This document shows positions 1 through 64,000 of a stretch of 64,000 nucleotides of DNA, in pieces. Where the stretch lies: positions 152,887 to 216,886 of the forward strand of contig NZ_MCUW01000078.1 of the NCBI RefSeq assembly GCF_002873335.1. Direction: 5' to 3'. The notes below the pieces were generated by a model. It made no database searches, was not told the DNA's origin, and saw nothing but the letters and a program-made list of their open reading frames with translations. Position numbers and translations under genes: made by a program. This DNA is from Vibrio sp. 10N.286.49.B1 (GTDB lineage: Bacteria; Pseudomonadota; Gammaproteobacteria; Enterobacterales; Vibrionaceae). How positions within the stretch are numbered: position 1 is the stretch's first letter; each line of letters starts with the position of its first letter.

Positions 1-170
1 TCAGGGTTATTAATGATACATCAAGTAAAAGCACTTCTCAGTATTCTTCGTTATTGTTGTTATTCTCAGTGGTTCCCTTAGCTTCATCGTCACATTCAAT
101 AATTCAAGCTCTCAGCACATCGCAATTTTGCGATATTTTCCAATGAATTTAACTTTATAAGGGACACATT
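1..170 (+). other. 5' flank and leader of the cold-shock gene
   Basis: No convincing gene is visible in these 170 bases. The last part must hold the promoter and untranslated leader of the cold-shock gene. The ribosome-binding stretch AAGGGAC lies just before its ATG. Long leaders are usual for csp genes, but I could not fix a promoter or a cold-box by eye. Confidence 0.4.
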
Positions 171-383
171 ATGTCTACTAAAACAACTGGTCTAGTAAAA
201 TGGTTTAACGAAGAGAAAGGTTTCGGATTCCTTACTCAAGACAACGGCGGCGCTGACGTATTCGTACATTTCCGTGCTATCGCTTCAGAAGGTTTCAAAA
301 CTCTTGCTGAAGGCCAAAAAGTATCTTTCGAAGTAGAGCAAGGCCAAAAAGGTCTTCAAGCAGCTAACGTTGTAGCTATCTAA
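171..383 (+). CDS. CspA-family cold-shock protein
   Basis: A 70-residue single cold-shock domain that would bind single-stranded RNA or DNA and act as an RNA chaperone in the cytoplasm. The RNP1 motif (KGFGF, about residues 16-20) and RNP2 motif (VFVHF, about 30-34) are intact, and the length is standard for the CspA family. The start is supported by the purine-rich AAGGGAC just upstream. An imperfect hairpin with a T-run follows the stop, so it is probably monocistronic. Which csp paralogue it is, and whether it is cold-induced, cannot be told from the sequence. Confidence 0.95.
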
Positions 384-390
384 TTTCGAA

Positions 391-433
391 AGTCGGCGAA
401 AATAGCTTTATAGCTGTTTTCGCTACTTTTTAC
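391..433 (+). terminator. Probable terminator of the cold-shock gene
   Basis: Imperfect stem in which AGTCGGCGAAAATAGC pairs with GCTGTTTTCGCTACT around a short AT loop, followed by a run of T. It lies just past the csp stop codon. Confidence 0.6.
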
Positions 434-634
434 ATAAACAATACAATAATTTATACCGTAATCTAGAAAATATAAACAATTCCTACATCTGCTTTTCACA
501 CACATGTCGTTACGTTTCTACTCTCTTCGTTATCTCAATATAAATACAATCAATTTTTAAATCTCATAGCTTAAGTATGCCTTTAAGTTAATGCTTTGTG
601 CATCTTAAATGCTATAAAAATAATAAGGATTTTT

Positions 635-715
635 ATGTCTCGTTCAATGGGTCGTAAACGCTTTTGGTTCCAAAATAACAAAACTAAACACACTACAAAA
701 AGAGGTAATGAATGA
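635..715 (+). CDS. 26-residue basic micro-protein, coupled to the next ORF
   Basis: A small open frame encoding 26 residues, beginning MSRSMGRKRF and rich in Lys and Arg. It has a good ribosome-binding site (AAGGA, about 5 bases before the ATG). Its stop codon overlaps the ATG of the following 69-codon frame (ATGA), the classic layout for translational coupling. I do not recognise a family. The basic composition would suit nucleic-acid or ribosome binding, but that is only inference. The alternative is that it is a leader peptide whose translation controls the next gene. Confidence 0.55.
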   Translation: MSRSMGRKRFWFQNNKTKHTTKRGNE

Positions 716-921
716 TCGTCAATTTTACATTACTAGAAAACCAGTGCTCTTGGAGTGCGACAATACATCAACTTAATGGCGATATCCTTTTACGTCATTT
801 ATTGTTGAAAGGACAAGTTAATACAATGGCGATAGATTTTTCTTACTGCGAAGATACACAGCAAGGAACTATCATCAATAATTACAATGAGTTGATTGGC
901 AGTTTTTCAATATCCTCTTAA
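712..921 (+). CDS. Hypothetical 69-residue protein
   Basis: A 69-residue frame starting inside the stop codon of the upstream micro-gene. It has no separate Shine-Dalgarno of its own beyond AGAGGT, about 10 bases upstream. The sequence is mixed hydrophobic and polar with two Cys residues and no obvious signal peptide or membrane helix. No family was recognised. The overlap with the 26-codon gene suggests the two are expressed together as a bicistron downstream of the cold-shock gene. Confidence 0.5.
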   Translation: MIVNFTLLENQCSWSATIHQLNGDILLRHLLLKGQVNTMAIDFSYCEDTQQGTIINNYNELIGSFSISS

Positions 922-1169
922 TACTGCTTATTTTTATTTAGTCATACCCTCAATTCTGAATAGTATTTTTATCGTTGCAAAAATACCTTTGTTATATGGT
1001 TATTACCCCATTATTTTGACCATATAAATTCAGGATTTGATACTCTTCCTCTGTAACATAATACATCGCTTTATTACCTCACCTTTGTTTTCTGACAAAT
1101 CCATACAAGCTTGGACATCACTTTATTGATGATTTTTATATCATTTATCACTATATTTTAACTGTGAAT

Positions 1170-1201
1170 GCGTCAGGTCGATCTTTACAGAAACCTGACG
1201 C
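1170..1201. repeat. Perfect 9-bp inverted repeat before the glycosyltransferase-like gene
   Basis: GCGTCAGGT (1170-1178) and ACCTGACGC (1193-1201) are perfect complements around a 14-base loop. There is no T-run after it, so it is not a standard terminator. If translation starts at 1294, the hairpin sits in the 5' leader. If it starts at 1168, it lies in the first codons. It could be an RNA structure or an operator. The rest of 922-1293 shows nothing else I can name. Confidence 0.5.
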
Positions 1202-1293
1202 GAGCTCGTTTAGTATCGTTAAAAACTTGCGTAGAGTTCACAGCCAAAAAGTTTACAGACGATATTGATGATGTCGAGGAGTGGTGTTTACTA

Positions 1294-2799
1294 ATGCTAG
1301 CAACCCTTTTAAGTTTTGACCAAACCAATACCAATGCCTCTGACGTAGAGCGCTCCCATAGATTCGCGCTTGTTTGGTGTGTGGCGTATGCCATTTTGTG
1401 GTCTTTTGTTTCCTATCAGTTGGATCCAACGGTTCCTTATGACGCCATTGAAGCATTAAATTGGGCAAGCAATGGAGAGTGGGGAAGCCCGAATAACCCG
1501 TGGTTTGTCGGTTTTTTTGCCCGATTTCTTCTGCTGTCTAATTCAACGGAGTTTGCTTCTGCATTTTGGTATGTCGGCCATTTTACTGTCATTGCATTGG
1601 GCATGTTAGGGTGTTACCGACTTGCCTATAAGCTCTCCAACTCAGTGGCACTGGCTTGGCTCGGATTATTGACGCTTAATTTATCCGGTGTCATTAACTT
1701 TGAAGCAATTCCTTATAATGACAACTATTTGTTGTTTGGGTCATGGTCATGGTTGTTACTGTTCTTTACTAAAGCCGTTTATGAAAACCCTAAATGGTGG
1801 GTGCCTTTTGGTATCTTAGCGGGCTGTGCCTCTATGGCTAAATACACCACCTTTGCCCCGGTCGCGATGGTGTTTGTTGTCAGTGTATTGGTACCAAGTG
1901 TTCGCCGTGCGTGGAAGCAGCCTGGATTTTATGCCGGAATATTTGCGTTTATTGCCTTAGTACTCCCCAATTTCTTTTGGTTGTTTGCTAATAACTTCTC
2001 TTCGATTAAGTGGGTGAGCGGTCAGGTATCGGCTCAATTGAGTCCGGGAAGTTGGCTAGCTTTGTTATCTGTGTTCTATCCATTTGTTTTACTGTCAGGG
2101 CTGCTAGGACGGCATGCATTTCGGTTGAACAAGGCGGTACCGGAAAAGGTATGGCTCAACACTTTTGTCTTGCTCGCGCCGCTTGTCATCATCATGGGTT
2201 GGTTTACTTTTCATAAAGGGGATCGTTTGGTTGAATGGCTACACCCTTTCTTTATGCCAGCTCCAGCTGTGCTCGTCGCATTTTTGGCACCCCAAATACA
2301 TGGCCAGTTGGGACGAGCATTTAAAGTGCTGTCGGTAATGGGCTTAGTCATTATTATGGGGTATGTCTCAGTCATGGTATTCAATGTGCGAAATGCCGGT
2401 GAGAATTTTTCTGGTATCAGGACATTGAGTGATGAAGCGAAGCAGTACTGGTATGACAATACCGATGAGCCGCTAAGTTATATTGGTGGGACGGAGTTAT
2501 CCCAGTGGTTTACTTATTATATTGCCCCACATCCTAAAATGACGAATCAATGGGACAATAATACCTTGCCTAATGTCTATAACCGCCACATCACCGCGGA
2601 AAAGATTGCAAAACATGGTGTGCTCTTGATGGGGAATGTTGGATCAGGGTGTCAAGAAGGCGCCTTCAATCGTTTTACAAAAGAATGGCCTCAGTTTGCC
2701 TTGGACTCTCGAAAAGAGGTCATTTATCAAGACTCACCTCAGGACCCCGAAGAGCCAGTATGCTTAGGTATTGTATTGCCAGATAATGTAAAGGGTTGA
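1294..2799 (+). CDS. Polytopic glycosyltransferase-like membrane protein (GT39/ArnT type)
   Basis: About 501 residues from the ATG at 1294. An in-frame ATG at 1168 would add 42 residues but lacks a ribosome-binding site, whereas GAGGAG precedes 1294. The protein has roughly ten hydrophobic helices, with a first periplasmic loop carrying acidic residues (LDPTVPYDA) and a soluble C-terminal part. This matches the architecture of lipid-linked-sugar glycosyltransferases of the PMT/ArnT/RgtA group, which work at the periplasmic face of the inner membrane. The acceptor is unknown. It stands alone, with no lipid A or O-antigen genes beside it. Confidence 0.6.
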   Translation: MLATLLSFDQTNTNASDVERSHRFALVWCVAYAILWSFVSYQLDPTVPYDAIEALNWASNGEWGSPNNPWFVGFFARFLLLSNSTEFASAFWYVGHFTVIALGMLGCYRLAYKLSNSVALAWLGLLTLNLSGVINFEAIPYNDNYLLFGSWSWLLLFFTKAVYENPKWWVPFGILAGCASMAKYTTFAPVAMVFVVSVLVPSVRRAWKQPGFYAGIFAFIALVLPNFFWLFANNFSSIKWVSGQVSAQLSPGSWLALLSVFYPFVLLSGLLGRHAFRLNKAVPEKVWLNTFVLLAPLVIIMGWFTFHKGDRLVEWLHPFFMPAPAVLVAFLAPQIHGQLGRAFKVLSVMGLVIIMGYVSVMVFNVRNAGENFSGIRTLSDEAKQYWYDNTDEPLSYIGGTELSQWFTYYIAPHPKMTNQWDNNTLPNVYNRHITAEKIAKHGVLLMGNVGSGCQEGAFNRFTKEWPQFALDSRKEVIYQDSPQDPEEPVCLGIVLPDNVKG

Positions 2800-2920
2800 G
2801 TGACCTATCCGTTCAACGATGTCGGGGATAAGTGAGAATGAGGCTAAACCGAAAAGAAGTTAAATAGTTCAGTTCCTCAAACCTTGATCATCTATTGAAT
2901 GCCTACCGAGTCGTCTAGTT

Positions 2921-3832
2921 TTAGGCGACTCGGATGCCTTCTAGGTGCTGTTGACATTGTTGTCTGGCGGTTGTGAAGAAGGCTTGCAAATAATGTTTGT
3001 CTTTTTCACTGTGTCTTACCGCGGCATACAAGCGCCTCCATAGCCCGTCGCCAAGTGGTTTGCTCGTCACAAGTCCCTGCCTTGAGAACTCATTGACAGC
3101 CCAATTCGGTAAAGCAGCGACTCCAAGACCGGCCGATACCATCTGAATAAGCATCAATGTATTGTCGGCTTGCTTCCACTTTTGTGGCTCAACCCCGGCA
3201 GGTATTAGAAAATGTTTGACGACGTCTAAACGCTGCTTTTGAACCGGATAGGTTAGCAAGGTCTGGTCGGCAATATCACTAGGGCTAATCTGGTCTTTTT
3301 CTGCAAGCGGGTGGGAGATTGAGGTGACCAAGCGCATTTCAAAATCGAATAAAGGTTCATAATGGACTTCTGAACGAGGCTGTATGTCCGAAGTAATCAC
3401 TAGGTCAAGCTCTCCCGCGACAAGCGCTGGCTGAGGTTCAAAGCCAAAACCCGAAGAAAAATCGAGCTCAACGTGAGGCCAAGATAGTTGGTATTCCTTC
3501 AGTGCAGGCATTAACCATTGAAAGCATGAGTGGCAATCAATCGCCATATGCAAACGACCATTCACATCCTCTCGTAACCCTGCGAGTTCACCTTCTGCCT
3601 GAGCAATTCTTGGGAGTATTTCATTGGCAAGTTTAAGTAAGATGTCGCCTTCAGATGTGAATCGAACTGGGCGAGTCTTACGGATGAATAACGGTGCACC
3701 AATTCTTGTCTCAAGCTCTTTTAGCTGATGAGAAAGTGCAGACTGTGTGAGATGAAGTGATGTCGCCGTCGCCGTTAATGACCCCGTATCTCGTAATGTT
3801 GTTAATGTTTTTAAGTGCTTAAGCTCTACCAT
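2921..3832 (-). CDS. metR: MetR, LysR-type activator of methionine synthesis
   Basis: LysR-family regulator of about 303 residues, with an N-terminal winged helix-turn-helix (LTQSALSHQLKELE near residues 28-41) and a substrate-binding-like C-terminal domain. In enterobacteria MetR uses homocysteine as co-effector and activates metE, and this gene is divergent from metE as expected. Residues such as IDCHSCFQWLMPAL and LTYPVQKQRLDV match the MetR subfamily rather than other LysR proteins. The start could be the ATG at 3838 or at 3832; the latter fits the family N-terminus (VELKHLKTL). Confidence 0.93.
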   Translation of the reverse strand: MVELKHLKTLTTLRDTGSLTATATSLHLTQSALSHQLKELETRIGAPLFIRKTRPVRFTSEGDILLKLANEILPRIAQAEGELAGLREDVNGRLHMAIDCHSCFQWLMPALKEYQLSWPHVELDFSSGFGFEPQPALVAGELDLVITSDIQPRSEVHYEPLFDFEMRLVTSISHPLAEKDQISPSDIADQTLLTYPVQKQRLDVVKHFLIPAGVEPQKWKQADNTLMLIQMVSAGLGVAALPNWAVNEFSRQGLVTSKPLGDGLWRRLYAAVRHSEKDKHYLQAFFTTARQQCQQHLEGIRVA

Positions 3833-3889
3833 GATCATCTCTAATATCTGTTCCCTGAGGATTAACTTAACGTGATTCTTGGAATATGT

Positions 3890-3905
3890 AAACGTCTAGA
3901 CGGCT
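3890..3905. promoter_or_regulatory. MetJ operator (tandem met boxes)
   Basis: Two adjacent 8-mers, AAACGTCT and AGACGGCT, match the MetJ consensus AGACGTCT at 7 of 8 positions each. MetJ binds as dimers to two or more tandem boxes. The location between metR and metE suggests S-adenosylmethionine-dependent repression of one or both genes. Confidence 0.75.
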
Positions 3906-3946
3906 AAAGTTTTCTATTCAAAAATAAATACTCATTCCTAGATAGT

Positions 3947-3959
3947 TGAAATTTATTCA
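3947..3959. promoter_or_regulatory. MetR binding site
   Basis: TGAA-N5-TTCA, an exact match to the MetR recognition pattern, lies about 90 bases before metE. A weaker second half-match (TGAATCATTTTAC) begins at 3969. Confidence 0.75.
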
Positions 3960-4046
3960 TAATCAAGGTGAATCATTTTACCTTGTCTCATGATAGTGAG
4001 TGCGAGATAGTTTGGCCATCTGGACTTCTCAATAAGGAACATCATC

Positions 4047-6323
4047 ATGACAACGACACATATCCTAGGTTACCCACGAGTTGGCGAGCAACGCGAATTA
4101 AAGTTTGCGCTTGAGCAATATTGGAAAGGTGAAACCGATGTCAAAGCACTGCAACAGGTCGCCACTGATATTCGAAAGAAAAACTGGGCACTACAAAAAG
4201 ACAACCAACTATCGTTTGCTACGGCAGGGGATTTTGCATGGTATGACCATGTGCTGGGGACCAGTTTGCTCCTTGGCCATGTGCCAAAGCGTCATCAAAA
4301 TGGTGTTCCCGATCTGGATACACTGTTTCGAGTGGGTAGGGGCCAATCACAAGTAAATTGTGGGTGTTCAGGTGAGGCGGCTTCAGACATGACAAAATGG
4401 TTCAATACCAACTATCACTATATCGTGCCAGAATTTACGTCGGAAGATAAATTTGAGTTGAGTTGGGCACAGTTGTTTGATGAGGTTAGTGAAGCCCAAA
4501 AACAAGGTCATACCGTTAAGCCTGTTTTACTTGGACCTTTGAGCTACTTATATTTGGGCAAAGAAGTGGAGGAAGGCTTTGATCGCCTAACACTATTACC
4601 GAGGTTACTGACGGCTTATCAAACGATCTTTGCAAAATTAGAAAAACTCAACGTGGAATGGGTGCAAATTGATGAACCGATTTTGGCCTTAGAGCTCGAT
4701 GCAAAATGGTTGGATAGCTTTAAGTTGGCTTATCAAGTCATACGAAGTGACGTTAAAGTGCTGCTAACAACGTATTTTGATTCGGTTGTCGATGTACTTC
4801 CCACTATTACCGATTTAGCCGTCGATGGTTTGCATATCGATTTAGCTGCGGCGCCAGAACAACTTGCAGAGGTTGTACAAGCCTTGCCAAACGGTTGGGT
4901 CCTCTCTGCTGGTGCAATTAACGGGCGTAATGTATGGCGGGCTAATCTTCATAGTCAGCTGAGTGCTTTGAAAGAAGCGAAGGCACAACTTGGTGAGCGA
5001 CTCTGGATAGCGACATCATGTTCATTGTTGCACAGCCCTGTTGATCTGGAACTCGAGACTAAGCTAGCGGAGGAAACAAAAAATTGGTTTGCCTTTGCGA
5101 AACAAAAAGTCGCTGAAGTGAATTGGTTGGCGCGTGCCTTGGAAGGTGATGTCGACGCCATTGAATATTGTGCCCAGTATAGCCAGCCTATCATCGATCG
5201 TGAATTGTCTACTTGGGTCAACAAGGCCAATGTTCAGCAACGTATTGCCAGTCTTACAAATAAAGATTCCGAGAGATCCGCTGCTTATGCAGAGCGTGCT
5301 CATCATCAAAAAGAAGTGCTTCAGCTGCCGTTGTTGCCGACGACGATCGGTTCGTTTCCGCAAACGGCTGACGTAAGAAAAACAAGGGCAGCGTTTAAAC
5401 GTGGTGATATTACGCAACAGCAGTACCGTGAGAGGATCCAGGGCTTTATTAAAGATACCGTTGAACGCCAAGAAAAAATTGGTCTTGATGTGCTGGTTCA
5501 TGGTGAAGCGGAACGTAATGACATGGTTGAGTATTTTGCAGAGAATCTTTCGGGGTTCCAAACGACGCAATTTGGTTGGGTGCAAAGCTATGGCTCACGC
5601 TGTGTTAAACCCGCTATTGTTGTTGCTGATATTGAGCGAGAACAAGCAATGACAGTCGATTGGACATGCTATGCGCAATCATTGACTGACAAACCGATGA
5701 AGGGCATGTTAACCGGGCCTGTGACGATTTTATGCTGGACGTTCCCTCGTGAAGATGTCTCCCGTGAAACGATCACCAACCAATTGGCATTTGCATTGCA
5801 AGATGAGGTGAGCGACCTTCAGAGTGCTGGTATTAATATTATCCAAATCGATGAACCTGCGATCCGTGAAGGTCTGCCGCTTAAGGCAAAAGACCACAGT
5901 ACGTATCTGGATTGGGCCGTGAACGCATTTAAAATCTCCGCGGCAAGTGCTAAACCAGAAACCCAGATTCATACACATATGTGTTATAGCGAGTTCAACG
6001 AAATAATTGATTCGGTCGCTGCGCTAGATGCTGATGTCATTACTATCGAAACATCACGCTCAAATATGGAGTTACTTAACGCGTTTGAAGCATTCAATTA
6101 TCCCAATGAAATTGGACCTGGGGTGTATGATATTCACTCGCCAAACGTACCAGAAGTCGAATGGATTGAGCAACTGATCGAGAAAGCGGCGACCCGTATT
6201 CCAGTTGAGCGTTTATGGGTTAACCCGGATTGCGGATTAAAAACTCGAAATTGGGCTGAGACCGAAACGGCGTTAACGCATCTTGTGGAAGCGGCGAAGC
6301 GTTTAAGAACAACGCTAGCTTAA
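4047..6323 (+). CDS. metE: MetE, cobalamin-independent methionine synthase
   Basis: 758 residues, the full length of the family. It transfers a methyl group from 5-methyltetrahydropteroyl-triglutamate to homocysteine in the last step of methionine synthesis. The C-terminal catalytic domain keeps the zinc ligands: His644 and Cys646 in HTHMCYSEF, and Cys729 in NPDCGLKTR. The N-terminal folate-binding half is complete (start [17 protein letters not shown]). AAGGAAC precedes the ATG. Operators for MetJ and MetR lie upstream and a strong terminator follows. Confidence 0.98.
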
Positions 6324-6344
6324 GGTCGTTGATAGACGAAAAAT

Positions 6345-6377
6345 AAAGAAAGGCTTGCAGAAGCAAGCCTTTCTTTT
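6345..6377. terminator. Bidirectional terminator between metE and aspS
   Basis: A 14-bp near-perfect stem (AAAGAAAGGCTTGC / GCAAGCCTTTCTTT) with a 4-base loop, flanked by A-rich and T-rich runs. It can end the convergent metE and aspS transcripts. Confidence 0.9.
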
Positions 6378-6389
6378 ATGAGCGTATGC

Positions 6390-6809
6390 TTAAGGTGTGC
6401 TAGGTTTATCACAATATTGCTTGGTGACAATTTGGTCGACCATCATTTGTCCACGCGTATTACGCATCATAATTCGATACGCCAGGCCTAGATCAAGGTT
6501 GGCTTTCACTTCCCGGTCGGTGCAGTAAAAATTCATACTATTACGTAGAACTTGGTCAATGGGCTTAGCGCCTTGCGCATCGGTGTTATAGAGCATCATG
6601 ATCTCAACTACACCTTTGTTAGCGGAGGCTTTCATTATAGAGAGTGGGCCCTGTTCGATAGGCAAGCCGGAGGACAGGACACTGGCACGGCTTTGTGCCA
6701 GCATTTCAAGTTGACGTTGTTCGTCATCACCTTTACTCGAACAACCCGTTAATGCCGCAACCGCTGCAAGCGATATCCAAAGAAAGCGTTTTTTTAATTG
6801 AGTCTTCAT
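6390..6809 (-). CDS. aspS: AspS-type type II secretion pilotin lipoprotein
   Basis: 139 residues with a lipoprotein signal (positive start, hydrophobic core, LTGC lipobox with Cys23). The mature part has two cysteines (FYC and KQYC) that could form a disulfide. In Vibrio cholerae the gene next to metE in this arrangement encodes AspS, the pilotin that carries the secretin GspD to the outer membrane. The size, lipobox, cysteine pair and location all agree. No other type II secretion gene is in the window, as expected for this unlinked pilotin. The gene starts just downstream of yciI with 5 bases between them, so the two are probably cotranscribed. Confidence 0.85.
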   Translation of the reverse strand: MKTQLKKRFLWISLAAVAALTGCSSKGDDEQRQLEMLAQSRASVLSSGLPIEQGPLSIMKASANKGVVEIMMLYNTDAQGAKPIDQVLRNSMNFYCTDREVKANLDLGLAYRIMMRNTRGQMMVDQIVTKQYCDKPSTP

Positions 6810-6814
6810 AATGG

Positions 6815-7111
6815 CTAAAATACTTTTTTGAAAGGCTTTACGATGACGCTGTGATAGACACCAGCATCAATGTAAGGGTCGCTATCGGCCCATGCTTGCG
6901 CGTCAGCAAGTGAGTTGAATTCCGCAATAACCGTCGAACCGGTGAAGCCTGCGTCACCAGGGTCCTCGCTATCAATTTCTGGCATAGGCCCAGCGGTCAA
7001 CAAGCGTCCTTCATTTTGAAGCTCTTGAAGTCGGGCTAGATGTTGTGAGCGAACACTCATACGTTTCTCTAACGAGTTTTCAACGTCTTGAGAAAAAATG
7101 ACATACCACAT
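6815..7111 (-). CDS. yciI: YciI family protein
   Basis: 98 residues from the ATG at 7111, which has AAGGA 7 bases upstream. A TTG in frame at 7126 would add five residues and is less likely. The ferredoxin-like YciI fold is indicated by the start MWYVIFSQD, an Arg/His-rich middle and an ending [14 protein letters not shown]. The true function in gamma-proteobacteria is not established; related proteins have dehydrochlorinase or muconolactone-isomerase-like folds. It lies between yciA and the pilotin gene in a conserved Vibrio cluster. Confidence 0.9.
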
Positions 7112-7215
7112 ATTTGGATCCTTCAAATCGTTAAGCAGTGTTATAACAATCGATAGTTATAAAATTCTCTACCTACGATGTCATTTTTTTATGTAAATGT
7201 CATGTCCACTGTCAC

Positions 7216-7617
7216 TTAATTTGGATTAATTGGCCGTGGTCGGCCATTTCCGTCAATGGCAACGTAATGGAAGGTGCCTTCACAAACTTGATAGCGCTCA
7301 CCAACACCGTCTAGTGTCACCGGTTTAACCCAAACCTCTAGATTGATCGACATTGATGTATTGCCAATCTTGGTGCACTCACCATAGCAACACACCACAT
7401 CCCCAACTTTAACAGGGTGCTTGAATGTGATACCGGAAACCGACACGGTAGCAATTCGACCGTGTGAAATCTCTTTCGCTAGAATGCCACCAGCGAGATC
7501 GAGCTGTGACATAATCCAGCCCCCAAAAATATCGCCGTTAGCATTGGTGTTTTCAGGCATCGCCAGTGTGCGGATGATTAGCTGACCTTTTGGGGTCGTT
7601 GTGATTGTATTTGTCAT
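7216..7617 (-). CDS. yciA: YciA acyl-CoA thioesterase
   Basis: 133 residues with a hot-dog fold. It hydrolyses short- to long-chain acyl-CoA in the cytoplasm. The family signature is present: NANGDIFGGWIMSQLDLAGG near residues 20-39, whose Asn and Asp belong to the active site, and VSGITFKHPVKVGDVV further on. Length equals the E. coli enzyme within one or two residues. It sits upstream of yciI and downstream of yciB in the same direction. Confidence 0.95.
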   Translation of the reverse strand: MTNTITTTPKGQLIIRTLAMPENTNANGDIFGGWIMSQLDLAGGILAKEISHGRIATVSVSGITFKHPVKVGDVVCCYGECTKIGNTSMSINLEVWVKPVTLDGVGERYQVCEGTFHYVAIDGNGRPRPINPN

Positions 7618-7705
7618 GATTATAAGTGTCCAAAAAGCAAAACAGCGACCCTAAGGTCGCTGCAATTCAGATAGTGAGCGGAGTATACAAAATCCACTCA
7701 ATGAA

Positions 7706-8278
7706 TCAAGACGTATGGTCTTCATTCTCTTTTTTAACGGCTTTGCTTTCGGCGTCTTTCGGCATGTATTTATAGATATAAACGCCAGTAAGAACAGTAA
7801 AGCCAAGTGTGGCTGCCAGTAAGCCAAATACTTTGAAGTTAACCCACACGTCTAGAGGGAACTCGTAAGCTACGTAAATATTGAGGCCCGCACAGAACGA
7901 GAAGAAAGCAACCCATGCCCAGTTTACTTTTGCCCATACGTGGTCAGGTAACGTAATTTCCTTACCCAGCATGCCTTTAATGGCGCTGCGACCAATCATG
8001 TGTGTCACAGCAAGGCCGATGGCGAAAATAGTGTAGACGATAGTGACTTTCCATTTAATGAAATTATCGTCGTGCAAGAAAATGGTCATTCCGCCAAATA
8101 CCGCCACCATTAGAAAGGTGATGATCTGCATTTTCTCTACTTTTTTGTAGAGGAAGTAGGTCAAAATAATTTGAACAGCCGTTGCCGCGATGAGTGCACC
8201 TGTTGCGACATAAATATCCTGCATTTTGTACAGAACAAAAAAGATAATCAGAGGAATAAAATCAATAACTTGCTTCAT
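7706..8278 (-). CDS. yciB: YciB inner-membrane protein (septation protein A family)
   Basis: 190 residues with five hydrophobic helices, beginning [18 protein letters not shown], which is typical of the family, and with the conserved [18 protein letters not shown] segment. YciB (IspZ/IspA) interacts with cell-envelope and division proteins; it is an inner-membrane protein of incompletely known role. The C-terminus is charged and somewhat extended ([17 protein letters not shown]). It is probably the first gene of the yciB–yciA–yciI–aspS group. Confidence 0.92.
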
Positions 8279-8450
8279 GTTTCATGCAAACCTTACTTTA
8301 AGAATTGCCGACAGTGTAACGAAAATGAGCTCAATACAAAACCATTAGAGACAATTAGAAACAATAACAAGGACAGAGGGGGTATCACCTAGGTTTTTAA
8401 CCATTCCTGAAATGCATGAACAAGAATGATTAAAATGAGTAGAGTCCAAT

Positions 8451-8485
8451 CCCCAACAAAACGCTCTTTAGAGGTTTGCTTGGGG
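8451..8485. repeat. Hairpin downstream of the orphan HG/Cys gene
   Basis: CCCCAA (8451-8456) pairs with TTGGGG (8480-8485), with further pairing inside (CTC/GAG). On the minus strand it follows the stop of the 8510-9178 gene at a distance of about 25 bases, so it may end that transcript, though a clear T-run is missing. Confidence 0.4.
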
Positions 8486-8509
8486 ACGAGGAGGTTGAGC
8501 AACAATGCT

Positions 8510-9178
8510 TTAATCTGAGATCGGTTTTTTGAGTCCAGAGATAGAGGCATACTGTGGAGGGTTCAAATCTTGTGGCTTTATTTGGACTCTAGCATCACTA
8601 GCACGGCATACACCATCAACGTCACCACCATTTGCTCGTACATATTTATGAAGCCCTGCTAACCCTTCTTTGTAATAGGAATCAAGCTTTCCACGGTATC
8701 CATAGTAAGTGCATTTATTATAACCCCAGCCATACATGTAATCGGCGAGGGCTTGGGCAAAGCTTCGGCTACCATTAAACCAAGACGCGCTATTACAGTT
8801 ATAACATTTAATTTTTCCGGCAAATGTTTTAGGGAGACCATTCTCTTTCAACCGATCCACAACAAACCGATGACCAACTTTGGTACCCCACATTTTTGCC
8901 ATGGCAATATTTTCCGTACCTGGAAAGCCGTGCCCTCGAATATAGATCTGGTCATCGTTACCGATGTTGACTAATTCATCGATTTTGGCACCAGGTTGGT
9001 ACCAGACTTGGATGGCCTCTTTTCCTTTTGTGGACCATAGGTGCTGTATCCAACGATAGTTTTTCCGTTGGACTGTGCTTGTCGACAGGTTGCCAATGTC
9101 GTCCAGCATGTCACCGTACTCTAGCCAAGCTCTGCTATCGCTGGTTGGTGTTGGCATAAAAAAAATAATTTTTCCCAT
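8510..9178 (-). CDS. Orphan protein with a caspase-like His-Gly / Cys arrangement
   Basis: 222 residues with no signal peptide or membrane helix. A predicted strand followed by RGHG (His83) and, about 40 residues later, a second strand followed by CYNCNSA (Cys125, Cys128) resemble the His-Gly and Cys of clan CD peptidases (caspase, clostripain and MARTX-CPD type). The spacing and the hydrophobic strand before each residue fit; the rest of the protein I do not recognise. The C-terminal part is rich in Tyr, Gly and Lys. The gene stands alone between yciB and the symporter, with a weak GAGGTTAACC leader before its ATG. It could be a toxin, effector or orphan hydrolase. The peptidase idea is inference from motifs only. 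Confidence 0.6.
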   Translation of the reverse strand: MGKIIFFMPTPTSDSRAWLEYGDMLDDIGNLSTSTVQRKNYRWIQHLWSTKGKEAIQVWYQPGAKIDELVNIGNDDQIYIRGHGFPGTENIAMAKMWGTKVGHRFVVDRLKENGLPKTFAGKIKCYNCNSASWFNGSRSFAQALADYMYGWGYNKCTYYGYRGKLDSYYKEGLAGLHKYVRANGGDVDGVCRASDARVQIKPQDLNPPQYASISGLKKPISD

Positions 9179-9250
9179 TGGTTAACCTCAAATTCCTTTT
9201 CGTTCATGTTAACCATAGTTGAATAGTCCAAATTACTCTAATAAACAGCG

Positions 9251-9284
9251 AAAAAAAAGGAGCAATAGATAACTATAACTCCTT
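9251..9284 (-). terminator. Terminator after the symporter gene
   Basis: On the minus strand AAGGAG and CTCCTT pair, with an inner ATAG/CTAT helix, and the stem is followed by eight U. It lies about 50 bases after the symporter stop and before the 8510-9178 gene, so that gene needs its own promoter. Confidence 0.8.
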
Positions 9285-9330
9285 AATTATATTGTGGTTT
9301 ATTTCAGTTTTATGACTTAAAACGAGACGA

Positions 9331-10590
9331 TTAAGCCTCTTGCTTTTGTAGCTGAGATTCTTGCGCTTCTTCTTCAACCAGTGCGTCAACAATAACCGCA
9401 CACGCTGCATCACCGGTGATGTTCAATGCGGTACGAATCATGTCGAAGATTCGGTCAAGAGCAAAGAGTAGTGGTAGACCTTCAATAGGAATGCCCGCTG
9501 CAAGTAGTACGGCAACAACGAGGAATGAAGGACCAGGGACGCCAGCTTGACCAACAGCACCCAGTGTCGACGTTACGATGATCGCCACGTACGCACCCAT
9601 CGATAAGTCGATGTTGAACAGTTGTGCAAAGAAGATAGCAACAAGGCCATAGTAAATCGCGTTACCTGACATGTTGATTGTTGCGCCTAGCGGCAGAACA
9701 AAAGAAGCCGTAGAGTTTTTAACGCCAAGCTCTTTCTCAACCGTATCCATAGTCACAGGCAGTGTTGCCATTGAAGAGGCCGTAGAGAGTGCAACGGCTT
9801 GCGGTTTCTTCATTGCGCTAAGGAATTTTTTCGCTGATGTTTTTGTGAAGAGTTGAATGAGTAGCGGGTACACCACAAAACCAAACACTAAAATCGCAGC
9901 GATATAGACAACAAATAGTTTGAATACGACCATCAATGCGCCGAAACCAAAGGTGCCAACAGCTTCAGCCATTAGACCAAATACACCAATTGGTGCAATG
10001 ATCATGACTTTGTTGATCATCCAAACCATGACATCAACAATCGCGTTGACACCGTTAAGCAATGGGTCACGGCGATTTGCTGTTAGCTTTGATAGGCCAA
10101 TGCCAAAGAATAAGCAGAAAACAAGAATCTGCAGGATGTTCGCTTCATTTAGTGACTGAAAAACGTTAGTTGGGATCATACCGGTTAGGGTTGCCCAGAA
10201 AGAGGGTAGGTCACCTTTAGCGGCATACTCGGTCGAGAACATACCTTCGATACCAGCTGTATCGATGTTAACACCTGGTTCAAACACTTCGCCCATGAAA
10301 AGGGCAAGAGCAACGGCTAATGCAGACGTTAAACCAAAGAATGCCAGTGTCGTGATGCCCACTTTACCGGCATTACTACTATTACCAAGCCCTGCAGCGC
10401 CAGATATAAGCGCAACGGCAACGAGTGGAATCACGAGCATTTTAATTAGATTGATAAAAATGGTACCAAGCGGTGCAAACATTGCTGCAGTTTCACCCAT
10501 CATGGCACCAACGAGAGTACCTAAGATCATCGCGATGACAACTTGGACTCCGATGTTTTTTAGTAATGACTTGTCTTTTAACACTTCCAT
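9331..10590 (-). CDS. Sodium/proton-dicarboxylate or glutamate symporter (DAACS family)
   Basis: About 419 residues from the ATG at 10590, or 434 if a GTG at 10635 is used. The family N-terminus (KNIGVQVVIAMILGTLVGAMMG) begins just after 10590, but AGAGG is only 2 bases before that ATG, so the exact start is uncertain. There are eight or more hydrophobic segments, a serine-rich reentrant hairpin (ALSTASSMATLP), the NMSGNAIYYG segment and a second hairpin with the conserved DRIFDMIRTALNITGDA helix. These are the substrate- and sodium-binding parts of the GltP/GltT/DctA family. The natural substrate (glutamate, aspartate or C4-dicarboxylate) cannot be told. Confidence 0.92.
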   Translation of the reverse strand: MEVLKDKSLLKNIGVQVVIAMILGTLVGAMMGETAAMFAPLGTIFINLIKMLVIPLVAVALISGAAGLGNSSNAGKVGITTLAFFGLTSALAVALALFMGEVFEPGVNIDTAGIEGMFSTEYAAKGDLPSFWATLTGMIPTNVFQSLNEANILQILVFCLFFGIGLSKLTANRRDPLLNGVNAIVDVMVWMINKVMIIAPIGVFGLMAEAVGTFGFGALMVVFKLFVVYIAAILVFGFVVYPLLIQLFTKTSAKKFLSAMKKPQAVALSTASSMATLPVTMDTVEKELGVKNSTASFVLPLGATINMSGNAIYYGLVAIFFAQLFNIDLSMGAYVAIIVTSTLGAVGQAGVPGPSFLVVAVLLAAGIPIEGLPLLFALDRIFDMIRTALNITGDAACAVIVDALVEEEAQESQLQKQEA

Positions 10591-10847
10591 AACCTCTGTG
10601 CTGTAAAAATTTAATATCCCAGTATAGTCTTCCACTTGAACGGAAGATGGCAGACTAATATTTCGATTGATTTTTTACACTTTATTAGCACTCATAGCAA
10701 CCGTTAGAAATCGATTAGTGCAGAAAACTGCACAAAATAGAGTTCGATTGCTGATAAACCCGCCAATAGCAAACGTTTGCGCCTGGGGTTTGGTATGTTT
10801 CGACTGTTGTGTATAGAGAGTGTCAATATTTCAACAGGATGCGGATG

Positions 10848-10880
10848 TAAAAAAAAAGTTGCACAAAGTGCAACTTTTTA
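10848..10880 (-). terminator. trp operon terminator
   Basis: Stem GTTGCAC/GTGCAAC with an AAA loop. On the minus strand it is followed by at least seven U, and it lies about 25 bases past the trpA stop. Confidence 0.9.
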
Positions 10881-10899
10881 AAGGATGTTATTAGGCAGG

Positions 10900-11706
10900 T
10901 TAGCGCTGAGTTGCTGCTTTCATTGATGCAACAAATTCGCTTAATTCTAATAGCAATTGTGGCGGGTTTTCTAGGTTGCGCTCAATGATTTTTACGACGG
11001 CAGAACCAGAAATCGCACCCGCAGCGCCAGCATTCAGTGCTTCTTTCACTTGTTGCGGTTCTGAGATACCAAACCCAAGCAACGACGGAGGGGCATCGTG
11101 TTTAGTGAGTTTGTCCAATTGGGTCGTCATTGGCATGTTTGCTTTGGTTTCAGTACCGGTAACGCCTGAACGAGACAGTAGGTAAGTATAACCGCCACCA
11201 AGTTGTGCAACTTGTTTGATTGTTTCTTCGGTTGCCGTTGGTGGGGCAATGAAGATTGGGTGCACGCCATGCTTGTGCGCCGCTGCAACAAACTCTTTGC
11301 TTTCCCCTGTAGGAACATCGGCAATAAGTACGGAATCAACCCCGACAGCGGCACATTCTTGATAAAACGCATCAATGCCTTTTGAGTACACTAAGTTCGC
11401 ATACATCAGCAAGCCTATAGGCAGTTCAGGGTATTTCGCTCGAATTTTCGCGATTAACTCGAAGCAAATAGTGGGGGTGGTCTTTGCTTCTAATGCGCGA
11501 ATGTTCGCACCTTGAATCGTTGGGCCATCGGCTTGAGGATCGGAAAACGGCATACCTAACTCAAGTGCGTCAGCCCCTGAGTCAACCAAGGTTTCCATGA
11601 TTTTCAGAGATAGCTCAGGGCTAGGATCACCGATGGTAACAAAAGGAACAAACGCGCCTTGTTGTTTTGCTGAAAGGCGACGGAACAGTTCTTGATAACG
11701 GTCCAT
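10900..11706 (-). CDS. trpA: Tryptophan synthase alpha subunit
   Basis: 268 residues, full length. TrpA cleaves indole-3-glycerol phosphate to indole, which is channelled to TrpB. The catalytic Glu lies in [15 protein letters not shown] (near residue 50) and the Asp in the same stretch; [11 protein letters not shown] and [10 protein letters not shown] form the phosphate site. Its ATG overlaps the trpB stop by one base (TAATG), which points to translational coupling and equal subunit supply. Confidence 0.98.
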
Positions 11707-12896
11707 TATAGCACTCCTTTTTCTTTCAAAATATCATGTACCGTAAAGATGTCTTTGTCGCCACGGCCTGATAGGTTGACGACAAGTAGTTGTTCTTTTT
11801 CTGGCTCGTTATGTGCCATCTGAAGTGCATAAGCAAGCGCATGGGATGATTCGAGAGCAGGTATAATGCCTTCTTGACGGGCAAGAAGTTGGAATGCCTC
11901 CAATGCTTCGTCATCGGTGATAGCACCATATTCAGCACGGCCGATTGCGTTTAAATGCGCATGCTGTGGACCTACTGATGGGAAGTCTAAGCCAGCCGAT
12001 ACAGAATAAGACTCTTCGATTTGGCCATGAGGGTCTTGCATAAGCGGTGCCTTCATTCCAAAGAATATACCGGTTGTACCATGCTTCAACGGTGCACCAT
12101 GTTGGTCGGTATCAATACCCAAACCAGCAGGCTCAACACCGATAAGGCGAACATTTTCTTCTTCGATGAAATCTGCAAACATACCGATGGCATTTGAACC
12201 CCCACCCACACAGGCGATGACGGCGTCGGGTAGGCGGCCTTCACGTGCCAAGATTTGGTGTTTTGTTTCTTCACCAATCATGCGTTGAAATTCTCGCACG
12301 ATGGTTGGGAACGGGTGTGGACCTGCGGCAGTGCCGAGGAGGTAATGCGCCTCTTCATAGCTTGCTGACCAGTCGCGTAGCGCCTCATTACAGGCGTCTT
12401 TTAGCGTGGAAGAACCAGAGTGAACCGGAATCACTTCAGCGCCCATCAACCGCATGCGAAATACATTCGGGCTTTGACGTTCAACATCTTTAGCACCCAT
12501 GTAAACGCGGCATTTGAGGCCGAGCAGCGCACATGCCAGTGCGGTTGCGACGCCGTGCTGGCCGGCGCCAGTTTCTGCAATGATTTCTTTTTTGCCCATA
12601 CGCTTAGCTAGCAAGGCTTGGCCAAGTACTTGGTTGGTTTTGTGCGCGCCACCGTGCAATAAATCTTCTCGTTTTAGGTACAGTTTGGTTTTTGTGCCTT
12701 TCGTGAGGTTTCTTGTCAATGTCAGAGCGGTTGGACGACCTGCATACTCTTGCAATAAGCCCATGAATTCAGCTTGGAACTCGGGATCATCCTGTGCATC
12801 GATAAAGGCTTGTTCAAGTTGATCAAGCGCTGGTACAAGAATTTGTGGAACAAATTGCCCACCATATTCGCCAAAATAGGCATCCAGTTTCGCCAT
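11706..12896 (-). CDS. trpB: Tryptophan synthase beta subunit
   Basis: 396 residues. It is the PLP enzyme that joins indole and serine. The Schiff-base lysine is Lys86 in GGAHKTNQ, and the PLP phosphate loop GGGSNAIG is present. The start [18 protein letters not shown] is typical of the family. It follows trpCF after 49 bases and overlaps trpA by one base. Confidence 0.98.
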
Positions 12897-12945
12897 GGTA
12901 GTGTCCTCTTAATTAATTTTGGTTATACCCGCAGGTGAGCAAGTA

Positions 12946-14310
12946 TTAGTAATCTCTAATTAGTGTAAATGCTTGGCTTAGCTTGTTGGCGTCTTTTTTC
13001 CCTGGCGCTGATTCCACGCCGGAGTTTAGGTCGAGCCCAATGCAGCCTAACTGGCTCGCTTCTTTGATGTTATCCGGAGACAACCCACCAGCGAGCATGA
13101 TGTTGTTTGTGTTGTGAAGTAACTGCCAGTCGAAGCGTTGACCCGTACCGCCGGTTTGGTTGCCGACCTGAGCATCCAATAGATGGCGGTCGACATCTAT
13201 TGCAGAAAAGTCAGGTAGGGCATCTTTCACGCCGTGAGCTTTCCAGATTGCGATGTCGGATTGGAGCTGCGCTCGCAATGCCTCGACATAGGCTTGGTCT
13301 TCGTCACCATGCAATTGCACCGCTGATAAGCCTAGTTCGTTAGCCGTATTTGCCACCACTTCTGTAGTGTGGTTTTGAAACACGCCAACAAATTCAAGTG
13401 GCGCACCACTCATCACCATTCTTGCCGATTCAAAGTCGACGTAGCGTGGCGATTTTTCAACGAAGATAAGGCCTCCTTTTACTGCACCCGCCTGATAGGC
13501 TTTTGCAGCGTCATCGGCGTGCGTCAAGCCGCACACCTTGTTTTCACCGAGTAGCACTTTTCTCACGGCCAGTTCTAGGTTGTCTTCTGCCATTAGCGAG
13601 CTACCTATTAGGAAGCCATTTGCATAGTGAGATAAATCGCGTACTTGTTGATGATTATAGATGCCAGACTCAGAAATAATGATCGTGCCTTCCGGAAGGC
13701 TTGGCGCAAGCTCTTTCGTTCGTTCAAGGTTTACAGACAAGTCACGTAGGTTACGATTATTAATACCGACGACACGAGCTTGTAGGTTGATCGCACGCTC
13801 TAGTTCTGCTTCATTACTTACTTCAGTAAGAATACCGAGATTAAGTGACTCCGCGACAGCGGCGAGTTCACGGTACTCTTCATCGCTAAGGACCGATAGC
13901 ATCAATAAAATAGCATCGGCTTTGTAGTGACGCGCGAGGTAGACTTGGTAGCTATCGACCATGAAATCTTTACAGATGACCGGTTGCGTTACTTGGCTGC
14001 GTACCTGTGGCAAAAAGTCAAAGTTACCTTGGAAGTACTTTTCATCAGTCAGGACAGAGATGGCACTTGCATGGTTATTGTATACCGATGCAATGTAATC
14101 AAGATCGAAGTCTTCTCGAATCAATCCCTTAGAAGGTGAGGCTTTCTTGCACTCTAGAATGAACACGGTCTTTCCTGTTGACAGTGCATCATAGAAGTGG
14201 CGATCTGATGGTTCCAATTGCGCTTGAAAGCTTGCAAGTGGTTGTGACTGTTTGCGGGCTTCAACCCAGACTCGTTTATCTTCGACGATTTTTGCTAGTA
14301 CCGTTTCCAT
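12946..14310 (-). CDS. trpCF: Bifunctional TrpC-TrpF (indole-glycerol-phosphate synthase / PRA isomerase)
   Basis: 454 residues, the fused form found in enterobacteria and vibrios. Residues 1 to about 255 are the IGPS barrel (ILECKKASPSKGLIR, VICKDF, GINNRNLRDL, IISESGI). Residues about 256-454 are the phosphoribosylanthranilate isomerase barrel (KVCGLTHADDA, VQLHGDED, LAGGLSPDNI, LDLNSGVE). It catalyses two consecutive steps of tryptophan synthesis. It follows trpD after 16 bases. Confidence 0.98.
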   Translation of the reverse strand: METVLAKIVEDKRVWVEARKQSQPLASFQAQLEPSDRHFYDALSTGKTVFILECKKASPSKGLIREDFDLDYIASVYNNHASAISVLTDEKYFQGNFDFLPQVRSQVTQPVICKDFMVDSYQVYLARHYKADAILLMLSVLSDEEYRELAAVAESLNLGILTEVSNEAELERAINLQARVVGINNRNLRDLSVNLERTKELAPSLPEGTIIISESGIYNHQQVRDLSHYANGFLIGSSLMAEDNLELAVRKVLLGENKVCGLTHADDAAKAYQAGAVKGGLIFVEKSPRYVDFESARMVMSGAPLEFVGVFQNHTTEVVANTANELGLSAVQLHGDEDQAYVEALRAQLQSDIAIWKAHGVKDALPDFSAIDVDRHLLDAQVGNQTGGTGQRFDWQLLHNTNNIMLAGGLSPDNIKEASQLGCIGLDLNSGVESAPGKKDANKLSQAFTLIRDY

Positions 14311-14326
14311 TCCTAGTTCCTATTTC

Positions 14327-15325
14327 TTAACCGCGCGCAGCGAGTTGTTTAACGAGTTCGTAAGCCTTGCCTGAATTCATCGCATCAATGGCTTGTTGAG
14401 CGTTGGCTTTTAAATCATCAAAGCCAAAAAGCTTCATTAGAAGTGCCACGTTAACCGCGACCGCGCCGAGTTGAGCTTCTGTACCTTTTCCGGTCAGCAT
14501 GTCGGTGATGATGGCTCTATTTTCTTCTGGCTCGCCACCCTTGATAGCCTCAAGAGGATGTGGATTCACACCAAAATCTTCAGGTGTTAATGTGTACTCC
14601 GTGATGACGCCATCTTTAATTTCAGCGACTAACGTTTCGCCATGTATGGCGACCTCATCTAAGCCGCTACCATGAACAACGGCAGCACGCTTCATACCCA
14701 TTTGTAACATGGTCTCCGCTATTGGGCGAACCAGTTTTGCGTCATATACGCCCATCAGCTCTATATTTGGACGAGCTGGATTGATGAGTGGTCCTAAGAT
14801 ATTAAAGATCGTGCGTGTTTTCATGGTTTGACGTACTGGCATCGCATGCTTAACGCCGCCGTGATACTGAGGTGCAAATAGAAAAGCGACACCAATATCA
14901 TCCACTGCCTTGCGTGTATCTTCTGGGCTCATTGCCAGATTGATACCAAAGGAATCAAGTAAGTCGGATGAACCTGACTTGCTTGATACCCCTCGATTGC
15001 CGTGTTTTGCAACCTTAAGCCCACATGCCGCCGCCACAAATGCCGCTGTCGTGGAAATATTAATCGTGTTTGCGCCATCGCCACCCGTGCCTACGATGTC
15101 GGCAAAGTCATAGTCGGGGCGAGGGAAAGCGTTAGCATTGGCGAGCAGAGCTTTCGCTGCGCCAGCTATCTCGTCGGGTGTTTCGCCCTTTATTTTTAAC
15201 GCGGTTAACGCTGCTGCCATCAAAATAGGGTCAAGTTCGCCTTTGATAATGGTATCAAACAACTGTTGGCTTTCTTCTTGACTCAGTGATTGCTGGTCAT
15301 AAAGCTTATTAATGATATTTTCCAT
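14327..15325 (-). CDS. trpD: Anthranilate phosphoribosyltransferase
   Basis: 332 residues. It transfers phosphoribosyl from PRPP to anthranilate. The glycine-rich PRPP loop DIVGTGGDGANTINIST, the KHGNRGVSSKSGSSD segment and the metal-site DE of LDEVAIHGET are all present. Here trpD is separate from trpG, unlike the fused trpGD of E. coli. There are 34 bases between trpG and trpD. Confidence 0.98.
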   Translation of the reverse strand: MENIINKLYDQQSLSQEESQQLFDTIIKGELDPILMAAALTALKIKGETPDEIAGAAKALLANANAFPRPDYDFADIVGTGGDGANTINISTTAAFVAAACGLKVAKHGNRGVSSKSGSSDLLDSFGINLAMSPEDTRKAVDDIGVAFLFAPQYHGGVKHAMPVRQTMKTRTIFNILGPLINPARPNIELMGVYDAKLVRPIAETMLQMGMKRAAVVHGSGLDEVAIHGETLVAEIKDGVITEYTLTPEDFGVNPHPLEAIKGGEPEENRAIITDMLTGKGTEAQLGAVAVNVALLMKLFGFDDLKANAQQAIDAMNSGKAYELVKQLAARG

Positions 15326-15359
15326 AATTACGATGCCTTAAATTCGTTGAGTTGTTTGA

Positions 15360-15983
15360 TTAACGCAATGGGTGCGCGCGAGCCCATTCGATGGCGTTAG
15401 CAAGTAACGTCGCACCATGGGTGGTCATAATGGACTCTGGGTGAAATTGAAAGCCACACACGCGGTCTTGTTCGTTAGCAATCGACATGACCAAACCATC
15501 GACTTGCGCCGTCACCTCAAGACTATCGGGAACATGGGTCGCGACCAATGAGTGGTAGCGAGCAATCGCCAGTGGAGAAGGCAGTCCTTGATAAATCGCA
15601 TGATTGTCATGCGCCATCATGGAAATTTTGCCATGCAGAATCTCACCCGCACCAGCGACCGTACCACCATAAGCTTCTACAAGAGCTTGGTGACCAAGGC
15701 AGATACCGATCATCGGCACTTGCCCCTTGAGTTGTTGAATGAGTGCTGGCATGCAACCTGCGTCAGAGGGCGCACCGGGGCCTGGCGATAAAACAACCAC
15801 GGCGTTATCAAGTTGAAGCACTGCTTGTGCGATGGTTTCTGCCGAGATGTGGTTTCGATAGATGGTGACATTATGGCCAAGGCTTCGAAACTGATCGACA
15901 AGGTTGTAGGTGAATGAGTCGAAATTATCGACAAACACGATATTGGCGCAATGTGCGGGTGTCGCATTGGAAGTCATGTTCAT
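15360..15983 (-). CDS. trpG: Anthranilate synthase glutamine amidotransferase subunit
   Basis: 207 residues of a class I glutamine amidotransferase. The catalytic triad is visible: Cys in GICLGHQALVEAYGG, and His and Glu in FQFHPES. It supplies ammonia to TrpE. The ATG at 15983 has AGGAG about 9 bases upstream, and that motif overlaps the trpE stop codon. The N-terminus carries roughly a dozen residues before the core VFVDNFDSFTYNLVDQFR, slightly longer than usual. Confidence 0.97.
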   Translation of the reverse strand: MNMTSNATPAHCANIVFVDNFDSFTYNLVDQFRSLGHNVTIYRNHISAETIAQAVLQLDNAVVVLSPGPGAPSDAGCMPALIQQLKGQVPMIGICLGHQALVEAYGGTVAGAGEILHGKISMMAHDNHAIYQGLPSPLAIARYHSLVATHVPDSLEVTAQVDGLVMSIANEQDRVCGFQFHPESIMTTHGATLLANAIEWARAHPLR

Positions 15984-15989
15984 ACGTTA

Positions 15990-17555
15990 CTACTCCTGAT
16001 GCGCAGTTTTGATGGCAGAGATAACCGCTTGGGCCTTGCCGCGTGTTTCGTCAGCCTCAGCTTGTGGGTCGGAATCGAATACCACTCCGGCGCCAGCTTG
16101 GACTTGTGCAATACCGTTCTCAACATACGCTGAGCGGATGACGATACAGGTATCCATGTCGCCAATACCATTCATGTAACCAACCGCGCCGCCGTAGCTG
16201 CCGCGTGTTTGCTGTTCTACTTGACGAATAAGCTGCATTGCTCGGATTTTCGGTGCGCCTGTTAAGGTGCCCATATTCATACAAGCTTGGTAGGCGTGAA
16301 GGGCATCGAGGTCAAGTCGCAACTGACCGACAACCCTTGAGACTAAGTGCATGACATGGCTGTAACGGTCGGTTTGCAGCAGGCTGGCGACATGACGTGT
16401 GCCTGGTTCGGAGATTCTAGCCACATCATTGCGAGCTAAATCAACCAGCATCATGTGCTCAGCGTTCTCTTTCATGTCACAGCGCAACTCTAGTTCCATA
16501 CGGCTATCGAGATCTTTGTTAATTGAACCGTCAGGGTTTTTACCACGGCGTCGCGTACCGGCGATTGGGTAGATTTCGATTTGGTTGCTTTGTGAACAGT
16601 ATTTTAGGGCGCTCTCAGGAGAGGCACCAAATAACGTAAACAGCTCATCTTGCATATAAAACATGTAAGGGCTTGGGTTGCTTCTCTTCAGCTCTTTATA
16701 CGCCACTAATGGCGATGGGCACGGGAGTGTAAATCGGCGTGACGGAACGACTTGAAAGATGTCACCACGCACGACGTATTCTTTTAGGTCTCTAACCGTT
16801 TGGCAAAAGTCTTCATCGGAGACGCTGGCGACTTCTTGGTTATCAGTGACCTTGATGGCAGTCGGCAAGGCTTTGAGGTTGTCACATTGTGTGCTGATGT
16901 CACTCATTCTTTTACGAATGCGCGCGAGTTCATCGTCATCATGGTTAAACAAGGTAGTTTGCAGTTCGCATGACTTCTTCTGATGATCAACAACCAATAA
17001 GCTTTCCGCCACATAAAACACGTAGTCGGGGCATTGGTTCGATTGGGTCGCATCGCCAAGAGGTTCAAATTGTGCCACGAGGTCATAGGCAAAAAGGCCA
17101 CCCATGAAAATCGCATTTTTGTTCAGTCCAGTTATATCAAAGCTGTGTTGCACTAACCGAAGTGCGTCAAATGAAGATGCTTCTCGAAGCCTTGAGTCTT
17201 CGTCAAGTTGATCGTTCGGCATTTCAAAATGAACGATTAGCTCACTTGGTTTTAAAATGTGTCGGATATCAGAAGAAAGATTGCCTGCGAGTATCTCTAG
17301 CAAGTTTTCGCCATTCGTGGTGAGTGCTTCATAGCGAACGATATGACCCTCACAGACGATACGAACCGCAGAGTCCACAATAAGCAAACTTTGCAGGTCT
17401 TGCTTCGATTCGATCTCGGCTGACTCAAGGAGTAGGCTGTCGGTCTTGTTTTCACAAAGTGTATGAAACAGCTTTGTCGGGTCTTTCGCGTACGGTACTT
17501 GTAATGAAAGCACCTCTAGACGACCTTGTTTTTGAATTGTAATGGCTTTGTTCAC
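15990..17555 (-). CDS. trpE: Anthranilate synthase component I
   Basis: 521 residues. It converts chorismate to anthranilate, with ammonia from TrpG. The chorismate-binding C-terminal half carries GDIFQVVPSRRF, AGTRRRGKNPDGS and GAPKIRAMQLI, and the N-terminal LLLESAE segment is the tryptophan feedback site. It is the first structural gene after the leader and attenuator. A 6-base gap separates it from trpG. Confidence 0.98.
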   Translation of the reverse strand: MNKAITIQKQGRLEVLSLQVPYAKDPTKLFHTLCENKTDSLLLESAEIESKQDLQSLLIVDSAVRIVCEGHIVRYEALTTNGENLLEILAGNLSSDIRHILKPSELIVHFEMPNDQLDEDSRLREASSFDALRLVQHSFDITGLNKNAIFMGGLFAYDLVAQFEPLGDATQSNQCPDYVFYVAESLLVVDHQKKSCELQTTLFNHDDDELARIRKRMSDISTQCDNLKALPTAIKVTDNQEVASVSDEDFCQTVRDLKEYVVRGDIFQVVPSRRFTLPCPSPLVAYKELKRSNPSPYMFYMQDELFTLFGASPESALKYCSQSNQIEIYPIAGTRRRGKNPDGSINKDLDSRMELELRCDMKENAEHMMLVDLARNDVARISEPGTRHVASLLQTDRYSHVMHLVSRVVGQLRLDLDALHAYQACMNMGTLTGAPKIRAMQLIRQVEQQTRGSYGGAVGYMNGIGDMDTCIVIRSAYVENGIAQVQAGAGVVFDSDPQAEADETRGKAQAVISAIKTAHQE

Positions 17556-17674
17556 AAAACCTCCTCTTAATCTTCAATCTGTCCATGCAACAATTGTGTT
17601 CCATACTCGCACAATTAAAACGTTTGCCCAACGTTGAATCTGTCCAAATTGCCGCATAGTTAATCAGTTAAACC

Positions 17675-17707
17675 AAAAAATAAAAAAGCCCACTCGTTTG
17701 AGTGGGC
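17675..17707 (-). terminator. trp attenuator
   Basis: On the minus strand, an 8-bp GC-rich stem (GCCCACTC / GAGTGGGC, 17688-17707) with a 4-base loop is followed by UUUUUUAUUUUUU. The AGTGGGCT at about 17744-17751, at the end of the leader peptide gene, can pair with the AGCCCACT arm of this stem, which would be the antiterminator. This is the normal logic of trp attenuation. Confidence 0.92.
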
Positions 17708-17729
17708 TAGTATTAAATCTACTTGTTTT

Positions 17730-17840
17730 TTACGCACGTAAAAAAGCCCACTTGGAATGACTCCATGTGCGCCACCAATCACCAACAGAGCGTTGAACGC
17801 TGATTTGGGGTTTTTGGATTGGTTGAATTTCTTGTACCAT
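17730..17840 (-). CDS. trpL: trp leader peptide
   Basis: 36 residues starting at the ATG at 17840 and ending with TAA at 17732-17730. Trp lies at positions 22, 23, 26 and 31 (GDWWRTWSHSKWAF), including a tandem pair. A ribosome stalled on the Trp codons when charged tRNA-Trp is scarce would allow the antiterminator to form, and translation to the end favours the attenuator. A longer overlapping frame that starts 8 bases earlier (17848) reads through the attenuator, has few Trp residues and is rejected. Confidence 0.9.
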   Translation of the reverse strand: MVQEIQPIQKPQISVQRSVGDWWRTWSHSKWAFLRA

Positions 17841-17865
17841 ACGTGCATTACTCTTAATTTTTACC

Positions 17866-17886
17866 TGCGTACTAGTTAACTAGTTC
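17866..17886 (-). promoter_or_regulatory. TrpR operator
   Basis: The 21 bases read on the minus strand contain GAACTAGTTAACTAGTACGC, a near-perfect palindrome that matches the E. coli trp operator as I know it. It covers the -10 region of the trp promoter, so TrpR with bound tryptophan would block RNA polymerase. Confidence 0.93.
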
Positions 17887-17902
17887 ATAGCATTAAAGTC
17901 AA
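17874..17902 (-). promoter_or_regulatory. trp operon promoter
   Basis: A -35 TTGACT (17902-17897) and a -10 TTAACT (17879-17874) are separated by 17 bases, the same layout as the E. coli trp promoter. The divergent rnm gene starts only 18 bases beyond the -35. Confidence 0.85.
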
Positions 17903-17919
17903 CCAATATTATAAATAAA

Positions 17920-18792
17920 ATGAAGATAGATCTGCACAGTCACACTACCGCATCGGATGGGCGATTATCCGTCGAAGCGCTTCTAGAACGAGCGATCGAG
18001 TTTAACGTAAAAATCATCGCGATTACTGATCACGATACGTTAGATGCGTTGCCTGAAGCTCACCGGCTGATTGAGGCGCGTCAACTACCCATTGAGCTTG
18101 TCAATGGCATTGAAATTTCAACGGTATGGCAAAATAAAGATATTCATGTGGTGGGCCTTGGTGTCGATATGAATAACCCTCATTTGTTGTCTTTAATTGA
18201 AGCGCAAAAGGCACGACGCGCCGAGCGCGCTGAACTGATGGCGGAACGATTGGAAAAGGCAACTCGACCAGGTGTGCTTGAAGAAGTAAAAGCCATCGCC
18301 GATGGTGCACCAATAACACGTTCTCATTTTGCTAAATGGATTGTTGAGCACGGTTATGCCAAGAATATGCAGCAGGTGTTCAAGAAATATTTAACGAGAA
18401 ATAACACCGGTTATGTACCGCCCAACTGGTGTTTGATCAGTGATGCCGTCGAGGCCATTCATCAGGCTGGTGGGGTCGCTGTCCTGGCTCATCCCGGTCG
18501 TTATCAACTTACGGCCAAGTGGCTCAAGCGTTTGCTCGCCGCTTTCTCTGAAGCGAATGGTGATGCTATGGAAGTCGCTTTGCCACAACAAAGTATGCAA
18601 GAAAGGCGCAACCTTGCAGATTATGCGATACAATACAATCTATTAGCTTCGCAAGGTTCGGACTTTCATTATCCATCACCTTGGACCGAGCTTGGCCGTA
18701 ATTTATGGCTGCCATCTGGTGTCGAACCGGTATGGGATAGACTGTCTTTACAAACGGCAACGACGCTTGAAAGTCAGAGTGCCGAAAAATAG
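17920..18792 (+). CDS. rnm: PHP-domain phosphoesterase / RNase AM
   Basis: 290 residues. The PHP metal-site motifs are visible: [13 protein letters not shown] at the start, [28 protein letters not shown] and QGSDFH. The E. coli homologue (YciV, earlier called TrpH) is a 5'-3' exonuclease that trims rRNA 5' ends and acts on 3',5'-bisphosphonucleotides. It lies divergent to the trp operon, as in E. coli. Its ribosome-binding site is weak, and its promoter must overlap the trp control region. Confidence 0.92.
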
Positions 18793-18862
18793 AATTATTT
18801 AAGCTCTTGATGTTGAACAACAAGGAAGGTTGTGACGAGAGTATTTAGCTGAAGGAATAACA

Positions 18863-19483
18863 ATGAGCCAATTTTTTTATGTACATCCAGACAACCCGCA
18901 AGCACGCTTGATCAGTCAAGCGGTGGCCATTATTCGAAACGGTGGTGTTGTCATTTACCCGACCGATTCAGGGTATGCACTTGGTTGTCAGCTTGAAAAT
19001 AAACAAGCCTTAGAACGTATTTGCCAGATTCGTCGTCTTGACGATAAGCATAATTTTACTTTGTTGTGTCGTGATCTTTCGGAAATCTCGTTGTATGCAC
19101 GAATGGACAATACTGCATTCCGATTGCTTAAAAGTAATACCCCAGGGCCTTATACCTTTATCTTTAAAGGGACTAAGGAAGTACCGCGTCGATTGATGAA
19201 TCCAAAGCGAAAAACGATTGGTATTCGAGTACCAGATAACCGAATCGCGTTGGACTTGCTGGAAGCTTTAGGTGAGCCACTCATGTCAACATCATTGATT
19301 TTGCCAGGCAGTGATGTCACCGAATCTGATCCTGAAGATATTCGAGATAAGCTTGAACACGCAGTTGATGTGATCTTAAACGGTGGTTATCTTGGTGAGC
19401 AACCTACGACGGTGATTGATTTTAGCGACGATGAAGCGAAAGTGCTCCGCTTAGGTGCAGGCGATTCCGCACCCTTTGAATAA
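18863..19483 (+). CDS. YciO/Sua5-family (threonylcarbamoyl-AMP synthase-like) protein
   Basis: 206 residues of a single YrdC-like domain (IYPTDSGYALGCQLENKQA near residues 32-50; KSNTPGPYTFIFKGT). TsaC and Sua5 make threonylcarbamoyl-AMP for the t6A base of tRNA. This member is closest in pattern to YciO, whose exact role is less clear. It lies between rnm and rluB in a conserved order, with AAGGAATAACA before the ATG. Confidence 0.88.
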   Translation: MSQFFYVHPDNPQARLISQAVAIIRNGGVVIYPTDSGYALGCQLENKQALERICQIRRLDDKHNFTLLCRDLSEISLYARMDNTAFRLLKSNTPGPYTFIFKGTKEVPRRLMNPKRKTIGIRVPDNRIALDLLEALGEPLMSTSLILPGSDVTESDPEDIRDKLEHAVDVILNGGYLGEQPTTVIDFSDDEAKVLRLGAGDSAPFE

Positions 19484-19625
19484 GCATCGAGTTGGGTATT
19501 GGTGTGACTTATCGCAAGAAATAGGGTGCTTCTGCACAATTTCTCTGCGATAATACGCGACCGCGATTTCAACGATCGCAATATCTGGTTTCGACGTCTG
19601 TGAAGACGACATTATAGGTAGGTAG

Positions 19626-20561
19626 ATGAGCGAAAAATTACAAAAAGTGCTTGCCCGCGCAGGCCATGGCTCCCGTCGTGAACTTGAAACATTAATCAAG
19701 TCTGGGCGAGTGAGTGTCAACGGTCAGGTGGCAAAACTGGGTGAGCGCCTTGAAGACGACAGTGCGATTATTCGTATTGACGGTCATACTGTATCGGCAA
19801 AAGCACAAGAAGAAGTGGTTTGCCGAGTTTTGGCTTATTACAAGCCAGAAGGTGAGCTTTGTACACGTCACGATCCTGAAGGTCGTCGTACGGTATTTGA
19901 TCGCTTACCTAAAATCCGCGGTTCGCGTTGGATTTCAGTCGGTCGTTTGGATGCCAACACATCGGGTTTGTTACTGTTCACCACTGATGGTGAATTGGCA
20001 AATCGCCTGATGCACCCAAGTCGTCAAGTCGAACGTGAGTACCTAGTACGTGTATTCGGCGATGTGACAGAAAGTAAGATCCGTAACTTGGTACACGGCG
20101 TGAAACTTGAAGACGGCATGGCTCGTTTTGAAGACGTTGTTTACGCAGGTGGCGAAGGTATGAACCACACGTTCTACGTTGCGATCAACGAAGGCCGAAA
20201 CCGTGAAGTTCGTCGTCTATGGGAATCACAAGAAACAACCGTGAGTCGTTTGAAGCGTGTTCGCTACGGTGATATCTACTTAGATAAAAAACTGCCTCGT
20301 GGCGGTTGGGCTGAGTTAACGTTAAAAGATGTTAACTACTTGCGTGAATTAGTTGAGCTAAAGCCAGAGAAAGAAACGCTTCTTGATCTGAATAGTGCGA
20401 ATACGTCTCGTCAACGTGAACGTTCACGTAGCCAAAAAATTCGTCGTGCAGTACGTCGTCATGAAGAGCGTGTGAATACACCTTCAAAAGGCCGTAGTAA
20501 TCAGCAGAGACGTAATAAGAAAAGTGCAGGCGAACAAAGCGCACGATCTAAAACTCGCTAA
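19626..20561 (+). CDS. rluB: RluB, 23S rRNA pseudouridine-2605 synthase
   Basis: 311 residues. An S4 RNA-binding domain (residues about 3-60, [18 protein letters not shown]) is followed by the RsuA/RluB catalytic domain with the Asp in [12 protein letters not shown]. It isomerises a uridine of 23S rRNA. The last 65 residues are a highly basic, Ser/Arg/Lys-rich tail that is typical of RluB and probably disordered. A strong hairpin terminator follows. Confidence 0.95.
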
Positions 20562-20590
20562 TCTAGCGTCGTTTTATTAAATAGAGTTGA

Positions 20591-20623
20591 AAAAAGCCAG
20601 TTAGCATCGCTAACTGGCTTTTT
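20591..20623. terminator. rluB terminator
   Basis: Stem AAAAAGCCAGTTAGC / GCTAACTGGCTTTTT with a 3-base loop. The A-run and T-run make it able to act in both directions, so it may also stop the sap operon transcript coming from the right. Confidence 0.93.
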
Positions 20624-20759
20624 GTTTGTCAGTCACTCAATGTATCTAGGTGCAAAAGGTACTTGCCAGTGGCGTCTATCACCGTCAATCGTACCAAAAC
20701 GAGATTTGCTAATACTTTACGCGTGGTTAGTTATCTCTTGCACAAGATACGCACCTGAC

Positions 20760-21545
20760 CTAGCGGTATACCGGTTTCTTATTGAAATGGCTCTCTACCA
20801 TTCTTTGCGTCACAATGTGCTGCGGGCTGGTCAATACGTCTTGAGTGCTGCCACTTTCGACTACTTCCCCTTCATGCATGACGATCACCTTGTCTGTGAT
20901 GTGCTTTATAATGCCTAAATGCTGTGACACATACACAAAAGCCACACCCATTTCTTCTTGGAGTTCCAAAAATAGGTTAATTATCTGCGATCGCATCGCC
21001 ATATCGAGACCATTTAATGCCTCGTCTGCAACGATAATCGATGGCTGCAAAATTAGCGCTCTCGCTAGACAGATTCTCTGTTTTTGGCCTGTCGCCAGCA
21101 TCTGAGGATAGAAATAAGCATGCTCTGGAAGTAACCCCACACGAACCAGCGTGTCTTTTACGCGGCGCATGCGGGCTTCTGGAGGCATATTCGTATTTCG
21201 TTTAAGCGGGCCTTCTAAAATCCGACCAATCTGAATCCTAGGGTTTAACGAGGTGTTAGGGTCCTGGAAAATCATGCGGATTAATTTGCAACGTGTTGAG
21301 TAATCCTTATGTTCCAGTAGGTCGCCATTGACCCTGATTTCACCCGCACTCGGTTCTACAACGCCAGCTAACATTCTTGCCAACGTCGATTTCCCCGAGC
21401 CATTCTTACCAATAAAGCCAATCGTTTGTCCAGCTTCTAGTTCAAAGCTTACGGGTTTGACGGCATGCTGTATTTTTTTCTGAAACAGCTTTGAGCGAGT
21501 GACAAAGTCTTTTTTTAATCCAGTGACTTCTAGCAAGGCACTCAT
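20760..21545 (-). CDS. sapF: SapF, ABC transporter ATPase
   Basis: 261 residues of one ABC ATPase domain: Walker [10 protein letters not shown] near residue 43 and Walker B IIVADEAL. The expected LSGGQ signature is replaced by ATGQKQR, a pattern seen in SapF proteins. It powers SapABCDF import together with SapD. The system imports peptides, putrescine or heme in various species and is linked to antimicrobial-peptide resistance. It overlaps sapD by 4 bases. Confidence 0.93.
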
Positions 21546-22537
21546 GCTTTTTTCTCCGTATTCAGAGGGAAGTGGCAGCTGTATTTGTGATTTTTAACGC
21601 GTTTTACTGGCGGAATTTCAACGCATTGTCGCTGCGCATAAGGGCAGCGTGGTCCAAGCCTGCACCCAATAGGTAAATGCTGGAGCGGCGGAATGGAACC
21701 TGGTAGCGATTGCAGCTTTTCTTTGTGTGGGATCCAATCGCCAAAATCAGGTATCGCTTTCAACAATGCAACAGTATATGGGTGTTTAGGGGTATCTAAT
21801 ATTTTTTTTGTATCAGCCGATTCAACGGATTGTCCGCAGTACATCACGGTGATTCGTGTTGCCCACTGAGTGATGGTCGTTAAATCGTGACCAATCAAGA
21901 TCAACGTCGTGTTATTGAGTTGATTCATACGGCTCAATAAACGCAGTATTTGCGACTGTGTAATCGGGTCTAAATCATTGGTTGGTTCGTCGGCAATGAG
22001 CAGTTTTGGTTTGGCGGCGATGGCCATTGCAATCATGATTTTTTGGCACTCACCATCCGTTAACTCATACGGATAACTGTGCATGACGCGCGTATGTTCT
22101 TTGATTCCGACTTTATGAAGAAGCGCTATGGCTTGCTTTTTACGCCATTTAAATCGCTCCCACCATTTACCGTCAAAAGAGCGTGACGGAATGGATTCAA
22201 TAAGTTGTCGACCGACTTCCTCTGATGGATCTAGGCAGGTGGAGGGCTCTTGAAATATCATCGCGACGTCTCGAGCAATGACTCGTCGACGCTCTCGAGG
22301 GGTGAGCTGCAGTAGGTCAATATTGCCAAGACGCATTCGGTCAGCGGATACGCGCCACGTCTCTTTACAGACGCCCAGAATGGCTTTTGCCACCAAACTT
22401 TTTCCTGAACCCGACTCTCCAACGAGGCCTCGAATTTCGCCCTCATTGATGGTGAAGCTCATTCGGTCAACGGCTTTTACTAAGCCTTGCGGTGTCTCGA
22501 TCTCAATCGTTAAGTGACGAATATCTAATACAGGCAT
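21542..22537 (-). CDS. sapD: SapD, ABC transporter ATPase
   Basis: 331 residues. Walker A is GESGSGKS near residue 40 and Walker [14 protein letters not shown]. The signature motif is degenerate (LTDGECQ). A C-terminal oligopeptide-transporter-type extension with cysteines ([19 protein letters not shown]) is typical of the OppD/DppD/SapD group and binds a Fe-S cluster in some relatives. It overlaps sapC by one base and sapF by four. Confidence 0.94.
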
Positions 22538-23424
22538 TATTCTACCCCCGCGTTCAGCGCGCTGCGCACGCCTTCGCCAACAATATTAACGACGACAACA
22601 ACACATAAGATAGCTAAGCCTGGCAAAATCACGGTCCATGGTGCGAGATACAGTAATTCAGCCGCATCGCCGAGCAGAGAACCCCATTCACTGCTCGGTG
22701 GTTGGGCCCCTAAGCCTAAGAAACCTAGTGCCGTGATATCGAGAATGGCAATGGATAAGGCGAAGGTAAACTCTGCTGCAATAATAGAGAGAATGTTTGG
22801 CAAGATAGAGTTCCACAATAAATAAAAGTCGTTCGCGCCATCTAAGCGAGCGGCCATGATGTAATCTTTTTCCACTTCCGTATGAACAGCCACATAGACG
22901 GAACGAACAAAGCGAGGGATTAACGCCAAGCATATTGCCAATAAAATATTGTATTCACCAGGCCCCAAAAACGCGACGAATATGATGGCCAATAACAATG
23001 AAGGTATCGACATAACCGTATCGAGTAAATGATTTAAAATACTGGATAACAAGCCTTTGGTCATACCGGCAAGGATACCGATGAAGCAGCCAATTACCGC
23101 GGAAAGCACGGTAATGAATACAGCAGCACCAAAAGACAACCGAGAGCCATCGACAATCCGTGACAAGATATCTCGACCTAAATCATCCGTACCAAAAAAG
23201 TAGTCTACGGTACCCGCAGGATCCCAAGACGGTGGGATGAGCAGGTAAGAGCTTTGTTCCATTGGGTCGTAGGGGACGATCCAAGGCGACAATAGGGTGA
23301 TGATAATGATAAGAGCAAAACACCATAACCCAAACATAGACAAGCTGTTGCTTCGATAGCTGCGCCAAAAACGCTCAAGCTGAGTGGGGATGCGTTCTTC
23401 TTGGTAAATATTATCTGACAGCAT
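22537..23424 (-). CDS. sapC: SapC, ABC transporter permease
   Basis: 295 residues with an N-terminal cytoplasmic/OppC-type segment, about six membrane helices and a [18 protein letters not shown] periplasmic motif. The coupling loop that contacts the ATPases lies near [20 protein letters not shown]. It overlaps sapB by 14 bases, which implies coupled translation. Confidence 0.94.
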
Positions 23425-24373
23425 ACCATTCCTTCCTCACCAGCGGGTTGATCATGGCTCCGAGAATATCGGATAAGATGCTTGCCGTCAGTACGATACT
23501 AGCCACGACCATTACGCCAGCCTGAATGGATGCATAGTCTTGACTTGATAGGGCGTCGAGAAGCCAACGCCCTATGCCGGGCCAGTTAAAGATGGATTCC
23601 GTCATAATAGCGAGCGTAATCATACTGGATAGCTGTACACCCAGTTTCGGTATGATAGGCGGGATGGCGTTTCTGAGTACGTGTTCTTTTACTATCTCAT
23701 AGTTAGATAGACCCTTGATACGCGCTGCACGAATGTAGTTCTGCGCCATGACCTCGGTAACAGAGGTGCGCATCATGCGTATTACCTGCATGGTTGGGGA
23801 TAACGCGAGGACAAAACAAGGCAAAATCATATGTTCAATGACGCTTTGCAGTGCTTCACGTCGATAAGGCCCATCGGACAGTAGAGCATCAATCAAAGCA
23901 AACCCCGTGACATGGTCAATTTCGTACAACAAGTCGTAGCGTCCTGCTACCGGAAACCACTGAAAATTAAGAGAGAAATACATAATCATCAACAGTGCAA
24001 TCCAAAACAGTGGTGCGGCATACCCTACCATCGATGAGAATGAGATAATGTTATCGAGCCATTTGCCTTTTTTCATGCCAGCGATGGTACCAGCTGGGAT
24101 GCCAATAAAAACCGAAATCATAAAGGCGGCAAAGCACAACTCTAATGTGGCTGGCAATACGGCAGACAGCTCATCAATAATAGGAACGCCGGCTTTGGTA
24201 AGGCCAAAATCAAGCTTAGTAAGCTGTGTTACGTAGCTTATCCAGCCAGGTAGGAACTCTTTGGTCGTCCAAATTGAGTTTGGATCTAGGCGGATAAGGT
24301 TATAGCCTACCAATGTCAAGATCAGTAGCGTAATAACAAATAGATTAAGTCGACGAACGGCATACCAGAACAT
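23411..24373 (-). CDS. sapB: SapB, ABC transporter permease
   Basis: 320 residues with six predicted membrane helices and the permease signature ARIKGLSNYEIVKEHVLRNA near residue 220. It is the second permease of the SapABCDF importer. Its first codon overlaps the sapA stop by one base. Confidence 0.94.
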   Translation of the reverse strand: MFWYAVRRLNLFVITLLILTLVGYNLIRLDPNSIWTTKEFLPGWISYVTQLTKLDFGLTKAGVPIIDELSAVLPATLELCFAAFMISVFIGIPAGTIAGMKKGKWLDNIISFSSMVGYAAPLFWIALLMIMYFSLNFQWFPVAGRYDLLYEIDHVTGFALIDALLSDGPYRREALQSVIEHMILPCFVLALSPTMQVIRMMRTSVTEVMAQNYIRAARIKGLSNYEIVKEHVLRNAIPPIIPKLGVQLSSMITLAIMTESIFNWPGIGRWLLDALSSQDYASIQAGVMVVASIVLTASILSDILGAMINPLVRKEWYAVR

Positions 24374-25992
24374 TATTTTAACCTCACGACTTGATCAAAG
24401 GGCTGAGTATTAAACGGGCTAGTACGGAAGCCGGTTAGATCGTCATTGTGAGCTTGATATTTTTGGCCATGAGCTAATGGAATGACGGGGATCTGGTCAT
24501 ATAAAATATTTTGCGCTTGTCGATAAAGGTTGGCCCGGTAACGGGGTTCGCTGACCTCCAGTGCTAGGTCTAACAAAAAATCAAAATCGTCGTTACACCA
24601 CATAGATAGGTTAAGTCCTTCACGCTTTGACGAACAAGACAATAGGGGTCTTAGGTAGTTATCAGGGTCGCCAGTATTGCCCACCCAACCAGTCAGCAGA
24701 AGATCGACCGCTTTGATATTTGACAACTCTTTGCGGTCAACGCGTTCGTCGGTGAGCAGATTAAGGGTGATACCGACATCGGCAAGGTTGGCTTGAATCA
24801 GCTCAGCGGTCTTTCGCGGGCTCGGGTTATAGACTCTCGGTTCAAGTGGCACCGCTAGCGTCAGTTCTAAGCCATTGGCATATCCAGCATCACGCAGCAA
24901 AGCCATCGCATAGTTTCGGTCATAGCGAATTTGAGTGGGGTCTTTTTGGTATGCCCAAGAGCTTGGTGGAAGTAGGGTATAGGCTTTCTCCCCCGTTCCG
25001 TAATAAACCGCTTCTAATATGCTATCTCGGTTAATCGCGAGATTAATCGCCTTCCTTACTCTCACGTCGCTTAGCGCGCCGTGTTGGGTATTAATGGCGA
25101 TAAACGAGACGTTCATTGCGGGCTTGGCTTGTAAAATCACAGAGTCTTCTTTAAGAATCACTGGTATTTGGCTTGATACGGGTGAATTTAGGACATCACA
25201 TTCCCCACGCAGCAATTTGGCTAGCGCGCCTGCCCCTCGGTGGGAGATGTCGAAAACAACCTGCTTCATCTGGACAGGGCCACGCCAATACTGTTCATTG
25301 CGTTTTAAGCGTACTAAGTCTGATACTTGATATTCATCGAGGTAGAATGGGCCGGTGCCCACAGGGTAGCTATCAATCCTTTGCTTACTATTACTGTCTA
25401 GCAATATCTTGGCATATTCAGCGGAAAAAATAGGGGCATGAGCAGTGGAAATATTCGACAAAAATGAATTGTCGGGTTTAGACAATGTGAATTGTACGGT
25501 ATTGGCGTCGAGTGCAGTGACGCTGGTAACGAGTGCCGAAAAGTTAATGCCAGCAAACCACGGGTAAACACTCCCTCCAACCTGATGATAGGGATTGTTT
25601 TCGTCTAAAATACGATTGAAGCTAAATACGACATCATCAGCATTTAACGGACGCGTCGGAGTGAACCACTCGGTTGTTTGAAACTGGACGTCATCACGCA
25701 AGTTAAAGTGATAAACCGTGCCGGTTTCGTCAACCGTCCAGCTTTTTGCAAGGTTTGGTACCGGTTGGTGAGTGCCAGGGTTGAGCGTTAATAGCGTGTC
25801 ATATAATTGAGGCGCGATCGCTTCGACAATGATGCCACCGTCCACCAATTGAGGATTAAATGTACTTGGGCGACCTTGGTCACAGTACACAAAACCGTCT
25901 TGACGAATTTTTGTATGATCGACCTTATCTTCACAGCCGGTGACTAGTGCAACGCTGCAAATTGCTATGGATAGTTTTAGTAATGCCTTCAT
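24373..25992 (-). CDS. sapA: SapA, periplasmic substrate-binding lipoprotein
   Basis: About 539 residues from the ATG at 25992; a GTG two codons earlier is also possible. The N-terminus has a lipoprotein signal with VTGC, so it is likely anchored in the membrane. The body is an SBP family 5 (oligopeptide-binding) protein with DEYQVSDLVRLKRNEQYWRGP and a C-terminal VIPLAHGQKYQAHNDDLTGF. It gives the Sap importer its ligand. No clear Shine-Dalgarno is seen. Confidence 0.92.
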   Translation of the reverse strand: MKALLKLSIAICSVALVTGCEDKVDHTKIRQDGFVYCDQGRPSTFNPQLVDGGIIVEAIAPQLYDTLLTLNPGTHQPVPNLAKSWTVDETGTVYHFNLRDDVQFQTTEWFTPTRPLNADDVVFSFNRILDENNPYHQVGGSVYPWFAGINFSALVTSVTALDANTVQFTLSKPDNSFLSNISTAHAPIFSAEYAKILLDSNSKQRIDSYPVGTGPFYLDEYQVSDLVRLKRNEQYWRGPVQMKQVVFDISHRGAGALAKLLRGECDVLNSPVSSQIPVILKEDSVILQAKPAMNVSFIAINTQHGALSDVRVRKAINLAINRDSILEAVYYGTGEKAYTLLPPSSWAYQKDPTQIRYDRNYAMALLRDAGYANGLELTLAVPLEPRVYNPSPRKTAELIQANLADVGITLNLLTDERVDRKELSNIKAVDLLLTGWVGNTGDPDNYLRPLLSCSSKREGLNLSMWCNDDFDFLLDLALEVSEPRYRANLYRQAQNILYDQIPVIPLAHGQKYQAHNDDLTGFRTSPFNTQPFDQVVRLK

Positions 25993-26056
25993 AAACACGC
26001 TACATTCATTTTAGTGAACGCAATATCTGTACTGAGAACAGAGTAATTTACCACTA

Positions 26057-26075
26057 ATTGGATGGTTTAACCAAT
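26057..26075. promoter_or_regulatory. Inverted repeat ATTGG-N9-CCAAT upstream of sapA
   Basis: ATTGG (26057-26061) and CCAAT (26071-26075) flank a core GGTTTAACC palindrome. The same ATTGG-N9-CCAAT spacing recurs between pspF and pspA at 27223-27241. This suggests one regulator, perhaps PspF itself, binds both places, but that is inference. Confidence 0.4.
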
Positions 26076-26132
26076 AACGACAAGTAGTTATCGACGATTT
26101 TGTTTACTTTGATGCTGACTCTTTGAGCGCCT

Positions 26133-27206
26133 TCATATTAGTTTGTGCTTTCTCACGAGGCCTCTTAGCTGATCATAGCTTAAGCTCAGCATTTTAGCGG
26201 CGGTTCTTTGATTGTATTGTGCTTCATCTAACGCAGTGCGAACCATGGTTAAGGATTGTTCCTCTTGCCACAATTTGAAGTCAATTGGGAACGTCACTGC
26301 TGGTGGACTCGATGCGGCGGTAGGCATACTCTCAGCTGTTTTGAGCACCTGAGTAGCATCGCGGTGCTGCCCATCAAGAGATGGCATCTCTTTAGGGGGG
26401 GCATCACGATTGTCTGAATCAGAGGGAGAAAGAGAAGAGAACGTATTGAGAAACGGGTTAAAAACTAACGAATCAATGGGATGTTCGCTTGTGCCATGTT
26501 GGTACACCGCACGCTCGATGACATTCTTTAATTCTCTGACATTACCTGGCCAAGGATAGGCATGGATACTTTGCCACGCTTTGCTCGTAAATCCGACAAA
26601 CAGAGGTAGGCCTAACTCGCGGCACATCTTAATCGCGAAATATTCAGCAAGTAATGCGATATCTTCTTGTCTCGCACGTAAGGGAGGTAACTGGATAACG
26701 TCGAAAGCAAGCCTGTCGAGCAGATCGGCGCGAAACTTTCCTCTTTCTGCCAAGGCTGGAAGGTCTTCGTTTGTGGCACAAACGAGCCTGACATTGGCCT
26801 CGAGCGCTTTCATGCCACCGACGCGTTCATATTGGCCGTATTCGATAACACGCAATAGTTTTTCTTGCACAGATAAAGGCGTAGTCGCGAGTTCATCAAG
26901 AAACAACGTACCATTCTCTGCGCGCTCAAAGCGGCCTAAATGTCGGCCTTTAGCACCCGTAAACGCCCCGGATTCATGGCCAAATAATTCAGAATCAATA
27001 AGGCCATCGCTGAGCGTGGAGCAATTGAGCGAGATGAGTGGTTTATCCCAGCGAGTGGAAAGATAATGAAGACGCTGGGCGATCAGTTCTTTACCAGTGC
27101 CGCGCTCTCCGATAATTAATACCGGTCGCTCAATGGGAGCCAGCTTTGATACTTTATCAAGTACCGAAAGAAAAGAAGGGGATTCACCAATAAGGTTCTG
27201 AGCCAT
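26133..27206 (-). CDS. pspF: PspF, sigma-54 activator of the phage-shock operon
   Basis: 357 residues. The AAA+ sigma-54 activation domain carries the Walker A variant GERGTGKE, the GAFTGA loop (in SGAFTGAKG) and Walker B GTLFLDEL. There is no N-terminal regulatory domain, which is the hallmark of PspF, since PspA inhibits it directly. A C-terminal Fis-type helix-turn-helix (NQRTAAKMLSLSYDQLRGLV) binds the upstream sites. A linker of about 85 residues is longer than in E. coli. AAGGA lies 7 bases before the ATG. It is divergent from pspABC. Confidence 0.96.
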   Translation of the reverse strand: MAQNLIGESPSFLSVLDKVSKLAPIERPVLIIGERGTGKELIAQRLHYLSTRWDKPLISLNCSTLSDGLIDSELFGHESGAFTGAKGRHLGRFERAENGTLFLDELATTPLSVQEKLLRVIEYGQYERVGGMKALEANVRLVCATNEDLPALAERGKFRADLLDRLAFDVIQLPPLRARQEDIALLAEYFAIKMCRELGLPLFVGFTSKAWQSIHAYPWPGNVRELKNVIERAVYQHGTSEHPIDSLVFNPFLNTFSSLSPSDSDNRDAPPKEMPSLDGQHRDATQVLKTAESMPTAASSPPAVTFPIDFKLWQEEQSLTMVRTALDEAQYNQRTAAKMLSLSYDQLRGLVRKHKLI

Positions 27207-27222
27207 GGTAGGGTCCTTAAAG

Positions 27223-27252
27223 ATTGGTTTTTTTTACCAATAGTTGGTAAAA
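27223..27252. promoter_or_regulatory. PspF-type upstream activating site
   Basis: A perfect inverted repeat TTTTACCAA-TAG-TTGGTAAAA lies at 27232-27252, overlapping an ATTGG-N9-CCAAT at 27223-27241. Its centre is about 105-110 bases before the predicted sigma-54 start site, the usual range for enhancer sites. It also covers the leader of pspF, so it could serve autoregulation. Confidence 0.65.
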
Positions 27253-27321
27253 CCATATTAGCAGTTTGATGTGAAAACGCGAGTCTTCTCATAGGTGGTT
27301 GTTATGTATAAAGTTATTAAA

Positions 27322-27338
27322 TTGGCACGATAATTGGA
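27322..27338 (+). promoter_or_regulatory. Sigma-54 promoter of pspABC
   Basis: TTGGCAC (-24) and TTGGA (-12) are spaced with 10 bases between the conserved GG and GG/GC pairs. The pattern fits the sigma-54 consensus TGGCAC-N5-TTGC except for one base in the -12 element. About 105 bases later the pspA ATG follows. Confidence 0.85.
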
Positions 27339-27446
27339 TTATCTATACTGATTACAACATTGATTGGCTATGACGACATCGCGACAAGAAAGCGCCACGC
27401 AGTAGTCAAAGTAAGTAGCCACGTTCATTCATTTAGGAGATGTATT

Positions 27447-28112
27447 ATGGGTATTTTTTCTCGTTTCGCTGATATCGTAAATTCTAACGTTAGTGCACTT
27501 TTAGACAAGGCCGAAGATCCGGAAAAAATGATTCGCCTTATCATCCAAGAGATGGAAGACACGCTAGTCGAAGTCCGTACTAATTCCGCCAAGGCGATTG
27601 CGGACAAAAAAGAACTGGCGCGTAAAGTGAAAACGCTAGAAGAACAAATTGTCGAGTGGCAGCACAAAGCCACCCTCGCGTTGACCAAGCAAAGAGAAGA
27701 ATTAGCGCGTGCTGCATTGATTGAAAAGCAGAAAGTAGAAAAAATAGTGAAAGGGTTGCATGATGAGCAAACTCTGGTTGAAGAGACGATTGATAAGCTG
27801 ACGAGTGAAATTGCCAAGCTAGAAGCGAAAATCACGGAAACTCGCGCCAAACAACAGGCTTTAATCATTCGTTCGCAAACGGCCAATAATCGCCGTGATG
27901 TGCAAAAGCACCTGCACACCAGCCGCACTCATGAAGCAATGGCAAAATTTGAGCAATACTCACGTAAAGTGGATGAGCTCGAAGCGGAAGCGGATTTGTA
28001 TGCGAATACCGGCAATGCAAAATCTCTCGACCAAGAGTTCGCTGAGCTTCAAGCACAAGATGAGATAGATATCGAACTGGCTAAGCTTAAAGAACAGATG
28101 AACAAAAAATAA
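27447..28112 (+). CDS. pspA: PspA, phage-shock protein / ESCRT-III-like membrane guardian
   Basis: 221 residues from the ATG at 27447, which has AGGAGA 6 bases upstream; an in-frame earlier start at 27360 is upstream of the ribosome-binding site and is rejected. Almost entirely alpha-helical coiled coil, opening with MGIFSRFADIVNSNVSALLDKAEDPEKM, an amphipathic helix plus the conserved EDPEKM. PspA inhibits PspF and, when the membrane is stressed, oligomerises on it to prevent proton leak. Confidence 0.97.
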   Translation: MGIFSRFADIVNSNVSALLDKAEDPEKMIRLIIQEMEDTLVEVRTNSAKAIADKKELARKVKTLEEQIVEWQHKATLALTKQREELARAALIEKQKVEKIVKGLHDEQTLVEETIDKLTSEIAKLEAKITETRAKQQALIIRSQTANNRRDVQKHLHTSRTHEAMAKFEQYSRKVDELEAEADLYANTGNAKSLDQEFAELQAQDEIDIELAKLKEQMNKK

Positions 28113-28132
28113 ACATCGAATAGGAGTTAGAC

Positions 28133-28369
28133 ATGTCGACATTTCTTATTGCCGGACCCGTCATTGTATTCTTGATATTTGTTGCTCCGCTTTGGCTATT
28201 TCTTCATTATCGTAGCAAGCGAAAGTCGGAGGCTGGTTTGTCTTCTCAAGATTTTGAAAAGCTACAAGCCTTGTCGCAAAGAGCGGAGAAAATGCAACGA
28301 CGCGTGGAGAGTCTAGAAAAGATCCTTGATGCTGAGTCGCCTAAATGGAGGCAACATTATGACGCATAG
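28133..28369 (+). CDS. pspB: PspB, phage-shock inner-membrane protein
   Basis: 78 residues. One N-terminal membrane helix is followed by a charged cytoplasmic coiled coil (KLQALSQRAEKMQRRVESLEKIL). With PspC it senses stress and relieves PspA inhibition of PspF. GGAG lies before its ATG. It overlaps pspC by 11 bases. Confidence 0.95.
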   Translation: MSTFLIAGPVIVFLIFVAPLWLFLHYRSKRKSEAGLSSQDFEKLQALSQRAEKMQRRVESLEKILDAESPKWRQHYDA

Positions 28370-28748
28370 AGAGCTCTATAAAGATCCGATTAACGGCAAA
28401 TTGACAGGGGTTTGCGCTGGGCTTGCCAACTACTTCGGCGTCGAGGTTTGGTTGATCAGAATCTTAGTTATCTCAGCGGCATTGTTGGGCGGGAGTTTTT
28501 TAGTTTTACTTGCCTATATTGCAATGAGTTTGATGCTTGAGAAGCAGCCAGACAATTTTGTGGAAGCCTTAAAGACAAAGCAAGAGCACTCCCTTAAAAA
28601 CAAGCCTTGGAAACAAGGTCAAAGTGCCAAAGACTTACTCGGTACGATTGAAAAAGACATGGATCAAATTGAAGATTCATTGCGAACGATGGAAGCTTAT
28701 GTGACCTCTGATACCTATGCGGTAAACCGAGAATTCAGTAAACTCTGA
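28359..28748 (+). CDS. pspC: PspC, phage-shock inner-membrane regulator
   Basis: 129 residues from the ATG at 28359, which has GGAGG 8 bases upstream; the longer in-frame start at 28326 lacks support. The PspC domain (KDPINGKLTGVCAGLANYFGVEVWLIRIL) is near the N-terminus and one membrane helix follows. It acts with PspB. The operon ends here; no pspD or pspE is visible, as is normal in vibrios. Confidence 0.95.
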   Translation: MTHRELYKDPINGKLTGVCAGLANYFGVEVWLIRILVISAALLGGSFLVLLAYIAMSLMLEKQPDNFVEALKTKQEHSLKNKPWKQGQSAKDLLGTIEKDMDQIEDSLRTMEAYVTSDTYAVNREFSKL

Positions 28749-28807
28749 GCGTACGAATAATCTTAATCAATCACCTAGTAATACAGCACGTAAATCACTT
28801 AATAAGT

Positions 28808-28839
28808 AACCCAGTGAACATTTGGACACTGGGTTTTTT
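28808..28839 (+). terminator. pspABC terminator
   Basis: Stem CCCAGTG / CACTGGG followed by TTTTTT, about 60 bases after the pspC stop. Confidence 0.85.
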
Positions 28840-28892
28840 GTTATTGATGCTCTTAGTAAGTTCCTAAAAGAAGAGGAGACGCAGAAAACTAA

Positions 28893-28926
28893 AATAGTTA
28901 ATAGTTAATAGTTAATAGTTAATAGT
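28893..28926. repeat. Five tandem copies of a 7-base unit
   Basis: AATAGTT occurs four times in a row and once more as AATAGTA. The array lies between the psp terminator and the efflux operon, about 120 bases before the first efflux gene. Copy number changes by slippage could shift promoter spacing. The rest of 28749-29050 contains the psp terminator and presumably the efflux promoter, which I could not fix. Confidence 0.85.
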
Positions 28927-29050
28927 AACTATACAGTTAACAAGCCATTCCTGGTTTGCTAATAAAAACTATTAATAATTAATGACTTGCTGGTATTACT
29001 TGTCGCTCTAGACTACTTTTTAAAGACAAGCAGAACATGGTAGTTGAAGA

Positions 29051-30085
29051 ATGAACATGAAATTATCGGCATTATTTCTAGTGGTAACAGTGCTTAGTGC
29101 CTGTGGAAAAGCCCCTCCACCCATCCCTGAACCCGAGTCGCGCCCTGCAAAATTGTTCTCTGTTTCAGTGGGAAACAGCCAGTTCGAGCGCACGTTTCCT
29201 GCAACGTCTGAAGCAGGTGATAAAGCCGTGTTGGCGTTTCGAGTGCCAGGACAGTTGGATAATCTTTTTGTACGCTCAGGGCAACAAGTGATGAAAGGTG
29301 ATCGACTCGCGAGCCTTGACCCTGATGAGTATCAGTTGTTAGAGAAGCAAGCGAAAGCCAACTTCCGTTTGGCAGATGTACAATACCAGCGTGCATTAAA
29401 ACTTCGCAAAAGTCAGGTGGTATCAGAGCAGGATTACGATCAAGCAAATGCCAATATGAAATCAGCAAAAGCAGCTTGGTCACAAGCTCAGGCAAATCTT
29501 GACTACACCAATTTAGTTGCTCCGTACAATGGAACCATTTCGATTATTCCTGCCGATAATTATGAATACATCCAAGCCAAAGAAGGCGTGATGAACATTC
29601 AATCGAACCAGTTGCTCAAGGTTATATTTCAATTGCCGGACTATTTATTAAACCGGTTTCAAGGGGATCATCAAATCGACGCGTCGATGGCATTTGATGC
29701 CTTTCCTAGTAATGAATACGAACTGACATTTCAAGAAATCGATACCGAGGCAGACCCTAAGACTGGGACTTATAAAGTGACCATGATAATGGCACGCCCC
29801 TCTGACCTTGGTGTATTGCCTGGAATGGCTGGGCAGGTCCGAATATTGGCTCGTAGTACGGCAGCAACCGTCATTCCAGTGTCTGCCCTTTTCATTGAGA
29901 ACGATAAGCAGTGTGTTTGGAGAGTGACGAGCGGCGGCATTGTTGAGAAGGTTGCAGTGGAATTGAATGACAAACGACAAGTTATTTCAGGGCTTGAAGA
30001 TGGAGATAAAATTGTCATCTCGGGCGTTCAAAGCATTAAACCTGGCATTCAGGTCCGAGAGTGGATTAAGGAGAGAGGATTATGA
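29051..30085 (+). CDS. vexI: RND efflux periplasmic adaptor 1 (VexI-like lipoprotein)
   Basis: 344 residues of a membrane-fusion protein. A lipoprotein signal ends in LSAC, then come the lipoyl/biotinyl-like halves (GDKAVLAFRVPGQL; LVAPYNGTISIIP), a coiled-coil hairpin (about residues 95-150) and a beta-barrel domain. It links the pump to an outer-membrane channel. In V. cholerae the equivalent three-gene operon next to psp is vexIJK, which is why I use that name. It overlaps the next gene by 4 bases. No channel (TolC) gene is present here. Confidence 0.85.
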   Translation: MNMKLSALFLVVTVLSACGKAPPPIPEPESRPAKLFSVSVGNSQFERTFPATSEAGDKAVLAFRVPGQLDNLFVRSGQQVMKGDRLASLDPDEYQLLEKQAKANFRLADVQYQRALKLRKSQVVSEQDYDQANANMKSAKAAWSQAQANLDYTNLVAPYNGTISIIPADNYEYIQAKEGVMNIQSNQLLKVIFQLPDYLLNRFQGDHQIDASMAFDAFPSNEYELTFQEIDTEADPKTGTYKVTMIMARPSDLGVLPGMAGQVRILARSTAATVIPVSALFIENDKQCVWRVTSGGIVEKVAVELNDKRQVISGLEDGDKIVISGVQSIKPGIQVREWIKERGL

Positions 30086-31161
30086 GAATTTATCGATTCA
30101 CGACTCTTCTTTGTGCCGCTCTATTTGTCTTTGGTTGTGATAAAGCATCGATAGAAGAGAGGCATGATATCCCTAAGGTGAAGGTAACAGAGATTGGAAA
30201 GTCTGAGCTAAAAAGTCAGTTATATTTCCCAGCTCTGGCGTCGGCTGCAGACCGTTCTCACCTCAGCTTTCGTGTCGCTGGTGAAATTAATAATATCACT
30301 TTAAAAGAAGGCGACTTTGTAAAAAAAGGAGACATATTAGCCACCTTGGAACCAACTGACTTTCAATTAGATGTGGATAATGCTCAAGCAAGGTATGCCG
30401 TTATTGATAGCCAGTATCGCCGCTCTAGCCCGTTGGTTGAAAAAGGGTTATTGGCGAAGTCTCAGTTTGATGAAATTGCCGCGCAGCGCGCCTATGCTCG
30501 TGCCGAGTTTGACCTTGCAAAATTGCGCCTGTCATTCACCCAGCTCGTTGCGCCTGTCGATGGCGTCATTTCCCGCGTGTCTGCTGAGCAATTTGAAAAT
30601 ATTCAAATAGGGCAACACGTGGTGAATATTCACAGTGTTGAAGAGGTGGAAATTATCCTTCAATTGCCCGATAGCTTTTCGCTGAATCAGCCTAAAGATA
30701 ATGATATTGATCATATAGAAGCCATCATACGGGTTCCATCTGGGAATGAATATACGGCACGGCTCAAAGAGTTTACTACCCAGCCAGACCCTGCGTTAGG
30801 GACGTTCACGGCAACGCTTATTCTGCCTATGCCTAAAGATGAATACATACTTGATGGCATGGCTGTGGATGTGACATCTAAAGCTAAAGATATCGGACTA
30901 AAGTTGGATATGGGCGTCAGTGTGCCGATTGAAGCGGTGTTTAACCAAGATGGCGATATGCTTGATGACTTGGACAAATTTGTTTGGGTACTGAATGGCG
31001 ATAACACCGTGACGAAACAAAAAGTACTGACCGGTAAAGTATCGCGTTCGACGATTCAAATCCTTGAGGGACTTGATAACGCTCAAGTGATAGTGATTGC
31101 AGGTGTTGCCAGGTTACGAGATGGCATGGAAGTAGAAGTATTACCGCAGGAGGCGAAGTAA
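30082..31161 (+). CDS. vexJ: RND efflux periplasmic adaptor 2 (VexJ-like lipoprotein)
   Basis: 359 residues, a second membrane-fusion protein with a lipobox VFGC, lipoyl halves (LSFRVAGEINNITLKEGDFV; LVAPVDGVISRV), a shorter coiled coil and a barrel domain. Two different adaptors for one pump suggest a heteromeric adaptor ring, as known for MdtBC-like or VexIJK systems. It overlaps both neighbours (4 bases with vexI, one with the pump), so expression is tightly coupled. Confidence 0.85.
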   Translation: MRIYRFTTLLCAALFVFGCDKASIEERHDIPKVKVTEIGKSELKSQLYFPALASAADRSHLSFRVAGEINNITLKEGDFVKKGDILATLEPTDFQLDVDNAQARYAVIDSQYRRSSPLVEKGLLAKSQFDEIAAQRAYARAEFDLAKLRLSFTQLVAPVDGVISRVSAEQFENIQIGQHVVNIHSVEEVEIILQLPDSFSLNQPKDNDIDHIEAIIRVPSGNEYTARLKEFTTQPDPALGTFTATLILPMPKDEYILDGMAVDVTSKAKDIGLKLDMGVSVPIEAVFNQDGDMLDDLDKFVWVLNGDNTVTKQKVLTGKVSRSTIQILEGLDNAQVIVIAGVARLRDGMEVEVLPQEAK

Positions 31162-34100
31162 TGAGCCAAGAAGAAAAGAAGTCTTTGCCTCAAAGCGACG
31201 ATGAGATTACCGGTGTAGCAGCCTATTTTATTCGTAACAAGGTGATCAGTTGGATGTTGTCATTGATCTTTTTGATCGGCGGCGTGTCTGCTTTTTTTGA
31301 CTTAGGGCGATTGGAAGATCCAGCCTTTACGATTAAAGACGCAATGGTCGTGACCTCATACCCAGGCGCAACGCCTCAGCAAGTTGAAGAGGAAGTGACT
31401 TACCCCATTGAAAAGGCCATCCAACAGTTAACCTATGTGGATGAGATCAACTCTATTTCTAGCCGCGGACTTTCTCAAATCACCGTGACCATGAAAAACA
31501 ATTATGGTCCTGATGATTTACCACAAATATGGGATGAGTTACGACGTAAGGTTAACGATTTAAAAGGTTCCCTTCCACCTGGGGTGAATGATCCAACGGT
31601 TATTGATGATTTTGGTGATGTTTACGGGGTGCTGCTTGCGCTCACTGGTGAGGGATACAGCTATAAGGAAATTTCCGATTACGTGGATTATTTACGCCGA
31701 GAGCTAGAGCTGATTGATGGCGTAAGTAAGGTCTCGGTGACGGGGCAGCAACAAGAACAAGTCTTCATAGAAATTTCAATTAAGCGTATTAGCGCCTTGG
31801 GTATTGCGCCAAGTACGATTTTTAACTTATTGCAAACACAAAACATTGTCTCGGATGCTGGTGCGACGAGGATAGGAAACGAATACATCCGAATTCAACC
31901 AACGGGTGAATTTACCGACGTGGGCGAGCTAGGCGATTTAATCTTGACCGAAGGCGGGGCAGAAGGGCTCATTTACCTAAAAGATGTGGCCAATATTAAA
32001 CGTGGCTTCATTGAAGTGCCTACCAATATTATCAATTTCAATGGCGAGGTTGCACTTAATGTCGGCGTGTCTTTTGCTACGGGTGTCAACGTAGTAGAAG
32101 TCGGAGAACGCTTTGACCGTCGCTTAGCTGAACTGAAGTTTCAACAGCCGGTCGGTATCGATATTTCGGAAGTGTACAGCCAGCCTAAGGAAGTGGATAA
32201 ATCGGTGCGCGGCTTTGTCGTGAGCCTAGCGCAAGCGGTGGCAATTGTCATCATCGTGTTGTTATTTTTCATGGGACTTCGTTCCGGGCTATTAATTGGT
32301 TTGATACTGTTGCTCACCGTGTTAGGCACCTTTATTTTTATGCAGTATATGGCGATAGATCTGCAGCGGATATCGCTAGGGGCGCTAGTCATAGCCCTGG
32401 GGATGCTGGTGGATAATGCCATTGTGGTGGTGGAAGGGATCTTAATCGGAACCCAGCGTGGGAGGACAAGGCTTCAAGCTGCGACCGACATTGTGACGCA
32501 AACAAAGTGGCCGTTATTGGGGGCAACAGTTATAGCGGTGACGGCTTTCGCGCCAATCGGACTGTCTGAAGATTCCACTGGCGAATATTGTGGAACGCTG
32601 TTTTCCGTACTGTTGATTTCATTAATGTTGAGCTGGTTTACTGCCATATCATTGACACCATTTTTTGCTGATATGTTCTTTCGCGGACAAAAAATCAAAG
32701 GCGGTGAAGAGGGAGGCGAGGGCAATGATCCTTATAATGGTTTCGTCTTTACGATGTACCGAAAATTCTTAGAGTTTTGTATGCATCGTGCTTGGTTAAC
32801 CGTGGTTTTCCTGATTGTTTGTCTGGCTGGAAGCTTGTATGGGTTCACGAAGGTGAAGCAATCATTCTTCCCTGCATCAACGACACCCATGTTTCAGGTG
32901 GATGTTTGGTTACCTGAGGGGACCGATATTCGAGCGACGAATACTAAGCTTGAGGTGTTAGAGCGTTGGATTGCAGAGCAACCAGAGACCGCTCATATCA
33001 CGACGACGGCAGGTAAAGGCTTACAGCGTTTTATGCTCACGTACTCGCCGGAAAAAAGCTACGCAGCGTATGGAGAGATCACAACGAGGGCGAAAAGCTA
33101 CGAACAGTTAGAGCCGCTAATGACGCGTTTTCGGTCTTATGTCGATAGTACATTTCCTGAAATCAATTATAAGCTGAAACAGATCGAGTTGGGTCCGGGC
33201 GGCGGCGCCAAAATTGAGGCACGTATCATTGGCTCTGACCCTACCGTACTGCGAGGCATTGCAACACAGGTGATGGACATTATGTACGCCGACCCTGGAG
33301 CCTTTAACATTCGCCATGACTGGAGAGAACGAACGAAGGTTCTGGAACCTATTTTTAACGAGAGCCAAGCGCGACGTTATGGGATTACTAAGTCTGATGT
33401 CGATGATGTACTGATGATGTCTTTTTCGGGTAAATCCGTTGGGTTGTATCGTGATGGAACAACACTCATGCCGATTGTCGCGCGCCTTCCGGATGAAGAG
33501 CGTGTCGACATTCGTAATATCGAAGGCATGATGATCTGGAGCCCAGCCTTGTCGGAATTTATTCCGTTTCAACAAGTGACGCAAGGGTATGACATTCGCT
33601 GGGAAGACCCGATTATCGTTCGTAAAAACCGCAAAAGAATGCTCACCGTGATGGCTGACCCTGATCTTTTAGGAGAAGAAACGGCCGCAACATTACAAAA
33701 ACGTATTCAGTCACAGATTGAATCTATCGAGCTACCTCCTGGTTACTTCTTGGAATGGGGTGGAGAATATGAATCGTCTGGCGACGCTCAGGCTTCATTG
33801 TTCCAAACCATGCCGATGGGTTACTTGTTTATGTTTTTGATCACCATCTTCTTGTTTAACGCGGTAAAAGAAGCGCTGATTGTCTGGTTGACCGTGCCAC
33901 TTGCCATAATAGGAGTGACAACGGGTTTACTTGCCTTAAACACGCCATTTGGTTTCATGGCTTTACTCGGATTTTTGAGCTTATCTGGAATGGTGTTGAA
34001 AAATGGTATTGTGCTTCTTGACCAAATAGAGATAGAGATTAAATCAGGAAAAGAGCCGTATTTAGCGGTTGTCGACGCGGCATTAAGTCGGGTGCGTCCG

Positions 34101-34271
34101 GTTTGTATGGCGGCAATTACGACGATATTGGGGATGATCCCTTTGCTTCCTGACATCTTTTTTAAACCCATGGCGGTAACGATAATGTTTGGTCTGGGCT
34201 TTGCGACGGTGTTGACGTTAATCGTGGTACCGGTACTTTATCGATTATTCCATCGTGTGAAAGTGATTTAA
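31161..34271 (+). CDS. vexK: RND efflux pump inner-membrane protein (VexK-like)
   Basis: 1,036 residues, full RND length, with twelve membrane helices in two repeats and two large periplasmic loops. The proton-relay region in helix 4 reads GMLVDNAIVVVEG: the first Asp of the AcrB-type DD pair is kept, while the second position is Asn, as in a subgroup of RND pumps. Other family motifs are present (SYPGATPQQVEEEVTYPIE, FMALLGFLSLSGMVLKNGIVLLDQIE). Substrates cannot be predicted; the V. cholerae counterpart exports bile acids and detergents. Confidence 0.9.
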   Translation: MSQEEKKSLPQSDDEITGVAAYFIRNKVISWMLSLIFLIGGVSAFFDLGRLEDPAFTIKDAMVVTSYPGATPQQVEEEVTYPIEKAIQQLTYVDEINSISSRGLSQITVTMKNNYGPDDLPQIWDELRRKVNDLKGSLPPGVNDPTVIDDFGDVYGVLLALTGEGYSYKEISDYVDYLRRELELIDGVSKVSVTGQQQEQVFIEISIKRISALGIAPSTIFNLLQTQNIVSDAGATRIGNEYIRIQPTGEFTDVGELGDLILTEGGAEGLIYLKDVANIKRGFIEVPTNIINFNGEVALNVGVSFATGVNVVEVGERFDRRLAELKFQQPVGIDISEVYSQPKEVDKSVRGFVVSLAQAVAIVIIVLLFFMGLRSGLLIGLILLLTVLGTFIFMQYMAIDLQRISLGALVIALGMLVDNAIVVVEGILIGTQRGRTRLQAATDIVTQTKWPLLGATVIAVTAFAPIGLSEDSTGEYCGTLFSVLLISLMLSWFTAISLTPFFADMFFRGQKIKGGEEGGEGNDPYNGFVFTMYRKFLEFCMHRAWLTVVFLIVCLAGSLYGFTKVKQSFFPASTTPMFQVDVWLPEGTDIRATNTKLEVLERWIAEQPETAHITTTAGKGLQRFMLTYSPEKSYAAYGEITTRAKSYEQLEPLMTRFRSYVDSTFPEINYKLKQIELGPGGGAKIEARIIGSDPTVLRGIATQVMDIMYADPGAFNIRHDWRERTKVLEPIFNESQARRYGITKSDVDDVLMMSFSGKSVGLYRDGTTLMPIVARLPDEERVDIRNIEGMMIWSPALSEFIPFQQVTQGYDIRWEDPIIVRKNRKRMLTVMADPDLLGEETAATLQKRIQSQIESIELPPGYFLEWGGEYESSGDAQASLFQTMPMGYLFMFLITIFLFNAVKEALIVWLTVPLAIIGVTTGLLALNTPFGFMALLGFLSLSGMVLKNGIVLLDQIEIEIKSGKEPYLAVVDAALSRVRPVCMAAITTILGMIPLLPDIFFKPMAVTIMFGLGFATVLTLIVVPVLYRLFHRVKVI

Positions 34272-34281
34272 CACGCGTGGC

Positions 34282-34290
34282 CCCCCCCCC
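34282..34290. repeat. Run of nine C followed by five T
   Basis: A homopolymer C9 just after the pump stop codon. It is outside coding sequence and about 20 bases before a terminator, so any slippage here is unlikely to affect a protein. Confidence 0.8.
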
Positions 34291-34308
34291 TTTTTGAGCG
34301 ACTATCGA

Positions 34309-34345
34309 AACACTGCCACCGAATAAGGTGGCAGTGTTATTTTTT
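34309..34345 (+). terminator. Efflux operon terminator
   Basis: A 12-bp stem AACACTGCCACC / GGTGGCAGTGTT with a 6-base loop, followed by ATTTTTTA. Confidence 0.93.
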
Positions 34346-34509
34346 ATATAACGGTAAATGGGTCAACGTAATGATTACGCCGATGTACTAATGTAGAAAT
34401 ATTGTCGTGTCTTGAATACTATAACGTCGTGAATGCGATAGCTTCATGAATAATATTATGCCGTGAAGACCCTGTGTATTGATTTAAGTGAACTCGTGAA
34501 GGAATAATT

Positions 34510-35121
34510 ATGTGCAAACGCTGTCCTTGGCTCGACCAAACAAAAGCCGACTATGTCGATTATCACGACAAAGAATGGGGCGTCCCTGTGTTGGACGATA
34601 GGACCTTGTTTGAATTTCTGGTACTGGAATCTGCGCAGGCGGGGTTGAGTTGGTATACGATATTAAAGCGACGTGAAGGATACCGCAAAGCCTTCGCTAA
34701 CTTTGATGTAGAAAAGGTGGCAAAGTTTACCGAGCAAGATGAAGCAAGGCTAATCGAAGACACAGGGATTATTCGTAATAAACTCAAAATCAAATCGACG
34801 GTGACAAATGCTCAATTTTTTATTGAAATCCAGCGTGAGTTTGGGTCCTTTAGCCAATATGTGTGGTCGTTTGTCGACAACAAAGTACTGGTTAGCAACT
34901 GGGATAAACTGGAAGACTACCCTGTAACCACGCCAGTATCGGATGCACTAAGCAAAGACTTGAAGAAGCGTGGATTCAAGTTTGTTGGCTCGACCATTAT
35001 TTACGCATACCTCCAAGCGGCGGGCCTTATAAATGACCACAGCAAAGATTGTTATCGACGACAAGAAGTCATTGATAGCTACAAGTCTTTGGGCGTAGAG
35101 TACTTCGAAAGAAAGGCCTGA
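34510..35121 (+). CDS. tag: Tag, 3-methyladenine DNA glycosylase I
   Basis: 203 residues. It removes 3-methyladenine from alkylated DNA. The zinc-snap ligands are visible: N-terminal Cys and His (KRCPW, YHDKEWG) and C-terminal His and Cys (NDHSKDC). The catalytic region FEFLVLESAQAGLSWYTILKRR and the helix-hairpin-helix part around KKRGFKFVGSTIIYAYLQAAG are intact. AAGGAA precedes the ATG. It is alone in its transcript. Confidence 0.96.
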   Translation: MCKRCPWLDQTKADYVDYHDKEWGVPVLDDRTLFEFLVLESAQAGLSWYTILKRREGYRKAFANFDVEKVAKFTEQDEARLIEDTGIIRNKLKIKSTVTNAQFFIEIQREFGSFSQYVWSFVDNKVLVSNWDKLEDYPVTTPVSDALSKDLKKRGFKFVGSTIIYAYLQAAGLINDHSKDCYRRQEVIDSYKSLGVEYFERKA

Positions 35122-35236
35122 TGGTATAAGCGTCCAATCATGTTTTCGATAATTGAACGGTCGACTCAGTCCTTTGTGTCAGCCGGTTGATCGGCCGACA
35201 CTATCCCACTGACTTGTCTTTGCCTATTCACTACAG

Positions 35237-36028
35237 TTAACGACGAATGGTATTGGTGACTTCACCAATACCCTCAATACTAACGCTTACAGTATCATTG
35301 GCTTGAAGGGCTCGTGTTCTGCCGGGAGTGCCAGCAAAGATTAAATCTCCTGGTTTTAAAGGAATATATTGGCTGATGTAAGAGACAATCGCCTCGACAC
35401 TGTGGATCATGTTTTCTAAGCTTTCTTGTTGAACAACCTTGCCATTGAGCGTTGTGGTGATGGCTTGATTCGAGATATCTAGATTCGTTTGAATGAGGGC
35501 AGAAACGGGTCCGAAGTCTTTGGCGCCTTTTGCTCTCCACCATTGCAGGTCACTGGATTGCCAACTGCGTTCCGTTAAATCATTCCCTACGGTGTATCCA
35601 AATACACAGTGTTTTGCCTGTTGTGCCTCGACCGCGTCGCAAAGTTTACCTATCACAATAACTAACTCGCCCTCAAAATGAACATTGCGAGCGTCAGTTG
35701 GCAATACGATATCGCCGTCTACCCGTATTGATGGCGCTGATTTGAAAAATATTTCAGGCTTTTTTTCTCCAGCATTACCTGCGTGACTACGAAAGTTCAG
35801 GCCAACAGCGAAGACGTTGCCGTTGTCGATGGGAGAGCGTAACTTGCTTTTTTGGTAAGGAACGGTGGCCTTTACGTCAAACGACGAGAAAGGTGTGGAG
35901 GTCAACACGTCCATTGTTTCACCGGAGGCGATGCGTACCCATTCGACTTCACCGTTTATTTCTGCGCGTCCATATTGTTCGGCAAAAATTGGCGGAGTAA
36001 AAAGTGCAATCAGCAGAAAAAATTTCAT
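35237..36028 (-). CDS. Fumarylacetoacetase-family protein with a signal peptide
   Basis: 263 residues. The FAH domain is clear: AVGLNFRSHAGNAGEKKPEIFFK, then metal-ligand motifs HFEGELVIVIGK and GYTVGNDLTERSWQ and the end LIFAGTPGRTRALQ. FAH enzymes hydrolyse or decarboxylate dicarbonyl compounds and are normally cytoplasmic. Here the start MKFFLLIALFTPPIFA-EQ looks like a cleavable signal peptide, so the protein may be periplasmic. The substrate is unknown. It lies alone between the two Tag-family genes and divergent from the second. Confidence 0.82.
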   Translation of the reverse strand: MKFFLLIALFTPPIFAEQYGRAEINGEVEWVRIASGETMDVLTSTPFSSFDVKATVPYQKSKLRSPIDNGNVFAVGLNFRSHAGNAGEKKPEIFFKSAPSIRVDGDIVLPTDARNVHFEGELVIVIGKLCDAVEAQQAKHCVFGYTVGNDLTERSWQSSDLQWWRAKGAKDFGPVSALIQTNLDISNQAITTTLNGKVVQQESLENMIHSVEAIVSYISQYIPLKPGDLIFAGTPGRTRALQANDTVSVSIEGIGEVTNTIRR

Positions 36029-36250
36029 GAACCATCCTTGTTATCTTTGGAATCAGAAGTCAGCACCATCTCGAACAGGGTCTGGTGATGACTCGATTAT
36101 TACTGCGCTTTACTAGCGTAGCAGCGGTTGTGTAGCCGTGCTGGAATAGTCATACGGATTTAAAACAGAATCAGATTAAAGGGGGCTCAAAATTGCGTTA
36201 CCAATGCGTGTTATAGTACGAGCAAATAAATCAACGAATTGAATGGTGAT

Positions 36251-36931
36251 ATGGAAAAGTTTTCTTCGATTTATGCCCGCGCAGCAGAGCGTAAAGGTGG
36301 TGAAATAGCACTAGAGTCATTAGTGAATAAGCCTTTAAGCACCTCAGAACTGTTAGCTATACCTGATGATAGATGGCTTGCGGCATTTACTATGAAAGTA
36401 TTTCAATGTGGTATTTCTTGGCAGGTTGTTCGTAATAAATGGGCTAATTTTGAAGACGTGTTTTTCCAATTTCGAGTTGATCCGTTGCTAATGCTTTCTG
36501 ATGAACACTGGGAGCAAAAAGCTCAAGACCCTCGAATTATTCGTCATCTTACGAAAGTAATGTCAATACCAGTTAACGCACAGATGATTCAATCAGCGCG
36601 TTTTGAGCATGATTCTTTTGCCGATATGGTTGCCAATTGGCCGTCGGAGTCGATGGTGGAGTTATGGCTATACCTAAAAAAACATGGCGCGAGGCTAGGG
36701 GGGAATACCGGCCCGTACGCACTGCGTCAACTCGGTGTCGATACGTTTATTTTGTCCTCTGATGTTGAAAACTATTTGAGAAATACGCAAGTGATCGATT
36801 CTGGGAAAGGCACTAAAAGGGCCTTGAAAGCGGCCAATTCTGCGTTTGCAGATTGGCAACAAGAATCTGGACGGTCATTGTCCGAAATCAGCCAGATTAT
36901 TGCCTTCGGCTTTGGTGACAACCGATTGTAA
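36251..36931 (+). CDS. Second Tag-family DNA glycosylase-like protein
   Basis: About 226 residues from ATG 36251 (a TTG at 36239 would add four). It has the methyladenine-glycosylase-I fold pattern: AFTMKVFQCGISWQVVRNKW matches the Tag region LSWYTILKRR, and GGNTGPYALRQLGVDTFILSSDVENYLR resembles a helix-hairpin-helix. Unlike the true tag at 34510 it has no N-terminal Cys/His pair and no C-terminal His-x-x-x-Cys, so the zinc snap is absent. It is probably a divergent DNA-base glycosylase of unknown specificity. Confidence 0.75.
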   Translation: MEKFSSIYARAAERKGGEIALESLVNKPLSTSELLAIPDDRWLAAFTMKVFQCGISWQVVRNKWANFEDVFFQFRVDPLLMLSDEHWEQKAQDPRIIRHLTKVMSIPVNAQMIQSARFEHDSFADMVANWPSESMVELWLYLKKHGARLGGNTGPYALRQLGVDTFILSSDVENYLRNTQVIDSGKGTKRALKAANSAFADWQQESGRSLSEISQIIAFGFGDNRL

Positions 36932-37038
36932 TGTGATATTGGTTAAGCAATCAGTGACCCTAGGTGATAACCCGCGACATTAAATTAAAAACGCAGCCAT
37001 TATTGTGGCTGCGTTTTGCTTTCTAACATGCTGGGGTA

Positions 37039-37554
37039 TTAAGATTCCATTATGACTCGAGTGTCTTCACTCAGCGCTTCAAGCTCATTCGCTATATCAC
37101 TTATTTTCATGGCCTGCGGGATCTTGAGAGCAATGTTTGCCGTGAACAGACTTGAGCTGATACCGCCCCCTCCTGCTAAAAAGACACGATGGCAGTCCAT
37201 GTCTAATATACGAATGTCTTGGGCGTCGAGATATTGAGTGATCTCGTTTACAATCCCAGAACGATCATTGGCATCTAAGCGTAAATGATAAATGGTTTCT
37301 TGATCATGAATATGTGGGTCAGTGTCCGTAATCTGAACAGTAAGGTTTGGATAGTCTTGAAAGGCACGTTTAACCACCTCCTGATTTTCACTCGGTAGTT
37401 CTACTTTGATAACCGCAGAGACATGATTTTCTAAGAAATTGACCTTGCTCACTAGCCATTTACCATCATTTTCATGGGTAATAGCCGCCAAATTTTGAAT
37501 CGTGGTTGGGGTCGCTTGGCCGATAAAGCTGACGATGAAAGTAGTACTGATCAT
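37039..37554 (-). CDS. GcvR-like ACT-domain regulator
   Basis: 171 residues from the ATG at 37554, which has GGAGG 7 bases upstream; the longer in-frame start at 37578 overlaps that site and is rejected. Two ACT domains are seen (FIVSFIGQATPTTIQNLAAI; LRLDANDRSGIVNEITQYL), the layout of GcvR, the accessory repressor of the glycine cleavage operon. A true gcvR is normally elsewhere in the genome, so this may be a paralogue that binds another amino acid. Confidence 0.8.
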   Translation of the reverse strand: MISTTFIVSFIGQATPTTIQNLAAITHENDGKWLVSKVNFLENHVSAVIKVELPSENQEVVKRAFQDYPNLTVQITDTDPHIHDQETIYHLRLDANDRSGIVNEITQYLDAQDIRILDMDCHRVFLAGGGGISSSLFTANIALKIPQAMKISDIANELEALSEDTRVIMES

Positions 37555-37764
37555 ACAATGACCTCCACAAGTAAACATAGATAACTAACTGATTAGTTAA
37601 GTGTAGTTTAGAACTATTCTAATGACATAGCACGATGGACCTCTAGGAATTTAATCAAACCCTTGGCATTTATCTGATTTTTTGTCTCCGCCCACATTTT
37701 CGGTAATCAACAATGTATCGTGAGTCATCCAGTAATAGTGATTCTATGTCTTGAAATATAAATG

Positions 37765-37780
37765 TAGACCGACCGGTTTG
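37765..37780 (+). promoter_or_regulatory. NemR-type operator, copy a (aldehyde dehydrogenase promoter)
   Basis: TAGACCGACCGGTTTG, a TAGACC-N4-GGTTTG near-palindrome. TAGACC also sits exactly where a -35 would be: 17 bases later comes TATAGT (37788-37793) as a -10. A repressor bound here would block the promoter. The ATG follows at 37823. Confidence 0.8.
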
Positions 37781-37822
37781 TTTTGTGTATAGTGACGTCA
37801 ACTCAACAATGAAGGTGACACA

Positions 37823-39238
37823 ATGACTCAAACCACGACAATCGAGAATATGGAATGTTCACTGGAAGCCATGCAGGCGGCATTTATGGGCTGTCCTATG
37901 CCTTCTTTTGAACAACGTATTGATAAGCTTACCGCCTTGAAAGATAAACTGATTCATCACAGTGATGATATATGTGAGTCAATGAATCTTGATTATGGTC
38001 AACGCAGTAAACAAGACACCCTCATTGCCGATGTCTTACCTTGTATTGGAAATATCGATCATACCGTTGCTCACCTTAAAGATTGGATGGCGCCTTCGGT
38101 TAGAAGTGCTGGGCCGCTGCTGTCTACCTCTACGGTTGAGGTGATCTATCAACCAATGGGTGTAGTCGGCATAGTGACACCTTGGAACTTTCCCATCATG
38201 CTTTCCGTTGGCCCCTTGATTTCTGCCGTGGCGGCGGGTAATCGTGCCATGATTAAAATGAGCGAATTCACTCCCCATACCAACCAGGTACTTCGACGCA
38301 TACTCGCACAAGTATTTACCCACCAAGAAGTCGTCGTAGTGGAAGGCGAAACGGAGGTGGCAAGTGCGTTTACTACAATGCCATTTGACCACTTGTTGTT
38401 TACTGGTTCGACATCGGTTGGACGATTGGTAATGAAAGCCGCTTCACCAAATTTGACGCCTGTAACGCTTGAATTAGGGGGGAAATCACCGGTACTCATT
38501 GCTGATGATGTGTCGATGGAACTAGCAGTCGAACGGATTATCTATGGTAAAAGTTTAAACAATGGCCAAGTTTGTGTTGCGCCAGACTATGTCTTGCTGC
38601 CAGAAGGCAAAGAAGAGGCTTTTATTACAGAGTATCAACGACAGTATGCGAATTTATTTCCCGATGGCGTAGATTCAGATAACTTAACATCGCTTGCTAA
38701 CTGTCGCCAATATGCACGAATTGATCGATTATTGAATGAAGAGCGTAAAGCTGGAACCCGTATAGAGCCTTGTCACCCCAATGATGTTCAGAGCTCTCAG
38801 AATCGTTTAGTGACGCAACTCATCATCAATCCTGATTTGCAATCGAATGTGATGACAGAAGAAATTTTCGGACCTTTACTGCCCGTGATTAGCTATCAAC
38901 ATATTGATCAAGCATTAGCGCTCATTACCGATAAGCCACGCCCTTTAGCGTTGTATCTCATGTCATTCGATACAGACCTACAATATAGAGTCAAAACTAC
39001 AATACATTCAGGTGGAATGTGCATCAATGACTGCGTTTTTCATCTTGCGGTTGATGACGCCCCCTTCGGTGGGATCGGTGAGTCTGGAAAGGGGCATTAC
39101 CATGGGCATGAAGGTTTTCTCACATTTTCTCATGCTAAAACGGTATTACAAAGTGGATCTGAACATCAGGTTAAACACTTGTTTACTCACGGCGATAATG
39201 CCTTTAAATCCGCGGTATTGAACCTTGTTGGTCAATAA
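37823..39238 (+). CDS. Aldehyde dehydrogenase (coniferyl-aldehyde dehydrogenase-like)
   Basis: 471 residues of the NAD(P)-dependent ALDH superfamily. The catalytic Glu lies in VTLELGGKSP and the catalytic Cys in NNGQVCVAPDYVL; the cofactor loop FTGSTSVGRLV is present. The length and the C-terminal segment match the CalB-type branch. It would oxidise an aldehyde to an acid in the cytoplasm. Its promoter carries the operator shared with the alcohol dehydrogenase and sulfatase-maturase units. The next gene starts 35 bases after its stop, so they form an operon. Confidence 0.9.
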   Translation: MTQTTTIENMECSLEAMQAAFMGCPMPSFEQRIDKLTALKDKLIHHSDDICESMNLDYGQRSKQDTLIADVLPCIGNIDHTVAHLKDWMAPSVRSAGPLLSTSTVEVIYQPMGVVGIVTPWNFPIMLSVGPLISAVAAGNRAMIKMSEFTPHTNQVLRRILAQVFTHQEVVVVEGETEVASAFTTMPFDHLLFTGSTSVGRLVMKAASPNLTPVTLELGGKSPVLIADDVSMELAVERIIYGKSLNNGQVCVAPDYVLLPEGKEEAFITEYQRQYANLFPDGVDSDNLTSLANCRQYARIDRLLNEERKAGTRIEPCHPNDVQSSQNRLVTQLIINPDLQSNVMTEEIFGPLLPVISYQHIDQALALITDKPRPLALYLMSFDTDLQYRVKTTIHSGGMCINDCVFHLAVDDAPFGGIGESGKGHYHGHEGFLTFSHAKTVLQSGSEHQVKHLFTHGDNAFKSAVLNLVGQ

Positions 39239-39272
39239 CATAACCCATCAGTTTAGTGATAAGGTAAGTGAC

Positions 39273-39716
39273 ATGTTAGAGCAGTTTTTTGAAAAAACGA
39301 TGAAGGCGTATTTAATCATCACCGGCGCATTAACCGCGACTGCATTTTTAACATTTTTGGCACCAGAGTGGAGTATGCAAAATCTATTTTTTTACTCTGA
39401 AGGTATGATGCAAAGCAAAGAATACTTGCAGGCGACCTATCAACATTGGGGAGTGATGGTTGGCTGTATTGGCGTGCTACTTATGTTCTCTGCTAAATTC
39501 AAACAACTACGTACATCGACGATGATTTATAGTGGTTTTGAAAAAGCAATGTTTGTTGGTTTGTTTTTATACAACGTTTGTGTCAATGATTACGAATGGT
39601 TTTATGGTTGGAGTGGGGTGTTTGCACTAGACGCGTTTGTCACTATCTATTCATTAGTATATTTGTTTTATTATATTAATAGAGACAAAAACAAAGTGCC
39701 GGCGCACCTTAGATAA
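39273..39716 (+). CDS. Small four-helix membrane protein of unknown function
   Basis: 147 residues from the ATG at 39273, which has AAGG upstream; an in-frame start at 39225 would overlap the dehydrogenase gene and is less likely. Four hydrophobic helices are visible (KAYLIITGALTATAFLTFLA near residues 11-30, a second in the HWGVMVGCIGVLLMF part, a third near AMFVGLFLYNVCV, a fourth near AFVTIYSLVYLFYY). I recognise no family. Its place in the operon suggests a helper of transport or detoxification. Confidence 0.7.
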   Translation: MLEQFFEKTMKAYLIITGALTATAFLTFLAPEWSMQNLFFYSEGMMQSKEYLQATYQHWGVMVGCIGVLLMFSAKFKQLRTSTMIYSGFEKAMFVGLFLYNVCVNDYEWFYGWSGVFALDAFVTIYSLVYLFYYINRDKNKVPAHLR

Positions 39717-39724
39717 TACTATTT

Positions 39725-39738
39725 CGAGATATATCTCG
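39725..39738. repeat. Perfect 14-bp palindrome after the membrane-protein gene
   Basis: CGAGATATATCTCG begins 9 bases after the stop codon and just before a terminator. It could be an operator or just a stable stem at the mRNA end. Confidence 0.6.
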
Positions 39739-39761
39739 GCATGCCTATAATATAGTTGAAT

Positions 39762-39800
39762 AAGGCCCAAAGAATATTTATTCTTTGGGCCTTATTCTTA
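39762..39800 (+). terminator. Terminator of the aldehyde dehydrogenase operon
   Basis: A perfect 13-bp stem AAGGCCCAAAGAA / TTCTTTGGGCCTT with a 6-base loop, followed by ATTCTT. Confidence 0.9.
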
Positions 39801-39860
39801 TTTAGCTTTTTTATATCATTGCCGAATAGTGTTTCTGACATATAATTGACATTAAATACC

Positions 39861-39876
39861 TAGACCGACCGGTTTG
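39861..39876 (+). promoter_or_regulatory. NemR-type operator, copy b (alcohol dehydrogenase promoter)
   Basis: The same 16 bases as copy a. TAGACC followed 16 bases later by TATTAT (39883-39888) gives the same promoter layout, and the ATG follows at 39918. Confidence 0.8.
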
Positions 39877-39917
39877 TTGTGGTATTATTTTGGTATCAAT
39901 TAAACGAGGAAAATATT

Positions 39918-41099
39918 ATGACCACGACTAATTATACATTTGAACTAAAAACCATCATTCATGCAAAAGAGAATGGTATTACGGATGTTCCCGCGTTGTT
40001 CCACCGTTTAGGGGCTAAGCGAGTGGTGTTGTTTACAGATAAAGGTTTAGAGTCGCTCGGGTTTGTTGAGCGTTTTAGTTCTATATTTGAATCACAATCA
40101 AATGTTGAAATTGTCGGTATTTATACGGATATTCAGCCTGATGCGACCTGCGACAATATTAACGCTGCGATTAGGTTTACTCAGTCAATCGAAGCGGATG
40201 CCATCCTAGCCATTGGTGGCGGTAGTGTGATTGATGCCTCGAAAGGTGTGAAATACGCTTTGCATAAAGGAGTGAACGATATTCGTGAAGTCATTGCTGG
40301 TGGGGGGCATATGGAAGTTTGGCCTAACAATGAAGATATAACGGTCCCACACATTGCTGTACCAACCACGGCAGGAACAGGAGCAGAGGCTTCTCCTATT
40401 GCTGTATTCTTTAATGAACACGAAAATATTAAGGCGAGTCTTGTTGTATCAGGTATTGAGGCAGATATTGCGGTACTTGACCCATTACTGACGGTAAAGC
40501 TTCCAGCGGCATTGACTCGTTCAACGGGAATGGATGCGTTAACACATGCCCTAGAAGCCATTGTGTCACCGATGAGTAATCCAATAACCGATGCATTTAG
40601 CCTTCATGCTGCGTCACTGATTATAGAGAACTTGCCGAAGGTATTAGTGGATGCTGACAACATTCTAGCCAGAGCAAACCTATTACAGGCCAGTACCATG
40701 GCAATTTCAGCTTTCTATTCTTCGTTGGGAGGCATTCCAATTCATAACGTCGCTCATGCGTTTGGCGCGATCAGTCATATCCCTCATGGCGATGCGAATA
40801 CTGTCTTGTTGCCACTTGTCATGGATGCATTACCTGAGTTTTATTTGAACAAGGCGAAGAAATTAGCACGCGCATTGAATGTTGATACGACGGGCACCGA
40901 TGAAATGGTGCTGCAGCGCGTAACGGGGTTCATAAAACAATTTCAAATGGAGATCGGAGCGATGACGAGCTTTGCTCTGTGGTCTATCAGTGAGCAAGAT
41001 AAAGTTGCTATTGTAGAAGCAGTAAAAAAAGACATCAGTTTTCAATTTTACCCAATGCCTGAAGAAAAAATAGAACATATTATTGAATCTGCAGTTTAA
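39918..41099 (+). CDS. Iron-containing alcohol dehydrogenase (group III)
   Basis: 393 residues from ATG 39918 with AGGA upstream; an in-frame start at 39879 precedes or overlaps the likely transcription start and is rejected. The NAD-binding GGGSVIDASK motif, the iron-binding GMDALTHALEAIV helix and the HNVAHAFGAISHIPHGDANT segment are present. It oxidises a primary or secondary alcohol, or reduces an aldehyde, in the cytoplasm. It shares its promoter design with the aldehyde dehydrogenase, which suggests a two-step alcohol-aldehyde-acid path. Confidence 0.93.
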   Translation: MTTTNYTFELKTIIHAKENGITDVPALFHRLGAKRVVLFTDKGLESLGFVERFSSIFESQSNVEIVGIYTDIQPDATCDNINAAIRFTQSIEADAILAIGGGSVIDASKGVKYALHKGVNDIREVIAGGGHMEVWPNNEDITVPHIAVPTTAGTGAEASPIAVFFNEHENIKASLVVSGIEADIAVLDPLLTVKLPAALTRSTGMDALTHALEAIVSPMSNPITDAFSLHAASLIIENLPKVLVDADNILARANLLQASTMAISAFYSSLGGIPIHNVAHAFGAISHIPHGDANTVLLPLVMDALPEFYLNKAKKLARALNVDTTGTDEMVLQRVTGFIKQFQMEIGAMTSFALWSISEQDKVAIVEAVKKDISFQFYPMPEEKIEHIIESAV

Positions 41100-41113
41100 G
41101 TCTTCATTAAATT

Positions 41114-41152
41114 AAGCCAATGGATTGGCAGTTATGAAGTGTTGGCTTTTTT
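41114..41152 (+). terminator. Terminator after the alcohol dehydrogenase
   Basis: AAGCCAA (41114-41120) pairs with TTGGCTT (41142-41148), followed by TTTT. A competing perfect hairpin GCCAAT-GG-ATTGGC (41116-41129) uses the same left arm, so the terminator may be partial and allow read-through to the next two genes. Confidence 0.6.
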
Positions 41153-41243
41153 CAAAATATTTGGTTCTAACACTTTCATATTTTTAAAACCCATCGTTAC
41201 TAGCTGTTTATTATTTAAATAGTGGTCTTAAAAGGTAGTTCAA

Positions 41244-41735
41244 TTGTTCAATAAATTGATTTGTATGTTATTGGCTTTTTGTGTGATATTGAGTGGTGCT
41301 TACTGCGTTATTAGTGATGAGAACTATTTGAATGCAGAAAACCTGGATTGTAATACAACAGTTATAGATTGCAATACAACGGTTATAGATTGCGATGCGC
41401 TTAATTTTACAAGTCATAATAAAGAGATAACAGATGCTAAATTAGTGCTCAACAATGCCTATAACGGGCATCAAAAGGCGCAAGTTAAGTTGGCAAATAT
41501 GTATTTGCAAGGCAATAACGTTGAACAAAATTCAACGAAAGCCGCCCATTGGTTTCAAGTGGCTGCAGACGCTGGAAACCCAGAAGCTCAGACTCAGTTA
41601 GCGCTTCTTTTTGCCTCGGGGAATGGGGTTGCTCAGAACGATAAAAAAGCGGTCTCTTGGCTAGGGAAGGCGGCGAATCAAAACTATTTGCCAGCTCTGG
41701 ATTTATTGCATTGGATGTCTCAGGCCGCACATTGA
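41244..41735 (+). CDS. Exported Sel1-repeat protein
   Basis: 163 residues with a probable TTG start at 41244, preceded by AAAGG. A hydrophobic signal (LICMLLAFCVILSGAYC) is followed by a low-complexity stretch where NTTVIDC is duplicated, then two or more Sel1-type repeats (AQVKLANMYLQGNNVEQNSTKAAHWF; AQTQLALLFASGNGVAQNDKKAVSWL). Sel1 proteins are protein-interaction scaffolds. It lies directly before sulfatase 1. The function here is unknown; a periplasmic partner of the sulfatase is a guess. Confidence 0.75.
   Translation: MFNKLICMLLAFCVILSGAYCVISDENYLNAENLDCNTTVIDCNTTVIDCDALNFTSHNKEITDAKLVLNNAYNGHQKAQVKLANMYLQGNNVEQNSTKAAHWFQVAADAGNPEAQTQLALLFASGNGVAQNDKKAVSWLGKAANQNYLPALDLLHWMSQAAH
41346..41393. 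repeat. 21-bp tandem duplication inside the Sel1 gene
   Basis: Two consecutive 21-base units (GATTG[T/C]AATACAAC[A/G]GTTATA) and the start of a third. They keep the frame and create the NTTVIDC heptapeptide twice, a recent in-frame duplication. Confidence 0.85.
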
Positions 41736-41788
41736 TATTCACTTAGTTATTCACAATTACGTTTCAATTATTTATTAAGGTAAACATA

Positions 41789-43537
41789 ATGGCACCATTA
41801 AATAAGTCTATGGTATGTTCCGCTATATTGGCCGCCTCTAGTAGCGTTTTTGCATCTCAAGATCCAGATAAGCCAAATATCGTCATTATTGTCGGTGATG
41901 ACGTGGGGTTTGCTGACACGCAGCCTTATGGCTCTGAGGTCAATACGCCCAATTTGATGGCGTTGGCAGAAGAGGGGATTAAATTTACTAATTTTCACGC
42001 CTCTCCAACGTCGTCAGTTACTCGCTCTATGATGTTAACTGGAGCGAATAATCATGAGGTGGGACTAGGGACGTTTGACTATGCCGTCTACCCTGACTCG
42101 ATTGGTAAACCTGGCTATGAAGGATATTTAACGAAAAAAGGACTAACGGTATCAACGTTACTGCAAGATAACGGTTACCACACATATCTTGCGGGTAAAT
42201 GGCATCTAGGACACGAGGATGGTTTCCTACCTGACGACAGGGGCTTTGACGAGAGTTACGGCATATTAGCCGGTGGATCCAATCACTTTAACCGTAATAT
42301 GATGTTCCCAGCGAAAAGTGCCGCAACCGCTGAAGCGTTACAAAAAGGACAGATGCCAGGCATTGAGCAAGAGCAACTATATCGAAATGGTCAAGTAGTC
42401 GAAGATCAATACAAAGGTGAGTATTCCGATCAAGTGTATACCAATGAAATCATCAAAATGATTGATGCTAATAAGGAGGATGGCAAGCCGTTCTTAGCCT
42501 ATGTACCGTTCACTGCAATACACTTGCCGTTGCAGGCGCCAGAGCATACCTACCAAGATAAGATTAATTACTACGTAGAGCATGGCTGGGACACCATACG
42601 AGAAGATCGCTTTAATAAAATGAAGGCGCTGGGTGTCATACCTAATGACGCATCAATGGCAAGCCGAAACAGCATGAGTCGACCTTGGGATTCATTAACG
42701 GACAAAGAACAGGCTTGGTATGGTAAAAAGATGGCGGTGGCCATGGGTATGATGGAGCTTCAAGACCAGCAAATAGGCCAGATCACCGACTACCTTAAAG
42801 ACATTGGTGAATATGATAATACCTACATTATTTATCTTGCGGATAATGGACCAGAAGCCGCAGACGTGACCGGTGAAAACATGAGCGATTTAATTCGTAC
42901 ATGGACTGAGCACCATTTCGATAACTCGACAGATAATATCGGTAACGAAAATTCAAGTGTGTCACTTGGGCCTGAGTGGGCCAATGCATCTACTGGTGGG
43001 TTATCTTGGTTTAAAGTTTATACGGCAGAAGGTGGCATTCGTGTGCCGTTTATAGTTAAGCCACCAAAAGGTGTGCTTGACGCAGAAGGGGCGTTGGCAG
43101 CAGGGTCGCAAACCAACAGTATGTCGCAAGTCAAAGATGTGGCAGCAACGATTCTAGATATTGCAGATATTCAGCACCCTGGAACCGAATATAAAGGCCG
43201 AGAGGTAGCGCCTATGAGTGGTGTTAGTTTGTTGCCATTTATGGCAGGTAAGCAGAAAGAGGTTCACTCGTCCCAAAATCCAATCGGTTTCGAACTCTTT
43301 GGAAGTGGCATGTTATTGAAAGGCGACCATAAAATCATAAGAATTTCAGTTGGAATGGGGGGAGATAATGAATGGCATCTTTACAATACTAAGTTAGACC
43401 CAGCAGAGCAAAACGATTTACGTCGCCAATATCCAGAATTATTTAATGAAATGATGAAGGACTACCAACGCCATGAAGAGACGTACAATATTATCCCTGT
43501 TGATGACAAATGGAACCCGTTTGAAGTGGTTAAATAG
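41789..43537 (+). CDS. Sulfatase 1, Ser-type arylsulfatase-like, exported
   Basis: 582 residues. A signal peptide (cleavage near FA-SQ, residue 22) sends it to the periplasm. The body matches the Pseudomonas AtsA-type arylsulfatase: IVGDDVGFADTQPYG with the calcium-binding Asp pair near residue 37, GKPGYEGYLTKKG, and AGKWHLGHEDGFLPDDRGFD. The residue to be turned into formylglycine is Ser75 in SSVTR (75-79). The usual pattern is C/S-x-P/A-x-R, and here Val replaces the Pro/Ala. A Ser-type site needs the radical-SAM maturase encoded at 47000-48247. The substrate is unknown. Confidence 0.92.
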   Translation: MAPLNKSMVCSAILAASSSVFASQDPDKPNIVIIVGDDVGFADTQPYGSEVNTPNLMALAEEGIKFTNFHASPTSSVTRSMMLTGANNHEVGLGTFDYAVYPDSIGKPGYEGYLTKKGLTVSTLLQDNGYHTYLAGKWHLGHEDGFLPDDRGFDESYGILAGGSNHFNRNMMFPAKSAATAEALQKGQMPGIEQEQLYRNGQVVEDQYKGEYSDQVYTNEIIKMIDANKEDGKPFLAYVPFTAIHLPLQAPEHTYQDKINYYVEHGWDTIREDRFNKMKALGVIPNDASMASRNSMSRPWDSLTDKEQAWYGKKMAVAMGMMELQDQQIGQITDYLKDIGEYDNTYIIYLADNGPEAADVTGENMSDLIRTWTEHHFDNSTDNIGNENSSVSLGPEWANASTGGLSWFKVYTAEGGIRVPFIVKPPKGVLDAEGALAAGSQTNSMSQVKDVAATILDIADIQHPGTEYKGREVAPMSGVSLLPFMAGKQKEVHSSQNPIGFELFGSGMLLKGDHKIIRISVGMGGDNEWHLYNTKLDPAEQNDLRRQYPELFNEMMKDYQRHEETYNIIPVDDKWNPFEVVK

Positions 43538-43594
43538 TCCCCCTCTTTGTAACGAAAAATAGACCTATCAAAGTCAATAATTATAAAAGAAACG

Positions 43595-43627
43595 GGGTGG
43601 TCACGATGTCGTTGTTCGTGATCACCC
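43595..43627 (+). terminator. Hairpin after sulfatase 1
   Basis: GGGTGGTCACGA (43595-43606) pairs with TCGTGATCACCC (43616-43627) with one G-U pair. It lies about 60 bases past the stop; the T-run is poor, so it may be factor-assisted or a stability element. Confidence 0.55.
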
Positions 43628-43733
43628 ATTGCTTGTTGTTACCTAGTATGTCCGCCTTTTTGACCAATGACGACCTTTTTAACCAATGAGAGGGGGGAAC
43701 ATCATAATTGATAATTCTTTGGCAACATGAAAA

Positions 43734-43749
43734 TAGACTGGACGGTCGG
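43734..43749 (+). promoter_or_regulatory. NemR-type operator, copy d (TetR regulator promoter)
   Basis: TAGACTGGACGGTCGG, i.e. TAGACT-N4-GGTCGG, the most diverged of the four copies but with the same spacing. It overlaps a promoter TGGACG (43739-43744) – 17 bases – TATACT (43762-43767). Location just before the regulator gene indicates autoregulation. Confidence 0.7.
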
Positions 43750-43798
43750 TATGTGGCGTTTTATACTGTGCGAAAGACCAAGATTTAGGAGCCCAATA

Positions 43799-44383
43799 AT
43801 GGTTGATTTAAAACAGGCTTTACTTGATGCCGGTTTTCGCTTAATCAGTGAACACGGTTACGCTGGCATTGGAATAATGAAAATTATTCAGGAAGCGAAT
43901 GGGACGAAAGGTTCATTTTATCATCACTTTAAGTCTAAAGAAGATTTTGGACGGGTACTGCTAGAGAATTACTTTGAAGAACATCTCGAGATTTTAAATC
44001 AATATCTTGATGATGCCGCATTTTCATTCCCTGAGCGTGTGATTAATTATTTTGAGTTTTGGTCACAATCTAAAGTGACCGAAGACTTTCAAATTCAATG
44101 CTTGGTCGTTAAGTTAGCGGGAGAAATGTCAGGTACGTCATCGAGCATGCAAAACGAGTTGGCAATCGGATCTGAAAAAATTATTACGCGGATGAGCGAT
44201 TTCTTTGACATGGGGAATCAAACGGGCGATTTTTCTATCGACGAGCCTTATATTACATCAAGAATGCTTTACGGGAATTGGCTAGGTGCAACGTTGATCT
44301 GTGCGCTACAAAAAGATCGAGTCTTACTGAGTGATGCGATGACAACTACAAGGCAAATTATTGGTGTGAAAGAGACCCGCTAA
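43799..44383 (+). CDS. NemR-like TetR-family repressor
   Basis: 194 residues from the ATG at 43799, which has AGGAG 7 bases upstream; an earlier in-frame ATG at 43727 lies upstream of the promoter and is rejected. The helix-turn-helix is near residues 23-44 (IMKIIQEANGTKGSFYHHF). QCLVVKLAGEM (Cys101) aligns with the CLTVKLSAEV of E. coli NemR, whose Cys106 senses electrophiles and hypochlorous acid. NemR's Lys175, as I remember that sequence, appears to align with an Ala here, next to a Cys. It probably senses aldehydes or other reactive products and controls the four nearby promoters. Confidence 0.85.
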   Translation: MVDLKQALLDAGFRLISEHGYAGIGIMKIIQEANGTKGSFYHHFKSKEDFGRVLLENYFEEHLEILNQYLDDAAFSFPERVINYFEFWSQSKVTEDFQIQCLVVKLAGEMSGTSSSMQNELAIGSEKIITRMSDFFDMGNQTGDFSIDEPYITSRMLYGNWLGATLICALQKDRVLLSDAMTTTRQIIGVKETR

Positions 44384-44407
44384 TACATTTACAAAATTTT
44401 GTAAGAA

Positions 44408-44437
44408 CAAAAAAGGCTACAAGGTAGCCTTTTTTTG
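44408..44437. terminator. Bidirectional terminator between tetR and sulfatase 2
   Basis: Perfect stem AAAAAGGCTAC / GTAGCCTTTTT with a 3-base loop, flanked by A and T runs. It serves the convergent regulator and sulfatase 2 transcripts. Confidence 0.93.
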
Positions 44438-44467
44438 ATTAGATATACGTGTCGATTAAATTAAAGG

Positions 44468-45970
44468 CTAACGTCCAAGCCCAGATGCATCAACTCCTTC
44501 TTGCTGGGAGGTAACTGGTGGCCATTCTTCAAATGTAGCCAATAGCTGCGCGACAGCGGCTTGGGCTGGTCCAAAGGCCCACATTTTTTCGCCCATCCAC
44601 TTGATGTACATTCCAGACTCTTCGGCCGCTCTTTCGTAAGGGTCGCGACGTAAATTGAACAACAATGGTGCGTTGAGTTCTTCTTTTGCGCCACTCCAGC
44701 CCTCATTCTGTACAACAAAGTGCGCCTTCCAGTCACCAACACGAACGGCTTGCAACTTATCTCTTTCGTAGTAATAGATTTCTTTTCGGTTCGAAGGCTT
44801 ACCCTCCGTGAGCATCGGCATTTGATTGTAGCCATCCAAGTGCGCTTTATAGCCTTTGAAGCCGTTAAGCATTTGCTGTTTGAGATCTGATGGACCACCG
44901 GCTGCGGCAACAAGAGTTGGCAACAGGTCCATACCATCAACAATGCCATTATTTACGGTATTGGCGGGGATTTTAGCGGGCCATTGAACAAGAAATGGCG
45001 CTCGAACGCCGCCTTCCCACGTTGTGCCTTTCTCTCCGTGAAACGGTGTCATGCCGCCGTCCGGCCATGTCATTATTTCGGGTCCGTTGTCGGCGGTGAA
45101 AATGATAATAGTGTTATCTGCGATGCCGAGTTCTTCGATTTTGGCGAGCATTTCACCGACGTGGTCATCGAGATCCTTCATCACCACTTCTTGAAGTCCC
45201 CAACCGTTTTGGCCCAGCATGGCTTCGTATTTTGGTGAAAGGTGTGTCCAAACATGGCCTCTTGAAGGGCAGTACCATGTAAAGAACGGCTTTTCATCTT
45301 TAACGGCTTGCTCAATAAATCTTATTGTGTGCTTGTTGACCTCGTCGTCCAGCGTTCGCATTCGTTCTTTGGTCAATCTGCCATCGTCTTCAATGGTTTG
45401 GCCACCTTTACCGTCTGACGTTGCGTGAATGACGTTTCTGGGTGCAAATTTTTGAAACGCTTCATCTTTAGGCCAATCTGGATCTTCGGTATATTCCATG
45501 GCATTGAGATGGTACAGCCAGCCCCAGTACTCATCAAAACCATGCATCGTAGGAAGGAATTCGTCTCGGTCACCCAGATGGTTTTTCCCGAATTGACCCG
45601 TGGTATAACCAAGCTCGCGTAATATTTCCGGCAGGGTGGGCGTATCTGGGTTTAGACCAACAGGTCCGCCAGGCAGCCCAACGGAATGTAAGCCCGTTCT
45701 CACGGGTAATTGTCCGGTCAGAAACGCAGAACGTCCCGCCGTACACGATGGCTGAGCGTAATAATCGGTCAGCAACATGCCTTTTTCGGCGATGCTGTCA
45801 ATATTTGGTGTATCGCTACTCATGACGCCGTTGTGGTAAGCGCTTAAGTTCGAGATGCCGACATCATCGGTAAAAATGACAAAAATGTTAGGTTGATCTT
45901 GCGCGGCGGACACCCCAAATGTCGCGAGGTAACCACACGCAAAAGCCAATAAATGAATAATCCTTTTCAT
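44468..45970 (-). CDS. Sulfatase 2, Cys-type arylsulfatase-like, exported
   Basis: 500 residues. A signal peptide ends near SAA-QDQ (residue 23). The formylglycine site is Cys76 in CTAGR (76-80), a C-x-A-x-R pattern of the kind accepted by anaerobic-type maturases. Metal site VIFTDDVGISN, GKNHLGDRDEFLPTMHGFDEY and IFTADNGPEIMTWPDGGMTPFHGEKG are standard sulfatase parts. It closes the operon that starts with the maturase and follows a small membrane-protein gene after 18 bases. The sequence is only distantly like sulfatase 1, so the two probably act on different esters. Confidence 0.93.
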   Translation of the reverse strand: MKRIIHLLAFACGYLATFGVSAAQDQPNIFVIFTDDVGISNLSAYHNGVMSSDTPNIDSIAEKGMLLTDYYAQPSCTAGRSAFLTGQLPVRTGLHSVGLPGGPVGLNPDTPTLPEILRELGYTTGQFGKNHLGDRDEFLPTMHGFDEYWGWLYHLNAMEYTEDPDWPKDEAFQKFAPRNVIHATSDGKGGQTIEDDGRLTKERMRTLDDEVNKHTIRFIEQAVKDEKPFFTWYCPSRGHVWTHLSPKYEAMLGQNGWGLQEVVMKDLDDHVGEMLAKIEELGIADNTIIIFTADNGPEIMTWPDGGMTPFHGEKGTTWEGGVRAPFLVQWPAKIPANTVNNGIVDGMDLLPTLVAAAGGPSDLKQQMLNGFKGYKAHLDGYNQMPMLTEGKPSNRKEIYYYERDKLQAVRVGDWKAHFVVQNEGWSGAKEELNAPLLFNLRRDPYERAAEESGMYIKWMGEKMWAFGPAQAAVAQLLATFEEWPPVTSQQEGVDASGLGR

Positions 45971-45988
45971 ACACGTTCCTTGTATAAC

Positions 45989-46369
45989 TTATTGATGCGA
46001 CCGTCTGATCATAATGAGTCCGACTAAGCCAAAACCGAATTCTAGAATAAGGTAAAATATCAGTAAGGCATTGGGTGGACCGTCGATAGATATACTGACA
46101 ATACGCCCAAACGCTAAACCAACCATAAAAACTACTAGGTTATAAAGAGCGGGTAGTCTCATTTTATCAACGAAAGCTCCTACTACCCAGAATATGCCTG
46201 TTGCTAGATATAGCCCCATAATGGCGCGGAAAATATGTGTTGTGTTGACTGTGTTGATCTCTATATCAAAAAGAAAAGGCAAAGAAAGGGCAGGCGATAG
46301 CCCGTAACACAGTGCAATAGGTGCTAACCCCGAGCTAGCAATGAGTAGAAATATACTTTCAGGTTTCAT
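45989..46369 (-). CDS. Small four-helix membrane protein, DUF4345-like
   Basis: 126 residues with four hydrophobic helices. The opening SSGLAPIALCYGLSPALSLPFLF and the IFRAIMGLYLATGIFWVVGAF segment resemble the DUF4345 family as I remember it. No catalytic motif is visible. It lies between the other membrane protein and sulfatase 2, 18 bases before the sulfatase gene. A role in uptake or export of sulfatase substrates or products is only suggested by position. Confidence 0.7.
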   Translation of the reverse strand: MKPESIFLLIASSGLAPIALCYGLSPALSLPFLFDIEINTVNTTHIFRAIMGLYLATGIFWVVGAFVDKMRLPALYNLVVFMVGLAFGRIVSISIDGPPNALLIFYLILEFGFGLVGLIMIRRSHQ

Positions 46370-46518
46370 CCTTAGTCTTTCCTCTTATCCGCATAATAAT
46401 CAATGTAGTACAAAAGCTAGGTGTCTCAAGTTTGGAAGGCCAGCTTTTACTTATTTTTTGTCGTTAACTCGAACGTGTAGGTTAATGTATCGTGATTCAA
46501 GTACAGTAAAATTGGGCG

Positions 46519-47010
46519 TTAGTGCAGCCAAGTCTCGATGGTGTTGGGGATTAAGGTCTCCAATTCGATGTAAGCGCCAAAGTTTAGATACAAGAATCCG
46601 AAATAACTCATTCCGCTCCAAAGCAGTATAGAAAGAGTTAAAAGGGAAAACGTACGCACAGCACTTTGCTTGAGACGTTTTGACAATAGCGTGTAAATGG
46701 GGATACCGATTAAAAGGGGCGCTAATAGCGCCATGCAAAATTGGCCATATCGGTGCCACATCCTTAGAAATCGGCGTAGTCTAGGTCGGAAAACAACGCG
46801 TTGTTTAATCGTCATTCGATTGAAAAGTCTCGGCCCTAGCCACCACCCAAAATAGCCAGCCATCAATGCAGGGAGAACATTAAATAGCACCATTTCTGGG
46901 TAGCTATATGACAGCATTGCTGCAAGCGCCGGCCCTGAATACGTTTTCCATATACTGAGTAGCGCCATTGCGAAAGCAATGGCCGCGTACGAGTTAATGT
47001 CAAAGCCCAT
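46519..47010 (-). CDS. Unknown polytopic membrane protein in the maturase operon
   Basis: 163 residues with about four hydrophobic helices and a basic loop in the middle (RMTIKQRVVFRPRLRRFLRMW). No family recognised. Its ATG lies 11 bases inside the end of the maturase gene, so translation is coupled. The neighbourhood suggests a dedicated partner of sulfatase use, for example sulfate or alcohol transport, but the sequence does not show it. Confidence 0.7.
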   Translation of the reverse strand: MGFDINSYAAIAFAMALLSIWKTYSGPALAAMLSYSYPEMVLFNVLPALMAGYFGWWLGPRLFNRMTIKQRVVFRPRLRRFLRMWHRYGQFCMALLAPLLIGIPIYTLLSKRLKQSAVRTFSLLTLSILLWSGMSYFGFLYLNFGAYIELETLIPNTIETWLH

Positions 47011-48247
47011 TTTCGTCTCTTTTTAGCAATGGATAACCGTTGTTGACCAGTAGCAAGGATAGGACAGGATCGATGTGTTTGAAAAAAGCTATCCAGCCAT
47101 CGCATAGATAATTGAGTCCTGGTTGGCCTTGTTCTGTGTAAGCGATCCGGTTTTTAGGGCATTCACCATGACAGGCAAATAAATAGGGACATTGTTTGCA
47201 CTGATTGGGGAGTGATTTCTGTTTGGCAAAACCAAACTGTTGCTGCTTTGATGAAAAGGCAAGTTTTTTGAGCTCTGTCTGGTGAATGTTGCCGATTGAA
47301 AATTCAGGGTAAACGTAATGATCGCATGAGTAGACTTCGCCATTAGGTTCGACTGCCAGTCCTTTACCGCAGATCTCACTGAGGGTACACATGGTACTGG
47401 GCTTCCCCATCCAGACTCCCACAAAATTTTCAAAGTATGGGATCATCACCTTACCAAAATCGTTATGGAACCATTCATCAAAAATAGTGATCAGAAAGGC
47501 TCCCCATTGGTCGGCAGAGACACTCCAGGGTTCGACCGCTGCTTTGACGGGAATAATGTTCATCGCTCCCCATTTAAGCCATTGATTGTTGGTGGGAGCC
47601 GAGACTTTATCGACCACCGGAATAAACTGCATCTGTGGTGAACGAACCTCGTCACGTAGAAAGCGATACACCTCAAGTGGCTGTGAGCCGGTGAGGTTGT
47701 TAATACAGGTCAAGGTCGCAAAGTTGACTTGGTGTTCTTGAAGTAAACGAATCCCTCTCATGGTCTTATCAAACGTCCCACGCCCTGCTTTATTGGTTCT
47801 ATAGCGATTATGTAGAGATTCAGGACCATCAATACTGACGCCAATGATGAAGTTATGGTGTTTGAAAAATGCACACCACTGAGGCGTTAATAAGGTCGCA
47901 TTGGTTTGTAAATCGTTGCTAATGGAAGAGTGAGGAGGACAGAAGCGCTTTTGCAGCTCAACCACTTTTTCAAAGTACTCAATACCAAGTAGTGTTGGCT
48001 CTCCGCCGTGCCATGAAAAAACAATCTCTGCGGTATTTTGGCCTTCGATATATTGGCGAATATAGGTCTCCAATCGTTCATGGCTCATGACCGACTCTGG
48101 TTGGCTTGCATAATCGAGGAGTTGTTGTTTATCGAGATAATAGCAGTACGTACAATCGATATTGCACAAGGCACCGATGGGTTTAGCGAGTGCTTGAAAT
48201 TTATTGTGGGCTTTACCGTTGAACTGTGGAACTGAAAAGTCGGTCAT
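47000..48247 (-). CDS. Anaerobic sulfatase-maturating enzyme (radical SAM)
   Basis: 415 residues from the ATG at 48247; a longer frame starting at 48313 begins upstream of the predicted transcript start and is rejected. The radical-SAM cluster CNIDCTYC has Cys28, Cys32 and Cys35. The C-terminal SPASM domain has the many cysteines (CTLSEICGKGLAVEPNGEVYSC; CKQCPYLFACHGEC) that hold two auxiliary clusters, the signature of anSME. It converts Cys or Ser of sulfatases to formylglycine without oxygen. It is the first gene of its operon and lies with two sulfatases that need it. Confidence 0.93.
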   Translation of the reverse strand: MTDFSVPQFNGKAHNKFQALAKPIGALCNIDCTYCYYLDKQQLLDYASQPESVMSHERLETYIRQYIEGQNTAEIVFSWHGGEPTLLGIEYFEKVVELQKRFCPPHSSISNDLQTNATLLTPQWCAFFKHHNFIIGVSIDGPESLHNRYRTNKAGRGTFDKTMRGIRLLQEHQVNFATLTCINNLTGSQPLEVYRFLRDEVRSPQMQFIPVVDKVSAPTNNQWLKWGAMNIIPVKAAVEPWSVSADQWGAFLITIFDEWFHNDFGKVMIPYFENFVGVWMGKPSTMCTLSEICGKGLAVEPNGEVYSCDHYVYPEFSIGNIHQTELKKLAFSSKQQQFGFAKQKSLPNQCKQCPYLFACHGECPKNRIAYTEQGQPGLNYLCDGWIAFFKHIDPVLSLLLVNNGYPLLKRDENGL

Positions 48248-48315
48248 TAAAAGCGGCCTCTTTGATGGTAATTGAGTATCCGTTCTCAAGCAGATGTGGC
48301 CTAGAATAAACAAAA

Positions 48316-48331
48316 CAAACCGGTTGGTCTA
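48316..48331 (-). promoter_or_regulatory. NemR-type operator, copy c (maturase operon promoter)
   Basis: On the minus strand TAGACCAACCGGTTTG, one base different from copies a and b. TAGACC is followed by 17 bases and TATTCT (48308-48303), the same promoter layout as copy a. This puts the transcript start after the early ATG at 48313 and supports a start at 48247. Confidence 0.8.
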
Positions 48332-48481
48332 GCTTTTTCTATCTGATTAAAAATATCGATAGTGCACTTAGTGCAAGATCAAGGCTTCGTTTAAACAATT
48401 GAGTGACCGGAACCATTGTCATAGTGTTGCTATTTTTTGATTGGCTGTCATTCTTAAAGAAAAATTTAGGAAATCAAAACC

Positions 48482-49723
48482 ATGACCAAAATTGCAATGC
48501 TAAGTACCGGTGAAGAAGTCTTATATGGCGATATTGTGGATACGAATGCCGCGTGGCTTAGCCGAGTGTTTTATGAGAACGGTTTTTCTATGTATAAAAG
48601 GTCTACGGTTGGTGATCAGCGTACGTCATTGCTTCAGGAAATGGTGATGCTGAGCTTTAACCTTGACGTGGTGATTGTGAATGGCGGCTTGGGACCGACA
48701 TCAGATGACCTCACGGCAGAAGTGGCGGCGGAAGCGGCTGAGGAACCTTTAGCGCTCAGCGAAGAATGGTTAAACACATTAGAGGCGTTTTATGCTTCTC
48801 GTGGTAAAACAATGCCGGAAAGCAATATCAAGCAAGCGATGCTACCCCAAAGCGCAACGATTGTAGATAATCCTATTGGTACCGCGTGCGGGTTTAAAAT
48901 GCGGATCAATGATTGTTTGTTTTATTTTACCCCTGGCGTGCCAAGTGAATTTAAAAAAATGGCGTTGGAGCAAATCCTACCTGATCTAAAAGCACAATTT
49001 GGTCAACAAGAAGGAAGAGAGTGTCGTCGTTTGTACACTTTTGGATTGTCGGAGTCTGGTATTGCCGATACGCTCTCGGTGATCGCGTTACCGGACAATT
49101 ATGAGTTTGGTTATCGTTCTTATTTGCCATTTATTGAAGTGAAATTATTTGGCCCTTCTCGAGATGTAGAGAAAGGCATCCGCCTGCTTGCGATGATTGA
49201 AAAGCTGTTGCATCAAAATGTCGTCAGCGTTGATGAGCCAATGCTTGCACGCCTCAGCCACCTCGTTGATACACATAAGCCGACATTAGCGATCTCGGAG
49301 CATGCCACTAAGGGTTACTTGTCAGCGTGGTTACAAGACGATGATATTTTGGCGCAGTATTGCGGCGCGACTTGGGTATTAGGGGATAAAACGACGTCGC
49401 CATTAACTCACGATACTGATCCGTTGGGCGCGGTGTTAGCGTTAGCGGGCGCGACAAAAAGTAATTGTGGTGCCGACATTGCTATTGCGACAGGAAAGTT
49501 TGAAGAAGGTGTTTTTTCTGTGGCGCTTGCCACACCAAAAGGCGAATGGGGGCAAATACTAGAGTTACAACGCAAGTATTCTTCGAAAGACGTTAAGACG
49601 ATTATTAGCACGCTGGCGGGCGACATGCTCCGTCGCTACCTAGACGCTAAGCCAATGTTTCCTGATTATGGCTACGTAACTCGTAAAGAAGAAATCTACG
49701 TTCCGTCTAGCGTACTCCAATAA
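48482..49723 (+). CDS. cinA: CinA-family protein with a degenerate amidase domain
   Basis: 413 residues. The N-terminal MoaB-like (COG1058) domain is intact: STGEEVLYGDIVDTNA near the start, the VNGGLGPTSDD loop near residues 63-73 and FTPGVPSEF. In CinA this part has ADP-ribose pyrophosphatase activity. The C-terminal domain would be nicotinamide-nucleotide amidase, but its ESCTGG-type motif reads SEHATKG, so the catalytic serine position seems lost. It follows the divergent maturase operon with its own promoter. Confidence 0.9.
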   Translation: MTKIAMLSTGEEVLYGDIVDTNAAWLSRVFYENGFSMYKRSTVGDQRTSLLQEMVMLSFNLDVVIVNGGLGPTSDDLTAEVAAEAAEEPLALSEEWLNTLEAFYASRGKTMPESNIKQAMLPQSATIVDNPIGTACGFKMRINDCLFYFTPGVPSEFKKMALEQILPDLKAQFGQQEGRECRRLYTFGLSESGIADTLSVIALPDNYEFGYRSYLPFIEVKLFGPSRDVEKGIRLLAMIEKLLHQNVVSVDEPMLARLSHLVDTHKPTLAISEHATKGYLSAWLQDDDILAQYCGATWVLGDKTTSPLTHDTDPLGAVLALAGATKSNCGADIAIATGKFEEGVFSVALATPKGEWGQILELQRKYSSKDVKTIISTLAGDMLRRYLDAKPMFPDYGYVTRKEEIYVPSSVLQ

Positions 49724-49750
49724 ACGCCTTTGATAACAAAGTGCAGTGAT

Positions 49751-50385
49751 CATCAGTGCGTTGAGAGCTTATTCTGGTGTTATTCATTTTTATTTAAGTG
49801 AGTCATACGCTTTGGGCGATCCTCGTCTGTACAAGGATGACGGCCTAATTTGTATTGGTTAAAAGGTGACGAACTATGAGGTCCCTGTCCAAAGGTGTGT
49901 CAGCTTTGGCCTTGTCAGCGCAGAATAGCCTCTGCTACGCTACTGCTCCCATTAAACAAAATTAACCGGCATCCCCTTGAAAAAGGGGATCTCCATCAGC
50001 GCGTTGTGAGCCTATTCTGGCCTCATTCATTTCTATTTAAACAAATCATACGCTTTGGGCGATCCTCGTGTGTACGAGAGTGGCGGCTTAATTTGGATGG
50101 GCGAGAAAGTCGGCTCCCTGTCCAAAGGTGTGTCAGCTTGGGCCTCGTCAGCGCAGAATAGCCTCTGGTACGCTACTGCTCCCACTAAACAAAATTAACC
50201 GTCATCCCCTTGAAACAGGGGACCTCCATCAGCTCGTTGTGAGCCTATTCTGGCCACCTTCATTTCCATTTAAGTGAGTCGCACGCTTTGGGATCCTCGT
50301 TTGTCTGACGATGACGGCCTAATTGGGTTGGGTTAGGTTGGAGAGTGTTGAGCTAAGAGGTCTCTGTCGAGAAACGAATCCGCTT
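49751..50385. repeat. Three tandem copies of a ~240-bp hairpin-forming repeat
   Basis: Units begin at 49751, 49994 and 50227 (CATCAG[T/C/A]...GTTG[A/T]GAGC[C/T]TATTCTGG). The first two end with CAGAATAGCCTC (49921-49932, 50154-50165), which is an inverted repeat of the left GAGC[C/T]TATTCTG, so each can fold into a long hairpin like a MITE or a structured RNA. Between units there are REP-like hairpins: ATCCCCTTGAAAAAGGGGAT (49971-49990) and TCCCCT...AGGGGA (50205-50222). The third copy is truncated on the right. No gene is believable here. Confidence 0.85.
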
Positions 50386-50611
50386 AGTCTTCATTGTTCT
50401 TCGATAGTGACTCATCAACTAAAGTGTAATAAATATTCACCCAATTGATTATATGTCGAATAGTTATTGCTATATGAAAATTTGATCTATATCACAATAC
50501 ATTGATCTTTAAGCATAATTAGAAATTCTCATTTTTGAGAGTATCTCTTCTCAACAAATTGATTAGAATCAATGTTCACTCTGGAAACAGCAGTGTCTAG
50601 GGAGGATGACA

Positions 50612-50851
50612 ATGATACAACAATCAAAAATTCGCGTGGTGTACCAAGTCGCAAATGAAAAAATCATGCTGGGTGAAGCTTTCGGGAAAACGTGTGGCGA
50701 TATTGCAGCAATGTGGTTAAAAGCACCAATGGAAGAGCTGTTGACTGACGAAGGTTTCAAGATCTCGCTGTATGATGATGGCGGACGTCACGTGGCTGAT
50801 AAAGCCGTATCCATGGGCACCGCAGACACGATTCTCGCTGTTGTCGATTAA
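50612..50851 (+). CDS. Small hypothetical protein (79 residues)
   Basis: 79 residues from the ATG at 50612, which has GGAGG 6 bases upstream; an ATG at 50606 abuts that site and is rejected. Beginning MIQQSKIRVVYQVANEK, predicted mixed alpha/beta, no signal or membrane helix. No family recognised. A terminator follows directly, so it is transcribed alone. Confidence 0.75.
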   Translation: MIQQSKIRVVYQVANEKIMLGEAFGKTCGDIAAMWLKAPMEELLTDEGFKISLYDDGGRHVADKAVSMGTADTILAVVD

Positions 50852-50892
50852 ATTCTGATTGGCTCACATACTTTTTGATGTTTTATTTTTAG

Positions 50893-50916
50893 ACCGGTTT
50901 ATCAAACCGGTTTTTC
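50893..50916 (+). terminator. Terminator after the 79-residue ORF
   Basis: Stem ACCGGTTT / AAACCGGT with an ATC loop, followed by TTTT. Confidence 0.88.
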
Positions 50917-51082
50917 TTTGGGCGTCGTTCTCGATTTACTTCTCTGATCTATCCTCGCAAGATTTCATTTGTCGTTAATGTGATCCATTTTGTGCTTTTG
51001 CTCTAATTCTAGTCGTTCCTCTTAATCATGACTCATACTTGGTGATTCACATCATTTGATCGATTAGGGATAGGAAGGATCC

Positions 51083-52102
51083 ATGAGTGCATCTTCGATA
51101 AAAGAGATTGAAAGTCTGTTTAACGAAAGGGGAGCGCCAGAGTATGGGCACCTTACTGCTATCCCCAAATATATTGAATTAGAACGCTTTTGCTATCTCA
51201 CCACGATGGACCGCAAAGCAAGTAAAGTTGCAAAGCACTTTCATTACAAACAATTCCAATTTGTCAGTATCAGTACGCCACGTTACATCATCGGGATTGC
51301 AATGGCGGATATTCGCTATGTTGGTAATAGCTTTTTCTACGTCTACGATGTCGAAACAAACAATTTTCGCGAAAAAAAAGTGCTTAGCCCATTAGGCTTA
51401 CGTTACAAATTGACGCCATCTCCTTGGAAAGGTGTTAGTTACTTCGACTCCAATGGCACGAGAATTGAGATTAATGACGGCTTATGGCGAGTTATTGTTG
51501 ATTCAGATTGGTTGATAATGGATGTAACATTGTTGCCGCCAGAGACGGGCACTGGGCCGTTAATGCTGTGTACCCCGACAGGCTACTCTGGATGGACATA
51601 TACGCAAAAACATAATGCACTTGATATAAGAGGTCATATTACCGTGAACGGCGAGACCGTGGATCTCACAACGTGCCTCGCAGGTTACGATTTTTCTGCA
51701 GGCTACATGCGAAGAGAAACGAGTTGGCGGTGGGCGAGCATTAATGCGTTGATTAACGGGGTTCGCATCGGATTGAATCTAGCGGTCGGTGTGAATGAGA
51801 GTGGTGCGACTGAGAATACCTTGTGGATAAACGCTCATCGTCAGCTTTTGAGTGGTGTTCATTTTGATTTTGACCGTTCTGACCCTAAGGCAACCTGGCG
51901 CATTTATGGCGAGGAAGGGAAAGTCAATTTACGATTTGAGCCCGTTGAAGCTCGAAAAGAAAAGCTCAATTTAGTGTATTTAAAGAGTAATTTTCGACAG
52001 TTTATTGGTCATTTCTCTGGCACGTTGCGTGATGCGAACGGCCATGTACATCAGCTGGATAAGGTTCTTGGGTTGGTTGAAGATCACTATGCTAAATGGT
52101 AA
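51083..52102 (+). CDS. DUF2804 family protein
   Basis: 339 residues matching the DUF2804 pattern: WRWASINALINGVRIGLNLAVGVNE and a long beta-rich body (YLTTMDRKASKVAKHFHYKQ; LCTPTGYSGWTYTQKHNAL). The family is thought to be beta-barrel-like and lipid-related (similar to the AttH/CrtC group), but no activity is established. AAGGATCC precedes the ATG. The next gene, a fatty-acid-hydroxylase-type enzyme, starts 12 bases after the stop, so the two form an operon. Confidence 0.85.
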   Translation: MSASSIKEIESLFNERGAPEYGHLTAIPKYIELERFCYLTTMDRKASKVAKHFHYKQFQFVSISTPRYIIGIAMADIRYVGNSFFYVYDVETNNFREKKVLSPLGLRYKLTPSPWKGVSYFDSNGTRIEINDGLWRVIVDSDWLIMDVTLLPPETGTGPLMLCTPTGYSGWTYTQKHNALDIRGHITVNGETVDLTTCLAGYDFSAGYMRRETSWRWASINALINGVRIGLNLAVGVNESGATENTLWINAHRQLLSGVHFDFDRSDPKATWRIYGEEGKVNLRFEPVEARKEKLNLVYLKSNFRQFIGHFSGTLRDANGHVHQLDKVLGLVEDHYAKW

Positions 52103-52114
52103 GGAAGTGAACCT

Positions 52115-52957
52115 ATGAACGATATCGTGGATCACCCAGAGCTCTTACTATTAGTACTAGCACCAGTGTTTGTCATTATGATGGTTTTGGAGTATACGCT
52201 TGGTCAACGATCAGGACGTTTGCCGAATTCAGGGTATTACTCATTAAAGGAGCTGGTATGTAACTTTAGTTTGGCGGGAATGCATCAACTATCAGACTTG
52301 CTAGCGGGTCTGTTGATCGCAAATCTGTATCTAACGGTATTTGGGTGGCGTTGGTTTGATATAGAGATGTCAGTATCTTTGTTTATTGTATTGATGGTTT
52401 TACAGGACTTTTTTTATTATTGGTTTCATCGCGCTAGCCACCGTGTCCGTTGGATGTGGGCGGCGCACGTTGTCCATCATAGCTCTGAGAATATGAATTT
52501 TAGTACGGCTTTTCGGCAGAGTTTAATGTACCCGCTTGCTGGAATGTGGTTGTTTTGGGTGCCGCTGGTGGTCATTGGTTTTGAGCCCAAATGGGTCGTA
52601 TTGGTAGTGCTGTTAAACTTGGTAGTGCAGTTTTTTGTGCATACCCAATGGATAAAGACATTAGGAATAATAGAATGGGTATTGAATACACCCTCACACC
52701 ATCGTGTACACCACGGACGAAACCCGCAGTATATTGATAAGAACTATGCGGGAGTGTTGATTATTTGGGACCGATTGTTCGGGACGTTTGAGCCAGAAGT
52801 AGAGACAGTCCGTTATGGCATCTCTAAGCCAGTCAACAGTTTCAATCCATTTGTCGTGACATTCTCTGAATGGAAAATGCTATGGCGGGATGTGTTCGCA
52901 CCCAATCAGACATTGAAACAACGTATAATGATTATCTTGTCGCCACCGAGTGATTGA
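52115..52957 (+). CDS. Sterol desaturase / fatty acid hydroxylase family membrane enzyme
   Basis: 280 residues with about four or five membrane helices and the eight-histidine di-iron motifs: HRASH (near residue 108), HVVHHS and HHRVHH (PSHHRVHHGRNPQYIDKNY), the pattern of integral-membrane di-iron hydroxylases. It would hydroxylate or desaturate a lipid tail at the inner membrane. It shares an operon with the DUF2804 gene and AAGGAAG lies upstream. The substrate is unknown. Confidence 0.9.
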   Translation: MNDIVDHPELLLLVLAPVFVIMMVLEYTLGQRSGRLPNSGYYSLKELVCNFSLAGMHQLSDLLAGLLIANLYLTVFGWRWFDIEMSVSLFIVLMVLQDFFYYWFHRASHRVRWMWAAHVVHHSSENMNFSTAFRQSLMYPLAGMWLFWVPLVVIGFEPKWVVLVVLLNLVVQFFVHTQWIKTLGIIEWVLNTPSHHRVHHGRNPQYIDKNYAGVLIIWDRLFGTFEPEVETVRYGISKPVNSFNPFVVTFSEWKMLWRDVFAPNQTLKQRIMIILSPPSD

Positions 52958-52981
52958 ATCTTTTGGCAAACAGAAGGCACA

Positions 52982-53008
52982 AAAAAACGGCTCTTAGAGC
53001 CGTTTTTT
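52982..53008. terminator. Bidirectional terminator between the hydroxylase gene and yfaE
   Basis: AAAAAACGGCTC / GAGCCGTTTTTT with a 3-base loop. It ends both converging transcripts. Confidence 0.93.
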
Positions 53009-53040
53009 CGATACTGCGGTTACACACCTAAGAGAGCTCA

Positions 53041-53322
53041 TCAAGCACGCTTTTGGGCTTTGGACTGATAGGCGATATTCTCTATCGTGATATCTGTCTT
53101 CGCACGGCAAATGCAAGGTAGAATCTCATCACTTTGTGTATAGGCCATCGCAAACCCTACATATTCCACTTCACCAGAGGTTAGAGTACAGCGACATGCG
53201 CCACAATGGCCGTCACGGCAGTTGTACTCTGGTTCTAACCCAGCTTGTTCCATTGTTTCTAGAACGGTGTTTGAAGGGTTAGACTCTATTTTAGTGATAG
53301 AGTTTATTTTGATGGTTGGCAT
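53041..53322 (-). CDS. yfaE: YfaE-type 2Fe-2S ferredoxin for ribonucleotide reductase
   Basis: 93 residues of a plant-type ferredoxin: cysteines in YNCRDGHCGACRCTL and LPCICRAKTD bind the 2Fe-2S cluster. In E. coli YfaE rebuilds the diferric-tyrosyl cofactor of NrdB. Its first base overlaps the nrdB stop by one base, so it is translated with it. Confidence 0.95.
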   Translation of the reverse strand: MPTIKINSITKIESNPSNTVLETMEQAGLEPEYNCRDGHCGACRCTLTSGEVEYVGFAMAYTQSDEILPCICRAKTDITIENIAYQSKAQKRA

Positions 53323-54455
53323 TACAGTTCGAAATCCTCAAAGTCATTGGCACTGACTTCGTTGTCAATTTGCCCAACAAGATAAGAACTGATTTCGGCT
53401 TCTTGCGGGGCAACTTGTACATTATCTGAAGATAACCAAGCGTTAATCCATGGAATTGGATTAGAAGTCGCGTCAGGGTAGGCGACACCTAAACCGACAG
53501 CTTGCATACGGACGTTGGTAATATATTCAACATACTGACAAAGGATATCTTTGTTTAAGCCGATCATCGAACCATCTTTGAACAGGTACTCTGCCCATTC
53601 TTTCTCTTGTTCTGCAGCTTCTTTAAATAGATCAAAACAGTCTTGCTTACATTCTTCGGCAATTTGCATGAATGTGAAGTCATCCTGCCCATTCCGTAGG
53701 ATGTTAACCATGTGCTGTGTGCCAGTTAGATGTAATGCTTCGTCACGAGCAATCAGCTTTATGATCTTAGCATTACCTTCCATCAGTTCACGTTCTGCAA
53801 AGGCAAACGAACAAGCAAAGCTCACGTAGAAACGGATAGCTTCGAGTGCATTGACAGACATAAGGCAAAGATAGAGTTTCTTCTTAAGGTCATACAAGCT
53901 GACCTTCACTTCGTCACCGTTAAGAACGTGAGTACCTTCGCCGTAGCGATGATAATCGTTAGTCGCTTGGATCAGATCATCGTAATAATGCGCAATGTCT
54001 TTTGCACGTTTTAAGATGTGCTCGTTTTCCACGATATCGTCAAACACGACGCTTGGGTCATTAACAATGTTGCGAATGATATGAGTGTACGAACGAGAGT
54101 GGATCGTTTCGGAGAACGACCACGTTTCAATCCAAGTCTCTAGCTCAGGAAGCGAGACAAGTGGCAGCAACGCAACGTTTGGGCTACGACCTTGAATAGA
54201 ATCCAGTAGCGTTTGATATTTTAAGTTACTGATGAAAATGTGCTTTTCATGCTCTGGTAACTTGTTGTAATCGATACGGTCACTGGAAACATCAACTTCT
54301 TCTGGACGCCAGAAAAAGGACAGTTGTTTCTCGATCAGTTTCTCGAAAATTTCAAATTTTTGCTGGTCATAACGCGCAACGTTTACAGGTTGACCTAGGA
54401 ACATTGGTTCCTTGAGCGCGTTATTTTTTGTTTGAGTAAAAGTACTGTAAGCCAT
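53322..54455 (-). CDS. nrdB: NrdB, class Ia ribonucleotide reductase small subunit
   Basis: 377 residues. It houses the diiron-tyrosyl radical that starts reduction of ribonucleoside diphosphates. Metal ligands appear in [31 protein letters not shown] and [12 protein letters not shown]. The C-terminal tail ([16 protein letters not shown]) binds NrdA. AAGGA is about 10 bases upstream. It follows nrdA after 86 bases. Confidence 0.98.
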
Positions 54456-54541
54456 GGTGCTGCAATCCTTCTTCGCCTCTTCACATAGGAAGAGGCTGTA
54501 TTACTAATATATGATTATTAAATAATATATTGTTTAAACGG

Positions 54542-56830
54542 TTAAATCTTACAACCGCCGCCTTCGCAATCGTCATCTTGCTCAACGGTAATTGTCTTAT
54601 CGTCTTGATCGTCTTTCGCGCCGTCACGGGTGTTATGATAGTAAAGTGTTTTTACACCGTACTTATACGCAGTCAGTAGGTCTTGAAGCAATTTCTTCAT
54701 TGGGACCTTACCACTGTCGTAGACACTAGGGTCATAGTTAGTGTTGGCTGAGATCGCTTGGTCAACAAACTTCTGCATGATACCAACTAGGTGCAAGTAG
54801 CCATCATTGTTGCCGATATCCCAAAGTAATTCATAGTTCTCTTTGAGGTTAACGAAGTCTGGTACAACTTGTTTCAGAATACCATCTTTAGAGGCTTTCA
54901 CCGAAACATAACCACGCGGCGGTTCAATACCGTTTGTTGCATTAGAAATCTGCGACGATGTTTCTGATGGCATCAATGCTGTCAGTGTCGAGTTTCTTAG
55001 GCCGAACTCCATGATCTCTTCGCGAAGCGCGTCCCAGTCATAATGCAGCGGTTCGTCACAAACTGAATTGATATCAGCCTTATAAGTGTCGATCGGTAGC
55101 AACCCTTTTGCGTAGTTGGTTTCATTAAACAGTGGGCATCGGCCCTGTTCTTTTGATAGTTCTACGGATGCTTTCAACAAATGATATTGAATGGCTTCGA
55201 ATGTACGGTGGGTGAGGTTGTTTGCTGACCCATCTGAGTACTTCACACCATTTTTTGCAAGGTAGTATGCGTAGTTGATGACACCCACACCAAGCGTACG
55301 ACGGTTCATTGTCGATTTATACGCCGCTGGCAATGGATAATCTTGGTAATCAAGTAGCGCATCAAGCGCACGTACGACTAAGTCCGATAAATCAGCGAGG
55401 TCATCGAGCTCGTTGATTGCGCCCAAGTTAAATGCCGAAAGGGTACACAGTGCAATTTCGCCTTCGTCATCTTCAACATTGCTTAATGGCTTAGTTGGCA
55501 GTGCTATCTCTAAACAAAGGTTAGATTGGCGAACTGGCGCTACTTTAGAATCGAACGGGCTATGCGTGTTGCAGTGGTCTACGTTTTGAATGTAGATGCG
55601 GCCAGTAGAAGCACGTTCTTGCATCAACAACGAGAATAGTTCGACGGCTTTGACGGATTCTTTCTTAATTGATGGGTCGTTTTCGTATTGAAGATACAAG
55701 CGTTCAAATTCATCTTGGTCTTCAAAGAACGCATCGTACAAGCCAGGCACGTCAGAAGGGGAGAACAGTGTAATGTTGCCGCCCTTAACTAAGCGCGAGT
55801 ACATCAGCTTGTTCAGTTGTACACCGTAGTCCATATGGCGAACTCGGTTTTCTTCAACGCCACGGTTATTTTTCAATACCAATAGCGATTGAACTTCGCC
55901 ATGCCACATTGGATAGAATACGGTTGCTGCGCCACCGCGAACGCCACCTTGTGAGCAGCATTTTACCGCAGTTTGAAAGTATTTATAAAATGGGATACAA
56001 CCGGTGTGGAAAGCCTCGCCGCCACGAATCTCAGAACCTAAAGCACGAATTCGTCCAGCGTTGATGCCAATACCAGCACGTTGTGATACGTAACGCACAA
56101 TAGAACTTGCCGTTGCGTTAATCGAATCAAGGCTGTCACCACATTCAATCAAAACGCATGAGCTGAATTGACGAGTAGGGGTACGAACACCAGACATAAT
56201 TGGCGTTGGCAGAGAAATCTTAAAGGTTGACGTCGCATCATAGAATCGCTTGATGTAGTCAAGACGAGTCTCTTTTGGATATTTTGCGAATAAACAGGCG
56301 GCAACTAATATGTAGAGGAACTGCGCACTCTCAAAGATTTGACCGGTCACGCGGTTTTGCACGAAGTACTTGCCTTCCAGCTGTTTAACAGCGGCGTAGG
56401 AAAAGTCGTGGTCGCGAGTATGGTCAATGTAACTATCGAGTTCGTCAAACTCTGCTTTTGTATAGTCTACAAGCAGGTGCTTATCATATTTTCCGGCTTC
56501 AACCATTGTTGAAACTTGGTCAAACAGCGTAGGTGGCTCGTATTGGCCATACGCCTTTTTACGAAGGTGAAAAATAGCTAAACGTGCTGATAAGTATTGG
56601 TAATCTGGCGTCTCTTCCGAGATGAGATCGGCGGCTGATTTTATGATCGTTTCATGGATATCAGACGTCGTGATCCCGTCATAAAACTGGATGTGAGCTT
56701 TTAGCTCAACTTGTGAGACTGATACATTTTCAAGACCTTCGGCTGCCCATGCGATTACACGGTGAATTTTCTCGAGATCGATAGTTTCTTTGCGGCCATT
56801 ACGTTTGGTAACGGTAAGTTGCTGGTTCAT
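54542..56830 (-). CDS. nrdA: NrdA, class Ia ribonucleotide reductase large subunit
   Basis: 762 residues. An N-terminal ATP-cone (VTKRNGRKETIDLEKIHRVI) gives allosteric activity control. The catalytic cysteines (SSCVLIECGDS; NLCLEIALPT with the NNR loops) and the C-terminal redox pair CEGGGC are present. It reduces ribonucleotides for DNA synthesis. NrdR boxes and a DnaA box lie upstream. Confidence 0.98.
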   Translation of the reverse strand: MNQQLTVTKRNGRKETIDLEKIHRVIAWAAEGLENVSVSQVELKAHIQFYDGITTSDIHETIIKSAADLISEETPDYQYLSARLAIFHLRKKAYGQYEPPTLFDQVSTMVEAGKYDKHLLVDYTKAEFDELDSYIDHTRDHDFSYAAVKQLEGKYFVQNRVTGQIFESAQFLYILVAACLFAKYPKETRLDYIKRFYDATSTFKISLPTPIMSGVRTPTRQFSSCVLIECGDSLDSINATASSIVRYVSQRAGIGINAGRIRALGSEIRGGEAFHTGCIPFYKYFQTAVKCCSQGGVRGGAATVFYPMWHGEVQSLLVLKNNRGVEENRVRHMDYGVQLNKLMYSRLVKGGNITLFSPSDVPGLYDAFFEDQDEFERLYLQYENDPSIKKESVKAVELFSLLMQERASTGRIYIQNVDHCNTHSPFDSKVAPVRQSNLCLEIALPTKPLSNVEDDEGEIALCTLSAFNLGAINELDDLADLSDLVVRALDALLDYQDYPLPAAYKSTMNRRTLGVGVINYAYYLAKNGVKYSDGSANNLTHRTFEAIQYHLLKASVELSKEQGRCPLFNETNYAKGLLPIDTYKADINSVCDEPLHYDWDALREEIMEFGLRNSTLTALMPSETSSQISNATNGIEPPRGYVSVKASKDGILKQVVPDFVNLKENYELLWDIGNNDGYLHLVGIMQKFVDQAISANTNYDPSVYDSGKVPMKKLLQDLLTAYKYGVKTLYYHNTRDGAKDDQDDKTITVEQDDDCEGGGCKI

Positions 56831-56938
56831 TCTGAGGTGTTCCCTAACAAAACAATGTGAAGTCTTGCTTTTATGAAATTTTGTTGAGTCTTAGCGATGA
56901 CTTCGTGATCCAAGTCGCCCTAAATCATTTTGTGTCTA

Positions 56939-56954
56939 ACACAAGATATAGGGG
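56939..56954 (-). promoter_or_regulatory. NrdR box 1
   Basis: ACACAAGATATAGGGG resembles the NrdR consensus (ACACWATATATWGTGT). Its partner starts at 56970. Two boxes 31 bases apart centre-to-centre, about three helix turns, are the normal NrdR operator. Confidence 0.75.
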
Positions 56955-56969
56955 TTATCTGCATTCCGG

Positions 56970-56985
56970 CTTACAAGATAGTGCT
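56970..56985 (-). promoter_or_regulatory. NrdR box 2
   Basis: CTTACAAGATAGTGCT is the second, looser copy, 31 bases from box 1. NrdR with dATP bound would repress nrdAB. Confidence 0.65.
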
Positions 56986-57023
56986 ATAAGCCAAAGTTTT
57001 CAAGTTCACAAATTTGTTTGAAC

Positions 57024-57032
57024 TGTGGATAA
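57024..57032 (-). promoter_or_regulatory. DnaA box upstream of nrdA
   Basis: TTATCCACA on the minus strand is a perfect DnaA box. DnaA binding to the nrdAB promoter is known in E. coli, where it links the enzyme to replication. The rest of the 635-base gap (56831-57465) shows nothing I can name beyond the nrd control sites. Confidence 0.75.
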
Positions 57033-57465
57033 ACAGGGGACAGAAAAAAATCAGTTAGTAAACACTAACCATTGAAGATAGGGCAGACTTAGCGGTGAAA
57101 ATTACGTGCTAGCGAATCGGTTTTCTTTTAACCATTTCAAAAATAAATTCCTTGATCTTTGATAATTTTTGGACGTTATTGATGGGATAATTAAAAGTGA
57201 GATATCCGGCTGCAAAATACACAGGTTTGTCTTGTTTTTGTAGCGTAATTGTGTCGAAAAATTAACGGAGTATAACGAGCCAAATTGGATAAGAAAGTGT
57301 ATGCATTGACGTTGCTTTGATGTGACGGGCTCACCTAAATAAAGCTATGAACGATGCCGCTGAATAAAATAGCAAAAAGTTGGGATGACAGAGTAGGGTT
57401 AACGCAAGCAGCATCACCTTAATAGCAGGTGATGCTGGACAAAAATCGAGTTAGCGATCTATCTA

Positions 57466-58173
57466 TTATGGCTTTTCAGTAAAGACAATATAGTTAACGT
57501 CTACACGTCGACCCAACTTGTAGCTGTCAGTGAGAGGATTGTATTGTAAGCCAGTCATGCCTTTTTCAATAAGATCAGTGCGGTCGACCATTTTTATCAA
57601 CTCTGATGGTTTGATGAATTTTTCATGGTCATGTGTGCCGTCCGGCACGATTTTGAGCAACTTTTCTGCACCCACAATAGCGAAAAGATACGACTGCAGG
57701 TTGCGGTTTAATGTCGAGAAGAAAACTTGACCACCCGGTTTGACGAGTTTTGAACAAGCCGCGACCACTGATGCGGGATCAGGAACGTGTTCAAGCATTT
57801 CCATACAAGTGACCACATCATATTGGCCTGCGTATTGGCTTGCGTGCTGCTCGACTGTGCTCTGAACGTAGGTTAATGTCGCGCCGGTTTCTAATGCGTG
57901 TAATCTTGCCACTTCAAGCGGCTCTTTTCCCATATCAAGTCCAGTGACGGTCGCACCTTGGTGAGCCATGCTTTCGGCGAGGATGCCACCACCACAGCCG
58001 ACATCAAGAACTTTCTTGCCAAAAAGACCATTGGCATTTTCCAACACGTAGTTTAAACGCAATGGATTGATTTGATGTAGAGGTTTAAATTCGCCTTGGA
58101 GATCCCACCAGCGACTTGCCATATCTTCGAATTTTTTTATTTCGTCTAAATCGACGTTTTGGTTCTTATCCAT
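57466..58173 (-). CDS. ubiG: UbiG, O-methyltransferase of ubiquinone synthesis
   Basis: About 235 residues from the ATG at 58173 ([19 protein letters not shown]); an in-frame start at 58236 would add 21 residues unlike the family and is less likely. The SAM-binding motif [16 protein letters not shown] and the conserved [18 protein letters not shown] are present. It performs both O-methylations of the coenzyme Q ring. It is divergent from gyrA, as in many gamma-proteobacteria. Confidence 0.95.
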
Positions 58174-58558
58174 ACTGGTGATTATCCATACAGGTACATA
58201 TACGTACTGGTGTTTATCTATACAAACGCTGATCAATGGGCATTTATGAACGCGCAGAGTGGTATGCGTCTATTTTTGAGGAGTATACCGTAATTTTTTT
58301 TTACGACGAACTTTAAGGCAAGCGGTTTGTGAGATTTTCCTGACATAAGGTGGTTTAGGGAATGATTTGATTGTTTTTTCACCGCTTTTCGTGATGGTGA
58401 TTTTGAAATGTGCAAATTGTGGACAGTTGAATCGCCACGAAGGTCACAACATGATAAAACCCGCATGAAAGTGATGCCGCCGCTACGATTATTATGTTAT
58501 ATTTTCTGACCTTATACGTATTAAATATACGAACGAAATATAGAGGGATATCGGCTCT
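58174..58558. other. ubiG/gyrA divergent promoter region
   Basis: 385 bases that must contain both promoters. Near the ubiG end there are similar short direct repeats (ATACTGGTG, ATACAGGTA, GTACTGGTG between about 58172 and 58213). I could not assign a promoter with confidence. No further gene is believable here. Confidence 0.5.
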
Positions 58559-61243
58559 ATGAGCGATCTAGCTAAAGAGATCACGCCCGTAAACATTGAA
58601 GATGAACTGAAAAGTTCATACCTCGACTACGCGATGTCAGTCATCGTGGGTCGTGCACTTCCGGATGTACGTGATGGCCTAAAACCAGTGCATCGTCGCG
58701 TTTTGTTTGCGATGAACGTGCTAGGCAATGATTGGAACAAATCATACAAAAAATCTGCTCGTGTAGTAGGTGACGTTATTGGTAAGTATCACCCACACGG
58801 TGATAGCGCAGTTTACGATACGATTGTTCGTATGGCGCAGCCATTCTCGCTGCGCTATATGCTGGTCGATGGTCAAGGTAACTTTGGCTCGGTCGATGGT
58901 GATTCAGCGGCGGCGATGCGTTATACCGAAGTTCGTATGTCGAAAATTGCAGGCGAACTATTGGCAGATCTTGATAAAGAAACTGTCGATTACGTTCCTA
59001 ACTATGATGGAACAGAGCAAATACCAGCAGTATTACCAACGAAAATCCCGAACCTTTTGGTGAACGGCGCTTCAGGTATTGCGGTCGGTATGGCAACGAA
59101 TATTCCACCACATAACTTGACCGAAGTTGTGGATGGTTGTTTGGCATACATTGCAAACGAAGACATTACCATTGATGAGCTTATGGATTACATCCCTGGG
59201 CCAGACTTTCCGACTGCTGCATTAATTAGTGGACGTAAAGGCATCATTGAGGCCTATAAAACGGGTCGTGGTAAGGTTTATATGCGCTCGAAGGCGGATA
59301 TAGAAGTAGAGAAAAATGGTAAAGAAACCATTGTCGTTACTGAAATACCTTACCAAGTAAATAAAGCGCGTGTGATTGAGAAAATCGCTGAACTTGTTAA
59401 AGACAAGAAAGTGGAAGGTATCAGTGCACTGCGTGATGAATCAGACAAAGACGGTATGCGTATCGTTATCGAATGTAAGCGTGATGCTGTGGGTGAAGTG
59501 GTTCTAAACAACCTGTACTCACAAACTCAGTTGCAGTCGACGTTTGGCATCAACATGGTTGCCCTAAATAATGGTCAGCCGCAGTTGTTTAACTTGAAAG
59601 AAATGATCAAGTGTTTCGTTGATCACCGTCGCGAAGTCGTGACGCGCCGTACTATCTTCGAACTGAAGAAGGCACGTGATCGCGCACACATCCTAGAAGC
59701 ACTTTCGCTTGCTTTGGCTAATATCGACGACATTATCGAGTTGATTCGTAATGCACCGACACCAGCCGAAGCGAAAGCTGGCTTAGTGGCTCGTGGTTGG
59801 GACTTGGGTAACGTTGCTTCTATGCTTGAAAGAGCGGGCACCGATGCTGCTCGACCTGATTGGCTGGAAGACGAGTACGGCATTCGTGATGGTCTGTATT
59901 ATCTTACTGAACAGCAAGCACAAGCGATTCTTGAGCTTCGTCTACACCGTTTGACTGGTTTAGAGCACGAGAAAATACTTGATGAGTACAAAGCGCTTCT
60001 TGAAGAAATTGCAGAGTTACTGCATATCCTCGCTGACACAGAGCGTTTGATGGAAGTTATTCGTGAAGAACTTGAATTGGTTCAAGCGACTTATGGTGAT
60101 GCTCGTCGCAGTGAGATTACAGCAGCTGTGCACGATATTGATATGGAAGAGCTGATTGCTCGCGAAGATGTTGTCGTGACATTGTCGCACGAAGGCTACG
60201 TGAAATATCAAATCCTAAGCGATTACGAAGCTCAGCGTCGTGGTGGCAAAGGTAAGAGTGCGACTAAGATGAAGGAAGAAGATTACATCGAGCGTTTGCT
60301 CGTTGCGAATACTCATGACAACATCTTGTGCTTCTCTACCCGCGGTAAAACCTATCGCCTGAAAGTCTATCAACTGCCGCTTGCAAGCCGAGCAGCACGA
60401 GGAAAACCAATCGTCAACCTTCTTCCGTTAGAAGAAAACGAGCGTATTACGGCTATTTTGCCGGTGAGCGAATTTAGCTCAGATAAATACATCTTTATGG
60501 CGACGGGTGATGGTACGGTTAAGAAAACGTCACTAGACCAATTCTCTAACGTCCGCTCTAATGGCTTGATTGCGGTTAACCTGCGTGATGATGATTCATT
60601 GATTGGTGTGGATATCACCAATGGCGAAAGCGACATTATGCTCTTCTCGAAAGCGGGTAAAGTTGTTCGCTTTAGCGAAGATAAAGTTCGTGCTATGGGT
60701 CGTACTGCGGCCGGTGTTCGCGGTATGAAACTTGCCGATGATGACCAAGTTGTGTCGTTGATTGTTCCTTCAAACGAAGGTGATATTCTAACGGTCACGA
60801 AGAATGGTTACGGTAAACGAACTGAGCTTGCTGAGTACCCTACAAAAGGGCGTGCTACGCAAGGTGTTGTCTCGATTAAAGTCTCTGAGCGAAATGGCCC
60901 TGTTGTTGGCGCTGTTCAAGTTGAGATTGGCGATGAGATGATGATGATCACCGATGCGGCGACATTGGTTCGTACTCGCGTTGCTGAAGTCAGCCAGGTT
61001 GGCCGAAATACGCAAGGCGTGACGCTTATCAGAACGGCTGAAGATGAATCGGTTGTTGGCCTTCAACGTATTGATGAAATCGACGAAGCCGATTTACCTG
61101 ATGGTGAGCTACCTGACGGTGAGTTAGCAGAAGGCGAAGTTTCTCAACAAGGTGATGTTCAAGACGGTGAGCAAACGGATGCTCCTGACGAAAACGCACC
61201 TGAGGCATCTGAACCAAAAGATGACGCTGCTGACGAAGAGTAA
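58559..61243 (+). CDS. gyrA: GyrA, DNA gyrase subunit A
   Basis: 894 residues. It breaks and rejoins DNA in negative supercoiling. The catalytic Tyr122 follows Arg121 in AAAMRYTE. The quinolone-resistance region keeps the sensitive-type residues Ser83 and Asp87 (GDSAVYD). The C-terminal domain has the beta-pinwheel blades and GyrA box (QRRGGKGK near 560). The last 60 residues are an acidic tail with repeated DGEL units, longer than the E. coli tail. AGAGGGA lies about 11 bases upstream. Confidence 0.98.
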
Positions 61244-61258
61244 TTTTCCAAAGCAATA

Positions 61259-61287
61259 GAAAAAGCCGAGCGTATGCTCGGCTTTTT
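61259..61287 (+). terminator. gyrA terminator
   Basis: Stem AAAAAGCCGAGC / GCTCGGCTTTTTT with a GTAT loop directly after the gene. Confidence 0.93.
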
Positions 61288-61404
61288 TATGTCTACAATA
61301 CGGTCATTATAAAAACAGGTATTAATCTTCATCGCTATGAGTGATGAGCCATTAGCGATGAGATCTAAGTGCTAGCGATTAATCCCTGAGTCTAATCCCG
61401 TATT

Positions 61405-62781
61405 TTAAAGGATGCGAGCTCGGAAACTGCGCCCTTTCATTTTACCGTCTTCGATTTTACTGTGTGCTTTTCTGGCAATGTTCTTGTCAACGGCAACAAA
61501 TGAAGCCATGGGGAACATATTGATTTTACCAATCTGTGCGCCTTGAATGGTTTTATCACTTGTCAATGCGCCAAGAATGTCTCCAGGGCGTAGCTTCTGC
61601 TTTTTACCACCAGACACTTGTATCGTAGCCATCTTCGCTTGATACGGCTGGTTGTTTGATGGCGCTGGAAGCTGGCTTGGTTCGATTGGCATATCGAGAT
61701 ACTCATCAATTAAAGCGACACGGTGCATTTCATTGGCGCTGAAAAAGCTAAACGCAAGGCCCTTGTTACCAGCACGCCCTGTACGACCAATACGGTGAAC
61801 ATGAACCTCTGGATCGCGAGACAATTCATAGTTGAACACGGCGTCTAGGTTTTCAACATCTAAACCACGGGCAGCAACGTCAGTTGCGACAAGGATCGTC
61901 ACGCTTTTATTCGAGAATTGAACCAATGCGCGATCGCGCTCTTTTTGTTCAAGATCACCATGAAGATCAATCACACTAAAGCCGCGATGATGTAACTCAT
62001 CAGCGACGCTTTGCACTTCTCTTTTCGTGTTGCAGAAAACAACCGCCGACTCAGGTTGATGTGTTAAAAGCAGGTTTTCCAATGCATCATCTCTATCGGC
62101 TTGTGAGTCGACCTTATAGAAAAACTGTTGAATGCTGCTGTGATCATGTTTGCTTTCTACTTTGACAATCTCAGGGCTACGCATAATACGCGAAGCAATG
62201 GCTTCAATCTGCTTAGGGAAAGTCGCGCTGAACAGTAACGTTTGGCGTTCTTTTGGCACTTCATTGATGATCGCGTCAAGTGCGTCTTGGAAGCCCATAT
62301 CTAGCATACGGTCTGCTTCGTCAAGGACGAGTGTATTGAGTTCACTAAGGTCGATACGGCCGCGCTCAAGGTGGTCAAGAATACGACCAGGAGTACCAAC
62401 AAGAATGTGAGCGCCGTGCTCGAGTGATCCAATCTGAGGGCCCATTGGTGTACCACCGCACAGTGTTAATACTTTGATGTTATGAATGGTACGAGCAAGG
62501 TTACGTATTTCCTTCGCAACTTGATCGGCAAGTTCACGGGTAGGACAAAGTACCAGTGATTGAACACGAAAGCGTTTAACTCGTAAGTTAGAAAGAAGTC
62601 CAAGCCCAAATGCTGCGGTCTTACCTGAACCGGTTTTTCCCTGACCGATAACGTCTTTACCATCAAGAATGAGTGGTAAAGATTGTGCTTGAATCTCCGT
62701 CATTTCAGTAAAGCCAAGTCCTTCTAGGTTACTTAGTAAAGAAGGTGAAAGATTTAAGGTGGAAAAATTGGAACTGTTCAA
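61405..62781 (-). CDS. dbpA: DbpA, DEAD-box ATP-dependent RNA helicase
   Basis: 458 residues. Motifs in order: Q-motif region MTEIQAQSLPLIL, GQGKTGSGKTAA (I), PTRELADQV (Ia), VLDEADRMLD (DEAD, II), FSATFP (III), ATDVAARGLD (V) and HRIGRTGRAG (VI). The last 75 residues form the DbpA RNA-binding domain (RPGDILGALTSDKTIQGAQIGKI) that grips hairpin 92 of 23S rRNA. It acts in 50S ribosome assembly. Its leader may be structured. Confidence 0.95.
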   Translation of the reverse strand: MNSSNFSTLNLSPSLLSNLEGLGFTEMTEIQAQSLPLILDGKDVIGQGKTGSGKTAAFGLGLLSNLRVKRFRVQSLVLCPTRELADQVAKEIRNLARTIHNIKVLTLCGGTPMGPQIGSLEHGAHILVGTPGRILDHLERGRIDLSELNTLVLDEADRMLDMGFQDALDAIINEVPKERQTLLFSATFPKQIEAIASRIMRSPEIVKVESKHDHSSIQQFFYKVDSQADRDDALENLLLTHQPESAVVFCNTKREVQSVADELHHRGFSVIDLHGDLEQKERDRALVQFSNKSVTILVATDVAARGLDVENLDAVFNYELSRDPEVHVHRIGRTGRAGNKGLAFSFFSANEMHRVALIDEYLDMPIEPSQLPAPSNNQPYQAKMATIQVSGGKKQKLRPGDILGALTSDKTIQGAQIGKINMFPMASFVAVDKNIARKAHSKIEDGKMKGRSFRARIL

Positions 62782-62933
62782 GTGCGATCCTTAATGGTCG
62801 TAGGGCAAGGGGGGTATTATCAACATATCTGACTACGTTACCAGAAGAAAGTGACATAGTTCTAACTAGAATAGTCTTTATACATTGGTTTGCGGAACTG
62901 TTTTATACCGTAGAAGGCAACGATACATACAGT

Positions 62934-62980
62934 CCCTGCAATAAGCGTTATGCAGGGCTGCCTCTAAATAGCGGCCCTGC
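62934..62980 (-). promoter_or_regulatory. Competing hairpins between wbuC and dbpA
   Basis: GCAGGGC at 62952-62958 can pair with CCCTGCA (62934-62940) or with GCCCTGC (62974-62980), so two exclusive stems are possible. No T-run follows on the minus strand. It could stabilise the end of the wbuC message or switch expression of dbpA. Confidence 0.4.
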
Positions 62981-62997
62981 TGTTTTCCAATAGGGTG

Positions 62998-63492
62998 TTA
63001 TTTTTGTTCAGTGATAGGCTGTGCTGTTCTCATCCAGTCACGGTAGACGTCAGCGCCGTCTTGACCTTCAACTGGCGACCAAGAAGCAAAGTCTTCCGGT
63101 TGAGTAGGTAAGTAGGCGCCTTCTTTAATTTCTAAACCGACAGTACCCTCGCTCATACATGCATAGCCATGCCAAGTTCCCGGTGGGATCTCAATCGCTC
63201 GGTTGGTCTCTGGAGAAAGGCTATGACGCTCAGTTACATTCCCGTCGTTATCAAAAATCAAAAGGTCAAGTTGACCTTTTAACACTAAAAATAACTCCCA
63301 CTTGTGGGACTCACTATGACGGTGGGGACGCATGTAAGTATCTGGCTCTGTAGAGATAAATAATCGTTGTACGTTAGCGTCAAGTTGTTCGTGAAGGTTG
63401 TGATGACTGCGCTGACGTGGTGCGGCTTTGGCGTTACTTGAGAATGTATCGAAATCTTGATTACTGATTATTTTTAGCATTGCTTGGCTCAT
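62998..63492 (-). CDS. WbuC-type cupin metalloprotein
   Basis: 164 residues of a cupin fold. Metal-binding His are seen in MRPHRHSESHKWE and PPGTWHGYACM. It matches the WbuC family, found near lipopolysaccharide genes but of unknown activity. Here it stands alone, not in a polysaccharide cluster. The start may be 63492 or the Met four codons later; ribosome-binding sites are weak for both. Confidence 0.85.
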   Translation of the reverse strand: MSQAMLKIISNQDFDTFSSNAKAAPRQRSHHNLHEQLDANVQRLFISTEPDTYMRPHRHSESHKWELFLVLKGQLDLLIFDNDGNVTERHSLSPETNRAIEIPPGTWHGYACMSEGTVGLEIKEGAYLPTQPEDFASWSPVEGQDGADVYRDWMRTAQPITEQK

Positions 63493-63705
63493 GAGGTAGT
63501 GTAAACAGGATTAGTGTATCGATTTAAGTAAATAGTGCAGCAAGAAATTTCATATTTCATACCGTCTAATTTTTTTATGATGTCACCCCAATGTCATTTC
63601 ACTGGCTTAAATCGTGACTACCCTTCCATTTTAACTGGTTTAATCTGTACGAAAACGGCAATTTGTTATTATTATTTTATGATTATGGATTAACCAGTTA
63701 CGACG

Positions 63706-63891
63706 GTGGATAACGCAGTGGAAGCAGCAATCAATCAGTTAAAAAAAGACTTTTACGCACACCTGAAATCGTTTCATGAACCTAAGTTGGGTATGGTCTC
63801 AAAAACATTGTCGACACTGACTCAAGACGAATTAGCTGAGCTTGAGAACGTTTGGGTTCAATTGGCGGTGTGGAAACAAAAACAAGTCTAA
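63706..63891 (+). CDS. Small hypothetical protein (61 residues)
   Basis: 61 residues from a GTG start, beginning MDNAVEAAINQLKKDFYAHLKSF and predicted all-helical, with no signal peptide. The codon pattern is plausible and a strong terminator follows 53 bases after the stop, which supports a real gene. I recognise no family; the role is unknown. Confidence 0.6.
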   Translation: MDNAVEAAINQLKKDFYAHLKSFHEPKLGMVSKTLSTLTQDELAELENVWVQLAVWKQKQV

Positions 63892-63944
63892 TTCTATCTC
63901 GTAGCTTTGTTTGCGGCGAGCATACAGTCTACCTTTGAATGTTC

Positions 63945-63974
63945 AACCCTAAGTGGTAACGCTTAGGGTTTTTT
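63945..63974 (+). terminator. Terminator after the 61-residue ORF
   Basis: Stem AACCCTAAG / CTTAGGGTT with an 8-base loop, followed by TTTT. Confidence 0.9.
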
Positions 63975-64000
63975 AGTGTCTTCTTCATATCAATTGTTAT

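Follow-up and report, generated by a model that had tools for sequence, protein, structure and literature searches.

Regulon content and the shared operator

A locus of ~10.6 kb in Vibrio sp. 10N.286.49.B1 gathers two sulfatases, an alcohol dehydrogenase and an aldehyde dehydrogenase around the gene of a TetR-family repressor, which raises the question of whether these genes form one regulon and, if so, which chemistry it would serve. The locus occupies positions 37765..48331 of the window, namely the 64,000-nt stretch of DNA analysed here (GCF_002873335.1, NZ_MCUW01000078.1, 152,887 to 216,886 of the forward strand), whose numbering is used throughout. The genus comparison comprised 227 genomes, 46 with an orthologue of the TetR gene and 181 without; G-numbers denote the genomes compared and C-numbers contigs of the Vibrio genome studied. 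The best explanation of the whole, which I consider probable, if not strongly so, is a TetR-controlled regulon through which hydrophobic organic sulfate esters would be used or detoxified.

Four promoters had been claimed to carry the same element, an observation that is confirmed, all four sites matching TAGACYNNNNGGTYNG with 0 mismatches. O1 (TAGACCGACCGGTTTG, 37765..37780, plus strand) overlaps the -35 of the aldehyde dehydrogenase (ALDH) promoter; O2 (again TAGACCGACCGGTTTG, 39861..39876, plus) lies in the promoter of the iron-containing alcohol dehydrogenase (Fe-ADH); O3 (TAGACTGGACGGTCGG, 43734..43749, plus) precedes the TetR gene and is read as autoregulatory; and O4 (TAGACCAACCGGTTTG, 48316..48331, minus), ~69 bases before the ATG at 48247, heads the genes for the maturase, mem2, DUF4345 and sulfatase 2. 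That TAGACC is also the -35 in three promoters, at a spacing of 16-17 bases, holds as well: these read TAGACC-17-TATAGT (ALDH), TAGACC-16-TATTAT (Fe-ADH) and TAGACC-17-TATTCT (maturase), and in the TetR promoter 22 bases lie between TAGACT and the -10 TATACT. Promoter-like sites as such show no excess (24 found vs 24.5 in shuffles). In the ALDH promoters of 38 distinct sequences the 16-bp element is 99% conserved vs 52-70% in the surroundings.

The loose motif is uninformative by itself, because its counts do not rise above the controls: with two mismatches the window holds 38 matches vs 32.3 expected from shuffles, which is no excess, and with one mismatch the whole genome holds 141, fewer than the 298 of a backward control. 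Exact matches do carry information: the genome (5.15 Mb) has 8, and the locus accounts for 5. The fifth of these (45653, plus) falls inside the sulfatase 2 gene and is taken for chance, since 49 related loci show no such site within that gene; exact matches on C27, inside a 771-codon ORF, and on C41, where no long ORF starts beside it, were also dropped.

The strongest evidence comes from comparison: across the genus, the 15-mer TAGACCGACCGGTYT is present in 45 of the 46 genomes with a TetR orthologue and in none of the 181 without, and the 46th carries a one-base variant, TAGACTGACCGGTTTG, before its ALDH. The Fisher p of 5.6e-47 for this co-occurrence is uncorrected for relatedness and overstates the case, because related genomes are not independent. 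The 15-mer has 73 matches in these genomes, and the same 15-mer reversed has 10, which are scattered.

Membership was counted in 58 stretches as a strict element at most 200 bases upstream of an ORF. It precedes 37/41 ALDH copies, at 37-44 bases, 27/33 Fe-ADH genes and 6/6 of a second Fe-ADH type, 40/50 TetR orthologues and 13/16 genes of an NAD(P)-binding SDR, some of the latter by way of the element of the divergent TetR promoter; it is missing before the other 10 TetR orthologues and 4 ALDH copies. The maturase has it in 10/45 copies and mem2 in 4/23. Other ORFs bear it in 11 of 576 cases, 7 of these 11 being divergent to a regulon promoter or regulon-like (5 outer-membrane-like, 1 ALDH-like, 1 SDR-like). 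Neither sulfatase has an operator of its own in these stretches (sulfatase 1, 0/40; sulfatase 2, 0/17), and both are read as probable downstream operon genes.

Four sites do exist in the locus, yet four was too low a count for the genome. On C20, the element, here a perfect palindrome, precedes an unlinked SDR gene whose counterpart in relatives is divergent from TetR; this site is convincing, and one on C3 is possible. Unlinked SDR genes with the element occur in four other Vibrio (G046, G202, G120, G164), the unlinked second-type Fe-ADH of V. inusitatus keeps it, and 10/15 SDR orthologues have their own element vs 0/15 SDR paralogues examined. Since genes located elsewhere retain the element, the regulon is, as judged from sequence, real and wider than four sites. 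Whether operator copies move with the genes across Vibrio had been proposed as a check, and they do, as both the unlinked genes and the 45/46 vs 0/181 distribution attest.

The repressor

The TetR-family repressor (43799..44383, plus; PF00440) most likely starts at ATG 43799, because the operator would fall inside the longer ORF from 43727. Its best NCBIfam model is CurR (NF058643), at 158.3 bits and below the cut-off of 300; the BetI model gives 21 bits (cut-off 201). The nearest solved structures are 3rd3/4l62 (126 bits), which I take to be PA2196, and NemR 4yze reaches 88 bits. The orthologues form a separate clade (24/24 rows on one branch, support 100/99), and the repressor, going by these comparisons, is related to CurR and NemR but belongs to a clade of its own. 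It had been annotated as NemR-like with a sensor cysteine: the cysteine stands, the position of NemR Cys106 being kept in 50/50 orthologues, but the protein is not NemR, and the position of Lys175 is Ala in 50/50. The Cys106-Lys175 pair, presumably a redox pair in NemR, is thus absent. A thiol:sulfenamide switch is described for NemR in PMC9600549.

The nearest paralogue in the same genome is a different gene, on C10, with a distinct 15-bp operator, TAGACGACTGGTCTA, found twice; by eye, it adjoins CurA-, GST- and NemA-like genes. That the TetR of the locus acts on O1-O4 is predicted with high confidence.

The enzymes

The ALDH (37823..39238, plus; PF00171), whose catalytic residues are both present (Cys of GQVC, Glu of ELGG), is class-3-like and closest to steroid, fatty and aromatic aldehyde dehydrogenases. 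Its nearest solved structure, the steroid aldehyde dehydrogenase 9nxl (345 bits), suggested a steroid or bile substrate, which was set aside as the resemblance is at family level only. The second gene of the ALDH unit encodes a small membrane protein, mem1 (39273..39716, plus; no Pfam family above cut-off), whose copies in relatives are 70-84% identical and mostly beside ALDH; none was found in V. mediterranei/maritimus-type clusters. An intrinsic terminator with an 18-pair stem (39758..39797, plus) lies between mem1 and O2. The Fe-ADH (39918..41099, plus; PF00465/PF25137) matches lactaldehyde reductase and other models at scores far below cut-off, and it might work in the reductive direction. 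After ~145 bases comes a Sel1-repeat protein gene (41244..41735, plus; PF08238), which, wherever found in related loci, sits between Fe-ADH and sulfatase 1.

Both sulfatases score well above the PF00884 cut-off of 25 (149 and 170 bits) and have a [CS]xxxR signature. Sulfatase 1 (41789..43537, plus; PF00884; signal peptide by eye) is Ser-type and arylsulfatase-like, with the P. aeruginosa arylsulfatase 1hdh as nearest solved structure (375 bits); its signature is SSVTR in 39/39 sequences, with Val where the consensus usually has Pro or Ala. Ser-type sulfatases need a maturase of the anaerobic sulfatase maturase class, and one is encoded at 47000..48247 (minus; radical SAM/SPASM; TIGR03942, 487 bits, cut-off 349), its CxxxCxxC being CNIDCTYC at residues 28-35. 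Sulfatase 1 occurs in 37/46 genomes with TetR vs 1/181 without, the lone exception being G083, a 79% complete genome in which parts of this cluster are present; for ALDH orthologues the figures are 40/46 and 0/181.

Sulfatase 2 (44468..45970, minus; PF00884 and PF14707; signal peptide by eye) is Cys-type, with CTAGR in 22/22 sequences, and its nearest solved structure is 7aj0, PsFucS1 (230 bits). Its partner, a DUF4345 membrane protein (45989..46369, minus; PF14248), adjoins it also in 7/7 unlinked or TetR-free loci read, none of which has a consensus operator at its sulfatase 2 copy. Next lies the gene of the membrane protein mem2 (46519..47010, minus; weak Pfam match only), which is operator-headed and beside SDR in G202, G120 and G205. 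Sulfatase 2 is found in 16/181 genomes without TetR, and this rules it out as an obligatory member; the one-regulon reading of the initial annotation thus survives in that sulfatases and dehydrogenases share operator-headed gene runs, with sulfatase 2 as an optional part. Sugar substrates are hinted at for sulfatase 2, because in G202 the genes near the unlinked sulfatase 2-DUF4345 pair include a LacI-type regulator and a family 4 glycoside hydrolase. The unlinked pairs of G121 and G203 have similar-looking neighbours.

Five relatives from other genera (in Colwellia, Motilimonas, G156 and G057) carry the TetR gene as well; there, neither sulfatase nor maturase relatives lie within the ~20 kb examined, and the core is TetR with ALDH, mem1 or SDR; for this reason the older core of the regulon looks like aldehyde oxidation.

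Proposed route and its alternatives

A dedicated TetR would bind TAGAC[C/T]N4GGT[C/T]tG, which in the target promoters overlaps the -35, and would repress its own gene together with the regulon. The old core would comprise ALDH and the small membrane protein, with Fe-ADH and SDR; in Vibrio, the Ser-type periplasmic sulfatase would have been gained along with the radical-SAM maturase making its formylglycine, and in some lineages, the Vibrio studied included, the second, Cys-type sulfatase. Hydrophobic sulfate esters would be desulfated in the periplasm, the alcohol being converted to aldehyde and then acid in the cytoplasm, and an intermediate (aldehyde or free alcohol) would release the repressor. 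The route from sulfate ester to alcohol, aldehyde and acid is plausible; that all enzymes serve it has a slightly better than even chance, and that an intermediate, most probably the aldehyde, acts as inducer may be so, at somewhat less than even chance. No transporter for the product of the route was identified. A more specific version is tentative: a dispersed aldehyde-sensing regulon, built by setting the same 16-bp operator before genes at several genome places, in which a TetR with a lone reactive cysteine, the NemR lysine partner being lost, links two processes: the desulfation, in the periplasm, of hydrophobic sulfate esters of marine origin (alkyl, steroid or phenolic) and the oxidation of alcohols and aldehydes.

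The same genes might instead serve NemR-type detoxification of aldehydes (electrophiles) from any source by ALDH, Fe-ADH and SDR, the sulfatases having joined by neighbourhood and not as upstream steps. The sulfatase-free core of other genera, the invariant cysteine and the optional sulfatase 2 fit this, as do an NADH:flavin oxidoreductase gene (PF00724, the family of NemA) ~1.4 kb before TetR in G225 and, by eye, a look-alike ~5 kb before TetR in G044, neither being behind a strict operator. Yet sulfatase 1 is nearly confined to TetR-bearing genomes, some maturase copies have an operator of their own, and the CurA/GST/NemA-like set adjoins the C10 paralogue; I regard this alternative as unlikely, though a serious one. 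A cluster for algal or host glycans, with both sulfatases acting on sulfated sugars and the dehydrogenases on sugar-derived aldehydes such as lactaldehyde, is improbable: PsFucS1 is fucoidan-active, the Fe-ADH has its sub-threshold lactaldehyde reductase match and sugar-type genes lie near sulfatase 2 in G202, with look-alikes in G121 and G203, but such neighbours occur only at unlinked copies without operator, no glycoside hydrolase or lyase was recognised by eye in the operator-headed runs of 14 loci, and the closest relatives are a small-molecule arylsulfatase for sulfatase 1 and the non-sugar enzymes named above for ALDH. That the operators belong to another TetR of the genome, such as the CurR/NemR-like paralogue on C10, is very improbable, for, related as the operator sequences are (TAGACCGACTGGTCTA before E. 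coli nemR), the C10 promoters carry TAGACGACTGGTCTA and paralogues (31-37% identity) occur in many genomes without the 15-mer site.

Known systems and significance

The sulfate-ester regulon favoured here resembles NemR-nemA-gloA of E. coli in its autoregulated TetR-family repressor, in the NemR-type operator before the repressor's own gene (E. coli TAGACCGACTGGTCTA being close to TAGACCGACCGGTTTG of O1 and O2) and in the sensor cysteine position; it differs in the clade of its repressor, in the Lys175 position and in its targets, which are an ene-reductase and a glyoxalase there and sulfatase, ADH and ALDH here. No nemA/gloA-type gene stands behind a strict operator in 14 loci, flavin oxidoreductase genes being nearby in two. 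CurR/PA2196-type regulators provide the best model and structures for the Vibrio TetR, which nevertheless stays below the CurR cut-off (158 vs 300), the genome's own CurR-like gene being under another operator.

The bet enzymes belong to three classes, namely sulfatase, alcohol dehydrogenase and aldehyde dehydrogenase. The choline-O-sulfate system (betI, betC, betA, betB) likewise sets a TetR-family repressor over these classes, but its enzymes are of unrelated subfamilies, the Vibrio sulfatases scoring 60.9 and 92.3 bits vs a choline-sulfatase cut-off of 433; BetI control of this catabolism is treated in PMC12442346. The slf/SDS operon of the Psychrobacter plasmid pP62BP1, proposed for alkyl sulfates (PMC3346939), also joins a sulfatase to alcohol and aldehyde oxidation, with a metallo-beta-lactamase-type sulfatase, a GMC oxidoreductase and an AraC regulator in place of the formylglycine sulfatase, Fe-ADH and TetR. 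In their logic, these two systems are the nearest known. A literature search, mostly without subscription papers, found no description of the TetR-sulfatase-ADH-ALDH gene set, in line with the earlier statement that no system with this exact combination was described, and a literature search on NemR regulons in Vibrionales likewise yielded nothing; bet catabolism nonetheless shows that a TetR repressor can control a sulfatase along with the oxidation of alcohol and aldehyde.

For most marine sulfatases I know of neither inducers nor substrates. Here, the operator that defines the regulon connects one particular Ser-type sulfatase, together with its maturase, with dehydrogenases, and repressor release would be a direct assay for finding the natural sulfate ester. 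The locus may also illustrate how copies of an operator draw genes into a regulon, sulfatases being inside it in Vibrio and none nearby in the five other-genus relatives examined.

Candidate operators and their distribution

The four promoter elements proposed in the initial annotation are all present without mismatch to TAGACYNNNNGGTYNG, namely at 37765 before the aldehyde dehydrogenase (ALDH), at 39861 before the iron-containing alcohol dehydrogenase (Fe-ADH), at 43734 before the TetR regulator gene and, on the minus strand, at 48316 before the maturase operon. A fifth exact match (45653) falls inside the sulfatase 2 gene and is not seen in this gene among the 49 related loci; counts of the motif with 2 mismatches in the window are at chance level. 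Genome-wide (5.15 Mb, 89 contigs) there are 8 exact matches, 5 of them in the 10.6 kb of the cluster.

Across 227 genomes of the genus, the 15-mer TAGACCGACCGGTYT has 73 matches, versus 10 for its backward control, and 69 of the 73 lie within about 10 kb of a TetR gene. The other four are found farther off: in the window's genome, one precedes an NAD(P)-binding gene (SDR) on contig C20 and another the gene of a small membrane protein on contig C3, with a mechanosensitive-channel gene next in line; in G090, one precedes the counterpart of the C3 small membrane protein; and in G076 the gene concerned is a second-type Fe-ADH. The expectation that operators move with the regulator and its genes is thus borne out, for TAGACCGACCGGTYT occurs only in genomes bearing a TetR orthologue (45/227, all 45 having one) and the unlinked SDR keeps the element. 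The single TetR genome without TAGACCGACCGGTYT, G038, has TAGACTGACCGGTTTG before ALDH, about 14 kb from TetR.

G038 also holds a TetR-sulfatase 2 piece twice (L164, L165), on different replicons and in near-identical surroundings; both copies are adjoined by repeated 302-aa genes, transposase-like by eye. In the window's genome, the unlinked SDR gene is preceded by a perfect palindrome, TAGACCGGTCGGTCTA (L035:3426, C20), and in relatives such as G044 it is the first of a run with chalcone-isomerase-like, DUF302 and DUF3332 proteins. The operator upstream of the small membrane protein gene is TAGACCGACCGGTCTG (L037:4335 on C3; L228:841), kept in one other genome; on C3 an MscS-type channel gene follows.

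In ALDH promoters, the 16-bp element has a conservation of 0.99 (38 distinct; element in 39/42 upstream regions, anchored window), and its surroundings score 0.52 (-60 to -21), 0.70 (-20 to -1) and 0.67 (+1 to +25). For Fe-ADH the values are 0.98 versus 0.75-0.86 around it (24 distinct; 26/33 upstream regions); one of the seven regions lacking the element (L157, G030) carries it beyond the anchored window, 158 bases upstream, and the other six belong to V. mediterranei/maritimus-type clusters, with Fe-ADH behind ALDH in one run. Counted gene by gene as TAGAC[CT]N4GGT[CT] within 200 bases upstream, over 58 stretches of which some overlap in origin, the element precedes ALDH in 37/41, Fe-ADH in 27/33, second-type Fe-ADH in 6/6, TetR in 40/50 and SDR in 13/16 (some via the element of a divergent TetR promoter). 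It stands before the maturase in 10/45, the small membrane protein mem2 in 4/23 and DUF4345 in 2/19, and before sulfatase 1 (0/40), sulfatase 2 (0/17), the small membrane protein mem1 (0/35) and Sel1 (0/22) in none; flanking CinA (5/9) and ACT (1/3) genes are divergent to regulon promoters, and other ORFs have it in 11/576.

A TTGACA/TGACA element at about 39846-39851, some 10-15 bases 5' of the operator, recurs in many relatives, in the promoters of ALDH and of Fe-ADH alike (aligned rows and consensus), without a 16-18 spacing to a visible -10; it may be a second promoter or an activator site.

The regulator

TetR, whose start is most likely the ATG at 43799, has close orthologues (53-69% identity) in a further 45 genomes of the genus, making 46 of 227 with the window's own, and a clear gap separates them from the next listed matches, at 37% and lower. 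A tree built from 24 orthologues together with 15 further TetR proteins places them on one branch (support 100/99), several long branches making its neighbours less sure. The NemR likeness proposed at first holds in part: the sensor-type cysteine is conserved, the position of NemR Cys106 being Cys in 50/50 rows (49 related loci and the window), but that of Lys175 is Ala in all 50, and the orthologues stand on their own branch. Since the nearest other TetR of the genome (34% identity, on C10) has the cysteine too, the residue is a family trait. This paralogue lies beside CurA-, GST- and NemA-like genes (named by eye, from sequence starts), with a 15-bp operator-like TAGACGACTGGTCTA preceding both its own gene and the CurA-like one; E. 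coli nemR carries TAGACCGACTGGTCTA.

The enzymes and their association with TetR

The gene order is ALDH-mem1, a strong terminator, Fe-ADH-Sel1 protein-sulfatase 1, TetR and, on the minus strand, maturase-mem2-DUF4345-sulfatase 2. ALDH has both catalytic Cys and Glu, and is closest to class-3-like and steroid aldehyde dehydrogenases. Sulfatase 1 (41789-43537), closest to a P. aeruginosa arylsulfatase, has the serine signature SSVTR, invariant in 39/39 matches; its Val takes the place of the Pro or Ala typical of formylglycine sulfatases. Ser-type sulfatases require a maturase of the kind encoded here (score above its family cut-off), which is offered as a reason for the two occurring together. 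Sulfatase 2, closest to PsFucS1, has the signature CTAGR in 22/22.

ALDH orthologues (63% and more) occur in 40/46 TetR genomes versus 0/181 others, and sulfatase 1 (46% and more) in 37/46 versus 1/181, the exception, G083, being an assembly 79% complete in 1370 contigs, where one contig holds pieces of ALDH (fragments at its end), Fe-ADH, sulfatase 1 and maturase. For SDR, orthologues (52% and more) occur in 15/46 versus 0/181; ten of these carry an element of their own, another (G205) sits in an operator-headed mem2-SDR run, and none of 15 paralogous SDR genes examined is preceded by the element.

Sulfatase 2 (81% and more) occurs in 37/46 TetR genomes versus 16/181 others. The strict element is absent from all 7 unlinked or TetR-free copies read (two loose-pattern matches fall inside genes), and DUF4345 adjoins sulfatase 2 in all 7. 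Near the unlinked copy of G202 are a LacI-type regulator, a family 4 glycoside hydrolase and a glyoxalase-superfamily protein. In several genomes an outer-membrane-like protein is divergent to ALDH or mem1 over a common operator region (L262:6214-6987, L263:5107-5910, L285:11191-11970), and it is found next to unlinked sulfatase 2-DUF4345 pairs as well; DUF481 scores above cut-off in the L263 copy and below in L262, the others being assigned by eye. It is a candidate uptake or sensing partner.

Outside the genus, TetR (E 1e-50 or better) is found in 16/150 sampled family genomes, 11 of the same genus, the window's included, and 5 of other genera. Stretches were taken directly from four of the latter; the remaining one, G253, shares its match position with L084, Enterovibrio calviensis. 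Four of the five carry the element before ALDH or mem1, and G237 before TetR, where TetR adjoins SDR and ALDH of 47-48% identity. No relatives of sulfatase 1, sulfatase 2 or maturase are present in the five stretches (tblastn, whole stretches, E 1e-4). Likewise, L078 (Colwellia), L085 (Motilimonas, 14 kb), L186 (G156, 13 kb) and L196 (G057) contain no sulfatase (tblastn, E 1e-4); L085 and L186 do contain a maturase. Because these stretches are without sulfatase relatives, the sulfatases look like later recruits to the regulon, though the shortness of the stretches calls for caution.

A putative regulon and its candidate substrates

Comparison shows candidate operators common to several promoters and overlapping their -35 sequences, a site before the TetR gene itself, and co-inheritance; TetR would bind these operators and repress the promoters, the inducer and the substrate of the route being likewise putative. 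The claim that no described system has this exact combination stands in that no description of a TetR sulfatase/ADH/ALDH regulon was found in the literature searched for the gene set; the logic itself is known. Repressor, sulfatase and alcohol/aldehyde oxidation are joined in BetI-controlled choline-O-sulfate use (PMC12442346), and sulfatase with alcohol/aldehyde oxidation in slf alkyl-sulfate use (PMC3346939), from parts unrelated to those of the TetR regulon.

The class of the ALDH and the arylsulfatase character of sulfatase 1 suggest hydrophobic esters; the relatives of sulfatase 2, with its neighbours elsewhere, suggest sugars. Named carriers are V. barjaei, V. qingdaonensis, V. mediterranei, V. 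maritimus, V. methylphosphonaticus, V. fortis, V. inusitatus, V. superstes and V. comitans; the last three come from abalone gut, which would be consistent with sulfate esters of algal or animal origin.
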